A stretch of DNA of 64,000 nt from Pirellulales bacterium. GTDB taxonomy: Bacteria; Planctomycetota; Planctomycetia; Pirellulales; Lacipirellulaceae. Of this stretch, positions 1 through 64,000 are shown piece after piece. Where the stretch lies: the NCBI GenBank assembly GCA_019636345.1, contig JAHBXQ010000007.1:124001-188000 (forward strand). The letters are read 5' to 3'. A program made the translations under genes and the position numbers. Every line of letters begins with the position of its first letter. Position 1 is the first letter of the stretch. The notes beneath the pieces are model-generated. The model had not been told where the DNA came from. It saw only the letters and a program-made list of their open reading frames with translations, and did no database searches.

Positions 1-978
1 GCTCGAGGCCGGGCGGTTCAGGCCGTGAATGGCCAGCATGTTCTCGCCGGCGACCAGCAGGTGGCGATACGCGCTCAGGTCGAGTTCTTCGTAGACAACG
101 GCCAGATTGTCGGAGTGAAATTGCGTAGCGATCGAATCGTAGCTTAAGGTCGCCGGGGCGTTCCGCTGCCCCGCCGCCGCCGGAAGCAGCGTTCCGTTGA
201 GATAGACGGCGAACCCGTCGTCGTACCTCATCCGCAGGACGAGCGCCGTGACGTCGTCCGGATTGACGACCGGAAACCCGTACCGGAGATACGCCGACCC
301 CCGCACGTTGTACATCTGCGGGCCGACGTCGACATTGAAGTACGGCAGATACGTCGTGTCGTTGTCGTAACCGACCCCTCCGACGCCGCTCAGCCAGCTC
401 GAGTCGTCGAAGCCGGGGACGTACCACGTCGTCGATGTGCCGGCGTCGGGGACGAGCGCCTTGACCGGCGCCTGATCGCCCACCAGATTTTCGTTGATCA
501 GCGCCTGTCCCCCGCGACCGTACGAAATGTCGGCGAGTTGGGCGGGGAACGGATCGAACGCGTCCACGACGGTGACGCCGTCGGGCTGCACAAGCGCGAG
601 ATACTCGCCCTCCGAGCTGAGCGCGAAGTTCGTATGGAGATTCTGTCCGGGGACGGCGCGGTCTTTGCCCGAGGCGAACACGACCAAGTATCCGTTCGCC
701 GGAATCTCGACCGCCGGGAAGGTCCACCTCGTCAGATTGTCCTCGTTGTCGGTGAGATGCCAGCCGGCCAAGTCGATCGCCGCGTCGGTCGTATTGCGCA
801 GCTCGATCCAGTCGGCCCGGAAGCCGTCCTCGTCCTGGAGCCCCGACTGGTTGACCGCCAGGAATTCGTTAATCACCACGCCGGTCAGCGCCAGGCGCGG
901 TTCGAGCCGCTCGATGCTGAGCGTGAGGGGAGTCGCGGAGCGCGCCCCGGACGGGCGTCGTGTCAGGCGGTCGATCAT
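1..978 (-). CDS. Secreted lamin-tail-domain (LTD) protein, 5' part only
   Basis: An open frame runs from an ATG at 978 to the left edge with no stop, so the C-terminus lies outside the window and 326 residues are visible. The N-terminus carries the planctomycete E-x-L-E-x-R motif (IERLEPRLAL, about residues 22-31) in place of a classical signal peptide. It is followed by a lamin-tail domain at about 33-150, recognised by GVVINEFLAVNQ, the DWIELRNTT block, and DLAGWHLTDN. After that comes a beta-rich segment (STTWYVPGFDDSSW, YLRYGF) of the kind that precedes CotH-like or carbohydrate-binding modules in large planctomycete exoproteins. The role is probably extracellular or cell-surface, with substrate unknown. 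It lies downstream of the wecA-like gene on the same strand, 334 bp away, and looks independently transcribed. Confidence 0.8.
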   Translation of the reverse strand, partial: MIDRLTRRPSGARSATPLTLSIERLEPRLALTGVVINEFLAVNQSGLQDEDGFRADWIELRNTTDAAIDLAGWHLTDNEDNLTRWTFPAVEIPANGYLVVFASGKDRAVPGQNLHTNFALSSEGEYLALVQPDGVTVVDAFDPFPAQLADISYGRGGQALINENLVGDQAPVKALVPDAGTSTTWYVPGFDDSSWLSGVGGVGYDNDTTYLPYFNVDVGPQMYNVRGSAYLRYGFPVVNPDDVTALVLRMRYDDGFAVYLNGTLLPAAAGQRNAPATLSYDSIATQFHSDNLAVVYEELDLSAYRHLLVAGENMLAIHGLNRPASS

Positions 979-1312
979 CGTGGGTACGTTTAGCGTTTGC
1001 AGAGCAGTGTGAGAAGCTGCGAGGTCGTCAGCAGTCGCGGAGGTCGGCCGGCGGAACGGAATGTGAGCGTCGAACCTCGATCAACCTCTTACTATGACTG
1101 CCCCCTGCGCGTTCGTCGAGCCGACGGCGCGGGGGCGAGGTCGCTCGGCGAGTTCGCACGCAGCTAGGGTCCCTAGAAGCGCCCCCCTGCAGGATGCTGG
1201 AGGATTCGCTGTACGACGCCCTAGGGGCGGCTATGGGCAGCACAGTGCGATATCGCAATCGCGTCAGAAGGGGATGCGTGCGAGATTGCAGCGCGACCCG
1301 CGCCGGGAGCGA
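979..1312. other. Intergenic, 334 bp
   Basis: This stretch lies between the start of the LTD gene and the stop of the wecA-like gene. The one short minus-strand frame here (76 codons) is arginine- and serine-rich with no recognisable motif. No convincing promoter or hairpin was seen. Confidence 0.5.
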
Positions 1313-2902
1313 TCAGGCGCCGACGGCGGCAGGGTCTTTGGCGGGGAGCGTCGCAGGGCCCGATGCGCCGGCGGCCGCGACGGACGCCGGCGATCCGGAT
1401 TCGGCGACCGAAGACATGAAGGAGGCGACAGACTCCCCGGTCGGCGCCAGTTCTCGCACGATCCGATCGATCTCGTCGCTGAGCGGCTCCAAGAACAGGG
1501 CAAGCAGTTCCGGATCGAAGTGCTCGCCGGTCGGCGTCGGCGCGCCGAGAATCGTGAGTTTGCCGATCGGCTCGGCGCCATGCCGCAGCGGAAGAACCAT
1601 CCGCCATGGTTCGTCGGCGGCCGCGGAGTAGTCGTCGCGAACCCGCCAGTTTCCGTAGAACGATTCGTGGAGCCGCGGGATGTTGATGTTCAGCCGCAGG
1701 CCGCAGAGGCCATGCTTGGGGGCCGTCTCGCGGAGCGCGGTCCACAGATCGTTCCAGGCCCGGCGACCTTGGATGTTGATCTCGTGGTTCGTGTCGGCGG
1801 CGACCACGGCGTTGCGGCGGACGCGCCGCCAGAGCCCGGCCCACCCGGACCGGGCGTGAGAGGCGACCAACTGGGCCTCGGCATGTCCGAAGACCCGCAA
1901 CGTCGCCAGCCCGACCACGACCAAGGCCACGGCGACCAATCCCGGCCAGTCGTGCCCCGTCGCGTAGCTGGCCGCGGCGCCGGCGCAGGTGACGGCGGTC
2001 AGCCCCGCGGCCGCCAGCGCGGTTTGCCGGACCGACAGGCCCCGCAGCAGCAGGGCGTGGTGCAAGTGCCCGCGATCGGGGGCGAAGACGCTCTGCCCCG
2101 TCGTGATCCGGCGCACCAACGCGGCGGCCGCATCGAGGATCGGGATCGCACAACCGGCGATCGGCACGATCAGCGCCGCGGCGGCCTGCGTCTTGATCGA
2201 GGCGTCGACTGCAACGAACGCCACCACGAGCCCGATCAGCATGCTGCCGGTGTCGCCGAGGTAGATCTTGGCCGGGGCCCAGTTGTAGGGCAAGAAACCC
2301 AGCAAGGCCCCCGTCAACGCGAAGCCGACCACGGCCGCTCCCGGGGCGTGCTGGGCGGCGGCGATTCCGGCGACGGTCGCCAAGACGACGCAACCGACCG
2401 CGCCCGCGAGGCCGTCGGAACCGTCGATCAGATTGAAGGCATTGATCGCCCCGAGGATGAAGAAGACCGAGAACGGCAGCGCGAGGCTCCCCAGGTCGAA
2501 GTCGGCCCCTCCCAGAGAGAAGCTATGGAACTGCGCCCCCCCCGCCGCGAGCAGCGTGGCCGCCAACATTTGGCCGATCAATTTGTAGATGCCCGTGAGC
2601 CCGACGAAGTCGTCGATCATCCCCACCAGGATCAACACCGCCGCGGCGGGAAGGAGCCCGCGGGTGAGCGTCGGGCTAAAGCTCGCGCTGCCTTGGCCGA
2701 TGGCCCACAGCGCGACCGCGCCGGCGGCCAGAGCGATCGCCAACCCGCCCCCCAAGGGGACGGCGCGGGTTTGGTGCTTGCGACAACCGTCCGGCTGGTC
2801 GAGGGCGTTCAACCGCGTCGCGACGCGAATAACGACCGGCGTGGCGACCAGCGCAAGGGCGCCGGCGGCGAGCAGGATCGTGAAGTAAGTGGCAAAATCC
2901 AT
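1313..2902 (-). CDS. WecA/TagO-type undecaprenyl-phosphate sugar-1-phosphate transferase with C-terminal extension
   Basis: This integral membrane enzyme of the MraY/WecA family transfers a sugar-1-phosphate, usually GlcNAc- or MurNAc-derived, to undecaprenyl phosphate to start a surface glycan. Family motifs appear in order: the DD pair (GMIDDFVG, residues 97-98), NLIDGSDGLA (157-166), the GDTGS loop (216-220), and the HLHH signature (279-282) typical of WecA/TagO rather than MraY. About ten hydrophobic spans cover residues 4-345. A soluble tail of about 180 residues follows and is unusual compared with the roughly 350-residue core family. I start at the ATG giving MDFATYF, because the first membrane span begins there; an ATG 42 bases upstream is possible. 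The sugar donor cannot be read from sequence. Confidence 0.85.
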   Translation of the reverse strand: MDFATYFTILLAAGALALVATPVVIRVATRLNALDQPDGCRKHQTRAVPLGGGLAIALAAGAVALWAIGQGSASFSPTLTRGLLPAAAVLILVGMIDDFVGLTGIYKLIGQMLAATLLAAGGAQFHSFSLGGADFDLGSLALPFSVFFILGAINAFNLIDGSDGLAGAVGCVVLATVAGIAAAQHAPGAAVVGFALTGALLGFLPYNWAPAKIYLGDTGSMLIGLVVAFVAVDASIKTQAAAALIVPIAGCAIPILDAAAALVRRITTGQSVFAPDRGHLHHALLLRGLSVRQTALAAAGLTAVTCAGAAASYATGHDWPGLVAVALVVVGLATLRVFGHAEAQLVASHARSGWAGLWRRVRRNAVVAADTNHEINIQGRRAWNDLWTALRETAPKHGLCGLRLNINIPRLHESFYGNWRVRDDYSAAADEPWRMVLPLRHGAEPIGKLTILGAPTPTGEHFDPELLALFLEPLSDEIDRIVRELAPTGESVASFMSSVAESGSPASVAAAGASGPATLPAKDPAAVGA

Positions 2903-3122
2903 AGCCCGGGGAATGCCGGAAACCGTTCGAGGCGAGGGCGACAATCACCGAGCGGAACCTTGGGTCGAAGCCGAGCACGGGGCTCGGCGCCCAGATTCTG
3001 CACGCGATCGTGCGCGGGGAGGCGGGGGGTGTCCTGGGTTCGCAACGTCCGCAGTCGCGGCAGAACCGGGGAGAGGCGGGACCGCCGGCAAGGGACGGGC
3101 CTCAAGCAGGCTCGTTGCCACT

Positions 3123-3150
3123 ATTGAACTCGAAATCCAGGCCCCGTCAA
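3123..3150 (-). promoter_or_regulatory. Candidate sigma-70-type promoter for the wecA-like gene
   Basis: On the minus strand TTGACG is followed after 16 bases by TTCAAT. It lies about 220 bases upstream of the chosen start. The -35 is strong and the -10 is moderate. Confidence 0.35.
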
Positions 3151-3329
3151 GCAATTCGCCTTGAACACCCCCAAATCTGCGGGGAGCGTGCCGTTTCGCC
3201 CACCGCTCACCGTCCGATCGCTCAACTCCCCCGGTTACTGGGACGCAAGAACGGGGGATTCTCCCCACCTCCCTCAGGGTGGAAATCCTTGAGGCGTCAC
3301 AGAGTCCACGTAATATTTCAGAAAAATAA

Positions 3330-3358
3330 TTGACCCGGGCGGTGTGAGCGCTTAGGCT
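3330..3358 (+). promoter_or_regulatory. Candidate promoter for the PEP-CTERM gene
   Basis: TTGACC, 17 bases, then TAGGCT, preceded by an A/T-rich stretch (AGAAAAATAA). It would give a leader of about 150 bases before the start at 3518. This was recognised by eye only. Confidence 0.35.
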
Positions 3359-3517
3359 CGCATCGGAGTCCGGAAAGTAGGCATTCTGCGCGTAGCGCTG
3401 GGTGGACGGTCTTGATCCCCAAGGGGGGCGTCTGCAGCGGCTTTCCTCGGCAGAATTTCGAGCGTTTGTCTTTCCCTGCTACTGTCATAGTTCTCGCAAC
3501 GATTGAGGGGTCCGCTA

Positions 3518-4423
3518 ATGATCCGTACCAAATTCGTGCCTGCTGCGCTCCGTGCGTGCGCGGCGTTCGCCCTGGTCGCCTTGGCGACTCGCGGCAGTGC
3601 ACAGACGATCGTCGACGTCGGCGGCTTCGAAGCGGCCTCCGGTTACAGCACAGCGTTCAACCCGATGTTGCCCGGCACTTACGTCGGCCAACTCGAAGGT
3701 CAAGTGCCGTTCGCGTCCTATCCGAACGGCACGTGGCAGGTCCCGGTCGGCGGGACCGGCACGAGCACGGCCACGGTGGTCGGCGGGGTCAACTCGCCTC
3801 TCGGCCCGGCCGGCACGCAGGCCATCGAGCTTGTGAAGGGCAACGCCGACGCGCGATGGGGCGTTCACAACAGCACGTTCCCCAGCCCGGGCCGCACCCA
3901 GATTTGCATCGATTGGGACATGATGGTCCTCGGCCCGGCCGGAACCCCGGGCACGGACTTCGGTCCGTTTTTCGGCGTCGAGAGCTACTACGATCAAGGG
4001 GGGCTCCCCTATCCCGTGCACGGCTGGTTGGGGGTCGACGGGACCACCGGCGCCGTGCTGATCGGCGAGGCGGGGACCGGAAACTTCAAGTCGCCCGACG
4101 GACTCACGGCCGTCGCTTTCGGCGACTGGAACAGCTTCCGCATCGTCCTGGACTTCCCGACCAACTCGTACGTGTCGTTCCTGAACGGCGTTCAACTCGG
4201 CCCGGCCGAGGGCTTTGTCGACGGCGTGATTCCGTTTTTCACGGACGCCCCGCTGGCGGTCCTCGCGGAAGGCACGCCGTGGGCCAACCTGACGGGAACG
4301 GCCTACGTCGACAATTTTTCGATCCACGAAGGACTGTTTTGCATCATTCCGGAACCGGGGACGATCGTGCTGGCCGTGTTGGGCCTGACCGGGATCGCCG
4401 CCGGGCGACGTCGCTGGGCATAA
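3518..4423 (+). CDS. Secreted PEP-CTERM protein of unknown function
   Basis: The protein has 301 residues. It begins with a signal peptide (a hydrophobic stretch and an Ala-rich c-region ending near GSAQ, about residue 29). A central domain of about 240 residues is rich in Gly, aromatic and beta-forming residues and looks like a lectin/jelly-roll fold, although I cannot assign a family. It ends in a PEP-CTERM sorting tag: IPEPGT, a hydrophobic helix, then the basic end GRRRWA. Such tags direct proteins to exosortase-dependent processing at the envelope. The ATG at 3518 is preferred over an in-frame TTG at 3503 because GAGGGG sits seven bases before it. A small secreted protein gene follows 93 bp downstream on the same strand. 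Confidence 0.8.
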   Translation: MIRTKFVPAALRACAAFALVALATRGSAQTIVDVGGFEAASGYSTAFNPMLPGTYVGQLEGQVPFASYPNGTWQVPVGGTGTSTATVVGGVNSPLGPAGTQAIELVKGNADARWGVHNSTFPSPGRTQICIDWDMMVLGPAGTPGTDFGPFFGVESYYDQGGLPYPVHGWLGVDGTTGAVLIGEAGTGNFKSPDGLTAVAFGDWNSFRIVLDFPTNSYVSFLNGVQLGPAEGFVDGVIPFFTDAPLAVLAEGTPWANLTGTAYVDNFSIHEGLFCIIPEPGTIVLAVLGLTGIAAGRRRWA

Positions 4424-4516
4424 CCCCCGCGACCTGCTACAATGACGCTTGCGAACCGGGAGCGGGTTTCCCCCCGCTCCCGGGCCTCGCATCTTACATC
4501 TTCGCAGAGGACACCG

Positions 4517-4984
4517 ATGGTTCACACCACGAAACTCTTGCTCGCCGCGACTTGCATCGCGACCTGCCTGCCGCTCTCGTCCGCGGTCGGTCAGACGCGG
4601 GGCCAAGGCCAGCTTTGGCAGTCGATGGTCCCCGGGCGCGCCAAAATCGCCGGCAAGTCGACCGCCCCAGCGCGACGGCTGCTCGCCAATCCGTTTCAGT
4701 TGTCGACGATGAGTCAGCTCAGCGCTAACCCGTTTGGGCTCCCGACGCTCGGCGAGCGAAGCATCGGCGGGTTGAGCCTCGACACGGCCGACGCGCCGGT
4801 CGCGGCCCCCATCGTCGACTCGGCCGCGCCGATTGTCGCAGCCGAAGCGCCAGTCACAATGAGCACGACGGTCGCCCCGACGACGGGCCCGACGATCGCC
4901 CCTGCGTCGGTGATCATCGCCCCCCCGCCGTACCGTCCCCCGCCGCGGAGCCCCTACCGCCCCGCCCCGCGCCCGCCGTTTTAG
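4517..4984 (+). CDS. Small secreted proline-rich protein
   Basis: This is a 155-residue protein with a typical signal peptide (hydrophobic residues about 6-24, ending SSAVGQ). The mature part has low complexity: an Ala/Pro/Val/Thr-rich middle and a C-terminal tail of PPPYRPPPRSPYRP-type repeats ending RPPF. No catalytic motif is visible. The start is supported by AGAGG six bases upstream; an earlier in-frame ATG at 4442 would put 25 unlikely residues before the signal peptide. It ends just before a strong convergent hairpin. A structural or envelope-associated role is a guess. Confidence 0.65.
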   Translation: MVHTTKLLLAATCIATCLPLSSAVGQTRGQGQLWQSMVPGRAKIAGKSTAPARRLLANPFQLSTMSQLSANPFGLPTLGERSIGGLSLDTADAPVAAPIVDSAAPIVAAEAPVTMSTTVAPTTGPTIAPASVIIAPPPYRPPPRSPYRPAPRPPF

Positions 4985-5014
4985 GCGTTCCCGGAGTCAA
5001 TGGAATCAAAACAC

Positions 5015-5046
5015 CCAAGGGCCGACGCGAACGCGTCGGCCCTTGG
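5015..5046. terminator. Bidirectional hairpin, perfect 15-bp stem
   Basis: CCAAGGGCCGACGCG, loop AA, then the exact reverse complement. It sits between two convergent genes (stops at 4984 and 5140). A TTTTGATT-like run follows on the minus strand and TCGTTT on the plus strand, so it probably terminates both transcripts. Confidence 0.8.
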
Positions 5047-5139
5047 TCGTTTCGGAGTTTTCAACCGCCGGCGAACACGACCAACGGGCTGGCGGCGCAT
5101 CCGCTCGCAGGCTGGCGCCCGTCGGCGCAGGACGAGCGA

Positions 5140-6531
5140 TCATTCCAGCGTCGCCGCGACGACCTTGGTCGTCCACTCGCGATTGTTGCTGAAGTAACGC
5201 CCGCGCATCCAGACGAGCACCGTCCGCCCGTCGCTTCCTTTGGGAACGATCGGTCGCAAGTTGTCGACGGTCGAGTTCGCTGTGAGCGGGGTCCATGACC
5301 ATGTGGCGCCCCCGTCTGAAGTGACGCCGCGATACAACTCGTAGTGGCGCCGGCCGTCGGCGCGACTTTTCAGCGGGACGCCGGTCGCCGGGTCGGCGCT
5401 CGTCGAAACGTACATCACGTTCGGGTCGCGGGGATCGAGAGCCGCAAGCCCCGTGTAGTCGTCCTCTCCCGGGTAAAGCCGGTGACCGGCGTACGCCGCT
5501 TCGTACTGCCGCCACTCCCGGCCGTCGAATCGGGCGTAGTGATAGCGATGATCGAAGCCCCCTTGCTTCCGCGGCAGGCCGCGGCCGTCGCGCTGCACGG
5601 AGAACGCCGTGTAGGGTCGGCCGTCGGCGTCAAGTTCGACGTCGCACATCCAGGCCACGCGATCAGGATCGCCTGGGAAGATCTTCGTGAAGTCCCACGC
5701 GTTGATCGCGACTTCGCGCGACTGGCTGAGCGGGCCGACTTCCGCGCCGTCGGAACGATGAAGCTTGCCGCCGCGCAAAAAGCCGTGGTACAGAGAATTG
5801 TCGAAGTTTCGCGGGTGGTCCTCGGTGACGACGAAATGCAGCGTTCCCGCCCCGTCGTAGGCATACTTGAGGTACGGGCTGTAGCCGTCGCGACCGTGCA
5901 GCACTCGCCCGCCGTAGCGCCAGGTCGAACCGTCGTCGTCGGAGACGAGGTAGTTGGGGTCGTGATCGACGCCGCGATGAAAATCGTACGTGCGGCCGTC
6001 CGGCAACCGGAACAAATTCGAGTAGGTGACGCTGTCGCCGCCGAACCGCACCGTCTCGCCCGGCGTTTCGAAGTCGACGACAGGTCCCCAGGCGAGCGGA
6101 TTGCCCGGTTCGGAGACGCGGGTGCGAATCGTCCGGTCGGCGCCGTGCCGCGTGTAGACGGCTAAGTAGCGTCCGTCAGGTCGGACCAGCAAGGCCGGAC
6201 CGTCGTGATCGTCAGGCTCCAGATTCGGGTGGAGGACGACGTGTTCGACTTCGCCCGAGGCGAGGTCGAGCACGTCGAGTTGAATGTCGCCTCCGTGCGG
6301 GTCTCGCTCCCCGCGTCCGCCGTCCTTGCGCAATTCGCCCAGTGCCCGGACCGATCCGACGAGAAGTTTCCCCCGATCGACGATCGCCCGCTCGTCCATG
6401 AACCAGGACCACGCGCCATTGTCGTTGAGGACGCGGAACGCATGCGCCGCATAGTTGTCGGGAAGTTCCGCGGAGTGCGCCGTCGCGACGACGGCGCAGC
6501 ACAAGACGAAGGAGGCGACGCGAACGAGCAT
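5140..6531 (-). CDS. Secreted BNR-4 repeat-type beta-propeller protein
   Basis: The protein has 463 residues with a signal peptide (about 1-21, ending AHSA). Sialidase/BNR-like blades include DDDGSTWRYGGRV and the late SDGGATWSWTPL Asp-box. Further family-like blocks are WSWFMDERAIV, DDHDGPALLV and YSNLFRLPDGR. This organisation matches the BNR-4 family found in secreted polysaccharide-active proteins, including some polysaccharide lyases, but I cannot name a substrate. The start gives MLVRVASF; an upstream ATG at 6588 would add 19 residues before the signal peptide. It is convergent with the proline-rich protein gene. Export to the periplasm or outside is expected. Confidence 0.8.
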   Translation of the reverse strand: MLVRVASFVLCCAVVATAHSAELPDNYAAHAFRVLNDNGAWSWFMDERAIVDRGKLLVGSVRALGELRKDGGRGERDPHGGDIQLDVLDLASGEVEHVVLHPNLEPDDHDGPALLVRPDGRYLAVYTRHGADRTIRTRVSEPGNPLAWGPVVDFETPGETVRFGGDSVTYSNLFRLPDGRTYDFHRGVDHDPNYLVSDDDGSTWRYGGRVLHGRDGYSPYLKYAYDGAGTLHFVVTEDHPRNFDNSLYHGFLRGGKLHRSDGAEVGPLSQSREVAINAWDFTKIFPGDPDRVAWMCDVELDADGRPYTAFSVQRDGRGLPRKQGGFDHRYHYARFDGREWRQYEAAYAGHRLYPGEDDYTGLAALDPRDPNVMYVSTSADPATGVPLKSRADGRRHYELYRGVTSDGGATWSWTPLTANSTVDNLRPIVPKGSDGRTVLVWMRGRYFSNNREWTTKVVAATLE

Positions 6532-6772
6532 GGCAGTGCGGCGAAGGAAAAGCGTCGTCGCTCCGCCGGGACCCGCGGTTCCGATCAATCGGCTTCGACG
6601 CGACGCCGCCAGTGTAGGCCAGATCGCCCGGCCTAGTCCAGCGAAGCGATCGATCGCCGGGAGCCGTCGGCCTGCGTCCGTTCTCAGTCGTCGAGCGGAG
6701 CGCCTCGTGACTGACCGGTTGGGTCGAACGTGTCATCCGGCGGCGGTTGGTTGGAATCGCTCCAGGCAGACC

Positions 6773-7360
6773 TCAGGGGCGGACCTCGACGACCGGTCGT
6801 CGATCGATTCGACACAACCGCTGGAACTTCGCGAAAGCCTCGTCGAAAGTCGCCTCAGGTGCGCGTTCGAGGATGATCTCGACGTCGACGTAGTTCGCGC
6901 CGTAGCGACGGCAATAGGCGCGGACGGCCGTCTCGCTCGCAGGGACGCCTCGGCGGCTGAGATGGCGGGCGATCTTCGTCCAATCGCGATCAAGCACGAA
7001 CGAGCGGCGTCGCCAGAAGATCCCCAGCGGCGCCGACCACGCCGGCCGCAGATGCGACGCAACAAGTACCGTGGCGCCGCGGCGGAGCAGCGCGACGACG
7101 ATGGCCAAGTCGCTCGGCCGGCGAAGTTCCTCGACGATCGCCAAACCGCCGAGGTTCGCCGCGGGGAGCGGTCGATTCGGATCAATCACCGTCGGGGTCC
7201 GGCTGCAGAATTCTCTGTGCCGCTCGCAAAGGAAGGCGAGCGCGGTCGACTTGCCGGAGCCGCTGACGCCGAAAAATTCGACGAGCCGGACGTCGCGAAA
7301 ATCGGCGTCGGCCAGCCGACAATGGTCGTCGAACGCTCGGCGGATTGGAACTCGATTCAT
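6773..7360 (-). CDS. Small P-loop NTPase coupled to arrestin-like protein
   Basis: The protein has 195 residues with a Walker A GVSGSGKST (31-39) directly after an FF strand. A Walker B-like strand, LAIVEE, ends in paired acids at 77-78. A strand plus ASH (101-103) resembles the sensor His found in several small P-loop families. The rest is helical and charged (FWRRRSFVLDRDWTKI). I do not recognise a named family. Its ATG overlaps the stop of the upstream arrestin-like gene by four bases (7357-7360), which indicates translational coupling and a shared function. No signal peptide or membrane span is visible, so it is expected to be cytoplasmic. Confidence 0.7.
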   Translation of the reverse strand: MNRVPIRRAFDDHCRLADADFRDVRLVEFFGVSGSGKSTALAFLCERHREFCSRTPTVIDPNRPLPAANLGGLAIVEELRRPSDLAIVVALLRRGATVLVASHLRPAWSAPLGIFWRRRSFVLDRDWTKIARHLSRRGVPASETAVRAYCRRYGANYVDVEIILERAPEATFDEAFAKFQRLCRIDRRPVVEVRP

Positions 7361-8550
7361 TGAAAATCGTCGGGAAGCGGAGCGTCGATCGGCATGGGAA
7401 GCGAAGGTTCCGGGGGAGTCGAAACGGGCTCGACTGCGGCTGAACGGGGAGCGTGGAAGTCGGCCACCGCCAGCCCCGACACGTCGCCGACCAGTTCCTG
7501 ATCGACGTACTCGTCGTGGAGGAGTTGGATCTCCCAGTAGACGTCGACGCCGTGGTCGTTCGTCACCGACAACGGCGGATAGAGCGAATCGAACAGCGGC
7601 GCGAACGACACCGTGTCCGGAAAGAACGACTCGACCGGGACGCCGGCAGGGATCTCGGCCGTCTGCTTTTCATACAAGACGAGCCCTCGCACCGGCTCCT
7701 TGAACGAGACGGTGCGTCGGCTCGAGCCGCTGCCGCGGACGTACTGCCCCCGCTCCATGTTGCAGGCGACGATCCGCAGGACGACGTTCCGGAGCGGGAC
7801 GCGCGCCACGCCGTGAAACAACTCGCCGACGACCGCCTCGGTGTCGCGCCCTAGCCGCGCCACGGGACGTGAATCAGCTTGGAACGTCATGTAGGTCCGC
7901 AGTTGCCGCCGCAACGCGAACCAGACGACCAGAGCGGCGCCTCCGGTGACGGCCCCGGAACTCAGCAAGGGAGACTGCGCGTCGCCGTCGCTGTCCCGAT
8001 GGCTGTAGAGATAGGTCTGTCCCTCGGGCGCAAACTGATCGTGAACGCCCAGCGCCGTGTTGACGGCGCCGACGATCGCCCCGACGAGCCCCAGGACGAG
8101 CGCCGCCGCCTTGTTTCGCGCCGGAATCGCGAGCCAATTCGCCCAAAAGCGGTAGCGGTCCGGGGGCTCGACGACATGTTTGGCGCACAGGGTCGCGCCG
8201 GGCCGGGCCGGCGGCTCGACTTCAATCTGGGCCTTGATCTTCGTGTCGAACAGGACGCCGTCGTCGATCCGCAACTCGGCCTTGAGGACGACGTCGACGT
8301 GTCGGCCGTCGTAGGAGTACGGCATGGAGCGACTCCTTGGAATCGCAATCACCTGCCGCTCGCCGGAGATGCGGAAGGCGTGCGTAAACGCCTCCCGCTT
8401 GCCATGGACCGGCCGGCTGTCGTTGACGACGGCCTCGGCGGTGATCGCCAACCGAGCAGTGCACCCGACGACTCCCGGATCGAGGCCCTCGACGATCGCC
8501 AGTACGGCCTCGGGGTCCGAGACCACGTCGAACGCGAGCTTGGCTTTCAT
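7357..8550 (-). CDS. Arrestin-like membrane protein
   Basis: The protein has 397 residues. The first 112 are beta-rich and arrestin-N-like: a carbohydrate-free beta sandwich with PYSYDGRHVDVVLKAEL (77-93), a pattern seen in arrestin-related and Spo0M-like proteins. Two membrane spans follow, about 148-168 and 195-213. A second beta domain (about 225-365) looks like an arrestin C half (VSFKEPVRGLVLYEK; VDVYWEIQLLHDEYVD). The tail is Pro-rich. The start is set by GGAGG eight bases before ATG 8550; a longer frame from 8742 adds 64 residues without arrestin-like pattern. It is the first gene of a two-gene operon with the P-loop NTPase. The function is unknown; a membrane scaffold or trafficking role is inference only. 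Confidence 0.65.
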   Translation of the reverse strand: MKAKLAFDVVSDPEAVLAIVEGLDPGVVGCTARLAITAEAVVNDSRPVHGKREAFTHAFRISGERQVIAIPRSRSMPYSYDGRHVDVVLKAELRIDDGVLFDTKIKAQIEVEPPARPGATLCAKHVVEPPDRYRFWANWLAIPARNKAAALVLGLVGAIVGAVNTALGVHDQFAPEGQTYLYSHRDSDGDAQSPLLSSGAVTGGAALVVWFALRRQLRTYMTFQADSRPVARLGRDTEAVVGELFHGVARVPLRNVVLRIVACNMERGQYVRGSGSSRRTVSFKEPVRGLVLYEKQTAEIPAGVPVESFFPDTVSFAPLFDSLYPPLSVTNDHGVDVYWEIQLLHDEYVDQELVGDVSGLAVADFHAPRSAAVEPVSTPPEPSLPMPIDAPLPDDFQ

Positions 8551-9368
8551 GTTGCGCCTCCGGCAGTCGGTTGCTCGTCGAATCACTCCGTCTGCGATTG
8601 CCGAGATTGGCGTCTCCTTAAAATTGTCACGGTTTACCAGCGACTTGGAGATCGGCTGCCAACTCTCAGAGACCGGCTGCGAACTCAATTGTAGCAATTC
8701 CTTACGCATTTGCTTTTGGGCAGGTTGCAACAGGATGATCACGGGCGTTGGAACTCATTCTTCGGCGAGAAACGCGGCCGTTGATTACGCTTGGAACTTC
8801 CTGTGCTCGGCAGACCCACTGGAGCCTCGCGGCGGCCTGCAAGTCGACCGTGAGGCATACGCTGCTCAGTTCAGCGGGGTTTGTCGACGCTCGAGCAAAA
8901 CGTCGACCTTGAGAAGTTCAAGCGGGGGAGCCGAAGGACCTTCTCATCGAATCGGGAGGTAGGCAGCCAGTTCTCGTCGTCACGACAGGTAGCAGGCATA
9001 ACCGAGCGTCTCATCGAGGACGAATGCTGCAGAACGGGGCCAATTCATCCTCTCTGGATTGGAGTCCGGGAGTCAAAGCGACGCATTCTGAGCCTCCGCC
9101 GTTCATTCCGTTCAATTGCACGCAGGTTTCCTGCATAGCCGCAGACGCCCGGCGACCAATGGCTGCCATTGCTAGCAAATCGTCAGGGTGCAGGAAAGCC
9201 GAGACGAGCGAACTTCAATGATGACATACAGGTTTGTATGGGTTGCTTTGACTGGAGCGGCCATAACGATTATGTCGATTGCAGCGATAACGCCCATCTG
9301 TTGGCGTGAGGTGTTCGCATTTCAACTCGTCTCCGACGGACGCCGTGCAAACAGGCTGAGGAGTCGTC
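8551..9368. other. Intergenic, 818 bp, divergent
   Basis: This region lies between the divergent arrestin-like and TonB-receptor genes. It holds a tandem 21-base direct repeat near the arrestin-like gene. It also holds a short frame from 9218 with one hydrophobic stretch, which I do not consider a supported gene. No clear promoter was seen. Confidence 0.5.
8648..8686. repeat. Two tandem copies of an 18-base direct repeat
   Basis: GAGATCGGCTGCCAACTC at 8648-8665 and GAGACCGGCTGCGAACTC at 8669-8686 differ at two positions and have a 21-base period. They lie about 100-135 bases upstream of the arrestin-like start and could be a regulator site. Confidence 0.4.
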
Positions 9369-11810
9369 GTGGTTTCCAATTTGGCCCACCTATTCGAGGC
9401 AGTGCTTCAATCTGGCGAAGCTCCAATTGTCACGGCTAGACTGCGTGCCCTGGCGATTGCTACGGCCTTCATTGGCGTGTCGCTTTTGACTCAAAGCACT
9501 TTCGCTGGAAGCCACCGACCGATCAGCGGATTGAGCGACTACGTCTGGATTGAAGATGAACTCGCTGCCCGAGCGCAGTTTCAACAACCGCTCGCCCCTC
9601 GCGTCGAATCGTCGTTCGCGGCCGCGGGATCGCCTGCATCGCAAGCCGCCAGCCAGCGATTTTGGACTTCCTTCGGCTCGACGACGCCTCGTCCTCTGGG
9701 CTTAGCCGACAATGTGCCGTTTGCTTCGGGAATCACCGGAAGAAGCGAGTCGGCGATCCGCGCCGCTTCCGATGCGGGGGATCTTCTCGGGACGTCTCCG
9801 GTTATGCTTGATCTGGGCGTACAGCGTCGCAATCCCATCGTCAACGACCCTCGCATCCATGGGAGCCAAGTCGGTTCGTTGGCAGCGTCCGGGTCCTACT
9901 GGGTTCCCGCGCGCATGGATCTCGACACGGCCGTCAGCAAGCTTGACGCTCGATTGGTCGAGCAGGCGATCGTGGTCGCCGGACCCTATTCGGCGCTGTA
10001 CGGACCAGGCCGGCAATTCATCGACCTTCAGTTGATCGCCACGCCTCGTTTCGAGGGAGGGTTCGCGCTCGGAGGAGCTTCGACCGTGGATTATCGTACG
10101 AACGGAGCCCAGGTCAGCGGTCGCCAAGCGTTGTGGGGAGGTGACGATGTATGGGGCTTTCGAGCCGGCTACGGACACCGCACCGGCTCGGACTACTCAA
10201 GCGGCGACGGCTCGCTCATCCCGAGCAGTTACAAGTCGCGCGACATCGATCTGGGCTTGGGAGCGCAACTGACTCCAAACTCTTCGCTGGAAGGTATGGC
10301 GCTGCGTCTCGATCAAACGGACGTTGAACTGGCCGGTCAGGCGTTCGACATCGATTGGCTTAAGACTGATGGATATGAGATTCGCTTCATACAAGAATCG
10401 CCGGTCTGGGCCGATCGCGTCGACGTCGACGGATGGTACAACCAGACGAGTTTCGCCGGCAGTGCGCAGCGTGCGGGCAAGCGCGCCCAGTTTCCAATTC
10501 TCGATCGAATAGCCTTCACGGGCAATACGTGGGTCGACAGTCTGTCGACAGGCATCCGAGCGATTGCCAACTGGGAAACCTCCGTCGGGGAAGTGCGAGC
10601 CGGCGCCGACTGCCGATACGTGAAGCAACAACTGACGGAGATCACTTCAGGAACCGACGTGTTCCAGTGGATCGATCAGAATTCGCCGATCCCGAAATCC
10701 GATTGGGTGAATCCAGGGCTGTTCCTGGAGACGGCCGTCCCGCTCGCCGATGCCGTGCAAGTCAAGGCCGGCGGCCGGATTGACTATTCCCGGACCAACG
10801 TTCTCGCCTCAGCGACGGATCTCTACGGACTGGGGGTCAATTCCGCGCTTTCCCCGCTGTCCGCTCAGGACATCTGGGGTAACGGGGACTTGACCCAAAA
10901 CGACCTGCTCGGTCTCGGCTACGCAGGCCTCGACGTCGAGTTGACCGAAGAATGGATCGCCGGGAGCAGCGTGGGCTATTCCGAGCGTGCACCCAACTTG
11001 ACGGAGCGCTACGCGGTAGAAACGTTCATGTTCATCCTGCAAAACGGATTGAACACGGTGACCGGCGATCCTAGCCTCGACAAAGAGCGGGCCATCCAGA
11101 CCGATCTGCGAATCGCCAAGGTCGGCGAACAATGGCGAGGGTCTGCGACCGCCTTCTACAGTTGGGTGCGCGACTACGTGACCTACGAAACGCTCAGTGC
11201 GAACTACTTCAACGACGTCGTCGAGCAGGTGAATTACAAGTTTGTCAACACCGACCTTGCCACGCTATGGGGGTGTCACGCTCAATTCGAGTACGATTGG
11301 AACGACCATCTCGTTCCTTTCGCAACCGTCAAGTACGTGCAAGGCGTTGATCGCACACGCAACGGATCCTTTGACACAGTACCCTCTCAGCCTGGGACGG
11401 CGAGCACCATCAATCCGCACGCCGATCGCGGAACTTACGTCAATCAACGTGTCATTGGCGGGGAGCGTGAATCGTTGCCGAACATACTCCCCCTGGAGTC
11501 CCGCATCGGGTTCCGTCTGGAGGATCAACGCGCCGAGACGCCTTGGGGGATCGAACTCTATGCGCGAGTCGTCGATCGACAGAATCGTGTGGCTGCAAGT
11601 CTCCTCGAATCGACGACCCCAGGATTCACAGTCTGGGACCTTCGCACATATTGCCGACCCCGCGACAATTTGCAGCTTATCGCCGGAGTCGAGAACTTTA
11701 CCGACAAGCAGTATCGCGAGCACCTCGACTATCGCTCCGACAATCCGGCAGCTCTCTCGACTTTCCGGCCCGGCATCAGCTTCTACTTCGGCGCCGACCT
11801 GAGCTACTGA
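9369..11810 (+). CDS. TonB-dependent outer-membrane receptor
   Basis: The protein has 813 residues. The hydrophobic segment at about 27-40 followed by STFAG is a signal peptide with an unusually long leader. A plug domain follows (about 140-225: RRNPIVNDPRIHGSQ, then GPYSALYGPG and FIDLQL). The rest is a large 22-strand-type barrel with alternating aromatic strands, ending in an aromatic-rich strand (FYFGADLSY). The late block GVENFTDKQYREHLDYR is typical of siderophore/metal TonB receptors. Translation from GTG 9369 is supported by GAGGAG five bases upstream; no ATG is available nearby. No TonB box or carboxypeptidase-like N-domain was recognised. The ligand is unknown, and no transporter or biosynthesis genes flank it. 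Confidence 0.85.
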   Translation: MVSNLAHLFEAVLQSGEAPIVTARLRALAIATAFIGVSLLTQSTFAGSHRPISGLSDYVWIEDELAARAQFQQPLAPRVESSFAAAGSPASQAASQRFWTSFGSTTPRPLGLADNVPFASGITGRSESAIRAASDAGDLLGTSPVMLDLGVQRRNPIVNDPRIHGSQVGSLAASGSYWVPARMDLDTAVSKLDARLVEQAIVVAGPYSALYGPGRQFIDLQLIATPRFEGGFALGGASTVDYRTNGAQVSGRQALWGGDDVWGFRAGYGHRTGSDYSSGDGSLIPSSYKSRDIDLGLGAQLTPNSSLEGMALRLDQTDVELAGQAFDIDWLKTDGYEIRFIQESPVWADRVDVDGWYNQTSFAGSAQRAGKRAQFPILDRIAFTGNTWVDSLSTGIRAIANWETSVGEVRAGADCRYVKQQLTEITSGTDVFQWIDQNSPIPKSDWVNPGLFLETAVPLADAVQVKAGGRIDYSRTNVLASATDLYGLGVNSALSPLSAQDIWGNGDLTQNDLLGLGYAGLDVELTEEWIAGSSVGYSERAPNLTERYAVETFMFILQNGLNTVTGDPSLDKERAIQTDLRIAKVGEQWRGSATAFYSWVRDYVTYETLSANYFNDVVEQVNYKFVNTDLATLWGCHAQFEYDWNDHLVPFATVKYVQGVDRTRNGSFDTVPSQPGTASTINPHADRGTYVNQRVIGGERESLPNILPLESRIGFRLEDQRAETPWGIELYARVVDRQNRVAASLLESTTPGFTVWDLRTYCRPRDNLQLIAGVENFTDKQYREHLDYRSDNPAALSTFRPGISFYFGADLSY

Positions 11811-12190
11811 TGCGGGACGTGCGGGAGGTCGAGTCTAGGGTTTGTCGCAATACTTAAAGATGAGTCGCCTGTGCTTGCCCAGCGGCTGTTGAACGGCCAT
11901 CGCTCGCATTTGACTCGCGGCTGACGTCGAGGCAGATCCTGACCGACGAGGATCTGCGGGCGGCGACGCCGCCGAATCTCACCTGCTTGCGTCAAGTCGA
12001 AGCAGCGGTCCCCGAAGGGGGATCTGCCGCTTGAGGCGTCCTTAAGAACCGCCGAGCAAGCGCAACTCGGCAAAAGGAGGTTGTTGTGCGAATGTTCCCA
12101 GCCGCGCAAGCTCGCTGGCCGTGAACTCGTCAAACTGAATTGCACAGTTTCCCGAGCAGCGATCGGCATCGAGGTTCACGACGGTCTCGA
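11811..12190. other. Intergenic, 380 bp, convergent
   Basis: This stretch lies between the convergent TonB receptor and kinase genes. A 121-codon minus-strand frame here has no coding character. No hairpin stands out. Confidence 0.4.
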
Positions 12191-15100
12191 TCAGGGAGAC
12201 GACGGATTCGTTGTCGATTCTTCGAGTCGCGAGGCCGAAAGGCGGCTTAGGGCGCGAAGATCCCGATTGCCGGGGAAGCTTGTTGCCAACCAAGCGTCGG
12301 CGGCGTCCCAACTCATGCGACCAGCCGCGCGGACCGAATCGTTCGTCTCGTCCGCGGCCGCAATTGCCTCGACGAATCCACGGGCCGGGGCGATCGGCGA
12401 CTGCGAGAGGATCGGATTGTCAAGCGTACGGCGCGCGGCTTCCGGTCGTCGAGCCACGGCTTGCGCCACAGCGGCGGTCAATTGGTAGCGGATGTTAAAC
12501 GGTGCTTCCGCTACGGCGATTCCCGCCAGATCGCAAGCCCGGGCAGGATCGCGATGCACCTTGGCTGGACAAACGGCGAAAAACCAAGCGGCTCCATGGC
12601 AGAATTCAGGGTCTTGGCTTCGTTCCAGCAACTGGCTCCAAGCGGCAGCGGCTGCGGCAAAATCCTCGTTAGCCCCGGCTTCGTCGGAGTCCGCCCGCAT
12701 TTCGCCGCGACGCAACCGGAGTACAGCGGCAATTCGTAGCGACTCGACGGCAGGATCGGGCGAGGCGAGGAGGAGTTCCAACTCATTGACGGCATACTGG
12801 AACCTCTCGGAGGCGCCTTTGAAATCCGACGTAGCCCAACGGACTTGAGCAGAGGTGGAACTGGCGACAACCAGCCTTTGCCGATAAGGGGCGACTTCGG
12901 GAAAAGCCCGGACCAGAGCCTCCAGTTCCGCCGTCGCCTGATCGGCCGCCGTCGCAGCCAGTTCGGCTCGCCCCGCGGTCAGAAGCGATTGGGCCAACGT
13001 ATCGAGCGCAACGGCCAGCACCTCGCGGTATTCCGGAATGGAAGGATACTCGTCGACCAAGGGAGTCATGATTTCGACAGTGTCTCGCAGCGGCGCTTCG
13101 GCGGCCGCGAAATCAAACTCTTCCATGAGGAGTTGTCCCAGGTCCGTCTTGATCATGGCGAGGTTGACTCGAAAGGCGGGGACGTCCGGTTGCATTCGGA
13201 CCAACTGCGCGCCGGCGTCGGCGGCGCGATCGTAAGCGGTCCGCTCTCCGGCTAGGTCGCCGAGGCGGCGCTTGGCCGCCGCCAAGTGAGAATTAGCGGT
13301 GACGACAAGCCGTAGATAGCTCGCGTCCAGTTCGGTGAGTTGCGTTGCAGCGTCGAAGAAGCCGGCCGCCAACTCGAGGTTGCGGCTGGCGCCGGCGGCG
13401 TCTCCCAACGCGAGTTGGACTTGCGCCGCCCCGATCCGCGCCGTTGCTGCAGCGGAGCGATACGACAAGTCCTGGGGGGCTAGCCGCACGAGTGACTCGC
13501 TGAGGCCGAGCGCGCGACCAAAGGCTTCCTGGGCTGCAGCATACTGCCCAGCTTGGGCCAAGACGCCGCCGCGATTCGTCCAGAGCGTCGCCAGAGCGGC
13601 TTGCTCGTCGATATCTGGAATTTGGTCAGGGCCTCCGTTCGAGAGTGCAGCGATCGCCGCCTCGAAACTCGCGTCCGCGTCTGCAGCGCGACCCTGGTCG
13701 GCGTGGACTAAGTAGGCGATCCCCAAGGCCTGCGCTCGGGCGACGACCGCCTCACGGCCGACGGTCGGATCGTTCTCCATCGCGGCCAACAACTCGCCAG
13801 CTTCGGCAAGTCTTGCAGCGGCATCGGCGGACCTTCCCAACATCCGATAGATGGAACCGAGTCGCGCAAGAGTTCTTCCTTGCTCCAGTCTTAGTGAAGC
13901 GTCGTCGCTTTTTTCGGCGGCAAAGGCTTCGTACTCTTCAGCGGCGAGTTCGAGCATCCTTATGCGCACCGACTGGACGCCGGCGACAGGTATCGACTGA
14001 AGCGCTTCGCTGAATCCCGATAACCAAGTGTCGACGGTTTCGCGAGCCTTGAGGAATCGTTCGTCGGCTTTCGCTCGCGCTGCGGCCTCGGACTCGGCCA
14101 GCGCCAAGTTCGAAACGGCCAGTTCTTGTTGCTTCTCGCGGGCGCGATTTACGGCCAGGGCTGCAATTGTCGAAACGGCAGACACGAGAACCATTGCCGC
14201 TGTTCCGGCCAGAAACCACGTGCGATTCTTGCGAGCCCATCTCGCGGCTCGTTCAACCGGGCGGGGAGGGCTCGCACTGACCGGTTCATCGGCTAGCCAT
14301 CGGTCAATGTCGGCCGCCAAGTCCCGCGCTGATCGATAGCGCTCCTCCGGGGACGTCGCGAGCGCCTTGGCGGCGATGGCCGCGAGCGCTCGCGAGGCAC
14401 GCGGATTGATTTTCGTCGCGGGCGGGAAATCGCCCTTGCAGACGCGCGACTTGAAGTCCAAAAACGAAGAGCCGACAACGGGGGGCTGGTTCGAGAGGAT
14501 GTAGTACAGAATCGCACCGAGACTATAAACGTCGGTGGCCGGCGTGAGTTCGGCAAGTCTGCCGTCGACCTGTTCCGGACTCATGAACCCCGGGGTCCCC
14601 AGGGCGACCCCCAGTTGAGTCGCCGACGCGGGGTCGCTCCAAACGGGACGCACCGCCTCGCCAGTGATGAAGGAATAATCGTCGGTCGCGGCGCCAAGAG
14701 CTCGAGCCAACCCCCAGTCGACGACGTAGGTCTCGCCGAATTCGCCCAGCATTATGTTGTCGGGCTTCAGGTCTCGATGCAGCACTCCCCGGCTGTGAGC
14801 GTAGGCGACGGTATCGCATACGTCGATAAACCGTCGCAACAACTCGCGGAAGCGCGAGTCGTAGCGAGCCATCTGGCATTCGGAACTCAGATCGTCGTGA
14901 AAAGCCTTGATGGCGGCCCGCAGCGTTTCGCCGCGAATGAGGCGCATGGCGTAGTACGGCGATTGATTCTCGTCAATTCCCAATGCGTGCACCGGGACGA
15001 CTCCGGGATGCTCCAAGGCCCCGGTGATCTGACCTTCGACCAAGAACCGATCGACCTTGGACTTATGGCCGTGGTGGCGAAGTTGAAGCTCCTTGAGCGC

Positions 15101-15514
15101 CACTTCGCGCTGCAATTGCAGGTCGAGAGCGATCCAGACCGCGCCCATTCCGCCGGCGTCGTGGGGTCGCAACTTTCGAAACCGTCCGCTCGAACTGCGG
15201 TCCGCTTCGCCGTACCAGGCTTCCCCGCTCAAACGGACGTGTCCGCCGGTCCCGCTCGTGGCGTGATCGATTGTGTCGTTGAGCTTGTCAGTCGTATGGA
15301 GGCGTACGGTTTGCATGTCCTCAGACGACGCCGAGCCAGATGTCTGGAGAAGTTCGGCAAGCCTGTCCTGCAGGAGCGACTCCAGGTCAGGATGGGCCGC
15401 GAGGATTTCTGCGTATGAAAGCCTTTCCCCGAGGGCACGCCGCCGCGCCACGTCAGCCAGGACAGCCCTCGCTCGGGCGGATGGGTCAGGCGAGTCTTGC
15501 TCGTGAGGGGGCAT
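12191..15514 (-). CDS. Transmembrane Ser/Thr protein kinase with TPR-like C-terminal half
   Basis: The protein has 1107 residues. The Hanks-type kinase domain spans about 112-410: Gly-rich loop HDAGGMGAVW, VALK lysine (K141), catalytic loop HRDLKPDN (D248, N253), metal site DWG instead of DFG (D266), GTPGFMSPEQ activation segment and DVYSLGAILY. One membrane span follows (about 432-455), then about 600 residues of alpha-helical TPR-like repeats (for example LARLGSIYRMLGRSADAAARL, repeatedly A/L-rich). This puts the kinase in the cytoplasm and the repeats outside, or the reverse fold as sensor. The first 100 residues contain an ALGERLSYAEILAAHPDLE block common in planctomycete kinases. No sigma factor gene adjoins it, although kinase and ECF genes are often neighbours in this group. 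Confidence 0.9.
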   Translation of the reverse strand: MPPHEQDSPDPSARARAVLADVARRRALGERLSYAEILAAHPDLESLLQDRLAELLQTSGSASSEDMQTVRLHTTDKLNDTIDHATSGTGGHVRLSGEAWYGEADRSSSGRFRKLRPHDAGGMGAVWIALDLQLQREVALKELQLRHHGHKSKVDRFLVEGQITGALEHPGVVPVHALGIDENQSPYYAMRLIRGETLRAAIKAFHDDLSSECQMARYDSRFRELLRRFIDVCDTVAYAHSRGVLHRDLKPDNIMLGEFGETYVVDWGLARALGAATDDYSFITGEAVRPVWSDPASATQLGVALGTPGFMSPEQVDGRLAELTPATDVYSLGAILYYILSNQPPVVGSSFLDFKSRVCKGDFPPATKINPRASRALAAIAAKALATSPEERYRSARDLAADIDRWLADEPVSASPPRPVERAARWARKNRTWFLAGTAAMVLVSAVSTIAALAVNRAREKQQELAVSNLALAESEAAARAKADERFLKARETVDTWLSGFSEALQSIPVAGVQSVRIRMLELAAEEYEAFAAEKSDDASLRLEQGRTLARLGSIYRMLGRSADAAARLAEAGELLAAMENDPTVGREAVVARAQALGIAYLVHADQGRAADADASFEAAIAALSNGGPDQIPDIDEQAALATLWTNRGGVLAQAGQYAAAQEAFGRALGLSESLVRLAPQDLSYRSAAATARIGAAQVQLALGDAAGASRNLELAAGFFDAATQLTELDASYLRLVVTANSHLAAAKRRLGDLAGERTAYDRAADAGAQLVRMQPDVPAFRVNLAMIKTDLGQLLMEEFDFAAAEAPLRDTVEIMTPLVDEYPSIPEYREVLAVALDTLAQSLLTAGRAELAATAADQATAELEALVRAFPEVAPYRQRLVVASSTSAQVRWATSDFKGASERFQYAVNELELLLASPDPAVESLRIAAVLRLRRGEMRADSDEAGANEDFAAAAAAWSQLLERSQDPEFCHGAAWFFAVCPAKVHRDPARACDLAGIAVAEAPFNIRYQLTAAVAQAVARRPEAARRTLDNPILSQSPIAPARGFVEAIAAADETNDSVRAAGRMSWDAADAWLATSFPGNRDLRALSRLSASRLEESTTNPSSP

Positions 15515-16087
15515 CGGGCGGCTCGATAACGGCGAGACGGGGCGCCGGCGATCTGTGCATGCACGGCTCCGCCGGCAAAGGCGCCTCTAATATACCTGCT
15601 TTGTGTACTGCCGTCGAAATCTCCGGCCGGTGAGGAGCCGCCCCCTTCCGAGGGCTTTCGCAGGGACGAACCGAATCGTAGCAGGCTCCTGGGCTCAAAT
15701 GTTTGCAACGGGTGCGAGAGGGCAACTATAATCCGACCCGTGCAAACCCTGGCGAAATACGAGCAAGGCGAGACTTTCGGCGAGTTGCTAGAGCGCACTC
15801 TCCAAACGCTTCGAAACGCCTTGCAAGAGAGTCGCTTGCGGCAGTTGCTGTAGCAAGGTCGCCCGGCTGATGCTTCTCCGCCGTCAAGGATGCGCCAACG
15901 AACCACGCGAAAACGAGGTGCGCCCAGGGATGATCACCACGATCACCTCCTTGCCGTCATCGCCCAATGCGGGACGAGCCTTGAGTTAACGACTTGCCGA
16001 ATCTCATGAGACGACCTCAACACTGCTTGTGCGCAGACGTTTCCGATCTTGCCTCGCGCTGTGCTTCCAGCCACTGGGAAACATAAA
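15515..16087. other. Divergent intergenic region, 573 bp
   Basis: This region lies between the kinase and the giant secreted protein gene. It contains a near-consensus promoter (15703-15732) and a 37-codon frame immediately after it. I saw no protein domain on either strand. Confidence 0.5.
15703..15732 (+). promoter_or_regulatory. Near-consensus promoter upstream of the giant gene
   Basis: TTGCAA, 18 bases, then a perfect TATAAT. It would start transcription near 15739, giving a leader of about 350 bases before the giant gene at 16088. Confidence 0.5.
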
Positions 16088-19000
16088 ATGGCTTTTGGTT
16101 TCCGATTCCGCCTGCCTGCCAATTCCGCCGCTCGCTGCCGCACGACGAATTGCTCTGACCGACAGTCGGCCGCGCTCGGCTTCGAGACCTTGGAAGCGAG
16201 GCTGCCTCTGGTCGCTAACCTTGCCGCGGCAAGTTTCGCATACGACGAGGTCAGCGAGGCTTGGTTCGGCGGACCTGGACCGCTCGTCGAAGCGCCGTTC
16301 ATGCTAACTGCGGATCTCGGTCTAGAGCAACCGACGGAATCATCTCAGTGGATCGTCCGATTGACCCCGACTGCTGCCGAGGAAGCCGGCGGCGTCGCTG
16401 GAGTCAGTGCGGCGATCGGATCGCTCGGTTTCTCCTACGAGGTGCAAGCCGGGCTCGGCTTGCCGGGCATGGTCCGGCTGGCGACCCTCGGCGCCTCGCC
16501 TCAAGCAACTCTGGCCGAATTGGTCGCCCACCCTGCGATCGCGCTGGCGAGTCCGAATCTCCCCGTCAACGGATCGGCGACTAATCCCGACGATCCCTTT
16601 TACGCTCAAGGGCTCCAATTCGGCCTGCGGCTGAGTCAGTCTTCGGGCGTCGGCAACCTTGCCGTTCGGGACTCGGACATTTCGGCTCCGGAGGCATGGG
16701 ACCTGACGCAAGGATCGTCAGACGTGGTCGTCGCCGTGCTTGATTCGGGGATCGATTACAACCATGTCGATTTGAATCCGAACATATGGACCGATTTCGA
16801 CGGCCGCCACGGCTACGACTTCTACGACGACGACGACGACCCGTTCGACCTGCATGGACACGGCACGCACGTGGCGGGCATCATCGGCGCAGCGGGAAAC
16901 AACGCCACGGGCGTGACCGGAGTCAATTGGGAAGTTTCCCTCATGGGGATTCGCGTGCTCGGTCCGCAGAACACAGGTACGATCGACGACGTTATCGCGG
17001 GCGTCAACTACGTCACGATGCTGGCGAGTCGGTCGACGAACCCCGTGAATGTGCGCGTGATCAACGCGAGCTTCGCCATCGCAGGACAGTTCGTCAACCA
17101 AGGCGCCAAGTCCATGCTGCGCTCCGCAATCGAGTCAGCCGCGACGCGAGAGATTCTCGTGGTGGTCGCTGCCGGCAACGGGGACGTCTTCGGCCAGGGG
17201 ATCGACCTCAACACTTCGCAATACTACCCGGCGACGATCGAACGCGATCAAGCCGTGAATCTCGAGAACCTGATTGTCGTCGCCGCAAGCGATCCGTACG
17301 ACCGGCTTGCTTCGTTCAGCAACTACGGCAGCACTGCGGTTGATCTGGCCGCCCCTGGCGACGACATCATCAGCACGCTTCCTGGAGATCAGTACGGCTA
17401 TCGCGACGGCACCAGCATGGCGACCCCGCATGTATCGGGGGTCGCCGCACTTGTACTGGCGCGCTCGCCCGACCTTTCGGCGAGCGAAGTGCGCGAAGCG
17501 ATTCTCAATACGGTCGATCCGCTCGCCACGCCCGAAGATCGCGCCAAAGTGGCGACCGGCGGCCGCTTGAACGCTCACGGCGCCGTTGCTTACGACGCCT
17601 TCGCCCCGCGGGCGACGATTGTGAGCGCTCCCGACGTGATCACGGCCGGCAGTGCGGTGCGGCATGTGACAATCCGCTATTCGGCTCGGACTCCGATTGA
17701 CCAAACGACCATCGGAATCGACGACATCATCGTCCGTCGGGGTGCTGAAGACGCCCCGGTGACGGTCCAGAGCGTCACCTCCGCTTCCGTTCCGGGCAAT
17801 CCGAACGCTCTCGACGCGACCTATGCGTTGATCGGCCCGGGGGAAGGGATTTGGAATGCGCTTGACAACGGTCTCTATACGGTGGAAGTCATCGCTGGCG
17901 CCGTCGCCGACACTGCGGGTTCGAATCGGCCCGCCCAGAAGAACGAGTATCGGAGGTTCGCCGACGAATTTGCCGTCAACGTCACGGCCGGAGCGTTGTA
18001 CGTCAACCGAGCCGACGACTCGCTGGACGGTTCCGGCGGGTTGACTCTGCGGGCGGCAGTCCAACAGGCGAACGCGAGTCCGGGTTCGGTGATTTTTCTT
18101 GCCCCGAACAACTACGTACTTTCGCTGGCCGGAGCCGGCGAAGACTCCGGCCTGACGGGCGATCTCGACGTCACAGGAACGTTCACGATCGCCGTCCAGG
18201 GGAGCGGCTCCGTCACGATCGACGGGGGACTGCTCGATCGGGTGTTCGACGTTCACCCTGAGGCTCACCTGACGCTGGAAGGCATCGCCGTCACCCGGGG
18301 CGCGCTGACCGGCGGCGACGGGGCAGGGATTCGCAATCGCGGGACGCTGACGTTGATTCGATCCGTGGTGGCTGACAATCATTCCATGGGCAACGGCGGA
18401 GGAATCGGCAACTTCGGCGAGTTGACCGTGACGGACAGCACTGTGACCGGCAATTTCGCAGCGCTCAACGGGGGGGGCGTTTACAATAGTTCTACCGGCG
18501 TCGCCTCGTTCGCTTCGTCGACGATCGACACGAACGTGGCCGCGGGACAGGGCTCGGTCGGGTACAACTTGGTCGGAACTCCCATACGAGCGAATTCTCC
18601 CGCGGCAGGCTATCAGCGGCAGCCTCGCGTTTCGATCAACGAAGCGGGACAGTTGGCAATTGCTTGGATCGACTACGTCAGCGACTTCGATCAGCGCGTC
18701 GACGTCCGCCGGTTCCTGTTCGACGGCACGGCCGTCGACTCGGTCAATATCAACGTCACCGGGCAGACTCCTGGCGGCCTGTCGACCGTGCGTCGCTTCG
18801 CGGACGTCGCCATCGCCCCAGACGGAAGCTTCCTTGTCGCGGGACCGGCGACGATAAATTCCAACTGGGACGTTCAGTATCGAGTCTATCCGGCCGAAGG
18901 AACGCCGACGTCGCTCGCGAACGCCAATGCGCTGACGACGGGCAATCAGTTTGAAACTCGAGTCGCCGTGGCTCCTGACGGGACCTACTCCGTCGTTTTT

Positions 19001-22000
19001 TGGACCAACTCCGAGTCGGGGGGCAATGGCGACGGTGCGTTGCTGCGACGGTTCGACGCCGCTGGAGCCAACCTCGGCGTCGAATCGTCGATCCCTCAGA
19101 TTGTCGGCGGCCATCAGAACTATCCGGCGATCGCCCATTTCGACAACGGGGAGGCAATCGCCGTCTTCTCCGACACGGGCCTGGACGGCGTCGGCAACGG
19201 GGTTGGCGTGTACGCGCGGTTCGTCAATGCGTCAGGAGTTCCGTACGGCAATCAATTCCAGGTCAATTCCACGCTGCCAGGAAATCAGACCTACGCCGAT
19301 GTCGCAGCCGGCCCCGAAGGATTCGTCGTCGCTTGGCTCGACGAAGGGCGAGGCGTGGTTGCCCAGCGATTCAATCGCGCGGGCCAAAAGCTCGCCTCCA
19401 ACGGAGTCAATGAGATCGAGATCGCCTCGATTGCAGGCGTCACGTACCCGTCGGTCGCCATGCTTCCCGGCGGGGGCTTCGTCGTCGCTTGGGGAGAATC
19501 ACGGGCTAACCCCGCGCTCTACGACATCTTCGTGCAGGCCTACGACGGCGCCGGCGAAGCGATTGGCGCCAAGACGAGGGTTTCGGCGGCAGCAGTCACG
19601 GGATACGCCGAGGACCGCCCGTCCGTGGCCTCGAACTCTGCGGGGCAAGTCGTCGTTGCTTGGGGCGGGTTCGACGCCGGCTCGGACGGTCGTGACATCT
19701 TCGTGCAGCGGCTGCAGTTCACGGGGACGACCGTCGGAGGCCAAGGAGGCGGCGTCTACAACGCAGGCAGTCTCTCTGCCGTCAACGCGACGATTTCGGC
19801 GAACGTCGCCAAGACCCGGGGAGGAGGACTTTCCAATGCCGACGACGCGGATTCGACCCTCGTGAACGTCACTGTCGCCGACAATTCCATCTCCGGCCCC
19901 GCGATTGGAACGACGTTGATCCGAAGCGGCGCCGAGGCGCTTGTCAACGACGTGACGAGCGGCGTTCAAGACCGAGTTCGCGTTGCGACGGCGACTTCGG
20001 GCGCCGGCGTCATCCTGTGGACCGATGCCGGAACCTCGCTACGGGCTCAACGATTCAACTCTTCGGGAGGGCTCGTCGGGAGCGACTTTCAACCCAACGA
20101 CGTCGCAGCGGACGCCGGGGACGTTGCGGTCGGTGCAAACGGCGACGCAGCGTTCGTCTATCGCGTGAATTCGGGAGGCTCCGCCGGGTGGGACGTTCGC
20201 GCGAAGCTCTACAACGCCCAGGGGGTCGTCATTCGCTCCGAATTCGTCGTCAACTCCGGGGGAGCGGGCGCCGAACCGGGCGACCAGTTGAACCCGCGAA
20301 TCAAGGCCCTGCCGGGCGGGGGCTATCTCGTCGCGTGGTATGACTTGCAAAGCGGCTCCGCCGTGTTGCACGGTCGGTTTCTTGATGCTGCGGGCAACGT
20401 GCAGGGCGCCGAGTTTTCGATCAGCACGACTGCACCCGGCTATGCGTTTGACGCTTTGACCGAAGTCGACTTCCATCCCCTGGCCGACGGGACGGCGTGG
20501 GCCGTGTACCGCGCCTCGTCGCCACTGGGGGACAACATCGTCGGGCAACGGTTGAGTGCCGCCGGAGCAAAGCTCGGAGGCGAGGTGCCGATCAGCGGCA
20601 ACTTGACAGGCGCCGATCGCAAGCCGGTGATTCTAGGCGACGACGACGGCTTCGTCGTCCTCTGGCGAAACGCCGCCAGCGGGATCCTGATGCGACGCTT
20701 TGATCCGACAGGGGCGCCTCTGGGCGACCCAATCCCTGTGGCGGCGAGCGTTCACGACACGTCGAACGTCGGGGTGACGCAGCTGCCCAACGGAGCGCTC
20801 CTTGCCGTCTGGGACGACTACTCGTCGGGGGGGGCGACGGGGGGGCCGGCTCAAGGTCGGCTCATCGGTCGTGACGGAGCCTTCCTAAGCGACGCCTTCG
20901 CGCTGTCGACCACGAGCGGTTGGCAAACGAACCCCGGGATCGCGCGTCTTGCCGGCCGTCAGTTGCTGCTCGCATGGGCCGGCCCGACCGCCGGCGACGC
21001 CGCCGGAGTCGTCGCCCAGATTTTCGTCCTACCGGAGTTTCCTGGCAGCGGCGTCGCCAATGCAGCGGCAGGGTCCGTCACGTTGCAGAATACAATCGTC
21101 GCGGCCAACAACTCGGCCGACGGCCGCATCGACGTCAGCGGCGACTTGTTCGCAATTGGCGGCAACGTCGTCGGGCGCATCGGCGTCGCCACAGGGGCGA
21201 TTGGCGGAGTCAACTCAAATCGGGTTGGTGACGCTTCCTACCCGCTTGACCCGCTGCTGGGACCGTTGGCTCTCAACAACGGTACGACCCGCAGCCATGC
21301 GCTGCTCCCGGGCAGTCCGGCCCTCGATGCGGGCTTGCTGGCAGGTGCGCCCGCGAACGACCAGCGCGGCGTGGAACGAAAGGACTCCCTTGGCGTAGCG
21401 CTCGTGGACGGCGACGGCGACGGCATGCCTGCCGTGGACGCCGGAGCGGTGGAGAGTTTTTATGCCTCGATCAGCGGCGTCATGTACCACGATCGCAACG
21501 GCAACGGCGTGCGGGACCCCGCCAACAACGAAACGCCCCTGGCCGACTGGATCGTCTATCTCGACCTCGACGAGGATGGACGGCTTGACGACAACGAACC
21601 GCGTACAATCGCCGGCGCCGACGGTTCCTACCACTTTGTCGGATTGAATCCGGGAAAATATGTCGTCGCCGCCGTGAACAAAGCCGGGTGGCAACCGACA
21701 TACGTGAGCGCTACGATCATCGATCAGGAGGTCGACAACAGCAACGGCGGACAGGCTGACGGGCTGCTCGGAGCAAGCTCACTGGCGGCTGCGCCGGACG
21801 GGAAGTGGGTGTACGTCGCCGGCGCAGCCGAATCGGAGAGCGCGATCGCCCGTTTCAGTCGCAATGCGACGACGGGAGCGCTTGACTTTCTTGACGCGAA
21901 GACGACGAGCGAACTCGTCGGAGGCTTCAATGTCCTCAGCTCCGTCGTCAAGATCGTCGTCGCCGAGTCGAACTTCAGCGGGGTCAAGACCTGGCATCTC

Positions 22001-25000
22001 TATGCACTGTCGTCGCACGGCGCTTTGACGGTATTCGCAGTGAATCAACTGACGGGGGAACTGACGTTTGTCGAGTCGATACGCGAGGCGCACCTCAACA
22101 TCGCTGCGACCCCGAAGCAGTTCGTCGGCTCGACGTCGCTCACGGTCAGTCCCGACGGCAGGCAGATCTACGTTTCCAACAACAGCGCAACCGCTCTCAG
22201 CGGCGGAGCGATCTTTGTCTTCGATCGCACTGCTCCGCAGGCGTTCTTGACGTTCCGGCGACGCCTGGTCAACGATCCTCCCAACGCCCTCGACGGTCTG
22301 GGCGGGGAGAGCATGGTCGTCTCACCGGACAACAAGTTCGTCTACATTCTCGGCGACTCGCCCTCTCGGCCCGGCAGCATTGCCGTTTACGAGCGATTGA
22401 CGACAGGGTCGCCTTACTTGGCGCTGCGGTCGATCGTCAAGACTGGCGGCTCCGACGTCGAGAACAACGTCGTCATCGGCCTGGAAGGCGCCCGCGAGAT
22501 CGTCATGAGTCCGGTGACTCCTGAAGCCCCGGCCGGGCGATTCGTCTATGTGACGGCGGAATCCGACGACGCCGTCACTGTGTTTGAGCGGAATGCCGCG
22601 ACCGGCGCACTGACATTCGTACAGTCGCTTGCAAACGGGGCCTACGACGACGTCGGCAAGCTGGTGAGTCGGCTGGAACGTCCTGTCGCGCTCGCAATCT
22701 CTCCCGACGGCGACCGAGTCTATGTCGGGGCCTCTGAAACGATTCTGCCGGGCACTCCCAACGAAGAGCTGGTCGGTTCCATCGTTGTCTTCGCCCGCAA
22801 TTCTTCCACCGGTCGGTTGACGTACGTCGATTCCATCAAGGACTCCACGGCCGACGCCTACGGGAACGGTATCGAGTACATCGATCAAGTCACGGGGCTG
22901 TTGGCGGCAGGGAACGCGACGTTCTACGCCGCAGCCAGCAGCGGATTCTTCAATAACGCGATCACAGCGTTTCAGCGCGACAGCGTCGGGGCCCGAGTCG
23001 TTGTTGTAGGCGTCGGAGAGCGACGCTTGAACGTCGATCTTTCGAGCATCGCGCTGCCTGGTTCGATTAGCGGAATCGTCTACGAGAACCGCAACGGCAA
23101 TCAGACGCCTGACGTCGGCGAGCCGGGTTTGTTCAACTGGCAGGTCTTTCTCGACGTGAACGGCAACGGCGTCTGGGATTCGCAATTGCCTGGACAGTTC
23201 AACGTCGGCGAACCCATCGTTTCGACCGACGTGTCAGGGTTCTACGTGTTCGCCGAGGTCGAGGCGGGTACGGCCTATACGGTCAGGCCGGTGCTGCAAA
23301 GCGGCTGGCAGGCGACGGCGCCAAGCGCCGGATCGTACGCGGTGAATCTTGAGCCCGGCGAGGGCGTCTTACGACACGATTTTGGACTTGTGTTGCAGAA
23401 CGTGATCGGCGCGGGGCAAAACAGTCTGGAGGGAATCGTGTTCGAGGACGTCGATGGCGACGGCGTTCAAGCTCCGACCGGAGAACGCGGACTCGGAGGG
23501 GTGCGAGTCTTTCTCGATCTCAATGAAAACGGAGTCCGAGACGTCGGAGAACCGACGACCGTGACGAATGCCGCGACGGGCGTCGGACTGCAGGTGGGCA
23601 AGTACAGTTTCGCCAACGTGCCGCAGGTCCCCTTCACGGTCCGTATCGACCCGGTCGACGTAGGAACCAATCGACGGGTCGTCTCGCCCGTGGGGAACGT
23701 GCTGTTAGAGCAAACATACGATCTGGGAACTAGCGTCAATCCTGTCGCGTTGATCGCAACAGATTTCGATGACGACGGCGACGACGATCTGGCGACGCTC
23801 ACTTTGGACGGAGTCGTCACGATCTTCTTCAACGACGGATCGGGAGGATTCAGCGGGCCGACTCTGCGTCTCCCGAACGTGCTCGACGCGACGTCGATGA
23901 CTGTCGGCGACTTCAACAACGACGGTCTGCCCGATATCGCCCTGGCGAGTCGTACGTCCAGCAAGGTTTGGATTGCCATGAATCGCACGACGCCGGGCGG
24001 AGTGCCGACGTTTGATCCCTACAACGTCTCGGCGTTGGTGGTCAGTCGACCAAATCGGGACATTTTCGCTGCCGACCTGAACGGAGACGGGTTTGACGAC
24101 TTGGCGTTGGCCCCGGTTATGCCGTCGCTCAACGTACAGAGCGAAGTTCTGGTGGTGCACAGCACGACATTGCAAGGCTCGATGACGCCGACCTTTGCGC
24201 CTCCGCCGGGGGGCGGCGTGACGCTTGTGGGGCTGAAGACGACCGACGTCGTCAAGGCGGTTGACGTCGACGGCTCGGGAGGGCTCGATCTCGTCGTGCT
24301 CCATCGATCGAGTCGCACCCTTCAGGTCCTGTTGAAGAGCGGGAACTCCTATCTTCCGCAAACCGAAATCGTTTTGCCCACGGGAAAGAACGTCGATGCT
24401 CCGTTCTCTCTCGCGTTCGGCGAGTTCAACGGGGATTCGAAAACCGACTTCGTGATCGGGAACTCGCACACTTCGATCGTGTCGCTGCTGCTCAGCGAGC
24501 CGAACGCCAACTACGGTTCGCAAGGGTGGAGTCTTCTCGACGGCGTTCCGCTTGACGCCAAGAGCATTCCCCGCGATGTAGCAACGGTCGACGTCGACGG
24601 CGACGGCGACCTTGACATCCTCGTCGGAGCCGTCGAGCCGGCGGGAGTGGTCGTCCTCCGCAATATCGGCACGTTGACCGCTCCGGCGTTTGCGCCGGCG
24701 GAGACGACGGGCGTCGCCGTCCTGCAGACGAACGACTTGCCCGGCGTCAAGGCGATTGCCGTCGTCGACGTCGGCCAGGGCTTGCCCGTCATCGCTGCGG
24801 TCAACGGGAAGGCAGACGCGGGGTCGCTGATCGTCTTTGCCAATCAGCGCCTCAACGGGGGACATCGCACCATCCCTTCCGGTGGGTCGGAAGTCGCACT
24901 TCTCAATTACGCGCTGCAGGTCGTTCTGCCTGGAGACTATGTGCCCGACGGGGCGGTCGACGGCGGCGACTTCTTGCTCTGGCAGCGACAACGCGGGCAA

Positions 25001-25501
25001 AGCTCCGGAGTCGCCGGATTGGGAGCCGACGGGGTTGCCGACGGCATTGTGGACGGACAGGATCTCGACGTGTGGAGAGCGAACTACGGTTCAGCTTACG
25101 CTTCCCAAATGGAATTCCAGGTCGCTGCCGCGTCGACCGAGTTCGAGAACGTTCGTACGGACGCGATCGGAGCAGCCTTGCCCAGTGACTTGGAGCTTGA
25201 ACTTGCCGCCAGGAATCTATGGCGACATCCTAACGACGCCGTGTTCAGTCGGCTTCTGCCAAAGCACGAGTCGGACGAATTGGGGATTGCGCGGGCGCCC
25301 GACAAGAGATCGTCGTTTTATCGAACTCGCACGCTGGCAAGCAGCGAATCGTTGGTCGTCCCTCGCCCGGAATCGACTCGCAGGGACGTCAGGAACGTGC
25401 TTCTAGTCAAGGCGTTCGACGAGTCGTTCGGCGAGGACATGTTGGAGTCAATGTGGTCAGACCTTGGCGAACGGAAACTGAGCCTTCGACGTTTCCGCTG
25501 A
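16088..25501 (+). CDS. Giant secreted subtilase (S8) mosaic with beta-helix, propellers, SdrD-B, FG-GAP and dockerin modules
   Basis: The protein has 3137 residues. The N-terminus has the motif FETLEARLPL (32-41). A propeptide-like region (about 80-165) precedes an S8 protease with an intact triad: Asp219 (AVLDSGID), His258 (HGHGTHVAG), Ser443 (GTSMATPH) and oxyanion Asn364. At about 635-1790 lies a right-handed beta-helix of the CSLREA/choice-of-anchor type (LTLRAAVQQAN; GSPALDAG; DAGAVE), interrupted by two long beta-propeller-like insertions. Then come an SdrD-B-like module (VMYHDRNGNG, from nt 21469), a lactonase-like propeller (nt about 21770-23000), two more SdrD-B-like modules, FG-GAP/VCBS calcium repeats (DFDDDGDDDLA, nt about 23755-24840) and a dockerin pair (DGAVDGGDFLLWQR, DGIVDGQDLDVWR). 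Translation starts at ATG 16088; an upstream in-frame start adds 13 residues. The likely role is a cell-surface or secreted protease; its substrate is unknown. Confidence 0.9.
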   Translation: MAFGFRFRLPANSAARCRTTNCSDRQSAALGFETLEARLPLVANLAAASFAYDEVSEAWFGGPGPLVEAPFMLTADLGLEQPTESSQWIVRLTPTAAEEAGGVAGVSAAIGSLGFSYEVQAGLGLPGMVRLATLGASPQATLAELVAHPAIALASPNLPVNGSATNPDDPFYAQGLQFGLRLSQSSGVGNLAVRDSDISAPEAWDLTQGSSDVVVAVLDSGIDYNHVDLNPNIWTDFDGRHGYDFYDDDDDPFDLHGHGTHVAGIIGAAGNNATGVTGVNWEVSLMGIRVLGPQNTGTIDDVIAGVNYVTMLASRSTNPVNVRVINASFAIAGQFVNQGAKSMLRSAIESAATREILVVVAAGNGDVFGQGIDLNTSQYYPATIERDQAVNLENLIVVAASDPYDRLASFSNYGSTAVDLAAPGDDIISTLPGDQYGYRDGTSMATPHVSGVAALVLARSPDLSASEVREAILNTVDPLATPEDRAKVATGGRLNAHGAVAYDAFAPRATIVSAPDVITAGSAVRHVTIRYSARTPIDQTTIGIDDIIVRRGAEDAPVTVQSVTSASVPGNPNALDATYALIGPGEGIWNALDNGLYTVEVIAGAVADTAGSNRPAQKNEYRRFADEFAVNVTAGALYVNRADDSLDGSGGLTLRAAVQQANASPGSVIFLAPNNYVLSLAGAGEDSGLTGDLDVTGTFTIAVQGSGSVTIDGGLLDRVFDVHPEAHLTLEGIAVTRGALTGGDGAGIRNRGTLTLIRSVVADNHSMGNGGGIGNFGELTVTDSTVTGNFAALNGGGVYNSSTGVASFASSTIDTNVAAGQGSVGYNLVGTPIRANSPAAGYQRQPRVSINEAGQLAIAWIDYVSDFDQRVDVRRFLFDGTAVDSVNINVTGQTPGGLSTVRRFADVAIAPDGSFLVAGPATINSNWDVQYRVYPAEGTPTSLANANALTTGNQFETRVAVAPDGTYSVVFWTNSESGGNGDGALLRRFDAAGANLGVESSIPQIVGGHQNYPAIAHFDNGEAIAVFSDTGLDGVGNGVGVYARFVNASGVPYGNQFQVNSTLPGNQTYADVAAGPEGFVVAWLDEGRGVVAQRFNRAGQKLASNGVNEIEIASIAGVTYPSVAMLPGGGFVVAWGESRANPALYDIFVQAYDGAGEAIGAKTRVSAAAVTGYAEDRPSVASNSAGQVVVAWGGFDAGSDGRDIFVQRLQFTGTTVGGQGGGVYNAGSLSAVNATISANVAKTRGGGLSNADDADSTLVNVTVADNSISGPAIGTTLIRSGAEALVNDVTSGVQDRVRVATATSGAGVILWTDAGTSLRAQRFNSSGGLVGSDFQPNDVAADAGDVAVGANGDAAFVYRVNSGGSAGWDVRAKLYNAQGVVIRSEFVVNSGGAGAEPGDQLNPRIKALPGGGYLVAWYDLQSGSAVLHGRFLDAAGNVQGAEFSISTTAPGYAFDALTEVDFHPLADGTAWAVYRASSPLGDNIVGQRLSAAGAKLGGEVPISGNLTGADRKPVILGDDDGFVVLWRNAASGILMRRFDPTGAPLGDPIPVAASVHDTSNVGVTQLPNGALLAVWDDYSSGGATGGPAQGRLIGRDGAFLSDAFALSTTSGWQTNPGIARLAGRQLLLAWAGPTAGDAAGVVAQIFVLPEFPGSGVANAAAGSVTLQNTIVAANNSADGRIDVSGDLFAIGGNVVGRIGVATGAIGGVNSNRVGDASYPLDPLLGPLALNNGTTRSHALLPGSPALDAGLLAGAPANDQRGVERKDSLGVALVDGDGDGMPAVDAGAVESFYASISGVMYHDRNGNGVRDPANNETPLADWIVYLDLDEDGRLDDNEPRTIAGADGSYHFVGLNPGKYVVAAVNKAGWQPTYVSATIIDQEVDNSNGGQADGLLGASSLAAAPDGKWVYVAGAAESESAIARFSRNATTGALDFLDAKTTSELVGGFNVLSSVVKIVVAESNFSGVKTWHLYALSSHGALTVFAVNQLTGELTFVESIREAHLNIAATPKQFVGSTSLTVSPDGRQIYVSNNSATALSGGAIFVFDRTAPQAFLTFRRRLVNDPPNALDGLGGESMVVSPDNKFVYILGDSPSRPGSIAVYERLTTGSPYLALRSIVKTGGSDVENNVVIGLEGAREIVMSPVTPEAPAGRFVYVTAESDDAVTVFERNAATGALTFVQSLANGAYDDVGKLVSRLERPVALAISPDGDRVYVGASETILPGTPNEELVGSIVVFARNSSTGRLTYVDSIKDSTADAYGNGIEYIDQVTGLLAAGNATFYAAASSGFFNNAITAFQRDSVGARVVVVGVGERRLNVDLSSIALPGSISGIVYENRNGNQTPDVGEPGLFNWQVFLDVNGNGVWDSQLPGQFNVGEPIVSTDVSGFYVFAEVEAGTAYTVRPVLQSGWQATAPSAGSYAVNLEPGEGVLRHDFGLVLQNVIGAGQNSLEGIVFEDVDGDGVQAPTGERGLGGVRVFLDLNENGVRDVGEPTTVTNAATGVGLQVGKYSFANVPQVPFTVRIDPVDVGTNRRVVSPVGNVLLEQTYDLGTSVNPVALIATDFDDDGDDDLATLTLDGVVTIFFNDGSGGFSGPTLRLPNVLDATSMTVGDFNNDGLPDIALASRTSSKVWIAMNRTTPGGVPTFDPYNVSALVVSRPNRDIFAADLNGDGFDDLALAPVMPSLNVQSEVLVVHSTTLQGSMTPTFAPPPGGGVTLVGLKTTDVVKAVDVDGSGGLDLVVLHRSSRTLQVLLKSGNSYLPQTEIVLPTGKNVDAPFSLAFGEFNGDSKTDFVIGNSHTSIVSLLLSEPNANYGSQGWSLLDGVPLDAKSIPRDVATVDVDGDGDLDILVGAVEPAGVVVLRNIGTLTAPAFAPAETTGVAVLQTNDLPGVKAIAVVDVGQGLPVIAAVNGKADAGSLIVFANQRLNGGHRTIPSGGSEVALLNYALQVVLPGDYVPDGAVDGGDFLLWQRQRGQSSGVAGLGADGVADGIVDGQDLDVWRANYGSAYASQMEFQVAAASTEFENVRTDAIGAALPSDLELELAARNLWRHPNDAVFSRLLPKHESDELGIARAPDKRSSFYRTRTLASSESLVVPRPESTRRDVRNVLLVKAFDESFGEDMLESMWSDLGERKLSLRRFR

Positions 25502-25603
25502 CCGGCAGCGGGGCCTGTCGTCTTGACTGCCAGGCTACCCTGTCCGTCGGATTCGTAAAGGGATGAGTTTGGCGCCGCTCGTGGATCCCGAGCGTGCCGG
25601 CCT

Positions 25604-28600
25604 TTACCAACCCCGGAAGAGCCGCCAACCTCGCCGTTTTCCGGGCAAGATATCGTCAGCCGCATCGCGCAAGGCGATCTCGCGGGCCAACGCAATGCCG
25701 GCCAGGGTCTTGGCGTCGCGACGAGAGCGATCGTCCGTCGGCGCTCCGTCGAACATCGGAGCGGCGGCGACGATCTGCGGCGAGTCCGTCGTCTGGCCGA
25801 AGGCGGCGCTCCATCTTCCCAAGTCGACCGCATCGACGGTCCCGTTGCCGTCGGCGTCTCCGTCGGCGCGCCCGGCGTTCGTCCTCCCGTACCCCCGTTG
25901 CCAGGCGAGAAAATCTCCCCCTTCGACCTTGCCGTCGCTATTGAAGTCGGCCGGGTGCAGCGGGCTTTCAACGACGGCCTTCATTCCGAACCTGTTCGGA
26001 ACGAACGACTCGACGGGCAAGTTTCCGCCGCCGAACCACACCGAATGATCTTGCCACAACTGCGAGTTCGTTTTCCCCAAGTAGGCAGTCGGCAGTCCGG
26101 GGATTTGCGGCGCGGCGCCTGTCGGAAGAGGGATGGCGTCGGCTGCTTGGGCAGGGAAGTACAACCGGAGTATCGTTCCGTTGGACAGGACGATTCGCAA
26201 TTCTTCGGGGCTGAACAACGATTCGACCTTTCGATCCAGGTTCTCGAAGAGCGCAAGCTTCTCCTTGGCTCCGACGTCGTACCACTCACGTCCGTTGATT
26301 TGCGCTGAGGTCAAGGGCACGAACTCGACGGCGCTCGGCACGTTTAGCGACCGAAGCGTGTCATGACCCTTGCCGATCACCACGTTTCGGATATTCGCAA
26401 ACTGTCCTCCAAAAATCGTCGTGTCTCGGCGGACGGGCACGACCAAGCCTTCGACGAACGCCTCGACTCGCACGTTATCAAAGGTAATGTCATGGACGAT
26501 TCGATTCGTGCCGATTCCCGTCGGTGAGGCTAGCGCCAGATCGGGCAACAGATTGTAGCGACCAATGATCGTTGCGTTGCGGATCGCAATCTGACCGGAG
26601 TAGAACAACTGCACGCCGAATTTCGTGTTCCACACCGTGAAGTCGTCGATGAACGACTGGCCATCGTTCAAGAACGTCTGATGGAACCAGATTTCCAGGC
26701 CCTGATTGACGCCGTAGGCCAGATTGTCCTCGAACCGCTTGATGGGGGCGGTTCCGATCGGAATCGCTGGGCGGCCATAGGCGATGGACGGGTCGTCGAG
26801 ATTGGCCGTGTCGAACATCGCCAAGGAGGAAGACGTGAAATAGCCGTACGCCCCGCTTCGCGTTCCGGCGACGATGTTGCCGACGACCTCGATCCCGGGG
26901 CCTTGAAACCAGAACCCATGGCCGTTGTGGCCGAAGTCATGAATTGCACGACGCGTCAAAGGTCCGCCGCTGCCGGAGCCGACGGAGTTCATCGCGAGGT
27001 TGTACCGCATGGCGCCGATTTCGTTGCCGTCTTCACCGACGAACGACGCCCCGAGCACGTCGATCGCCACGTTGTACTCCATGACCACGTTGCCCTGATG
27101 ATTCACGAATCCCCAACCGGGACTGCCGACGACCACGTTGCCTCGCAAAATCCCGGGCGGGATCGCGGCATAGGTGCCGGTGTGGTGAAAGTGAACCGCG
27201 TACCGGGCGCGCGGGTTTGCACCCCCCGATTGGAGCACCCCGTTGACGACGACCGGGTCGGTGACCAACTGCGTCTTGTCGGTGCGGCCGAAGCCCTTGA
27301 CCAAGACGTTTTCCATCCAGGCGTTCGGGCTCTCCGCGAACGCAATATGCGGTCGTTCCTGCGCGTTTGATTCCTCTTCGCCCAGAAACTGCACGTTGCG
27401 ATTCGTATTGGCGACTTGAATTGCGTACCCGTCCGGAGCGTCGTGGTTATAGGTGAGCCCGCGATTGAGAGTAATCGTCGTGCCGTTGACGGCAGTGATC
27501 GTCGCCCGCTCGGAATCGAAGTAATCGCCGATCGGATTCACCCCCGCAATGACCAATTCGTCTCCGACGCGCCACCCGGTCGGGGCCTGTGTCAAATGCA
27601 GCACCGAATGATTCTGCATCGGATCAACGGCGAGGGTCGCATACGGGGTCACGACTCGGCCAAACATCCGAACTTCGCCGCGACTGATCAGCCCTCGACT
27701 GGCCAGCCCCGGGTCCCACGCAGTGTCGATCGGCCCGCCGTCCGGGAAGATCACCTTCGCCGTGACATGATCGGCGATTGGCGCCGTCGGCGTCCCCACG
27801 TGGAATTTTCCCGTTGATCCGACCACGATCGTATCAACTCGCATGACGGTGTCGACGTTCGTTCGGAAAACGAGCGTTCCGTCAACTCGCAGGGTCTTGA
27901 TCGCCGTCGTCATGATCGCATCGAACGTGATCACGACGTTGCCGGGAATAAAAACCTTCTCGCCGGCGCGCGGCACGACCCCGGCCGACCAGACGCTCGG
28001 GGTCGACCAGTTGCCGCTCGACAAGGCCCGATTTGTCGCGTCCGCTTCTTTCGTGATCCAATAGGCGTCGTAGGCCAACGTGCCAGGAAACGGAGGCGCG
28101 TTCGTATTGTGTGCATGGCTGCCGGGCGTATAGTTCACAGGCGGATACTGTTCGATTTCAACCGCCATGTAGTTCGAAAGTACGTTGAGCGGCAAAGCCA
28201 TAAGCTGAGCCCGCGTCAGTTGCGCCCTCACGGCGTCGGACCAGCCGTTGATGACGAACAAGTCCTGCATCAACGCGAACTGGGCGGGAGTCACCAACGG
28301 AATCTGATGGTCCAGCAGGTGAGGGAGGTCGTAAACCGTCAGCGATCCGATTTGCGACGGAGTCAGCCACCCGCGTTGCTGCACAGTCATCCACAAGATG
28401 AGCGTCTTATCGACCTGCACCGCCTGAATCTGTTGCTGCGTCAACGCGGCCCGCTGGTCGGCGCTGAATTGCACGTTGAAGGTATAATCCTGATCAACCG
28501 CGGCAATCTGGGCCAGCGTGAGGTAGGGAATCTGGCTCACCGGCAAAACATGGTAATCACCCAGAATCACGTTCTGGATTTGAGCCGGAGTCAGCCAACC

Positions 28601-29416
28601 GGCTTGAACCTGCGTGAGCCAAGAGATCCGGACGTCGCCGCTGGGATGCACCGACAACGCCTGAATTTGCGATTGCACCAGCGCCCCGCGCTGCGCACTC
28701 GAGAACTGCATGCGAAACGTAAAGTCGTTCGTGACGCCGGCAATTTGAGCCGGCGAGATCAGCGGGATTTGGCTGACCTCCAAATGCCTCCATTCATGAA
28801 CCGGCAAAGTATGGATCTGGGCTGTGCTCAACCACAGCTTCTGCGGCGTGGTCAGCAGGCTGATCGTGATCGTCGCTGCATTCAGCGCCGGGATCTGAGA
28901 GACGGTCAGCGCCGCTCGAGCCGTCGCCTCCCATTGGTTGAACGCAAAGGTGTCGGGGATCGTCGAGATCTGCGTCGGAGTCAGCAACGGGATCTGACTC
29001 GGGTCGAGAAATCGGAAGTCCGTGTACGGGAGCGACCTGACTTGTGCCGGCAAGAGAGCCAGGCGCTGCGCCTCCGTCAACAAGCTGATCGTGATCGTGG
29101 ACACCTGGAGCGACTGGACTTGAATCGAAGTCAACGCCGCCCGGTTGACAGAAGGCCAGGTGTTGAGCGAAGTCGTGTCCGGGATCGTCGCGATCTGCGA
29201 CGGAAGCAGCAACGGCACTTGCGCCGGCGTCAATTCGTAGAACCGCCAGTAAGGGAGGCTTGTCACGTCGTCGTCGGGGACGTTGGCCGGGATCGGGTCG
29301 AACCACTCGACGAGCGAGACGTATTCCGCGTCGCACGTCAGAGCTTCCGCCGCCAGCATACGACGACCTTCGAGGGACTCAAACCGCAGCTTTCTCAGAT
29401 ACGAACGAGAACGCAT
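25604..29416 (-). CDS. Secreted protein with five 75-residue repeats, G8 domain, beta-helix and dockerin
   Basis: The protein has 1270 residues. It starts with FESLEGRRML (12-21), the planctomycete N-terminal motif. Residues 58-415 are five tandem units of about 75 residues built on LTPAQIxxL-type steps (listed separately). A G8 domain follows (about 465-590: NWSTPSVWSAGVVPRAGEKV, then strands TLRVDGTLVF and MRVDTIVVG). Next is a right-handed beta-helix (about 600-1000) with His-rich loops (AVHFHHTG, HDFGHNGHGFWF), as in CEMIP/PKHD1L1-like proteins. A dockerin pair (DFNSDGKVEGGDFLAWQRG, DADGNGTVDAVDLGRWS, about 1165-1220) precedes a basic tail. It is convergent with the giant subtilase gene, 102 bp apart. 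Polysaccharide binding or cleavage is plausible from G8 relatives but not shown. Confidence 0.85.
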   Translation of the reverse strand: MRSRSYLRKLRFESLEGRRMLAAEALTCDAEYVSLVEWFDPIPANVPDDDVTSLPYWRFYELTPAQVPLLLPSQIATIPDTTSLNTWPSVNRAALTSIQVQSLQVSTITISLLTEAQRLALLPAQVRSLPYTDFRFLDPSQIPLLTPTQISTIPDTFAFNQWEATARAALTVSQIPALNAATITISLLTTPQKLWLSTAQIHTLPVHEWRHLEVSQIPLISPAQIAGVTNDFTFRMQFSSAQRGALVQSQIQALSVHPSGDVRISWLTQVQAGWLTPAQIQNVILGDYHVLPVSQIPYLTLAQIAAVDQDYTFNVQFSADQRAALTQQQIQAVQVDKTLILWMTVQQRGWLTPSQIGSLTVYDLPHLLDHQIPLVTPAQFALMQDLFVINGWSDAVRAQLTRAQLMALPLNVLSNYMAVEIEQYPPVNYTPGSHAHNTNAPPFPGTLAYDAYWITKEADATNRALSSGNWSTPSVWSAGVVPRAGEKVFIPGNVVITFDAIMTTAIKTLRVDGTLVFRTNVDTVMRVDTIVVGSTGKFHVGTPTAPIADHVTAKVIFPDGGPIDTAWDPGLASRGLISRGEVRMFGRVVTPYATLAVDPMQNHSVLHLTQAPTGWRVGDELVIAGVNPIGDYFDSERATITAVNGTTITLNRGLTYNHDAPDGYAIQVANTNRNVQFLGEEESNAQERPHIAFAESPNAWMENVLVKGFGRTDKTQLVTDPVVVNGVLQSGGANPRARYAVHFHHTGTYAAIPPGILRGNVVVGSPGWGFVNHQGNVVMEYNVAIDVLGASFVGEDGNEIGAMRYNLAMNSVGSGSGGPLTRRAIHDFGHNGHGFWFQGPGIEVVGNIVAGTRSGAYGYFTSSSLAMFDTANLDDPSIAYGRPAIPIGTAPIKRFEDNLAYGVNQGLEIWFHQTFLNDGQSFIDDFTVWNTKFGVQLFYSGQIAIRNATIIGRYNLLPDLALASPTGIGTNRIVHDITFDNVRVEAFVEGLVVPVRRDTTIFGGQFANIRNVVIGKGHDTLRSLNVPSAVEFVPLTSAQINGREWYDVGAKEKLALFENLDRKVESLFSPEELRIVLSNGTILRLYFPAQAADAIPLPTGAAPQIPGLPTAYLGKTNSQLWQDHSVWFGGGNLPVESFVPNRFGMKAVVESPLHPADFNSDGKVEGGDFLAWQRGYGRTNAGRADGDADGNGTVDAVDLGRWSAAFGQTTDSPQIVAAAPMFDGAPTDDRSRRDAKTLAGIALAREIALRDAADDILPGKRRGWRLFRGW
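28172..29245 (-). repeat. Five tandem ~75-residue coding repeats
   Basis: The units cover residues 58-133, 134-208, 209-287, 288-363 and 364-415 (the last truncated). Each contains xxLxxxQIPLLTPAQI, a short aromatic segment, then RAALTxxQIQAL and LTxxQxxWLTPAQI. The nucleotide copies have diverged, so the array is old rather than a recent slippage product. Confidence 0.85.
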
Positions 29417-30444
29417 ATTGCCTCAACTCGCCAGCGCGGCAGGGTGAACTCAGATGTTTGTCAATGGGACAGTCCGACTATTCGACATGCGACAGCAGTT
29501 GCAGCAATCGAGAAGCGGCGTGCTGCAAGCGGAGACGACGAACGTGCCGACTGAGAGGTCGACTTCGTACCGATGACCAGCGGTCTGCGCCCAACCTGGA
29601 TATCGGCCTGCGTTGCGAGACGGAGAACGCGATTCTTCGTCGTACTCGACTTCGTCCGAACCGACTAAGCACGTTCCAGGCGAGGCAGACCAGTCACTGC
29701 GCCCCCGAACAATGTACTGGCGGCGAAGCCACGCGTCAAAAGAGATCTGAGCGGGCAGAATGAGGAAACTATACCCAAATTGCCGCAAAAGAAGCGATTG
29801 CTCCCGAATGGGCGAGCGTAAGCGATTGAAGCAAGAACCTGGCGTGGTGTTTGATTGCGGCAGACCGCGACGTCGGGCCGGCGACAGGGCCTGCTGCCCT
29901 TCCTGTTTACGACGGCCAGAGGTACTTGAAGTGAATGGCTTGGCGGAGCGGCCTGGTGGTCTGGTCCGCCGCGAGAGGCGTGGGAGATCGCCAAGCTAGC
30001 TCTTAGCTGACAACGGCCTTGCGGAACATCTGGCATCGCTCGCTGCCAGAATGCTCGGGGTCGCTTGGAGAGACGACTACAGCCACAACCGGTCGCACAG
30101 TTCTCTGGGGTGCGTCGCTCCACGGAGTTCGCAGCCCGTTGCCCCACGCCGCTCCGCAGCCGCATTCGGCTACGCCTACAGCGACGGCTTCGCTACACGG
30201 GGGCGCCTGATGACCCAAACCGTACTCTCATACATATACCTGTGCGGCTCAAGTCTTTGGGGCAGGCCATATGACCTCGTGGAATCCATCGATCGCTGCA
30301 CCGCCTTTCGATCGAACTTCCTTGAGAAAACCAGCAGGATGGATTCGGCTTTGCTCAGGTTCCCCAGACAAAACGTCTTGTCGAGACTTGCGGGTGGGAG
30401 GCTGACATCTGGAATCTCCAGAGGGGCCATGCGCGCCAGGATCG
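29417..30444. other. Intergenic, 1028 bp
   Basis: This stretch upstream of the G8 protein gene contains several long but uncharacteristic frames. A palindrome-rich stretch occupies about 30140-30200 (for example AGCCGCATTCGGCT and AGCGACGGCTTCGCT). I see no gene, tRNA or insertion-sequence end. Confidence 0.5.
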
Positions 30445-31263
30445 TCAGAAGGGCATCGTCGTCCTGACGGCCACGAAGAGCGCCACGGCGACAATGGCTC
30501 CGGCGAACCCGCGCTGCAGCGCAGGGCCGGAGATTCGTCTGCCCAGGGCCGAGCCGGCGCGCATGCCGCCGAGGCCGCCCAGGACGAACAGCGCCGTCGT
30601 TTCCAGCGGGATCGCGCGGCCGGCCCAACAGTGCGAGACGACGCCGGCCCCGCTCACCAGCGCGATCACCAACAGCGACGTACCGACCGCTCGATGGATC
30701 GCCATGCCGCTGAACATCACCAGCGCAGGGACGATGACGAATCCCCCTCCCACGCCGTAGAGACCGGAGAGAACGCCGCTCAGAACGCCGACCGTCGTCA
30801 GCAAGGCGGCGCAGGGGGACGTCAAACGAAGCGTCCCCGCGGCGTCGCGGCGACACGTCGGTCCGTCGTCGTCGGCGGCGGCTAGGCGCGTCGCTCCCGC
30901 GCTTCGCATTCCCGCCGCGCGCCACATTCGCGCGGCGACGACGAGCATCAGGAGGGCGAACGACGACAGCAACCAAGTCTCCGGAATCATGCCCGAGATC
31001 CACGATCCGATCGGCGCGCCGACCATTCCGGCGCCGGCGAAGAGCAGGCCGGTGGGGAGTTCCGCCTGACCGATTCGCCGCCGCCCCAAAAATCCGATTG
31101 CCGCGGTCGTCCCCACCGCCGCCAGGGACACGCCGACCGCCTGGCGCGGTTCGACTCCCAGGCCGTAGACGAGCAAGGGGACGGCGAAGATCGCTCCGCC
31201 CCCCCCGGTCAGCCCGAGCGAGAGCCCCACGATGGCGCCAAACGCCAAGGCAGACAGGGTCAT
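30445..31263 (-). CDS. TSUP/TauE-SafE family membrane exporter
   Basis: The protein has 272 residues and about eight hydrophobic spans, in two related halves. The N-terminal half has the family motif GLSLGLTGGGGAIFAVPLL and the second half GVLSGLYGVGGGFVIVPALV. It probably exports sulfite, thiosulfate or another small sulfur anion across the inner membrane. The ATG giving MTLSALAFG is chosen because the first span begins there; the frame upstream is Arg-rich and not membrane-like. It is the last gene of an operon with the metallo-beta-lactamase/rhodanese gene 56 bp upstream and the ArsR gene before that. This is a typical set for sulfide or persulfide handling. Confidence 0.85.
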   Translation of the reverse strand: MTLSALAFGAIVGLSLGLTGGGGAIFAVPLLVYGLGVEPRQAVGVSLAAVGTTAAIGFLGRRRIGQAELPTGLLFAGAGMVGAPIGSWISGMIPETWLLSSFALLMLVVAARMWRAAGMRSAGATRLAAADDDGPTCRRDAAGTLRLTSPCAALLTTVGVLSGVLSGLYGVGGGFVIVPALVMFSGMAIHRAVGTSLLVIALVSGAGVVSHCWAGRAIPLETTALFVLGGLGGMRAGSALGRRISGPALQRGFAGAIVAVALFVAVRTTMPF

Positions 31264-31319
31264 CGTTATGGCTCGCCTTGTGTTGCGGTTTCGGTCCGCA
31301 CGCGGACGGGGGGCGACAA

Positions 31320-32741
31320 TTACGCGACGACGGCGACCTCGTCGCGGACGACGGGCAGCCCGGCGGCGACCCACGCGCGGTAACCCCCTTGCATGTTGAC
31401 CACGTCGAAGCCGGCGCGCTGCAGGATGCTGACGGCGATCGCCGAGCGGCCGCCGCCGAGACATTGCGCGACGACCGGGCGGTCGCGGGGGAGCGCGTCC
31501 AGACTCCGCAGGAGGGTTCCCAGGAAGCGGTGCTCGGCTCCCGGGATCCGACCCTCGCGGAACTCCGTCGCCGCCCGCACGTCGAGGAGCGCGACGTCAC
31601 CGGCGTCGATCGCGGCCGCCAGGTCGCGCGGCGCCGCCGTGCGATAGTCTTGCGTTCGCAGGCCGCCCGCCTTGACGGCCGCCGCCTCGAAATAGCCGAC
31701 GACGTTGTCGATGCCGATCGAACGGAGGCTGCGAAGGCGGTTGGGGAGCGACGCCTCGCTCGTGATCAGGTACGTGGGCTGGTCGTAGTCGACGAAGAAC
31801 CCGGCCCATTGAACGAGACTCGCCGCCGGCACGTTGATCGTGTGCGGGACGTGCCCCGCGCCGAACTCGGCGGCCGTCGAATCGTCGATCACCAAGCGTT
31901 CCGCGGCCGTCGGGATCAGTTGCTGCGGGTCGACGGCGGGCACGGGAGGCAGGTTCTTCGTCAGTTCCGGACCGAGTTTGTTGACCCGCTTCATGACTGC
32001 GAAGTAGAAGGGGGTCTCCGGTTGGTCGGCGAGGATGTAGTCGACGAATTCCTGCTCGTCGTCGAACTGCAGGGCGGGATTGAAGAGCTTCTCGTAGCCG
32101 ACGGTGCTGGAGGGGATCGCGCCCAACCCCTTGCCGCAGGCGCTCCCGGCGCCGTGGGCGGGCCAGACTTGCAGGTGATCCGGCAACTCGCGAAATCGCC
32201 GCATCGAGCGGTACAGTTGTCGCGCGCCCGCCTCGGCGCTGCCGACGACCCCCGCGGCCGTCTCCAACAAATCGGGCCGGCCGATCGACCCGACGAACAC
32301 GAAGTCGCCGGTGAAGATCCCCATCGGCGCGGTCGCCCCGCCCCCTTCGTCGGTCAGCAGGAACGAAATGCTCTCAGGCGTGTGTCCCGGCGTGCTGAGT
32401 ACGGCGAGCTTCACGTTTCCCACGAAGATCGCATCCCCCTCCTTTACGAGCTTGGCGTCGTACTGAGAGGCGTAGGCGTACTTCCAATCCGCCGGGCCTT
32501 CGTCCGAGAGGTAGAGCCGAGCGCCGACGCGGTCGGCGAGTTCTCGCGAGCCGGAGACGAAGTCGGCGTGAATGTGCGTTTCCGTCGCGGCGACGATCCG
32601 CAGGCCCTCCGCTTGGGCGGCTTGCAGGTAGGGTTCGACGTCGCGACCCGGATCGACGACGATCGCTTCGCCGGTCTTTTGACAGCCCACCAGGTAAGAG
32701 GCGTGGGCGAGGGCCTGATCGTAGAAGTACTTCAGCAACAT
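31320..32741 (-). CDS. Metallo-beta-lactamase-fold hydrolase fused to two rhodanese domains (persulfide dioxygenase-like)
   Basis: The protein has 473 residues. The MBL domain spans about 1-255, with metal motif THIHADF (His56, His58, Asp60; Phe where the classical motif has His). Other metal-site segments are STPGHTPESI, FTGDFVFVGS and VWPAHGAGSACGKG. A first rhodanese domain (about 265-365) lacks a catalytic cysteine. The second (about 370-465) has CLGGGRSA in the active loop. The family acts on glutathione or protein persulfides, making sulfite or thiosulfate, in the cytoplasm. The start ATG at 32741 has AAGGAA upstream. It overlaps the ArsR gene end by 10 bases and precedes the TSUP exporter, so the three are co-transcribed. 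Confidence 0.85.
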   Translation of the reverse strand: MLLKYFYDQALAHASYLVGCQKTGEAIVVDPGRDVEPYLQAAQAEGLRIVAATETHIHADFVSGSRELADRVGARLYLSDEGPADWKYAYASQYDAKLVKEGDAIFVGNVKLAVLSTPGHTPESISFLLTDEGGGATAPMGIFTGDFVFVGSIGRPDLLETAAGVVGSAEAGARQLYRSMRRFRELPDHLQVWPAHGAGSACGKGLGAIPSSTVGYEKLFNPALQFDDEQEFVDYILADQPETPFYFAVMKRVNKLGPELTKNLPPVPAVDPQQLIPTAAERLVIDDSTAAEFGAGHVPHTINVPAASLVQWAGFFVDYDQPTYLITSEASLPNRLRSLRSIGIDNVVGYFEAAAVKAGGLRTQDYRTAAPRDLAAAIDAGDVALLDVRAATEFREGRIPGAEHRFLGTLLRSLDALPRDRPVVAQCLGGGRSAIAVSILQRAGFDVVNMQGGYRAWVAAGLPVVRDEVAVVA

Positions 32742-33142
32742 GGCGTGGTTCCTTGGAAGGGCTCCCATGCGGATCTACGGGATCGGGAGAGGGACGAAAC
32801 GAAGGGACTGGCGGCGGAAGCACGAGCGAGTTGCATCCCTGACGCCGCACCGAGTCTCGACGCAGCGCAGGCGCTCGGAAGGTGCGCATCGGCGACGCGA
32901 AAGCACGACCTCCGCCCCGCTCTCTCGCTGACGAGGCGGCCGCCGTGGTGCATCAACCGCAAGCGCTTCGAGGACATAGGCCCCGGCGACGCGCACGCCT
33001 CGGCCAGTTCGCCGACGCTGCAGCAACGCCGCAGGACCATTTGACCCATCCGCAGGCGATGCGGCTGGGTCAACGTCCGCAAGCGCTCCGCCGCTTGATC
33101 GAGGTCGTTCAGGTCAGTGAGTCGGACCATGGTCGCAACCAC
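32732..33142 (-). CDS. ArsR-family regulator, C-terminus probably altered by frameshift
   Basis: The protein has 136 residues. The winged-helix core is visible: LRTLTQPHRLRM (22-32), VGELAEAC (43-50), KRLRLMHHGG (59-68) and the wing SERAGRRSCFRV (72-83). Compared with ArsR relatives, the recognition helix is poorly conserved. The usual last helix (CIExRFG-like) is found in another frame instead (RLRCVETRCG), as expected after a one-base deletion near 32885-32895. The tail therefore runs on as an unrelated sequence into the next gene. Cys40, Cys41 and Cys80 could form a persulfide-sensing pair as in BigR/SqrR, but this is inference. GTG 33142 is preferred because GAGGA lies five bases before it; ATG 33130 is the alternative. 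Confidence 0.65.
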   Translation of the reverse strand: MVATMVRLTDLNDLDQAAERLRTLTQPHRLRMGQMVLRRCCSVGELAEACASPGPMSSKRLRLMHHGGRLVSERAGRRSCFRVADAHLPSACAASRLGAASGMQLARASAASPFVSSLSRSRRSAWEPFQGTTPCC

Positions 33143-33451
33143 GGGCGTCCTCTATTACTCAAATATATCGCAACATTGCGACATGTCAATTGAATAATTC
33201 TGGGATTCTCTTTGCCGCCTGGACTGATTCCTCGTCCGCCGCCGAGTTCGCGGGGCGCGGTTGCCGCTCGGCGAGGTCGCCGTGCCGTCGGCGTGGAGAT
33301 GCTCGATCGTGGCGACCCCGCCCGGACCGAGCCAGCATGTGCCCGTCGGCGTCGTCAAGACGAGCACTAAGCGGTCGATGGCCCGACGCGCTGAAGCCCC
33401 TTGAGCGCCGACTGGGCCCGCCCCGCCGGCTCAATGAGGGCCGTTCGCCCG
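33143..33451. other. Intergenic, 309 bp, with the ArsR-operon promoter
   Basis: This stretch lies between the ArsR gene start and the stop of the DUF1559 gene on the same strand. Apart from the promoter/operator at 33162-33189 nothing was recognised. Confidence 0.5.
33162..33189 (-). promoter_or_regulatory. Promoter with palindromic operator for the arsR-MBL-TSUP operon
   Basis: On the minus strand TTGACA (33189-33184), 16 bases, then TATATT (33167-33162). The spacer is occupied by the inverted repeat TCGCAAcaTTGCGA (33168-33181). A repressor bound there would block both promoter elements, which suits autoregulation by the ArsR protein. Confidence 0.8.
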
Positions 33452-34546
33452 CTAGCGCGGCAGGGCGAACGTTTCTCCCGAGTTGCGACTCGCCATCGGG
33501 CGGAACACCCCCGCGACGTCGACGTCGTTCGAGACGAACAGCGTCGATCCGTCGCACATGGCCACGTGCACGCCGCCCGGATGATTGCTCCCCAGGCTCA
33601 TGTTCGAGTTGAGCGCCTCGACCTTGTCGAACGCGTCGAGGAAGCGCCGCTCGTTGGGGGCGTAACGAACGTTCTTCGCGTTGTACAGCACGCCGTGCGA
33701 ACTGGAGACGGCGTCGCGATTGCGACTGGTGCTGCCGACGATCCACGGTTCCTGCGGTCCGGCGTCCCACGACAGCTCTCCGAACAGGAGCGTGTTGCTC
33801 GTGCCGTCGGCGATCTTCCCGAGCGGCAGCTTGCTGATGGGAAAGATCGTGCCGTTGACGGCGCAGCCGCCGCTTCCCGGGGCGGCGCCCGGGTCCGTCA
33901 CGGGGGGCGGCGAGGTCGTCCCCGGCGCCGGATCGTCGTGGCAACTGTAGAATTCATACGTCGAGTCCGGATACGGGAGGGCCACCGGCGTCCGTCCCCC
34001 TCCCCCGCCGCTGCAGCGCGCGGGCAAGGCGCCGAGATTGCCGACGTAGTGCGACATGAGCGCCGTCTCCTCGACGGCCCCCGTATCGCGTCCGTTGATG
34101 TAGGTCTTTTGCAGTTCAGGACCGCTGGGGCAGCGGAGGAACGGCAGCGGGGTGCGCAGCGCCGTGCGGTTGGTCGGCGACCGCCAGTGAGCGTTCTGAT
34201 CGACCAAGTCGTGGACCGCCTTGTTCTCCATGTAGGGGAGAATCCGCGCCAAAGCGCTGAGCGCCCCGACGTCCTCGTTGTTGACCAACCGGACGTCGCC
34301 ATGCGGCGGCAACACGCCCAACGCCGACTCGTAGTTGTGCGCGGCGAGGGCGAGCTGGCGCAGGCGATTGATGCAATCAGTCCGCCGCGCGGCCTCGCGC
34401 GCCGCCTGGATCGCCGGCAGCAAGAGGGCCACCAGCACGCCGATGATCGCAATGACGACCAACAGCTCGACGAGCGTAAACGCCCGCCGGCGGTCGGGTC
34501 CGGACGTGCGCGACTTGCGACTCGGGGCCGTCTCGATGGATCGCAT
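33452..34546 (-). CDS. DUF1559 pseudopilin-like protein
   Basis: The protein has 364 residues. The N-terminus is a type II secretion/type IV pilin-like leader: RRRAFTLVELLVVIAIIG with the processing site before F and the conserved Glu at position 5. It is followed by the DUF1559 helix (AIQAAREAARR) and signature INRLRQLALAAHNYES. The middle holds FLRCPSGP and TSNTLLFGE, and the end holds the family C-terminal block (VHVAMCDGSTLFVSNDVD). Planctomycetes encode many such proteins; their function is not established. The start ATG at 34546 has CAGGA upstream. It is independent of the SNF2 gene, which lies 404 bp upstream on the same strand. Confidence 0.9.
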   Translation of the reverse strand: MRSIETAPSRKSRTSGPDRRRAFTLVELLVVIAIIGVLVALLLPAIQAAREAARRTDCINRLRQLALAAHNYESALGVLPPHGDVRLVNNEDVGALSALARILPYMENKAVHDLVDQNAHWRSPTNRTALRTPLPFLRCPSGPELQKTYINGRDTGAVEETALMSHYVGNLGALPARCSGGGGGRTPVALPYPDSTYEFYSCHDDPAPGTTSPPPVTDPGAAPGSGGCAVNGTIFPISKLPLGKIADGTSNTLLFGELSWDAGPQEPWIVGSTSRNRDAVSSSHGVLYNAKNVRYAPNERRFLDAFDKVEALNSNMSLGSNHPGGVHVAMCDGSTLFVSNDVDVAGVFRPMASRNSGETFALPR

Positions 34547-34950
34547 TTCAGGATTCCTGAGGAGAGAAGAGCGGCGTGCATGGCGACCGCGACGCCCCGT
34601 TCGCCGGGCAGGCGACGGGGCGGCTCCCAGCCTGCGGTCGCGCGCAGCCCGGCCCGTTCGCCGCGAGGCGGGGCTGTTAAGCAGCGAATACTGCATTGTA
34701 CCGGGCGAAGAACGTCGTAATGCAAGAGACATGCGGCCGTCTAGCGAAAACAAGTCACTGATTTGCGGGTTTTGGTCCGTTGAATCCGCCCCCCTCGGTC
34801 GTCGTTGCCGGGGGCGTTGGCGCGGAGCCGCCGAGCGACGCTTCGCTCGGGGCTGCGAGGTCACGATTGTTGCTGAACCAACCGGGCCCAGATTGCGGGT
34901 GTTGCGGGAAACTGTCTCCCCCAGGGCGCGTCCCTCGCGCCCTGGCCGCA
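34547..34950. other. Intergenic, 404 bp
   Basis: This stretch lies between the SNF2 stop and the DUF1559 start on the same strand. It is GC-rich with runs of C/G. No promoter or hairpin could be assigned with confidence. Confidence 0.4.
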
Positions 34951-37662
34951 CTATTCCTCGACGGACGTCGCCAGGAGTTTCGCCAGCGTGCCGGCGAGTT
35001 GGTCGAGCGCATCTCGGTTGGGCAGAGTGACGGTCAGCCGCTGTCGGCCCGCGTCGTCCTCCTCGACGCAACCGGCCAAGCGATTGCGGAGTTCGTCGAC
35101 CATGCGAGGAGGCGCCGCGGCGGCGCGCTCGTCCTGGGCGACCAGCTCGCCGAGAAACTGCAGCGCCGCCCCGAGCAGTTCGCCCCCGGCGGCGGCGACG
35201 CGATTGCGTCGGGCCTCGCTGATCGTTGCGAGCGACTCCCGAGACGCGGACGCCGGCGAGGCCGCGACGGACGACCATTGGCTCGCGTCGAGGCCAGCCT
35301 CGGCCTTTGCGCCCAACAGCACCTCCAACCGGCTGCGCAGCTCTTCCGCCCCGCTGACCAGCGAGACTTCGCTGACGTCGGACTCGATATCGAGCGCCGC
35401 CAGGGCGAGATCCTTCTTGGCCGACAACGTCTGCAAAAGTTGCTCCTCGATCGTGCCTTCGGTGACCAGCAAGTACGCTTCGACAGGGTGCTTTTGTCCC
35501 ATGCGATGGGCGCGGGCGATTCGTTGTTCGAGGACGGCCGGGTTCCAGGGCAAGTCGACGTTGATCACCGTATTGGCGGCCTGCAGATTCAGACCCGTAG
35601 AACCCGCGTTGGTGGTGATGAACAGCCGGCACCGGGGGTCGGTCTGAAACTCCTCGACCAAGCCCTGACGTTGTTTTTGCGGCACGCTGCCGTCGAGTCG
35701 CACGTAGCGCAGCTTCTGCGGCTTCAGGACGTGCTTCTCGATCAGCGACAGCATGGTCGTCCATTCCGAAAACAGAACGGCCTTGCGGGCGGGTTCGGCG
35801 AACAGTTGCGAGCACAGCTCCTCGAGCCGCTCCAACTTGCTCGAATAGCCGGGGGGATCCTTCGTGCAGAGACAGGTGCTGTCGGCCGCCATGCGGCACA
35901 TGAGCAGGGCCTGTCGCAGGCGCAACAGATCCATCTCGCTGATGAACGACTTGGCGACGATCGAGGCGACGATCTGCATCTGCCCGCGATGAATGTCCGA
36001 TTGTTCGTCGGTGGGGGCGACGCGGACGATTTCCGTCGTCCGTTCGGGAAGTTGCGTCAGGACGTCGGCGCGGGTCCGTCGCAACAGGATCGGCGCCAGC
36101 GTCCGCCGCAGATGGTCGAGGTGCTTGTAGCCGAGGACCTTGCCCTTCTCGTCGACGACGCGATGACGGTTGAAAAAGCGGAACGCCGGCCCGAGTCGCC
36201 GGTCGTCGACGAACTGGACGATGCTGTACAGGTCGTCGAGCCGGTTCTCCAGCGGCGTGCCCGACAGCACCAGGGCGAACGTGCTCTGCAGCCGTTTGAC
36301 GACGTTGGTCGTCTTGGCTTCCCAGTTCTTGATCCGCTGGCCTTCGTCGAGGATGACGAGGTCCCATGCGACGGACTCGATCGTCGGCATGTCGCGGACG
36401 ACCTGTTCGTAGTTGCAGATCGTAAAGAACGCGTTCCCCCGGTACTGGGCGGGCCGCTCGGCCGCGGCGCCCGACACGAGCTGGCACGAGCGGTCGGAAA
36501 AGCGGCCGATCTCGGCCCGCCATTGCGACTTCACCGACGTGGGGCACACGACCAACACGCGACGCACGTCCGCTTCGCGGGCCAAGAATTCCGCGACGCC
36601 GACCCCCTGAATCGTTTTGCCGAGCCCCATGTCGTCGGCGAGGATCGCTCGACCGGCGCCCGCCGCGAACGCGACGCCGTCGAGTTGGTAGGGGAGCAGC
36701 TCGACTTTCAGCAAGTCGCGCCGCAAGGGATGACGCGCCGGGTCGCGACGAATCTCCGCCACGAGCGTTTCCATTCGCGACTGGAACAACCGGCGTTGGA
36801 TGAACTCCTCGGCGTCGGGATAGACGACCACGGGCTGCCCGAGCCGCTCCAGCCGCGTCAGCCGCCGCACGACGTCGTGGACGTCCGTCAGCTCGCGGTC
36901 GGTCACGGGCCCGACGATCCGCGCCGCCTCCGCCTCAAGTTTGTGCGGGGCGTCCATTCGCAACGCCAGCGTTTCGCCGCACACGAGGCGGACCGTCAAT
37001 TCGCGACGTTGGCAGGGGCGCCGCAGCGCCGCGGCCGAAAACTTGGCCTTGGCCTTTCGCAGCACGTGCAGGATGTGCTTGCACGTGCCGAGCGTGTTCG
37101 TCCGAAAGTCGGGGCAGGAGCAGTACGACGTCCCCCGTTCGCCCCCGCGAAGGACGACCCGATACGTCCGACCGGAGGCGGCGCTGGTGACGACGTAGTC
37201 GCTCCACGGCCGTGCCGGGGCGCTGGACTTCACCCGAAACTTCTCTTTGCGAGCCCGTTCGTCCCGTTCTCCCAGCGCGCGGGCGATGAGCGCCTCCTCG
37301 CTCAGGCTCTCGACCGGAATTCGCTCTTTGGGGGGCGCGGCCAGACCGAGGGCCGTCTTCTCTTCCAGGATCAGCGAGAACGACGCCCCCGCATGTTCGC
37401 ATGGCGCGTCGCAGGCGGTGCAGTTCCAGTGCAACCGCTGCCGGGCGTCGGCCATAAGCGTGATCGTGACGGTCGCGTCGGGAAAGCTGACGCGAAACAG
37501 GTCGCCCGCAAGCAGGACGTGCTCGTCGAGCGGAATCTCGTACTGGCCGCCGCGCTGAATCAGCCGTCGGCCTTGGGGCCCGAGCAGCTTGCAGGCCGTC
37601 GTGAAATCGAGCCGCGACAAACGATCCCGCAATGTGAGCCGGTGGCTCGGCTTGGTGGTCAT
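34951..37662 (-). CDS. SWIM-domain SNF2-family helicase
   Basis: The protein has 903 residues. Two zinc-ligand patterns precede the motor: CTACDAPCEH (81-90) and a canonical SWIM finger CxC...CxH (C181, C183, C194, H196). The SNF2 ATPase has LADDMGLGKT (341-350), DEGQ (439-442), the SGTPLENRLDDLYS block, and helicase-C motifs LDGSVPQKQRQ, TTNAGSTGLNLQAA and QRIARAHRMGQ. It should be a DNA translocase acting in repair, recombination or nucleoprotein remodelling. The ATG at 37662 has GGAGG eight bases upstream. It diverges from a GHKL ATPase gene with only 126 bp between starts, suggesting a shared regulatory region and possibly a joint function. Confidence 0.9.
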   Translation of the reverse strand: MTTKPSHRLTLRDRLSRLDFTTACKLLGPQGRRLIQRGGQYEIPLDEHVLLAGDLFRVSFPDATVTITLMADARQRLHWNCTACDAPCEHAGASFSLILEEKTALGLAAPPKERIPVESLSEEALIARALGERDERARKEKFRVKSSAPARPWSDYVVTSAASGRTYRVVLRGGERGTSYCSCPDFRTNTLGTCKHILHVLRKAKAKFSAAALRRPCQRRELTVRLVCGETLALRMDAPHKLEAEAARIVGPVTDRELTDVHDVVRRLTRLERLGQPVVVYPDAEEFIQRRLFQSRMETLVAEIRRDPARHPLRRDLLKVELLPYQLDGVAFAAGAGRAILADDMGLGKTIQGVGVAEFLAREADVRRVLVVCPTSVKSQWRAEIGRFSDRSCQLVSGAAAERPAQYRGNAFFTICNYEQVVRDMPTIESVAWDLVILDEGQRIKNWEAKTTNVVKRLQSTFALVLSGTPLENRLDDLYSIVQFVDDRRLGPAFRFFNRHRVVDEKGKVLGYKHLDHLRRTLAPILLRRTRADVLTQLPERTTEIVRVAPTDEQSDIHRGQMQIVASIVAKSFISEMDLLRLRQALLMCRMAADSTCLCTKDPPGYSSKLERLEELCSQLFAEPARKAVLFSEWTTMLSLIEKHVLKPQKLRYVRLDGSVPQKQRQGLVEEFQTDPRCRLFITTNAGSTGLNLQAANTVINVDLPWNPAVLEQRIARAHRMGQKHPVEAYLLVTEGTIEEQLLQTLSAKKDLALAALDIESDVSEVSLVSGAEELRSRLEVLLGAKAEAGLDASQWSSVAASPASASRESLATISEARRNRVAAAGGELLGAALQFLGELVAQDERAAAAPPRMVDELRNRLAGCVEEDDAGRQRLTVTLPNRDALDQLAGTLAKLLATSVEE

Positions 37663-37788
37663 GGTCAGGGCCTCCGTGCGACGGGGGATGCAATCCGGCG
37701 AGTCACCGGTTAGCTTAGCCGTTGGCCCCGGCCAGACAATCGCGTTCCGCCAATCCGTGCGCCGGCGCCCCCCCGTAGGGTCACCGCC

Positions 37789-39603
<1,815 letters not shown>

Positions 39604-40065
39604 GTCGGGGCGTCGGAACGGGGCGACTTTGGCCGGTCCCCGCTGCCGCTGCTTGCGCGACGATCAGGCGGTTGGTGCGGAATCTGGCGCAGACGTCGGG
39701 CCTCGCCGCGGCGGACGAGTCGATCGCCAACGTCGACGGCGCGCCGGCGATTCGCAATCAACTCGAATCTCCATCAGACGGAAGCGGCCCGTGCAGCGTC
39801 GGACAACTGTCCCAAGCGAGTTGGACAGCATCCGGGGGGTTCGCTCCCGCCGGTAGCCGCGGGCTTGGGGGCCAGAGCAACACAATCGTAGGACACTGCC
39901 ACGGTTTTCGACCCGTTGTGAGGGGGGGCTCGACCCGGTAAAATCAGGCGTTTTGCTGCTTCTGCTTGCGACCCTCCCGATGGTCGCGGCTGGCCGGGGC
40001 GTCTTCTTGCGGCGCCCTTCGCGGCGGGTCCGACAGGGCTGCCGCTCGCTTGAAAGGATTTTGCC
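39604..40065. other. Intergenic, 462 bp, gyrA leader region
   Basis: This stretch lies between the GHKL ATPase and gyrA on the same strand. It holds a promoter candidate at 39916-39944; otherwise only shadow frames were seen. Confidence 0.5.
39916..39944 (+). promoter_or_regulatory. Candidate gyrA promoter
   Basis: TTGTGA, 17 bases, then TAAAAT. It would give a leader of about 115 bases before the GTG start of gyrA. Confidence 0.5.
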
Positions 40066-42762
40066 GTGTCGACAGACGGTCCCAACGACCAAGGCGCCTC
40101 CGAAGTTCCGGGGCAGGACCCCGAGGTCGCGGCGATCGCCGCCCGGCTGATCGATCTGCCGATCGAGGACGAACTGAAGGACAGCTACCTCACGTACGCG
40201 ATGAGCGTCATCGTGAGCCGGGCGCTGCCCGACGTACGCGACGGGCTTAAGCCGTCGCAGCGGCGAATCCTGGTCGCCATGAACGACCTGAACCTGTCGC
40301 CCGGGGCGGGACGGGTGAAGTGCGCCAAGATCTCCGGCGACACGAGCGGCAACTACCATCCGCACGGCGAAAGCGTCATTTATCCCACCCTGGTCCGCAT
40401 GGCTCAGGAGTGGAACATGCGGGCCCTGCTGATTGACAAGCAGGGGAACTTCGGCTCGATCGCCGGCCTGCCCGCCGCGGCCATGCGGTATACCGAGGCT
40501 CGGCTGTCGCCGTTTGCGGCGCTGTTGCTCGAGGACCTCAAGCTCGACACGGTCGACTTCGTCCCCACGTACGACGAACGTCATCTGGAGCCGACGGTGC
40601 TGCCGTCGAAGTTCCCGAATCTCATGGTCAACGGTTCGGGGGGAATCGCGGTCGGCATGGCCACGAGCATCCCGCCGCACAACTTGGCCGAGGTTTGCCG
40701 CGGATTGATCGAACTGCTCGACAACCCCGAGGCGAGCGTCCACGACCTGATGCGTCACATCCCCGGGCCCGACTTTCCCACGGGGGGCGTCATCTGCGGC
40801 CGCTCGGGAATCTTGAAGGGCTACCAGACGGGGCGCAGCACGGTGGTCGTCCGCGCGCGGACCAGCATCGACGAGAGCGGCAAGCGCACGCGGATCATCG
40901 TTCACGAAATCCCGTACCAGCAGGCCCGCGACCCGGTGATCAAGAAGATCGCCGCCCTGGCGAGCGAAGGCAAGATCCCGGGAATCGCCGACGTTCGCGA
41001 CGAGAGCGATCTCAAGGAGCCGGTGCGGATCGTCGTCGACCTGAAGCGCGACGCGGATCCCGACATCGTGCTCAACCAGCTCTACAAGTTCTCGACGCTG
41101 CAGGATTCGTTTTCGATCATCCTGCTGGCTTTGGTCGACGGCAAACCGCGGGTCCTGAATCTCAAGGAGATGCTGGCCGAGTTTCTGCGTCATCGCGTCA
41201 CGGTCATTCGCCGGCGGACTCAGTTCCTGCTGGCCCGCGCCCGCAAGCGCAAGCATACCGTGCAGGGCCTGCTGCTGGCGCACGCGAACATCGACGAAGT
41301 GATCCGCGTCATCCGCGCCAGCAAGACGCAGGCCGAGGCCAAAGAGCGCCTCATGGAGATCAAGACCCCGGGGGCGATGCTGCAGCGTGCGTTGGGAGAC
41401 GAGGGATACGCCCAGTTCCAGTCCGAGCGCGGCGTGGCCGAGGAGTACTCGCTGACCCCCGTGCAAGCCGACGCGATCCTGCGGATGACGCTGGGACAGC
41501 TCGTCAATCTCGAACAGGAGAAACTGGCGGACGAGCACAACAAGCTGCTCGTCGAGATCGGAGAATACCTGGCGATCCTCGCCGACCCCGCGAAGATCAA
41601 CGCGATGATCCGCGAGGATTGCGAGGAGTTGATCCGCAAGCACGCCGACGCCCGCCGGACCGAAATCAGCGACGAGGAAGTGGGCGAGGTCGATCTTGAG
41701 GATCTGATCGAGGAGGAGACGATGGTCGTCTCGATCAGCCACCAGGGTTACGTCAAGCGCACCCCCGCGAGCGTCTATCAGGCCCAGCGCCGCGGCGGCA
41801 AGGGAATCAAGGGCGCCAAGGTCGACGACGACGATCCGGTCGAGCATCTGTTCGTCACCAGCACGCACGACTACCTGTTGTTCTTCACGAACAAGGGGAA
41901 GGTGTACTGGCAAAAGGTCTACAACCTGCCGGCCCTGGCTCGCGACGCCAAGGGCCGCGCGGTGGTCAATCTGCTCAACCTGGACGAGGGGGAAAAGATC
42001 GCCGACTGCCGAGCGATCCGCGACTTCTCGCTCCCCGACCATCACCTGATGATGGCTACCCGCAAGGGGCTCGTGAAGAAGACCCCGCTGGCCGCGTATG
42101 GTCGGCCGATGAAGACCGGCATCATCGCCATCAAGCTCAAGGACGACGATGAGTTGGTCGACGTCGTCGTGACTGGGCCCGGCGACGAGGTCGTGCTGGC
42201 CACGGCCCGCGGCATGGCGATCCGCTTCAACGAAAGCGACGCTCGCCCCATGGGCCGCAACACGAGCGGCGTCAAAGGGATCAATCTCGGCAAGGGGGAT
42301 TCGCTCGTCGGCATGGTCGTGGCCGATCCTGACGCGACGTTGCTGACCGCTTGCGAAAACGGCTACGGCAAACGGACCCCCTTTGGCCCGAACGCCGTCC
42401 CGACAGCCGACGACGCGGCCGAGGCGGACGTTTCAGACACCGAGGGGGATGCGACCGACGAAGCGTCAAGCTCGTTCCGCTACCGCACCCAAAACCGCGG
42501 CGGCAAGGGCCTGCGCGACATCAAGACGACCGACCGCAACGGCCCGGTCGTCAGCATTGTGCGAGTCGACGACGCCGAGGAATTGTTGATGATGACCGCC
42601 CGCGGCAAGATCCAACGGATCCGCGTCGCCGACGTGAGCGTCATCGGCCGCAACACGCAGGGCGTGAAGATCATGACCCTCGACGAAGAGGACGCTCTGG
42701 CCGCGGTCGTCCGCGTGCCGAAGGAGGAAGGCGAAGGTGTGGCGGAAGCGACGGAGGAGTAG
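40066..42762 (+). CDS. gyrA: DNA gyrase subunit A
   Basis: The protein has 898 residues and is the breakage-reunion subunit of type IIA DNA gyrase. Motifs: [26 protein letters not shown] (QRDR); catalytic Tyr142 in [11 protein letters not shown]; and the GyrA box QRRGGKG (about 573-579), which distinguishes gyrase from topoisomerase IV. The C-terminal beta-pinwheel carries an acidic insertion (about 776-803). At the position equivalent to E. coli Ser83 the residue is Ser103, but Asp87 is replaced by Pro107. The start is GTG at 40066, with AAAGGA eight bases upstream. The gene stands alone, convergent with a symporter gene; gyrB is not in the window. Confidence 0.97.
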
Positions 42763-42770
42763 CGTGTCGG

Positions 42771-42788
42771 GGCGTCGCTGCCGACGCC
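42771..42788. terminator. Short hairpin between convergent gyrA and symporter genes
   Basis: GGCGTCG, loop CTGC, CGACGCC, located 8 bases after the gyrA stop. There is no clear T-run, so termination activity is uncertain. Confidence 0.35.
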
Positions 42789-42809
42789 AACGCTGATGCG
42801 GCGCGGGGA

Positions 42810-44684
42810 CTACCGTGTCTCCTGCCTCTCCAAGCGTCTCACGTGCCAGCGGAACAGCGCGAGAAACGCGAGCGCCAACGGCACGGCCATTGCGGTGAGC
42901 GTCGCGGCCTTGCCGTACATCCCCGTCGTCAACGACGACAGGGCGAGCGTCGCCAGCGCGATCCACGCGGCGCCGAGGACGGCCACGCCGATCCCGGACA
43001 CGATGGCCAGTCGCGGCGGCGCCGCGGTTGCTTCCGACGGAGCATTCTGCGCGCATTGCGCAGCCCATGCGAGCCGCACCGGCTTCCACAAACCCAGCGG
43101 CCGGGCCCGGCGATAGAACGCAAGAAGCGTCTCCATGCTCTCGGGCGGAGTCGCCAGCGCCACGCCGATCCACAAGAGCGTGGTCGTCCCCATGGCGAGC
43201 ACGGCCAGCAGGATGTCGAGCCCTTGCTGGGCCGCGGGGCCGGCGGCCGTCTCGGTCTGCCACCACTCCGTCAGCGGCAGCAGGCGGCCGAGCGCGAAGT
43301 AGATGCCGGGGCCGCCGATCGTTGCGGCGCACCACGACCAGAAGTTGGCGCGCCACCACCACCACTGCCCCCAACTGAACGTGAGCGCCGACCCCGCCAG
43401 CCCCGTCACCACTACGGCGATCCCCACCAGCGAGTCGGAGAACGACGTCACCGCGATCGACAGTGCCAGAATCACGAGCGTCAGCAGTCGGCCCCACAGG
43501 ACGGCGCGGCCGTCGGAGAGCTCCGGCCAGATCTGCCGGCAAACGTCGTTCAGCAGCGTCTGAGAGCCGTAGTTGATATGTCCCGCGACGGTCGACATGA
43601 CGGCGGCCAGCAGTGCGGCCAACGCCAGCCCCAGAAAGCCCGCGGGCAGGTACTCCGCCAGCAGCAATCCGTACGCAGTCTCGCGGACCGCAGGGTCAGC
43701 CAGATACAGCTCGGGGTGATGAACAAGCACGCCGAGCGTGGGCAGCGTCAGCAGCGCGAGCATCGCGAACAGGGCGATTTCGCACCACACCCCCACGGTC
43801 GCCGCCTCGCGGGCCGATTTGCATGAGAAGATCCGCTGTCCCTCGAACGCCACGCTTCCCCCCACGCCGATTGTCGAGACGATCGCCCACGCGCCGACGA
43901 TCAGCGGGCCGAACACGCGATGCCCGGGAACTGGGGTCAGCGAGAGGATCTCCGCGGCGTGTTCGGGAAGGCGCTGCTCGATTGCCGCGGCGAGCCCGGT
44001 CGGGCCGCCGAACTCCCACAGCACGGCGACGAGGATTCCCGCGTTTGCCGCCAGGATGACGCCGGTCTGCATGACGTCGGTCGCCAGCACTCCGGCGAAG
44101 CCCGAGATCCAGACGTAACTCACCATCACTGGCAGCACCAACAGCAACGTGACGGCCTTCGACTCGATTCCCAACAGCGGAGCGAAGATCATGTGGACCC
44201 CCAACAGCCCGGCGCCAATCCAAGGGATCGTGCCGATGCATACGCTGTAGATCGACGAGTACATGCGAACTCCGCGGGAACTGCGTCCGCCGAACCGCAG
44301 CGAGAAGAACTCGGGGCCCGTGCGAATGCCGAGTTGCCGCCACTTCACCGCGAACAACAGCGCCGCCAGCAAAAGCGCCAGCCCGAATCGCGACATATAA
44401 AACCACGCGACCGGCAGCCCGACGACGACGGCCATGCCGCAGTACGCCGGGGCGACGTCGGCGTTGACCAGCGTTACGGCGTAGGAGACGCCGTTGATCC
44501 ACCCCGGCGCCTTGCGCCCCGCGAGGAAGTAGTCCTCCTCGTTGTCCGGCTTGCCGCGCAGCACGCGGGAGGCCCGCAGCCCCAGCCAGAACGTGGCGCC
44601 GAGATAGACCGACACCACGACCGCGTCGAGCCAACCGGCCGACCAAGCGACGGCGAAGAGATCGGCGGCGGCGATGCGATCCAC
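42810..44684 (-). CDS. Sodium:solute symporter (SSS family)
   Basis: The protein has 624 residues and about 14 hydrophobic spans. SSS-like features include the early YLGATFWLGLRASR span, EEDYFLAGRKAPGWINGVSY, then GPEFFSLRFG, SGFAGVLATDVMQ and the ALAALLAAVMSTVAGHIN span with the Na+-site Ser/Thr. A longer C-terminal region with two or three extra spans ends in a basic tail (RWHVRRLERQETR). It imports a small organic solute with Na+; the solute is unknown. It lies 115 bp downstream of the XylR-like regulator on the same strand and close to the divergent AnmK-like and oxidoreductase genes, which suggests a sugar or amino-sugar derivative. Confidence 0.85.
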   Translation of the reverse strand: MDRIAAADLFAVAWSAGWLDAVVVSVYLGATFWLGLRASRVLRGKPDNEEDYFLAGRKAPGWINGVSYAVTLVNADVAPAYCGMAVVVGLPVAWFYMSRFGLALLLAALLFAVKWRQLGIRTGPEFFSLRFGGRSSRGVRMYSSIYSVCIGTIPWIGAGLLGVHMIFAPLLGIESKAVTLLLVLPVMVSYVWISGFAGVLATDVMQTGVILAANAGILVAVLWEFGGPTGLAAAIEQRLPEHAAEILSLTPVPGHRVFGPLIVGAWAIVSTIGVGGSVAFEGQRIFSCKSAREAATVGVWCEIALFAMLALLTLPTLGVLVHHPELYLADPAVRETAYGLLLAEYLPAGFLGLALAALLAAVMSTVAGHINYGSQTLLNDVCRQIWPELSDGRAVLWGRLLTLVILALSIAVTSFSDSLVGIAVVVTGLAGSALTFSWGQWWWWRANFWSWCAATIGGPGIYFALGRLLPLTEWWQTETAAGPAAQQGLDILLAVLAMGTTTLLWIGVALATPPESMETLLAFYRRARPLGLWKPVRLAWAAQCAQNAPSEATAAPPRLAIVSGIGVAVLGAAWIALATLALSSLTTGMYGKAATLTAMAVPLALAFLALFRWHVRRLERQETR

Positions 44685-44799
44685 GTGCGACTCGGCCTCG
44701 ACAGACCTATGACAATTCAGGCGTCCGGAACACCTGCCGAACGGCGCTTATGATGACTGCGACGCTCGCCTTGGGGCTCGCGCCGCGGGGGGGCTCTTG

Positions 44800-45993
44800 T
44801 CACGCGCTTGCCGCGGCGCCTCCTTGCCGCAGGTGTTTCCGAAAGCCGAGCGGCGTCATCCCAAATCGTTTGCGAAACGCGACGCCGAACTGCGTGGCGC
44901 CCGCGTACCCGCACGCTTCGGCCACGGCGTCGACCGACATGTCGTTTTGGGCGAGCAGCTCCCGCCCCCGATCGAGCCGCAACCGGCGAATCTCCTCCGC
45001 AGGCAATCGGCCGAAGTAGCGCTTGAACTGCAGTTCCAGGTATCTACGCGACACCGGCACCTCGCGCAGCACGTCCTCGACGACGATCCCCTGGTAGGCG
45101 TGAACCTGGATGAACCGCACCGCGCGGACGATCAACTGGTCGTCGATCGCCAGCATGTCGGTCGACTGTTTGCCGGTGACGCAAATTGGCGGGATCCGCA
45201 CCGCCACGGCCGGCGGCTGGCCCCCCTGCATCATCTCGGCCAGCATCGCCGCGGCATCGTGGCCGATGCGCTGGCTTGCCACCGAGATGCTCGACAGGGG
45301 CGGCGTGCTGAGTTGGCACAGAAATTCGTCCGTGTCGCCAGCGAGGATCGCCGCTTGGTCGGGAACGCTGATCCCTTCCAGCCAGCAGCTCTCGGCGAGC
45401 TGCCGACCGCGACTGGCGTCAACGGCCAGAATCCCCATCGGCCGCGGCAAATTGGCTAGCCACCGCTGGGTGCGGTTGTGCAACTCCTCGCGACTGATCC
45501 GTCGCCCGGCCCGATACCCGGGGCGATAGACGAAGCACCGGGACCCGATCGCTTCGACCGCGGCAATGAACGCCCGTTCGCGGGTGCGCGAGTACTCGTT
45601 GCTGGGAGGGCCGTAGTAGCCGAAGTAGTGAAACCCCCGTTGGCGAAAGTGAGCCAGCGCCATCTCGGCCCGAGCCGTTTCGTCGGTCAACACTTGGCCC
45701 ATGCCGGGAACGTCGCTGAACAAATCGTCGACGTTGACCGCCGGCAGGCCGGTTTTCTGAATCTGCTCGAGCTGCAGCGGCGTGCTGATCCGGGCGACGA
45801 TGCCGTCCCCTTGCCACTGATCGGGCAGCGACCATCCGTGGCCGTAGTCGCGGGGATCGATCAGCAGTTTCCACGGGCCGAACTTCGCGGCGTAGTCAGC
45901 CACCCCCTGGGCGACGCTGCGGCCCCAACTGTTGTCCGTCTCGACCAGAACGGCCACCTGCTTGATGCGGCGATCAGGGAGAGCGGGCTGCAT
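44800..45993 (-). CDS. XylR-like transcription regulator (LacI-type sensor plus AraC DNA-binding domain)
   Basis: The protein has 397 residues. Residues about 10-280 resemble a LacI/GalR periplasmic-binding-protein-like sensor (KQVAVLVETDNSWGRSVAQG; the repeated block around GILAVDASRGRQLAE; ILAGDTDEFLCQL). The C-terminal 100 residues are an AraC/XylS HTH pair: VSRRYLELQFKRYFGRLPAE and VAEACGYAGATQFGVAFRKR. It should bind a sugar-like effector and control the adjacent genes. The start gives MQPALPDRR at 45993, where similarity begins; the frame extends to 46092 without similarity and no Shine-Dalgarno sequence is evident. It is divergent from the AnmK-like operon and upstream of the symporter on the same strand. 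Confidence 0.85.
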   Translation of the reverse strand: MQPALPDRRIKQVAVLVETDNSWGRSVAQGVADYAAKFGPWKLLIDPRDYGHGWSLPDQWQGDGIVARISTPLQLEQIQKTGLPAVNVDDLFSDVPGMGQVLTDETARAEMALAHFRQRGFHYFGYYGPPSNEYSRTRERAFIAAVEAIGSRCFVYRPGYRAGRRISREELHNRTQRWLANLPRPMGILAVDASRGRQLAESCWLEGISVPDQAAILAGDTDEFLCQLSTPPLSSISVASQRIGHDAAAMLAEMMQGGQPPAVAVRIPPICVTGKQSTDMLAIDDQLIVRAVRFIQVHAYQGIVVEDVLREVPVSRRYLELQFKRYFGRLPAEEIRRLRLDRGRELLAQNDMSVDAVAEACGYAGATQFGVAFRKRFGMTPLGFRKHLRQGGAAASA

Positions 45994-46304
45994 AAAGTCG
46001 GGGTGATCGGAACGCTGGACTGAGGAACAGGAGAAGGAACTGCGGCAGAGTTCGCCGAGCGACTGACGGAGCGATGCGGACCCGAGCGTCAAGCCAACCT
46101 CCGACTCCGCGACCGCTTGGCTCCCTGAGCTTCGTTTGGCTCCGCTCGCTATCGATAACCCACGAAACCCCCATCATACCATCCGCTCTGCGCGTACGAT
46201 GGAAAAATAATCGCACTTTGTCGACCGGAGCCGTTTCCCCGCCTGTACACTGCTGGATTCAGACGCGGCGAGACTGCTGCGACTTGCCCGCGAGGACTCC
46301 GGAC
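45994..46304. other. Divergent intergenic region, 311 bp
   Basis: This is the shared upstream region of the XylR-like regulator and the AnmK-like operon, so it probably carries the regulator's operators. I could not define a clear repeat or a well-spaced promoter. Confidence 0.4.
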
Positions 46305-47387
46305 GTGGCGGCGCCCCAACTTACTCGTGCCATCGGACTGATCAGCTCGTCGGCTGGAGATGCGGTCGAAGCGGCGGTCATCGACACCGACGGCCGTGAC
46401 GAGATTTTCCCCCGCGGGGGCGTCTCGTTGCCGTACGACGAGAGTCTCCGTTGGCGGATTCTCGAGGCGACTCACAACGATCTGCCGACGACCGAAATGC
46501 TGCGGCTCGAGAAGCAACTCACCGCGTATCATGCCGCGGCGTTCGCCGAGCTGCGGCAGGCCTGCCCCGACGACGTCGCCGCGGCGCAGTTGATTGGGTT
46601 CCAGGGGCACACGATTCGCCACCTTCCTGCCGAGGGTCTCACCCTTCAGCTCGGCAACCCGTGGCAGTTGGCCGAGGCGACGGGGCTGCCGGTGGTGAGC
46701 GACTTTCGTCGGCACGACATGGCGACCGGGGGCCAGGGCGCCCCGCTGGCGGCGATGTTTCATTGGGCGCTCATGGCCCGGGAGCCGCGGCCGGCGCTCA
46801 TGCTCAACCTGGCGTCGGTCGCCAGCGTCACTTGGCTAAGCAAGCAGAACGAAATCATCGCCGGCGATACGGGGCCCGGCATTGGTCTGCTCAACGAGTG
46901 GGTCGAGGAGATGGCCGGCCTGCCGCACGACATGGACGGCGTCCTCTCGTCAGCCGGACGAGTCGATGGCGAGGTCGTTCGGCAGGCGCTGGAGACTCCC
47001 TTCTTCGCTCGTCCGCTACCCAAGGCGGTCGGGCGATATGACTTCGATCACATTGACGTCTCGAACCTGAGCATCGAAGACGGCGCCGCGACGTTGTGCG
47101 CGATTAGCGTCGAAGCATTCGCCGCCGCGGCGAAGAAGCTTCCCGAGTTGTCCCCCCTGCTCTGGATCACCGGCGTCGGCAGCGAGCACCCGGTCCTGGT
47201 TCGCATGCTCGGCGAACACTTCCCGACGGTACGCAACGTCTCCGAGCGCGGACTCAACCCCCGCACCATGGCGGCCGAGTGCTTTGCTTGGATGGCCGTT
47301 CGGCACGTGCGGCGGCTCCCCGTCACCACGCCCGAAACCACCGGCTGTCGTTCGGCCGACTGCGCCGGTTTCATCACCCTGCCGTAG
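46305..47387 (+). CDS. Anhydro-N-acetylmuramic acid kinase-like protein with degenerate nucleotide motifs
   Basis: The protein has 360 residues, the usual length of AnmK. AnmK phosphorylates and opens anhydro-MurNAc in peptidoglycan recycling. Conserved parts here: GFQGHTIRH, TLQLGNPWQLA, the catalytic-Asp block SDFRRHDMATGGQGAPLA, GDTGPGIGLLNEW and FARPLPKAVGRYDF. Divergent parts: the N-terminal GTSxDGxD is ISSSAGDAVEA, the NxGGIANx strand is NLASVASVT, and the GGGxxN strand is TGVGSEH. Kinase activity is therefore doubtful. GTG 46305 is chosen because GAGGA lies eight bases upstream. It leads an operon with two oxidoreductase genes (34- and 31-bp gaps). Confidence 0.75.
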   Translation: MAAPQLTRAIGLISSSAGDAVEAAVIDTDGRDEIFPRGGVSLPYDESLRWRILEATHNDLPTTEMLRLEKQLTAYHAAAFAELRQACPDDVAAAQLIGFQGHTIRHLPAEGLTLQLGNPWQLAEATGLPVVSDFRRHDMATGGQGAPLAAMFHWALMAREPRPALMLNLASVASVTWLSKQNEIIAGDTGPGIGLLNEWVEEMAGLPHDMDGVLSSAGRVDGEVVRQALETPFFARPLPKAVGRYDFDHIDVSNLSIEDGAATLCAISVEAFAAAAKKLPELSPLLWITGVGSEHPVLVRMLGEHFPTVRNVSERGLNPRTMAAECFAWMAVRHVRRLPVTTPETTGCRSADCAGFITLP

Positions 47388-47421
47388 CCTCCTCGGCGTT
47401 GCCCCCAGGCGCTTCCCTCAG

Positions 47422-48315
47422 ATGTCGTCACGTCGAATCGGATTCGTCGATTACCGGCTGGACAACTTCCACGCCGAGGTATATCGGAAGGCCCTGCGCG
47501 ACCCGCTGGCGTCGCGGGGATATCGGCTCGCCGGGGCGACGGCCCTGCTCGCCGACGCGAGTCGCGACTGGTGCGCCGAGCGGGACGTGACCTACTATCC
47601 CACGGTTGCGGAACTGGCCCCGCACGTCGATTGCTTCATGGTGTTGGCTCCCTCGAACCCCGAGGTTCACCTCGAGCTCTGTCGACAGACCTTTCCGTTC
47701 GGCAAGCCGACGTTCGTCGACAAGACCTTCGCCCCCGACGCCGCGACCGCTGCCGAGATTTTCGATCTGGCCGACGCTTTCGGCACGCCCGTTCAATCGA
47801 CCTCGGCGCTGCGGAGCACGCCGATTCAGCAGGCGCTCGCCGAGCTGCCGGGGCCGCTCCAGCATCTCGTCGTCTTCTCGTCGGGGACCTCGTTCGTCGA
47901 GTACGGGATTCACCCCGTCGAACTCGCCGTAAGCTGCCTGGGACCCGAGGTCCAGGAGATGATGCGGCTAGGGTCCGCGGATCATCCGCTGTTCGTGCTG
48001 AAGTTCTCGGGCGAGCGGACCGCGCTGATCGACTTCAATCTGCAGGCCGAGGTCCCGTTCAGCGCGATCCTGTCGAGCGCCTCGGGGAGCGAGCGGATCG
48101 CCGTCGACGGCGCCCGGCTGTTCATCGACGCGGCGGCGAGCATCCTCGACTTTTTCGACGCGCGGCGTCCGCTCGTCGATCGGCGCGAGACCCTTGCGGT
48201 GCGACGGATCCTCGACATGGCGCTCGACGAGGCGGCCTGGGAACGATTCGCCCCCCTCGACGGTCGGCGCGAACTCATCGCGGTCAAGCCTTCCGCTGCT
48301 CCCGGCGTCTTCTAA
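47422..48315 (+). CDS. Divergent Gfo/Idh/MocA-like oxidoreductase
   Basis: The protein has 297 residues. The N-terminus is a Rossmann-type start with an atypical dinucleotide loop (GFVDYRLDNFHAEVY). Later parts look like Gfo/Idh: VDCFMVLAPSNPEVHLELC, then KPTFVDKTFAPDAATA, where the usual EKP is DKT with the lysine kept. The C-terminal half is beta-rich. It is the middle gene of the operon with the AnmK-like and the second Gfo/Idh gene. Substrate unknown; the context suggests a sugar-acid or amino-sugar derivative. The ATG at 47422 has no strong Shine-Dalgarno sequence, but it matches where similarity to the family begins. Confidence 0.7.
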   Translation: MSSRRIGFVDYRLDNFHAEVYRKALRDPLASRGYRLAGATALLADASRDWCAERDVTYYPTVAELAPHVDCFMVLAPSNPEVHLELCRQTFPFGKPTFVDKTFAPDAATAAEIFDLADAFGTPVQSTSALRSTPIQQALAELPGPLQHLVVFSSGTSFVEYGIHPVELAVSCLGPEVQEMMRLGSADHPLFVLKFSGERTALIDFNLQAEVPFSAILSSASGSERIAVDGARLFIDAAASILDFFDARRPLVDRRETLAVRRILDMALDEAAWERFAPLDGRRELIAVKPSAAPGVF

Positions 48316-48346
48316 TCTTGCCTACGGGCGCAAATGGGCGACCGCC

Positions 48347-49396
48347 ATGTCGACGCATCTTGGAATCATCGGGGCCGGCGCGATCGGTCGGAAGCATGCC
48401 GAGGCGGCCCGCAAGGTCGGCGTCGCGGTGCGGTGGGTTGTCGACCCCTGTCGAGAACGCGCCGAAGATCTCGCTGCGACGTGCGGGGCCGAAGCGCTCG
48501 CGAGCCCCGAACCGTTGTGGGGCGATGCCGTCGTCGGCGCCGTGATCGTCGGCGCGCCGAACAAGTGGCACGCCGAGTTGGCCGTCGCCGCGCTCGAGGC
48601 GGGCAAGGACGTGCTCCTGGAAAAGCCGATGGGGACCTCCGTCGCCGAGTGCCGACGAATCAACGCCGCTGCGCAGGCCGGCGACCGTGTGTTGCAGCTC
48701 GGGTTCGTCCATCGCTACACCGGCGTCGGCCGTACGGCAGAGCGTCTCGCTCGCGCGGGAGCGTGCGGCGAGATCTACCACGCTCGGGCCCAACTGCGCC
48801 TCCGTCGCGGCGTGCCGGGCCTCGGCAAGTGGTTCACGACCAAGGAGATCGCCGGCGGCGGGGCCTTGATCGACGTCGGGGTTCACCTCGTCGATCTCGC
48901 TTTGCACGTGCTCGGTTATCCCGAGATTCGCGAGGTCATGGGACAGACCTACGCGACCTTCGGCAGGTGGATGCGCGACTACGTTTACCAGGACATGTGG
49001 GCCGGGCCGCCCGACTACGACGGGGTGTGCGACGTCGAGGACGCGGCGCACGCCTTCATCCGATTCGTCAGCGGCGCCACGCTCGCGCTCGACGTCGCCT
49101 GGGCCGGCAACTTTCCCGAAGCGTCGGTTCCGGCGTCCTCGATGGGATTTTTCGGCGATCGCGGGGGGATGGCCTTCGAACTGTTCGGCGACCACGTCGA
49201 CCTGACTCGCGAGGTCGACGGCGCCGTCGCGGACGAGCGGATCGACGCCCCCGAGACTGACTTCTACTACGACCAACTCGTCGACTTCCTGGAAGCCGTT
49301 GCGACGCGCCGCGTCGCCGGCGCCAGCGGCGCCCACGGCGAGAGGGTTCAATCGATCGTCGAATCGATCTACGCCGACAGCATCGACCGCGGGTGA
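48347..49396 (+). CDS. Gfo/Idh/MocA family NAD(P)-dependent oxidoreductase
   Basis: The protein has 349 residues. The Rossmann loop is GIIGAGAIGRKHA (6-18); the family motif is EKPMGTSVAEC, with the catalytic lysine in EKP. The C-terminal dimerisation/substrate domain includes GGGALIDVGVHLVDLALHVLG (His-containing) and ends with the IVESIYADS helix. It is cytoplasmic and oxidises or isomerises a sugar or inositol-type substrate, not identifiable here. It is the last gene of the AnmK-like operon and is convergent with the ECF sigma gene 25 bp away. Confidence 0.9.
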   Translation: MSTHLGIIGAGAIGRKHAEAARKVGVAVRWVVDPCRERAEDLAATCGAEALASPEPLWGDAVVGAVIVGAPNKWHAELAVAALEAGKDVLLEKPMGTSVAECRRINAAAQAGDRVLQLGFVHRYTGVGRTAERLARAGACGEIYHARAQLRLRRGVPGLGKWFTTKEIAGGGALIDVGVHLVDLALHVLGYPEIREVMGQTYATFGRWMRDYVYQDMWAGPPDYDGVCDVEDAAHAFIRFVSGATLALDVAWAGNFPEASVPASSMGFFGDRGGMAFELFGDHVDLTREVDGAVADERIDAPETDFYYDQLVDFLEAVATRRVAGASGAHGERVQSIVESIYADSIDRG

Positions 49397-49421
49397 CGTC
49401 CCGCCGAGCCGGGGCGCCGTG

Positions 49422-50048
49422 TCACGCTTCCGGTTCGTCGCCGGCCATGAGTTGCCTGAGGCGTCGCATTGCGCGCAGGTAGCGCATGCTCGCCGCTTGG
49501 GCCGAGAGGCCCAGGGCTTCGGCGGCCTCGCTGTTCGAAAGATGCTCGAAGTGCCGCATGACGACGATCTCCTGATCGTGATCGTCGAGTTGGCTGCACG
49601 CCTCCTCGAAGCGGCGCTGCAGTTCGTTCCAGGTCGCAGCCGCAGCGGGGGTCAGTTCGGCGTCGCTGAGTTGCGCGACCAGGTCGACCGACGAGTCGTC
49701 GCCAGCCGCGGCCACCAGCGGTTGCTCGCGATCCATGCTGCGCCGAGCCGTCTGGCGATGCCGTCGATGGGCGTCGATGAGCCGGTCCTTGGCCATTTGC
49801 CGCAGCCACAAGTGGAACGGCATGATCGGATTGGCCAGATAGTCGCTCAAGCGGCGACTCGCCTCGATCATCACTTCCTGCACGATGTCGCTGGCGTCGA
49901 CGCGGCGTTTGAGCACGCGATCCATGCGCAGGTCGATGAGCCGACGCACGGCCTCGCGATGACGATCGAGCAGCCGGTTGACCGCGTCGTCGTCCCCATG
50001 CTGGGCGCCGGCGAGAAGCTGCTCGGTTTTTTCTTTTTCGGGCCACAT
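49422..50048 (-). CDS. ECF-type RNA polymerase sigma factor
   Basis: The protein has 208 residues. Region 2 is recognisable by RRVDASDIVQEVMIEASRRL and PFHLWLRQMAKDRLIDAHRRH. Region 4 has LDDHDQEIVVMRHFEHLSNS followed by the HTH AAEALGLSAQAASMRYLRAM. It is of the planctomycete-enriched ECF type. The ATG at 50048 gives MWPEKEKT; longer frames upstream have no sigma similarity. No anti-sigma gene is adjacent. It diverges from the BBP7 barrel gene (411 bp between starts), which could be a target but nothing in the sequence proves it. Confidence 0.9.
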   Translation of the reverse strand: MWPEKEKTEQLLAGAQHGDDDAVNRLLDRHREAVRRLIDLRMDRVLKRRVDASDIVQEVMIEASRRLSDYLANPIMPFHLWLRQMAKDRLIDAHRRHRQTARRSMDREQPLVAAAGDDSSVDLVAQLSDAELTPAAAATWNELQRRFEEACSQLDDHDQEIVVMRHFEHLSNSEAAEALGLSAQAASMRYLRAMRRLRQLMAGDEPEA

Positions 50049-50458
50049 GGCAGGCGAGCCGTTCAGAACAATCGACGGGATGCAAGCGTCGCTAGCTTCG
50101 TCAGGTCGCGGCGGCGCAAATTCCAGTATCGCCGTTCGCCAGCCGCCGGGCAACGCACGCCGGCAGCTTCCTGGGCGAAAGTCCAGCCCCAGGATGCGCT
50201 GGCCTACAGATCGACTGCTTTGGCGCATCTCTTGCCGATCGGTTGCGTCTCGTCCCGGGACGAACGGCGGCCGAAGCGGACCGCTCCCGATCTCCGGGGC
50301 GTTACCGCCCTGTGCGCCGCGCGGGATTGCCCTTGTGGGGCCGTTCTGCGGTTTGCTACAAGCCGCGCCGCCAGTCGGGATGACGCTGCGCACAGTGCGT
50401 GCGCGGCGGTTGCGTTCCTCCTTGCGGCGGCCCTGCGCGGGCTCCAGAAGGACCTTTC
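50049..50458. other. Divergent intergenic region, 410 bp
   Basis: This region lies between the ECF sigma and BBP7 genes. No gene and no clear promoter was recognised. Confidence 0.4.
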
Positions 50459-52354
50459 ATGCTTCTCGATCGATTTGCCTCGTTACGCCTCGTTCGTCCC
50501 AGCCTCGCGCTGGCGATTCTCGCCTGCGCCGGGGTCGAGACGTTCGCCCAAACCAACGCCGGACGCGGCGCCGCGACCCCCTCGCGACGCGATCGAGTCC
50601 GCACGGCCGACGCCGCAATGACCGACGCCGACAAGGCCGCGGGCCGGGCGCTCGACTCGCTGTTCGCCGACCGCCCGCCGGCCGACCCCCTGGCCGACGC
50701 CGCCGCGGGGGCGATGGGAGTCAAGCAAAGTCAGGCGCTGCGCCGCAGCGGGTTCGAGGGGACGCTCGTCCACAACCCCGACCAGTCCGACGGCAATCCC
50801 CCCTACGCCCTGACCGATCGCTACGGCGGCATCGTGCGATACGTCGAGCCTGTCCCCGGGATCGAACTCGACCGGTACGTGGGGCAGACGGTCGGCGTGC
50901 TGCGCGACACGGGGCACACGCTCCTGGCCAGTCAACTCAATTTGCCGCGCACCGCAGGCTCGCGTCCCGCGGCGCTCGGCGGCGTGACGCTTGCGCAGCA
51001 CGTCGAATCGGTCCCTCCCGGGATGGTCGTCGAAGAGGGCGCCGAAATGTTGTCCATGCCCGAGGGAGAGGATCCGCTCTACTTGGACGACGGACTCGAC
51101 TTCCACTCGCATCGTATGCACATGGACGGGGGCTGTCCGCAGTGCGGCAGCATGATTTGCCCCCCGGGGGGCTGCGGATTCGGCGCCCGGCCGATCTTCT
51201 ACGCCCGCGGCGACTACATGCTGATGTGGGCCAAGGGGATGCAGATCCCCCCGCTGGTGGTTCGCGGCGAAGTCAATGACAACAACACCCCCGCCGTTCC
51301 CGGCGACGACTTCTTCGACAACGCGTTCGTCGTCTACGGCAACGAGGAAATCCTCAAACGCGATCGGAGCGGCGGCCGAGTCATTCTCGGCTACTGGCTG
51401 GACGACTACGGCCAATTGGGGATCGAGGGCGAATACCTCGGCCTGGGCAACGTCTCCGAACGATTCACCGACGGCGGCAACGGAACCTTCCCCATCGTCG
51501 GCCGGCCGTTCATCGACGCCACGACCGGGTTCGACGCGGTCGAGGACGTGTCGTTCCCCGGCATCATGGGGACCGTCACCGTCGATTCGGAGAGCCAGTT
51601 TCAGTCGGCCGGCATTCGGCTGCGACGAAACCTGTGCTGCGTCTCCGGCTGCGGGCCCGATTGCGGCGACTGCGTCGGGTGCGGCAGCGCCGTCGGTCAC
51701 GGCGGGCTACTGGCCGATCCGTTCTTCCCGATGTTCGCCCGCGGCTCGCGGCACGTCGATTTCCTGGCCGGCGTGCGATGGGTGCAGCTCAAGGAAAACC
51801 TGCGGATCGTCGAGGACCTGGAAGAAACAGCCACGCCCAACACGACTTTCTTGCTGACCGACAACTTTGCGACGAGCAACGAATTCTTTGGCGGCGAGCT
51901 GGGATTCATATGGGAATGGCGCGATCGCCGCTGGGCACTCGACGTGCTTACGAAGATGGCTCTGGGAAACAATCGGCAGCAGGTCGCCATCAGCGGCTCG
52001 ACCTTGCGCGACCGCGGCACGACGATCGAAACGCTCAAGGAAGACAGCGGGTTGTTGGCTCAGCCATCGAACGTGGGAGTCTACGATCGCAACGTGTTCG
52101 CCGTGGTCCCCGAGATCGGCGTGACGCTGGGGTACGACATCACCCAACGGTTGAGGTTCAACGTCGGCTACTCGTTCATCTACTGGAGTCGCGTGGCCCG
52201 GCCCGGCGAGCAGATCGACCTGGAAGTGAACCCCGATTTCCTCGACTTCGACCCCGACGCGCCCCCGGTGATTCCGGCTCGGCCGCGGTTCGAGTGGCGA
52301 GATTCCGACTTCTGGGTCCAGGGCGTGACGCTCGGGTTCTTGTACCAGTATTGA
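50459..52354 (+). CDS. BBP7-family outer-membrane beta-barrel protein
   Basis: The protein has 631 residues. A signal peptide ends near ETFAQT (about 31). A non-barrel part of about 220 residues follows, then the BBP7 start signature FYARGDYMLMWAKGMQIPPL and a barrel of alternating strands, ending VTLGFLYQY with a terminal aromatic typical of outer-membrane insertion. Two Cys/Gly clusters stand out: GGCPQCGSMICPPGGCGFG (nt 51128-51183) and a denser one at nt 51629-51690. AAGGA lies about six bases before the ATG. BBP7 proteins are planctomycete-enriched; their cargo or structural role is unknown. A terminator hairpin follows. Confidence 0.88.
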   Translation: MLLDRFASLRLVRPSLALAILACAGVETFAQTNAGRGAATPSRRDRVRTADAAMTDADKAAGRALDSLFADRPPADPLADAAAGAMGVKQSQALRRSGFEGTLVHNPDQSDGNPPYALTDRYGGIVRYVEPVPGIELDRYVGQTVGVLRDTGHTLLASQLNLPRTAGSRPAALGGVTLAQHVESVPPGMVVEEGAEMLSMPEGEDPLYLDDGLDFHSHRMHMDGGCPQCGSMICPPGGCGFGARPIFYARGDYMLMWAKGMQIPPLVVRGEVNDNNTPAVPGDDFFDNAFVVYGNEEILKRDRSGGRVILGYWLDDYGQLGIEGEYLGLGNVSERFTDGGNGTFPIVGRPFIDATTGFDAVEDVSFPGIMGTVTVDSESQFQSAGIRLRRNLCCVSGCGPDCGDCVGCGSAVGHGGLLADPFFPMFARGSRHVDFLAGVRWVQLKENLRIVEDLEETATPNTTFLLTDNFATSNEFFGGELGFIWEWRDRRWALDVLTKMALGNNRQQVAISGSTLRDRGTTIETLKEDSGLLAQPSNVGVYDRNVFAVVPEIGVTLGYDITQRLRFNVGYSFIYWSRVARPGEQIDLEVNPDFLDFDPDAPPVIPARPRFEWRDSDFWVQGVTLGFLYQY

Positions 52355-52396
52355 TCGACGCCGCTCGTCGACCGTCGGTCGCGACTGCCAAACGAA

Positions 52397-52429
52397 CGAG
52401 GTCGCGGGGCACTGGGCGCCGCGACCTCG
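52397..52429. terminator. Hairpin between convergent BBP7 and cytochrome genes
   Basis: CGAGGTCGCGG and its exact reverse complement CCGCGACCTCG are separated by an 11-base loop. The hairpin lies between stops at 52354 and 52469, with CGCTTTT downstream. Confidence 0.7.
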
Positions 52430-52468
52430 TGGTGTTGAATCGCTTTTGGGATTGCGCGTGCGCGCCGC

Positions 52469-52897
52469 TCACTCGGCCTTCTCGCCGTCCTTCTTTTCAG
52501 GCTCTTTGAGCAAATCCTCCAGCGCCCCTCCCGGCAGCTTGCCCGCGGCGATCAGTTCGGCATACGTGGGACTCTTCTCGTCCTTAGGGTTCGAGCGCAT
52601 CTTGCCGACCTTCTCCAGCGTCGCGACGATCTTCTCGACGTCCTTGGCGTCCTTCTTGCGGTCGAGCAACTTGCCGAGCTCGACGCCGTATGCGTTCATG
52701 TTGTGCTTGTCTTTGAGCCCTTGGTGACAGACGCAGCACTTGGCTTTCTTCTTGACCAGTTCCTGAAATTCCTTGCTTTCGTGCTCGTCGACGTACTTCT
52801 TCAGGAACTCCTTCTGAAACTGCGGGACGGCCAGGGCGCGGTCGGTCGCCCCAGCGGCGACGACCAGCGCGACCAACGACAACATAAGCTTGCGCAT
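52469..52897 (-). CDS. Small secreted single-heme c-type cytochrome-like protein
   Basis: The protein has 142 residues. The signal peptide ends at ALAVP (about 24). One heme c motif CCVCH (C54, C57, H58) sits in a Lys-rich helical setting, and the rest is charged and helical with a Lys/Glu tail (EPEKKDGEKAE). No obvious distal Met ligand position is certain (Met65 or Met99 are candidates). It is predicted to be periplasmic, where heme would be attached. The start ATG at 52897 is preferred because AAGGT lies nine bases upstream; ATG 52906 is the alternative. It is divergent from the RNA methyltransferase gene. Confidence 0.75.
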   Translation of the reverse strand: MRKLMLSLVALVVAAGATDRALAVPQFQKEFLKKYVDEHESKEFQELVKKKAKCCVCHQGLKDKHNMNAYGVELGKLLDRKKDAKDVEKIVATLEKVGKMRSNPKDEKSPTYAELIAAGKLPGGALEDLLKEPEKKDGEKAE

Positions 52898-53103
52898 CGT
52901 GAACATACCTTGCAGGAAAAACGGGCCGACCGGCTCGCGACTCTCGCAGAACCGCCCGGCAAGAGCGAAAAACCAGTAGAATCAGCCGACCGGGGGCTGT
53001 CAACGCGGGGGTCGCGGGGGGACGTTGAACCGGCAATTTGCGGAGAAATGCGGGCCCCCGCCCCACTCGCTGCAAGCAGGTTCGTGGACGACAATGCTAC
53101 GTC

Positions 53104-54072
53104 ATGTCCGACGCTGATCTTACGCAGCAACTCCCCGCCGAGTTCGTCGAGCGGTTGCAGAACATCGTGCCGCGCGAGCGGTTCGAGGCCGTGCTGCGCA
53201 GCTTCGCCGTCGCCAAGCGTCCCAGCGGCCGCGTGAACGCGTTGCGCGCGGATCCGCGCGCCGTTCTGGCGGAACTGCGCGCCGCGGGAATCGGGCTTGA
53301 GCCGGTCGCTTGGTTGCCCGAGGGGGCGACCCTGCCGGCGGAGCAAAAGCCGCTCCTCACCGCCTCGCCGGCCGTCCTCCAGGGGCGGTTCTATGTCCAG
53401 GGGCTCGCCAGCATGCTGGCCGCCCCGGCGCTCGCGCCGCAGCCGGGCGAGGAGGTGCTCGACTTGGCCGCGGCGCCGGGGGGGAAGACGCTCCACCTCG
53501 CCGCGCTCATGCAGGGCGTCGGGCGGCTGGCTGCCGTCGAGTCGGTGCGGGGACGGTTCTTCACGCTCCGCGAGAATCTGGCGCGAGCCGGCGCCGAGTT
53601 CGTCGACACCTATTGCGCCGACGGCCGGACGATCGGCCGCAAGACTCCCGAACGTTTCGACCGCGTGCTGCTCGACGCCCCGTGCAGCAGCGAGGCCCGG
53701 TTCCAATGTCGCGACCCGACAAGCTGGCAGTATTGGGGCCCGCGCAAGATCGCGGAGAACTCGCGCAAGCAGAAGGCGTTGTTGCGTTCAGCCCTCGAAG
53801 CGGTCAAAGTAGGGGGCGTCGTGCTGTACTGCACCTGTGCGCTGGCGCCCGAGGAGAACGAACTGGTCGTCGCCCACACGCTGCGGCGGTTGGCCGGAGC
53901 GGTCGAGTTGGCGCCGCTTGCCGTACCGGTCGACCACGTGCAACCGGGGCTCGCCGCGTGGCATGGCAAGTCGTTCCCCGCGGAGTTGGCCCGCTGCGTC
54001 CGCGTGCTGCCGACCGGCGACTGCGATGCGTTTTTTCTCGCCAAGCTCGTCAAACTCCGTTCGTTTGTTTGA
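53104..54072 (+). CDS. NSUN/RsmB-type RNA cytosine-C5 methyltransferase
   Basis: The protein has 322 residues. The SAM-binding motif I is LDLAAAPGGKT (119-129). The two catalytic cysteines are in LDAPCSSEARF (C194) and YCTCALAPEENE (C245), the signature of the Nop2/Sun family. The N-terminal part (1-110) includes VKRP-like and RVNALRADP elements. It should methylate cytosine in rRNA or tRNA in the cytoplasm using SAM; the target is unknown. The family RsmB carries an additional NusB-like N-domain that is absent here, so it resembles YebU/RsmF-like or short forms. The next gene, an esterase, follows 66 bp downstream. Confidence 0.9.
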   Translation: MSDADLTQQLPAEFVERLQNIVPRERFEAVLRSFAVAKRPSGRVNALRADPRAVLAELRAAGIGLEPVAWLPEGATLPAEQKPLLTASPAVLQGRFYVQGLASMLAAPALAPQPGEEVLDLAAAPGGKTLHLAALMQGVGRLAAVESVRGRFFTLRENLARAGAEFVDTYCADGRTIGRKTPERFDRVLLDAPCSSEARFQCRDPTSWQYWGPRKIAENSRKQKALLRSALEAVKVGGVVLYCTCALAPEENELVVAHTLRRLAGAVELAPLAVPVDHVQPGLAAWHGKSFPAELARCVRVLPTGDCDAFFLAKLVKLRSFV

Positions 54073-54138
54073 GAGACCGACTCTCGCGGCGCGGCCGTCC
54101 CCTCGACCAACGATCGTCGCTCCAGGAGCGCACCTGCC

Positions 54139-54963
54139 ATGTCTGACCGCATTTGTCTGTGGGCGGCCGCTGTAACGGCCGTTGCGATGATGACCCAGCT
54201 CGATCCCGCGTTTGCTCAGGCTCCCCAAGCGTCGCCGGAACTCGTCGCGGCCGCCGAAGCCCGCACGTTTGCCGACGGCGTCGGGGGGACGCTTCCCTAT
54301 CGACTGTTGCGTCCGCTCGAGGTGACGGTGGGGGTCGAGTATCCCCTGTTGGTGTTTCTGCATGGAATGGGCGAGCGAGGGGACGACAACGTCCGGCAGC
54401 TCATTTGGCTGGAACCGCTGGCCGACGAGGGTCTTCGTGCTCGGCATCCGGCGTTCGTGGTCGTGCCGCAATGCCCGCTCGATACGGAGCCCGGTCCGCC
54501 CCGTTCGATGTGGACGCAGCGGCTGGATCTGAATCAGCCTCCTCAGGCCGCGCCCGAGCCGGCCCCCGCGATGAAGATGGTCATGGGGATCATGGACGCG
54601 GCGATCGAGGAACTGCCGATCGACGCTCGGCGGATCTACGTCGCCGGGCTGTCGATGGGGGGGTACGGCACGTGGGACCTTGCGTGGCGTCGCCACGAGC
54701 AACTTGCGGCGATCGTCCCCATCTGCGGCGGCGGCGACGTCGACAAGGCGAAGCTCATCGCCGACTTGCCGACTTGGGTCGTTCACGGCGGCGCCGACCC
54801 GGTGGTGCCGGCGGCCAATTCGCGTCGAATGGTCGCGGCGCTCGAGCAGGCCGGCGGCAGGCCGATCTACACCGAATTAGAAGGGGTCGGCCACGACAGT
54901 TGGTCGCCGGCGATGGAGAATCGCTTGCTGTGGGACTGGTTGTTCGCGCAGCGGCGCAAGTAG
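54139..54963 (+). CDS. Secreted alpha/beta-hydrolase (esterase/phospholipase type)
   Basis: The protein has 274 residues. The signal peptide ends at AFAQA (about 26). The fold is an esterase/polyhydroxybutyrate-depolymerase-like hydrolase: oxyanion region VFLHGMGERGDD, nucleophile GLSMGGYGTWD (Ser172), acid HGGADPVVP (Asp220) and base GVGHDSW (His252). The triad is complete. Prokaryotic homologues act on feruloyl, acetyl or similar esters; the substrate cannot be read here. It may be co-transcribed with the methyltransferase gene. It is convergent with a DUF2007 gene 30 bp away. Confidence 0.85.
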   Translation: MSDRICLWAAAVTAVAMMTQLDPAFAQAPQASPELVAAAEARTFADGVGGTLPYRLLRPLEVTVGVEYPLLVFLHGMGERGDDNVRQLIWLEPLADEGLRARHPAFVVVPQCPLDTEPGPPRSMWTQRLDLNQPPQAAPEPAPAMKMVMGIMDAAIEELPIDARRIYVAGLSMGGYGTWDLAWRRHEQLAAIVPICGGGDVDKAKLIADLPTWVVHGGADPVVPAANSRRMVAALEQAGGRPIYTELEGVGHDSWSPAMENRLLWDWLFAQRRK

Positions 54964-54992
54964 TTCGCCGGCGGCTTGTTGTCGCGGACGAC

Positions 54993-55553
54993 TCAGAACT
55001 GCAAGAACCGCCAATCGACGTACAGCCCGAACCACACGACTGCGGAGATCACCAGAACGTTGATCGCCAGCGCCGCCGGCATGCGCCAATTGCGACTCTG
55101 TTCGGAGAAGAAATCGTTCTTGAACAGGAGCCACAGCGAGTAGAGGCTCAGCAGCGGAGGCAGCAGCCCGATGCCGATGACCGCAGCTCGCCAAGCGCGG
55201 ATCAACTCGTCGGGCAGCGGGTCCGCAACGACTTCGTCCTCGTCGAGGTCGTCGTCGTCCCAGTCTTCAGAGAAATCGTCGTCGAGTTCATCGTCGGGGC
55301 CGCCGTCTCGCTCGTCGGCTTCCTCGGTTGGCCGCGATGCGTGCTGTTCAATCAGTTCGCGGGCTTCCTCGGCGACGTCGGCCGTGACAAGAAGGCGCAC
55401 TCCCGCGACTCCCGGCCCCATGTGCCACAGCGTCCCGGCCGCGACTTCGCCGTGAGTGCGAACGACAAAGCCCTGCTCTTCCAGGAGTCCGCGCACCAGC
55501 GCCGCTTCGACGGGCGAAGCATAGCGGGCGACCTCGACAAGCGGTTGGGGCAT
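54993..55553 (-). CDS. DUF2007-domain membrane protein
   Basis: The protein has 186 residues. The first 65 residues form a DUF2007-like domain (VEVARYASPVEAALVRGLLE, then VRLLVTADVAEEA), annotated in databases as a putative signal-transducing domain. An acidic low-complexity linker (about 85-113, rich in Asp) precedes two membrane spans (about 123-145 and 160-180). The N-terminus is expected in the cytoplasm. The start giving MPQPLVEVAR is chosen because similarity begins there; upstream residues in the same frame are Pro/Arg-rich. No operon partner is evident; the phytase-like gene starts 191 bp away in the opposite direction. Confidence 0.75.
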   Translation of the reverse strand: MPQPLVEVARYASPVEAALVRGLLEEQGFVVRTHGEVAAGTLWHMGPGVAGVRLLVTADVAEEARELIEQHASRPTEEADERDGGPDDELDDDFSEDWDDDDLDEDEVVADPLPDELIRAWRAAVIGIGLLPPLLSLYSLWLLFKNDFFSEQSRNWRMPAALAINVLVISAVVWFGLYVDWRFLQF

Positions 55554-55744
55554 GGGACGATCAGGCTGCGGTCGATTGACGTCCTGGGGGCTTCGCTGCG
55601 CTACGACCCCAGCCACCCTGCCACCCTGCCTGGGAACGCAACCGGCGTCACGGCCAGGCTGCGCGGGGACGGGTTGAATGCTGCGACTCATGGTATAGTA
55701 GCGGCATCGTCCTCGTCGATCGGCAAATCGAGTCGAGACCACCG

Positions 55745-57154
55745 ATGCAGAAGCATTTCGTCGCCGGAATCGCCGTCTTGGCCTGTTGCATTTGGTCGTC
55801 GCCTCGCGTTCATGCCGCCCGGTGGTCGATCGCCTATCGCGGCACGTTCACGCTCGACAACAACGGTTTCAACGCCAGCGAGTTGAGCGGCATCGCCTTT
55901 CGCGGCCGGGTCGGCGGGCTGGAGTCGACCCCCTGCACGTCGTGCGGGTTCGTCGCCGTGCAGGATTCCAGCGCGAGCGTGCTGGCGATGAACTTGTCGT
56001 TCCACGCCAACGGGTCGATCGCATCGGCCGTCGTCGTCGGGCAGACGACGCTCACGGCCAATCTTGACTACGAGGGAATCGCCGTCACCGGGCTGTTCGA
56101 GCAATACGGCGGCGTCGCCTCGGCCGTCAATCGCGTGCTCGTCAGCGACGAAGCGACCCCCGGGATTCGCGAAGTGCGGCTCGACACCGGCGCGGTCGTC
56201 GCGACTGTGCCGATCCCCGCGGTCTATGCCCACGTTCGCAACAATCGCGGGTTCGAGGCGCTGACGACCTGGAACCGCTCGAGCGACGGTTTCCGCATGG
56301 CCGTGGCGAACGAGGAGGCGCTGACGATCGACGGCCCCGCGGCCGGACTTGCCGGCGGGACCGTCGTTCGGATTCAGACGTACGACGTGGTAGGCAACCC
56401 GACCTTCAATCTCAGCTACCAACCGCGGCAGCAGTGGGCCTACGTCGTCGACCCGATCCACGGCGGCGCATCCACCAGCAGTCAGACGCAAAGCGGACTC
56501 GTCGAGATGGCGGCGATGCCGGATCGTACGCTGCTCGCCTTGGAACGCTCGGCGGCGCTGACCGTGCCGGTGCTGCAGAATCGGCTCTACGAAATCGACC
56601 CGACCGGCGCCACCGACGTCGGCGGCGCGGCGTTTGAGGCCGGGCTCGTCGGCCAAAGCTACGCCCCGGTCGGCAAGGAATTGCTCTGGAGCGGGACGAT
56701 TGGCGGGGTATTCGGCGAGAACCTCGAAGGGCTGACCCTGGGGCCGCAACTCGCCAACGGCAATTGGACGCTGGTCGGCGTGGTCGACAACGGCGGCAGC
56801 GGAGCGACGACTCTCGTTTCGTTCGAGGCGACGCCGATCGTCTCGGCCGACTTCGACGTCAGCGGCGCGGTCGACGGGAGCGATTTTCTTCTCTGGCAGC
56901 GCGACTATCGGGCAATTCCCCCGTGGCTTGCCGATCAGCGCCCCGGCGACGCAAACCGCGACGGCCAAGTCGACTCGGCCGACTTGGCCGTGTGGCATAG
57001 CGGCTTCGGCGCGGCTGCCAGCGTCATGAGCCGGCCCGTCCCCGAGCCGGGCGCCGCAGTGCTCGCGATTTTGGGAACGGCGCTCGTTGCGACGACATTG
57101 GAGAGTTCGGTCGGCTTCGTCATGCGGCGCGCGTGCGAGACGCGGGCGAAGTGA
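55745..57154 (+). CDS. Secreted phytase-like (esterase-like activity of phytase) PEP-CTERM protein
   Basis: The protein has 469 residues. The signal peptide ends at RVHAA (about 24). A phytase-like beta-propeller domain (about 30-370) includes ELSGIAFRG, LDYEGIAVTG, RNNRGFEAL and ENLEGLTLG, as in the esterase-like family. A dockerin pair (DVSGAVDGSDFLLWQRDY and DANRDGQVDSADLAVW, about 375-415) follows. The end is a PEP-CTERM tag (VPEPGAAVLAILG, then a basic tail). The combination of dockerin and PEP-CTERM is typical of planctomycete exoproteins. The 3' end overlaps the convergent glycosyltransferase gene by 35 bases. Confidence 0.85.
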   Translation: MQKHFVAGIAVLACCIWSSPRVHAARWSIAYRGTFTLDNNGFNASELSGIAFRGRVGGLESTPCTSCGFVAVQDSSASVLAMNLSFHANGSIASAVVVGQTTLTANLDYEGIAVTGLFEQYGGVASAVNRVLVSDEATPGIREVRLDTGAVVATVPIPAVYAHVRNNRGFEALTTWNRSSDGFRMAVANEEALTIDGPAAGLAGGTVVRIQTYDVVGNPTFNLSYQPRQQWAYVVDPIHGGASTSSQTQSGLVEMAAMPDRTLLALERSAALTVPVLQNRLYEIDPTGATDVGGAAFEAGLVGQSYAPVGKELLWSGTIGGVFGENLEGLTLGPQLANGNWTLVGVVDNGGSGATTLVSFEATPIVSADFDVSGAVDGSDFLLWQRDYRAIPPWLADQRPGDANRDGQVDSADLAVWHSGFGAAASVMSRPVPEPGAAVLAILGTALVATTLESSVGFVMRRACETRAK

Positions 57155-58385
57155 AGTCGAGCGTTGCAGGCCACTCGAGGAGCTCGGGCGCCGACGGCAG
57201 TTCCAATCGCTCGCGCAATCGCCGGGACCAGTGAGCGCCGAAGTTCGCGACTGAGTTGTACGCGACGAAGAAATCGCCGCGCGGGGTGAGACGGTAGGCG
57301 GTCGAAAGTTCCAACGCCTCCCGCAGGCCGCGGACCACGTCGTCGGGATTGTCGTGCCGGCAGACGACCCCGAGGTCGAATTGTCGGACCGACTCGCCGA
57401 TCCAACCGGAGTCGATTCCCAGAACGGGCCGGCCTGCGGCGGCCGCGGCGACGACGATGCTCGACGAATGGGCGTGGCCGGGATAGAGCGCGGCGACGAC
57501 GTCGGCCCCGTCGATTGCCGCGGCGAACTCGCGCGCGTCGAGATACCGATCGAGCGACTCGACCCGATCCGACTGCAGCAAATCGCGACCGTTGCGATGG
57601 AGCCAGTCGCGGACGGCCGGATCGGCCTTGCCGGCCAGGACGAGTCGCGTCCCTGTCGGAATGCGACGCAGCGCCTCGACCAGTTGCGGCACCCCTTTGC
57701 GAAGTTCGATCAGTCCCGCGACGACGATGATCTTGCCGTTCTCGCGCAGGCCGAGCAGTCGCCGTGCCGCGAGCTTCTCAAGCTTCGTCGCCGGGTCGAC
57801 CGGGTCCGGCATGAGACGCACGCGCGCCCGCAGGCGGGGGTGAAGTCGCTGGATTTCGCCGACCGCGCGGCGATCAAGATGAAAGATCGTCGTCCACGGA
57901 CTGCGAGCCAGTTGCATCACGTTCAGCCGCCGGCGGAGTCGTCCGCGCCAGCTTCCGTCCGGGAGGACGTAGCGTCCCCCGATCAGCAGCGTCTCGGCTT
58001 CGACTTGGGGCGCCGCCAGCCGCCGACGAATCTCGCCCGGCCACGACGCGAACCGAGCCAGCAGATTGCCGTACGGGACGTACACGTGCTGCGGTTCGGC
58101 GGCGCGAATCGCGGAACGCAGCCCGCCGTATGCAGCGGCGATCCCGCGGGGACCAGTCACCACCACGCGGCGCCGATTCCGATCCCACTCGAACTCGTCG
58201 AGCAGGTGCAGGCGAAACGCCGATTCAATCGCACCAAGCTGAACGGCAAATTCCAGCGACTCGGCGGCCTGACGACTGGTGGCCAGAGTCAGTTCGCAGG
58301 GGAGCTTCGCGAGTTCGCGCACCATGCGCGCGGCGTGGGCCAGGTTGTGACCCAAGAACTGCGGTTCGTAAATCAGCACCCGCAT
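57120..58385 (-). CDS. Family GT4-like glycosyltransferase
   Basis: The protein has 421 residues of GT-B type. The N-terminal MRVLIYEPQFLGHNLAH opens a Rossmann-like acceptor domain. The C-terminal donor domain has IIVVAGLIELRKGVPQLVEA and the GT4-like EX7E-area block AALYPGHAHSSSIVVAAAAA, where a Gly/His-rich loop replaces the usual E-x7-E acidic pair. It probably adds a sugar to a lipid-linked or surface glycan, or to a capsule. No adjacent glycan cluster is present, so the acceptor is unknown. The start ATG at 58385 is chosen because the family N-terminus begins there; the upstream frame is unlike the family. It overlaps the convergent phytase-like gene end by 35 bases. Confidence 0.8.
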   Translation of the reverse strand: MRVLIYEPQFLGHNLAHAARMVRELAKLPCELTLATSRQAAESLEFAVQLGAIESAFRLHLLDEFEWDRNRRRVVVTGPRGIAAAYGGLRSAIRAAEPQHVYVPYGNLLARFASWPGEIRRRLAAPQVEAETLLIGGRYVLPDGSWRGRLRRRLNVMQLARSPWTTIFHLDRRAVGEIQRLHPRLRARVRLMPDPVDPATKLEKLAARRLLGLRENGKIIVVAGLIELRKGVPQLVEALRRIPTGTRLVLAGKADPAVRDWLHRNGRDLLQSDRVESLDRYLDAREFAAAIDGADVVAALYPGHAHSSSIVVAAAAAGRPVLGIDSGWIGESVRQFDLGVVCRHDNPDDVVRGLREALELSTAYRLTPRGDFFVAYNSVANFGAHWSRRLRERLELPSAPELLEWPATLDFTSPASRTRAA

Positions 58386-58649
58386 GGCCCGCCGCAGTGG
58401 CTGAAGATCGTGAGGTTTGAGCCGGACAAAAGCGCGGAACGATAGCACTTCGCCGCCGCACGCGAAAGGCGAGATTGCCTGCTTCGCAGGCATGAAGAGC
58501 ATCCCCGGGCTCCTGCAAAATGGCTAGCCGATCTCGTCGCACGGAGCGGTAACACCCGCCCGCTTGCTAGCACCGGCGTGCCGAGAGCCGGGCATGGCCA
58601 TGCCCTGGGCCGCCCTGGGCGAAACGTCGATGCGACCGCATCGAGTCGG

Positions 58650-59312
58650 CTACGTCAGTCGCGCTTCGACCCAGCAACTCGGGTCTTCTTCGTAGGGAAA
58701 GCTCGGCCCCGTGCTGAGCGTCTGCAGGCCCCGTTCACGGTCGAGCACCGCATAGGTGAAGCCGATCTGCGACTGCTGTTCGGGGTCGTACCCCCCGAGC
58801 GCGGCGGCCGCGGCGACGGCCGTGAGTTGGTATCCGACCGCCGACGACTTGGCGAGCGCCTGCAACTGACGCGGACGGACAGGCGCGGCGTTTTCCCGCG
58901 CGCGGTTGACGAGCAGTTGATCGGCAAGCGGCTGATCGCCGGCGCTTCCGCCGCCGCGCGGCAGGAAGACGAACCGATGGCAGTATCGGCTGGCGCGATG
59001 GATGTTGAGGGTGCAGCGGGTGTCGACCCACACCTGCAGCCCGTCGCTTTCCTCGAGTCGCGAGTCGCGACACCAGGGCAACTGCGTCTTGCCCGCGACG
59101 TGCACCTGCCACACAAGCCCCGCGGGGTTCCAGCCCATGCGAACCTCGGCGAACGGCTCATCGCCGTCGAGCCGCCCCAGCGCCGGCAGGGCGAACGATT
59201 CGTCGAGCACGAGCGAAGCGCCTTTGGTCGGCATCTCGAATCGCTTGACGTCGATCGAGAATCGAAAGATCTGCCGCGGGGGCAGGAGGGACGGGTCGAA
59301 AGGTTGAGACAC
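58650..59312 (-). CDS. CBM9/DOMON-like beta-sandwich protein
   Basis: The protein has 220 residues and no signal peptide. The fold signals are of a CBM9-like (DOMON-type) sandwich: FAEVRMGWNPAGLVWQVHV, DGLQVWVDTR and the His-rich YCHRFVFLPRG strand. The last part contains GFTYAVLDRERGLQTLSTG, a form common in planctomycete proteins annotated as hypothetical. It may bind carbohydrate, but without a signal peptide it could be cytoplasmic, so function is open. It stands between the glycosyltransferase and rseP genes, all on the minus strand, with 123 bp before rseP's stop. Confidence 0.7.
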   Translation of the reverse strand: MSQPFDPSLLPPRQIFRFSIDVKRFEMPTKGASLVLDESFALPALGRLDGDEPFAEVRMGWNPAGLVWQVHVAGKTQLPWCRDSRLEESDGLQVWVDTRCTLNIHRASRYCHRFVFLPRGGGSAGDQPLADQLLVNRARENAAPVRPRQLQALAKSSAVGYQLTAVAAAAALGGYDPEQQSQIGFTYAVLDRERGLQTLSTGPSFPYEEDPSCWVEARLT

Positions 59313-59435
59313 GAGGGTTCGGAGTTCGGACGGCGGTTAGGGATTGGAGATCTGGGATGGTGCGTGTCGCTCTCTGCGGGCTCCTGCCTCGCGGACCATG
59401 GTTTGCATCTTACGCCCCGAGAATTCGAGCCTTCC

Positions 59436-61598
59436 TTACAATTGGCGCGAGATCAGACCAAAGTCAAGCGCCAGCACGAACGCCATGAGGGAGACGATGA
59501 ACGCGAAGCCGATGGCGTGCAACGCGACGACGAACTTCTCGCTGGCTGGGCGGCCGCGGACTCCCTCATAGGCCAAAAACACCATGTGTCCGCCGTCAAG
59601 GATCGGGATCGGCAGGAAGTTGATAACGGCCAAGTTTGCGCTGAGCATCGTGAGGAAGGTGAGCAGTTTGCCCAGCCCGTCGAAGGCCGAGTACCCCGCC
59701 GCCTTGGCGATCGTGACCGGCCCCCCCAGCGCCGTGAGCGGCACCTGGCCGTCGCCGATTTTCTGCAGGAAGCGGTAAACCAGCCCCAACGAGCGAACCG
59801 TTTCGTCCCAGCCGCGCTGCAGTTGTTCGTCGAAGGTTGCGGCGATTCGCGTCCGAACCACCGGCGTGAAGCCCAAGCCGCGGTCGGGCAAGAATCGGGT
59901 CTGCGAGGCGACCGGGGTCATGTCGACGACGGCCTCGGTCTCGCCGCGCAGATAGGTCAGCTTGACGCCCGAACCCGGGGGAAGCAGTTGCATTTGGGCC
60001 ATCAGCCCGGCCCACGAGTGTTGGGTCTTCTCATTGAAGTCGAACTTGATCTTGCCGATCTCTTTCGCTTCGGCTGCATCCTTGTGATCGGGAGGCGCCA
60101 CGAACGCGGCCCGGACGAGGATGTCGCCGCTGCGGAGCCCGGCCTTGTCTGCGGGACTGCCGGGGGCGACCGAGTCGACCTTGTTCAAAACGCGATAGGC
60201 GATCCCCAACGCAGGCGCGGGGACCGGGTCGTCGCGCTCCAGCGGCTCCTCGATCCAAGCGACCGGCCGCAGCGGGACGACCTTCGAGGCGGTCGGCTCA
60301 CGCCCCTCGGCGGCGCCCCGCGCGCTGCGGATCGTCAGCCGCACGTCGCGATTGTCGGCTGCCATTTGCCGCAGCACCTCGGGCAGCGCGATCGGGTCGG
60401 GATGCGTCAGCGGCGACGGGGCCGCGGGATCGGCCGCCGCGGGGTCGGCGATCTGGTCGAGGAAGTCGCCCGCTTTGATCCCGGCCTGCGCGGCCGGCGA
60501 ACCGGATTGCACCGCGACGATCTGCCCCATCTCCATCGACAACCCGAACTCGACGGCCGCCTGCGGGGGAAGCGACGTCTCGACCTCGCGTGTCGACGAT
60601 TCGCTCTCATCGCCCCTCGCATCGCCGGCCTTGTCCGCATCTTCTTTGCTCGGCTGGCGTCGCACGGTCAGGTGCAGCGTTTCGCCGGGCCGTTGCACCG
60701 CGATCGCGGCGAACGCGGCGAAGTCCGCAATAGGCTGACCGTCGACGGCGATTATTTCGTCCCCGCCGACGAGCGCGGGCGAAGCCTCGGAAGCGGCGCT
60801 CCCCGGGCGGGCCGGCATCTCGGCGGCCAGCTTGAGCGACCGCGGCGAAACGACGCCGATGCGAACCAACCCGCCCGAGACGCCCGCCTCGGGCTTGAGC
60901 GTCTCGGCAAACTCCTTCTCGCCGCGGCGGAGCACCATCGGCACTCCCGCGTCGAGATCGGCCAAGGTGACGGCGCCTTGCAGTTCGTTGTACGAGGGTT
61001 GCTCGATGTCTCCGATCCTGACGATCTCGTCGCCCGGCAGGATCCCCGCGCGCCATGCCGGCGAACCGGGCGCCGTTTGCGACACCTCGGCCGGCATGTA
61101 CGGCACGCCCAAGCCGTAGGCGACCACCGCGAAGATGAACGCGAAAATCACGTTCATCACCACTCCGGCCGAGATGATCGCCATCCGCTGGGGAACGCTC
61201 TTGGCCATGTAGCTGCGACGGTCGACGAGAAACTTCTGTCCGTCGGGGCCGACGACTTCCTTGGCGTCGGCCGGGCTGCCATGGGCCTGCGACTCGCGGA
61301 CCTGCTCGGCGTAGTTGGCCGGGTTGTCGTCCTGGCCGAGCATCTTCACGTAGCCTCCCAGGGGGAGGATGCCGATGCCGTACTCGGTTTCGCCCCACTT
61401 GCGGCTGATCTTGTAGCCGCCGATGTCGAAGCCGATGAAGAATTTCTCGCACTTGACGCCGCACATTTTGGCGACGGCGAAATGCCCCAGTTCGTGGACG
61501 AAGATGACGAATCCCAGGCCGATCGCGGCCTGGAGGATTCCCCACGCGTAGGGTCCGTACCCGCTGACGTCAAAGGCCGCGACGAGAGCCGCGCTCAT
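59436..61598 (-). CDS. rseP: RIP metalloprotease RseP (site-2 protease), multi-PDZ
   Basis: The protein has 720 residues, longer than the usual 450. It is an inner-membrane zinc protease that cleaves membrane-anchored anti-sigma factors and similar substrates. The metal site HELGH lies at 35-39 within the first span (FVIFVHELGHFAV). The second metal motif is in the LPIPILDGGH block near the C-terminus. Between them lie four PDZ-like segments (for example APGSPAWRAGILPGDEIVRI, GSPAAQAGIKAGDFLDQI and APGSPADKAGLRSGDILVRA), where two are usual. The ATG overlaps the dxr stop as ATGA, so the start at 61598 is preferred over in-frame ATG 61604. It is translationally coupled to dxr. Confidence 0.95.
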   Translation of the reverse strand: MSAALVAAFDVSGYGPYAWGILQAAIGLGFVIFVHELGHFAVAKMCGVKCEKFFIGFDIGGYKISRKWGETEYGIGILPLGGYVKMLGQDDNPANYAEQVRESQAHGSPADAKEVVGPDGQKFLVDRRSYMAKSVPQRMAIISAGVVMNVIFAFIFAVVAYGLGVPYMPAEVSQTAPGSPAWRAGILPGDEIVRIGDIEQPSYNELQGAVTLADLDAGVPMVLRRGEKEFAETLKPEAGVSGGLVRIGVVSPRSLKLAAEMPARPGSAASEASPALVGGDEIIAVDGQPIADFAAFAAIAVQRPGETLHLTVRRQPSKEDADKAGDARGDESESSTREVETSLPPQAAVEFGLSMEMGQIVAVQSGSPAAQAGIKAGDFLDQIADPAAADPAAPSPLTHPDPIALPEVLRQMAADNRDVRLTIRSARGAAEGREPTASKVVPLRPVAWIEEPLERDDPVPAPALGIAYRVLNKVDSVAPGSPADKAGLRSGDILVRAAFVAPPDHKDAAEAKEIGKIKFDFNEKTQHSWAGLMAQMQLLPPGSGVKLTYLRGETEAVVDMTPVASQTRFLPDRGLGFTPVVRTRIAATFDEQLQRGWDETVRSLGLVYRFLQKIGDGQVPLTALGGPVTIAKAAGYSAFDGLGKLLTFLTMLSANLAVINFLPIPILDGGHMVFLAYEGVRGRPASEKFVVALHAIGFAFIVSLMAFVLALDFGLISRQL

Positions 61599-62758
61599 GC
61601 ACATACCCAACGTGATATCTCCTGGCGCGCCCACCGGTCGAGCTGGCAAAGCTGCTCGAGCGTGGGACGCGATTCAAATTGATGGGCCTTGAGCACGCTG
61701 CGGCAGGCCGGTACGATCTCGGTGAAGTGGAGATCCCCCTCCAAAAACTGAGCGACCGCGGCCTCGTTCGCCGCGTTGAGCACGGCGCCGGCCGAGCCCC
61801 CTGCCCGGGCCGCCTCCTCGCCCAGGGCAATCGCCGGAAACCGATCGCGGTCCGGGGGTTCGAACTCCAGCCGGAACGGCTGACGCCAGTCGATCCGCCG
61901 CGCGACCCCCGCCACGCGCTCGGGGTAGTGCAGCGCGTATTGAATCGGCAACCGCATGTCGGGGGGACTCATCTGGGCGACGACCGAGCCGTCGACGAAC
62001 TCGACCAGCGAGTGGACGACCGACTGCGGGTGGATCACCACCTCGATCTTCTCGGCCGAGACGCCGAACAGCCAGCGGGCCTCGACGATCTCGAGCGCCT
62101 TGTTCATCATCGTGGCCGAGTCGATGGTGATCTTGGGGCCCATGGTCCAGGTGGGGTGGGCCAGGGCTTCGGCGACCGTGATCTGTTGCAGTTCGTGGAG
62201 GGGCCAGTTCTTGAACGGGCCGCCGCTGGCCGTGAGGACCAGCCGAGCGACTTCCTCGGTCGAGCCGGATTGCAGGGCTTGGAACAGCGCGCTGTGCTCG
62301 CTGTCGACCGGCAACAGTCGGCCCCCTTTCTCGGCCACGAGCCGGCTCACCAACTCCCCGGCCATGACCATGGTTTCCTTATTGGCCAGGGCGACCGTCT
62401 TCCCGTGTTCGAGGGCGGCCCAAGTGCTTTCGAGCCCCGCGCGGCCGACGATCCCGGCAAGCAGGACGTCGACGTCCGCGTGCTGGGCGACCTTGGTCAG
62501 GGCTTCGGGTCCGACGAGCAATTCGCAGTTGCGGGGGAGCTTCTTGCGATCGAGCCGGACGGCCGCCTCGGGGTTCGAGGCGATGATCCAGCGAGGGCGA
62601 AATCGCTTGGCCTGGGCCGCGAGCTCGTCGACCCGCGAGTGGGCCGACAGAGCGATCGCCTGCAGGGCGCCGCCGCTGGCTTCAATCACCTCCAGCGCGC
62701 TGGCGCCGATGCTGCCGGTGGATCCGAACACCGCAACGCGTTTGGCAGCAGTCGTCAT
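61595..62758 (-). CDS. dxr: 1-deoxy-D-xylulose-5-phosphate reductoisomerase
   Basis: The protein has 387 residues and carries out the NADPH-dependent second step of the MEP isoprenoid pathway (DXP to MEP). The NADPH motif GSTGSIGASALEVI is at 11-24. Also visible are LANKETMVMAGE, the active-site PVDSEHSALFQAL, ASGGPF, and the metal/substrate motif TIDSATMMNKALEIVEA. The C-terminal helices complete the family. The start is ATG 62758, giving MTTAAKRVAVFG; an upstream frame to 62899 adds unrelated residues. It is followed by rseP with four-base overlap; dxr-rseP order is widespread in bacteria. Confidence 0.98.
   Translation of the reverse strand: MTTAAKRVAVFGSTGSIGASALEVIEASGGALQAIALSAHSRVDELAAQAKRFRPRWIIASNPEAAVRLDRKKLPRNCELLVGPEALTKVAQHADVDVLLAGIVGRAGLESTWAALEHGKTVALANKETMVMAGELVSRLVAEKGGRLLPVDSEHSALFQALQSGSTEEVARLVLTASGGPFKNWPLHELQQITVAEALAHPTWTMGPKITIDSATMMNKALEIVEARWLFGVSAEKIEVVIHPQSVVHSLVEFVDGSVVAQMSPPDMRLPIQYALHYPERVAGVARRIDWRQPFRLEFEPPDRDRFPAIALGEEAARAGGSAGAVLNAANEAAVAQFLEGDLHFTEIVPACRSVLKAHQFESRPTLEQLCQLDRWARQEISRWVCA

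Positions 62759-64000
<1,242 letters not shown>

Follow-up and report, generated by a model that had tools for sequence, protein, structure and literature searches.

What kind of protein sets five tandem repeats ahead of a G8 domain and a β-helix, and are those repeats new? The question is raised by a gene in a stretch of 64,000 nucleotides from a Pirellulales bacterium (the window). The initial annotation had taken the repeats for an undescribed type that forms a solenoid.

Domain order of the gene

An intact open reading frame with an ATG start occupies the minus strand, with the following features.

25604..29416, minus strand: whole gene (export motif, octad arm, G8/β-helix core, dockerin-like tail), 1270 aa
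29345..29395, minus strand: planctomycete N-terminal extracellular motif, residues 8-24 (Pfam PF07595, Planc_extracel, 21.4 bits, cut-off 25.5)
28121..29275, minus strand: octad solenoid arm as modelled, residues 48-432 (AlphaFold2 pLDDT 92.4, pTM 0.77, no strands)
29009..29233, minus strand: arm unit 1, 75 aa, residues 62-136
28784..29008, minus strand: arm unit 2, 75 aa, residues 137-211
28547..28783, minus strand: arm unit 3, 79 aa, residues 212-290
28319..28546, minus strand: arm unit 4, 76 aa, residues 291-366
28148..28318, minus strand: capped fifth unit, residues 367-423, with a terminal 14-residue helix
25937..28108, minus strand: G8/β-helix core as modelled, residues 437-1160 (AlphaFold2 pLDDT 92.0, pTM 0.92)
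27638..27991, minus strand: G8 domain, residues 476-593 (Pfam PF10162, 54.5 bits, cut-off 22.9)
26825..27229, minus strand: CEMIP-type β-helix stretch, residues 730-864 (Pfam PF24606, 26.5 bits, cut-off 27.3)
27347..27349, minus strand: H690, invariant, also in TMEM2
27182..27205, minus strand: RYAVHFHH motif (R738, Y739, H742, H744), RYPVHFHL in TMEM2
27098..27100, minus strand: H773, invariant, also in TMEM2
27020..27034, minus strand: EDGNE motif (E795, E799), EDGIE in TMEM2
25820..25951, minus strand: dockerin-like tail, residues 1156-1199 (Pfam PF00404, 21.3 bits, cut-off 22.9)

The initial annotation had the coordinates of the gene exactly right, and the order that it gave after the repeats (G8, β-helix, dockerin) is the order seen here, with G8 as the only one of the three above its Pfam cut-off. 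A genome search placed the G8 domain at the same position as the Pfam scan. We call the tail dockerin-like because its dockerin type I score falls under the cut-off; it recurs at five or more other sites in the same genome, so that the gene belongs to a wider group whose proteins are handled alike. The six neighbouring genes scanned showed no clear cluster for glycan degradation. Matches to putAbiC (Pfam) and to DNA polymerase III psi and NuoE (NCBIfam) lie far under their cut-offs and were taken as chance.

The G8/β-helix core

In its predicted structure, the G8/β-helix region closely resembles the fold of the TMEM2 ectodomain. The TMEM2 structure 8c6i was the top solved structure for the core both in Foldseek (E 1.6e-15) and in VIA (Z 25.3 over 557 aligned residues at an rmsd of 3.4; next Z 19.4), and TMEM2 was the sole match of the core profile to PDB sequences at E<=0.001 (1.8e-20). 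The CEMIP-type β-helix of the initial annotation is thus borne out by fold and by profile. The protein is a CEMIP relative and not a CEMIP orthologue; with CEMIP_beta-hel it scores 26.5 bits, under the cut-off of 27.3, and all six of its own orthologues pass (31.9-56.5 bits).

Seven polar residues (H690, R738, H742, H744, H773, E795 and E799) are present in 47 of 47 alignment rows and are common to planctomycetes, haloarchaea and human TMEM2; on sequence grounds we propose them as a candidate active site. These rows comprise the window protein and sequences from 80 relatives, kept out of 89 found. Because every relative kept was selected for a match to one of two peptide patterns, over residues 766-773 and 792-799, part of the invariance that the 47 rows show at W768, H773, E795 and E799 reflects that selection. 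In 19 rows fetched without motif patterns, H690, H742, H744 and H773 are kept in all, and R738, E795 and E799 in 18. W768 is missing in two of these 19 rows and is not kept in TMEM2. R711 and K714 are likewise invariant in the 47 rows; we place them outside the candidate site because they vary or are missing in two and four of the pattern-free rows, respectively, and are uncovered by the TMEM2 alignment.

Does such a core act on glycans? Whether TMEM2 itself cuts hyaluronan is disputed in the literature. The crystal study, in the part of its text available to us, detected no hyaluronidase activity and was unable to assign an active site (PMC10206443), and the available text of PMC10276149 also states that TMEM2 does not cleave hyaluronan; intrinsic hyaluronan-cutting activity is reported in the corresponding text of PMC10474455. 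The β-helix could be a noncatalytic structural adhesin, with arm and core forming part of the cell-surface architecture of a Pirellulales biofilm or cell wall. The negative crystal study speaks for this reading, as does the recurrence of the dockerin-like tail in the genome. However, strict conservation of histidines and charged residues across bacteria, archaea and human TMEM2 exceeds the needs of a scaffold, and one paper does report intrinsic TMEM2 activity (PMC10474455, available text); we consider an adhesin unlikely, if well worth keeping in mind.

The octad arm

Comparison of residues 41-430 with themselves gave a top offset of 75 (z 10.1), against a highest z of 4.7 at any offset in 100 residue shuffles. 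The five tandem units of about 75 residues in the initial annotation are therefore real and now span residues 62-423: units start at residues 62, 137, 212, 291 and 367 (spacing 75, 75, 79 and 76), so that four units are whole and the fifth is capped. Within the units runs a further period of 8 (z 5.8), unnamed in that annotation: a unit is made up of nine octads, L-T-x-x-Q-(I/V)-x-x, each about eight residues long, with two of the nine longer. In a consensus of 33 distinct stretches of 75 residues, the second octad has L in 32, T in 27 and Q in all 33. The 33 were taken from 35 stretches, with units of other length and all those of loci L069, L089 and L092 left out, and one of them is the window's capped fifth unit extended into the linker.

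Disorder of the repeats, which the initial annotation had named as evidence that would count against it, is not what AlphaFold2 predicts: the arm model is ordered and all-helical, with 44 short helices and no strands, in keeping with the proposed solenoid. Of 18 LTxxQ octads, 16 have a helix that begins directly behind their Thr/Ser, and 22 of 26 LxxxQ matches have one that begins behind position 2. In the model, the LTxxQ octad thus appears to be a helix N-cap code. Leucine-rich repeats are among the PDB matches of the arm profile (E 2.9e-13), but the model lacks strands, and we rejected a leucine-rich repeat identity.

Against solved structures the arm gave weak matches (best Foldseek E 8e-3; best VIA Z 6.0 at an rmsd of 10.6). 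In shape the model is similar to superhelices of the ARM type and to mesothelin (8cx3_B, Foldseek probability 0.72; 8fsl_E, VIA Z 4.6 over 157 residues at an rmsd of 4.8). Mesothelin, stereocilin and otoancorin are right-handed solenoids of many short helices (24 in mesothelin, according to the available text of PMC10035497), an architecture that the arm may share, and the family has been proposed to be superhelical lectins (PMC2628672, available text). The arm might then be the recognition part, with a superhelical groove that binds lectin-fashion or holds a protein, and the β-helix only a scaffold or adhesin. In favor of such a role, the three ALTTAQ giants that we examined, which carry related repeats, lie near glycosyltransferase genes, and a type I secretion system is close to one of them. 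However, the mesothelin-like scores are modest and within the range of common helical repeats, and mesothelin is absent from the PDB matches listed for two arm profiles (the best 60 of 66 and 11 of 11); sequence gives kinship with mesothelin no support among these matches, and its support from fold is weak. Unrelated RTX repeats, moreover, fill the arm position in other G8 proteins, which speaks against one specific arm-bound ligand as essential, and we regard recognition by the arm over a passive β-helix as rather improbable.

Relation of the arm to the ALTTAQ repeat

Judged by its sequence, the arm repeat belongs to the class that Pfam names PF20080, 'ALTTAQ repeat', and the claim of an undescribed repeat type is refuted, a named domain family for the repeat being the other finding that the initial annotation had said would count against it. 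PF20080 scores 16.5 bits on the arm, under its cut-off of 26.4, and is absent from the whole-protein Pfam matches, so that the protein is classed as ALTTAQ-like and not as a PF20080 member. Two of six whole orthologues exceed the cut-off (L088, 51.3 bits; L092, 81.8 bits), and four stay under it (17.7-21.7 bits). All nine arm segments scanned match PF20080 at E<=1. A profile built from three proteobacterial ALTTAQ proteins only gives the window arm 61.3 bits, with none of 300 shuffles above 6.7.

An eight-residue capping-box step can arise easily, and the arm may be a convergent octad array and not an ALTTAQ descendant, a view that touches origin only and that we hold to be quite possible, somewhat short of an even chance. 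The repeats are short, and the arm falls under the PF20080 cut-off. This gene is the sole PF20080 match at E<=10 in its genome (11.7 bits, E 1.5), 10 of 14 control genomes also match at that threshold, and at E<=0.001 PF20080 occurs in 1 of 392 Planctomycetota genomes, which is not the window's. The arm profile also cross-matches leucine-rich repeats, so E-values alone are no proof of common descent. Descent is favored by the two orthologues above the cut-off and by the proteobacteria-only profile, which picked 7 of 80 G8-core open reading frames at E<=3.3e-9 and no other below 0.95, a clean split of 7 armed from 73 others. The arm profile also matches PDB 9zem ('HeliScrew4') in sequence (E 2.3e-15); its absence from the best 50 Foldseek and VIA matches for the arm is uninformative on the 9zem fold. 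An hhalign comparison of alignments A3 and A5 (probability 95.7, but 11 columns only) was unused; A3 had replaced A2, in which overlapping windows of one locus aligned with themselves. A phage origin of the arm was dismissed after a tblastn search of 50,697 phage records found nothing at E<=1e-3.

In the literature searched we found no paper naming the ALTTAQ class, and text searches found no report of ALTTAQ-type repeats combined with G8 among the papers listed (10 of 47 and 8 of 59 in two of the searches). The novelty first claimed for the pairing holds in part: the repeat class was already known, and its joining to G8 looks new.

Distribution of armed cores

In the window's family the arm profile matched 9 of 43 genomes, and all 20 matches lie within G8-core open reading frames, one of them across a stop codon. 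The octad-armed carriers found all belong to one clade in one Pirellulales family. In a quick tree of 38 cores (9 octad, 11 RTX, 18 other; the window, 10 of a set of 20 loci and 27 of the 80 kept relatives, with SH-aLRT support only), octad-armed cores form a single clade (SH-aLRT 100) and RTX-armed cores lie elsewhere. Other G8 proteins have RTX repeats at the arm position, confirmed by Pfam in all three scanned, or no arm. A direct swap between octad and RTX arms was rejected: the neighbours of the octad clade in the tree are cores without a known arm (with support of only 81), which is better explained by independent gains at the same position. Octads suggested before the L155 core by a regular-expression count are absent from its sequence, and the profiles find none there.

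Discussion

We think it probable that in this protein a CEMIP/TMEM2-type β-helix, glycan-active and secreted, sits on a stiff stalk that can be exchanged. The analysis shows the sequence, the repeats, the predicted folds, the relationships and the distribution; from these we infer secretion, catalysis, substrate and spacer role and, from the predicted model, the N-cap code. The protein would be secreted or surface-held and carbohydrate-active. Its working part would be the right-handed CEMIP/TMEM2 (G8)-type β-helix, which would most likely bind and cleave an acidic polysaccharide and be carried and positioned by the stiff arm of ALTTAQ-type octads at the N-terminus. In this arm the sequence L-T-x-x-Q-(I/V) may set the helix start of each octad, with Thr as N-cap, Gln as its N3 partner in a capping box and Leu with Ile/Val as the surrounding hydrophobic staple. 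One octad would give one helix of 3-7 residues and nine octads a 75-residue unit, and arm length may be set by gain or loss of units, about 5 to 13. The arm would be a spacer, perhaps a binding surface; either role is supported by other G8 proteins in which RTX arms take this position and RTX β-rolls would serve as its equivalent.

As a long shot, the arm could be a glycan-guiding ruler, a stiff lectin-like solenoid of adjustable length that feeds polysaccharide to the H690/H742/H744/H773/E795/E799 site shared with the human protein. On this improbable proposal the arm would also, in this bacterial lineage, have taken on the presentation of substrate that has been proposed for the lectin-like domain inserted in animal TMEM2/CEMIP, and arm length (5 to 13 units) would set product size.

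Our work gives the ALTTAQ-type repeat a clear domain context and a simple helix N-cap reading of its step. The core is a tractable bacterial relative of TMEM2/CEMIP, a family with disputed activity, and the residues common to planctomycetes, haloarchaea and human TMEM2 are a short list for direct mutation.

Like the window core, the human hyaluronan-handling proteins CEMIP (KIAA1199/HYBID) and TMEM2/CEMIP2 have G8 followed by a right-handed β-helix, and TMEM2 shares R-Y-x-V-H-F-H, the H773 site and E-D-G-x-E. The 47-row core profile leaves about 170 TMEM2 residues unmatched (166-334 of the PDB chain sequence); by the chain order in the available text of PMC10206443, these would be the small β-sandwich and lectin-like domain 1. 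Unlike TMEM2, the window protein thus appears to lack the inserted domains, and it carries the octad arm and dockerin-like tail. RTX-armed G8 proteins (e.g., in Adhaeretor mobilis of the same family) also place an N-terminal repeat array before G8/β-helix; however, theirs is a calcium-binding RTX nonapeptide array, and their cores lie at a different place in the core tree. Plasmids of Rhizobium, Rhodovastum and Pseudomonas encode giant proteins with the PF20080 ALTTAQ repeat, which has 9zem as its one solved entry and shares with the window arm the tandem step L-T-x-x-Q-(I/V)-x-x. In the three proteobacterial arrays every step is exactly 8 aa and the longer period is 136 or 216; the window arm has units of 75 aa, with nine octads to the unit and two of these longer, and, unlike those arrays, serves as an arm on another domain.

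Domain order and the repeat unit

The 1270-residue protein is organized as listed below.

Features of the window protein (positions of the gene in nucleotides of the window)
25604-29416, minus strand: intact gene, 1270 residues
Residues 8-24: planctomycete export motif
Residues 48-432: octad arm, the N-terminal array of 75-residue units
Residues 476-593: G8 domain, running into the β-helix
To about residue 1150: β-helix
Residues 1156-1199: dockerin-like tail, then a short basic end

A dockerin-like tail after the core was also seen in locus L085, by eye and unlisted by Pfam; the other octad-armed open reading frames (ORFs) end 4 to 20 residues past the core, and L083 has a dockerin-like stretch before it.

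When the protein is compared with itself, an offset of 75 residues gives a z of 10.1, against a highest z of 4.7 over all offsets in 100 shuffles; the tandem 75-residue repeat proposed in the initial annotation is thus real. A second period lies at 8 residues (z 5.8), and we read the alignments as nine eight-residue steps per unit, two of them a residue or two longer. Each step follows the consensus Leu, Thr/Ser, any, any, Gln, Ile/Val, any, any, and unit position 13 is Gln in every one of the 33 distinct 75-residue stretches, taken from the window and five orthologues, that make up the unit consensus.

A helical solenoid is supported by the AlphaFold2 model of residues 48-432 (nine rows; pLDDT 92.4, pTM 0.77), which is all helix with zero strand. 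It contains 44 helices of at least 3 residues, every one except the last being 3 to 7 residues long. In 16 of the 18 LTxxQ octads the modeled helix starts immediately past the Thr/Ser, and the octad is therefore best read, on this model, as a self-contained helix-start code. Thr occupies N-cap, Gln N3, Leu N′ and Ile/Val N4, which we take to be a capping box plus hydrophobic staple.

An ALTTAQ-like arm

A tblastn search with the window arm found proteins on 57 plasmid records, mostly proteobacterial by the names among the matches listed. The proteobacterial plasmid giants L003, L004 and L005 consist of octads nearly end to end (the C-terminal part of L004 differs) and score >1100 bits against the Pfam ALTTAQ repeat, PF20080. 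Glycosyltransferase genes are among their neighbors, and L004 also lies near a type I secretion system. Against PF20080 the window arm reaches 16.5 bits, under the cut-off of 26.4; each of the nine arm segments scanned gives a match with E ≤ 1, and two of six whole orthologues pass the cut-off. Caution over ALTTAQ kinship is called for: the arm profile cross-matches leucine-rich repeat (LRR) proteins (E 2.9e−13), PF20080 gives in the window's genome a match that is weak alone (11.7 bits, E 1.5), and octads could have arisen twice, the arm then being separate in origin from the ALTTAQ arrays. A profile built from the three proteobacterial proteins alone gives the window arm 61.3 bits (shuffle maximum 6.7) and, among 80 G8-core ORFs, finds seven at E ≤ 3.3e−9 and none of the rest under 0.95. 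PDB entry 9zem ("HeliScrew4"), for which an open-licence PubMed Central text search gave no paper that names it, is matched by both the arm profile (E 2.3e−15) and the ALTTAQ profile (E 6.8e−27). We class the arm as ALTTAQ-like, its repeat being of the PF20080 kind.

Two kinds of arm on one core

In a phylum-wide sample of 392 genomes, the core was present in 22, the window's genome counted, and the arm in the window's genome only. Within the window's family the arm profile matched 9 of 43 genomes, and all 20 matches sit within ORFs that have the G8 core; named carriers are Lacipirellula limnantheis I41, Bythopirellula polymerisocia Pla144 and five metagenome bins. Among 20 core ORFs examined, 8 have octads and 10 an N-terminal array of RTX (calcium-binding nonapeptide) repeats at the equivalent place, nine of these ten coming from the window's family and the tenth from a different family within the order.

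RTX-armed G8/β-helix proteins
L073-L082; L100, L103, L116: window's family and a related family

Pfam confirmed the RTX arm in all three proteins scanned, Adhaeretor mobilis included, with 24 to 29 stretches. In the core tree the octad-armed cores form one clade (SH-aLRT 100), whose nearest cores have no known arm (support 81); the RTX-armed cores fall in other parts of the tree, where a single clade takes in 10 of the 11. The two arms were therefore probably gained separately at one position.

Arms range from about 5 to 13 units. In L. limnantheis (L086), residues 238-687 of the ORF comprise a tandem duplicate of a 675-bp, three-unit block with 97.3% DNA identity. This is a recent lengthening, and arm length therefore still changes by duplication.

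A candidate active site and a proposed function

R673, H690, R738, Y739, H742, H744, H773, E795 and E799 are present in 47/47 rows of the core alignment and also in TMEM2. Among 19 rows picked without use of those motifs, R673, H690, Y739, H742, H744 and H773 occur in all, and R738, E795 and E799 in 18. The TMEM2 crystal study (PMC10206443) describes zero activity and an active site that could not be assigned; intrinsic activity is reported in PMC10474455 and denied in PMC10276149. Because of this dispute and the unassigned site, we regard the conserved polar residues, picked out by sequence, as a testable candidate site only. The core with the same invariant residues also occurs in haloarchaea (L108, L113) and marine Synechococcus (L104, L119), which suggests wide spread by horizontal transfer.

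Most likely, the protein would be exported to the surface or outside, where its CEMIP/TMEM2-like β-helix would handle an acidic polysaccharide. A stiff stalk of octads, which may also have a binding face, would keep it at a distance from its anchor. The use of RTX arms at the equivalent place favors spacing over one specific ligand. None of six scanned neighbor genes names a substrate; they encode a giant subtilase/SdrD/FG-GAP protein, a TauE exporter, a TonB-dependent receptor, a protein kinase, a BNR_4 protein and one protein without a Pfam match.

Neighboring genes
16049-25501, plus strand: 3150-residue surface protein with subtilase S8, SdrD B-like, lactonase-type propeller and FG-GAP repeats; the gene converges on that of the window protein, 102 bp away
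5140-6588, minus strand: 482-residue protein in which Pfam finds a BNR_4 domain (67.4 bits); the gene lies some 19 kb from that of the window protein

Some polysaccharide-degrading propellers have BNR_4-type repeats, and the BNR_4 protein may therefore be a second glycan-related gene.

Comparison with known systems

The repeat class and the G8/β-helix core are each already known. The combination looked undescribed in the initial annotation; this does not hold for the repeat, which is of the PF20080 class. Open-licence PubMed Central text searches, some of which listed just the top-ranked papers, gave no octad arm joined to a G8 core, no nine-octad unit and no case of octads and RTX serving as parallel arms of the one core.

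The AlphaFold2 model of core residues 437-1160 (47 rows; pLDDT 92.0, pTM 0.92) has the TMEM2 ectodomain (8c6i) as its first hit in both Foldseek and VIA (VIA: Z 25.3, 557 aligned, rmsd 3.4 Å, 17% identity; runner-up, another β-helix, 19.4), and TMEM2 is the sole PDB sequence match of the core profile at E ≤ 0.001. About 170 TMEM2 residues past its G8 part are left unaligned, and chain order, as given in PMC10206443, places a small β-sandwich and lectin-like domain 1 in this stretch. TMEM2 has both domains, whereas the bacterial cores have neither. The arm differs from the ALTTAQ giants, which, besides strong offsets of 7 and 10 octads, show periodicity on a larger scale, at 17 and 27 octads (136 and 216 residues).
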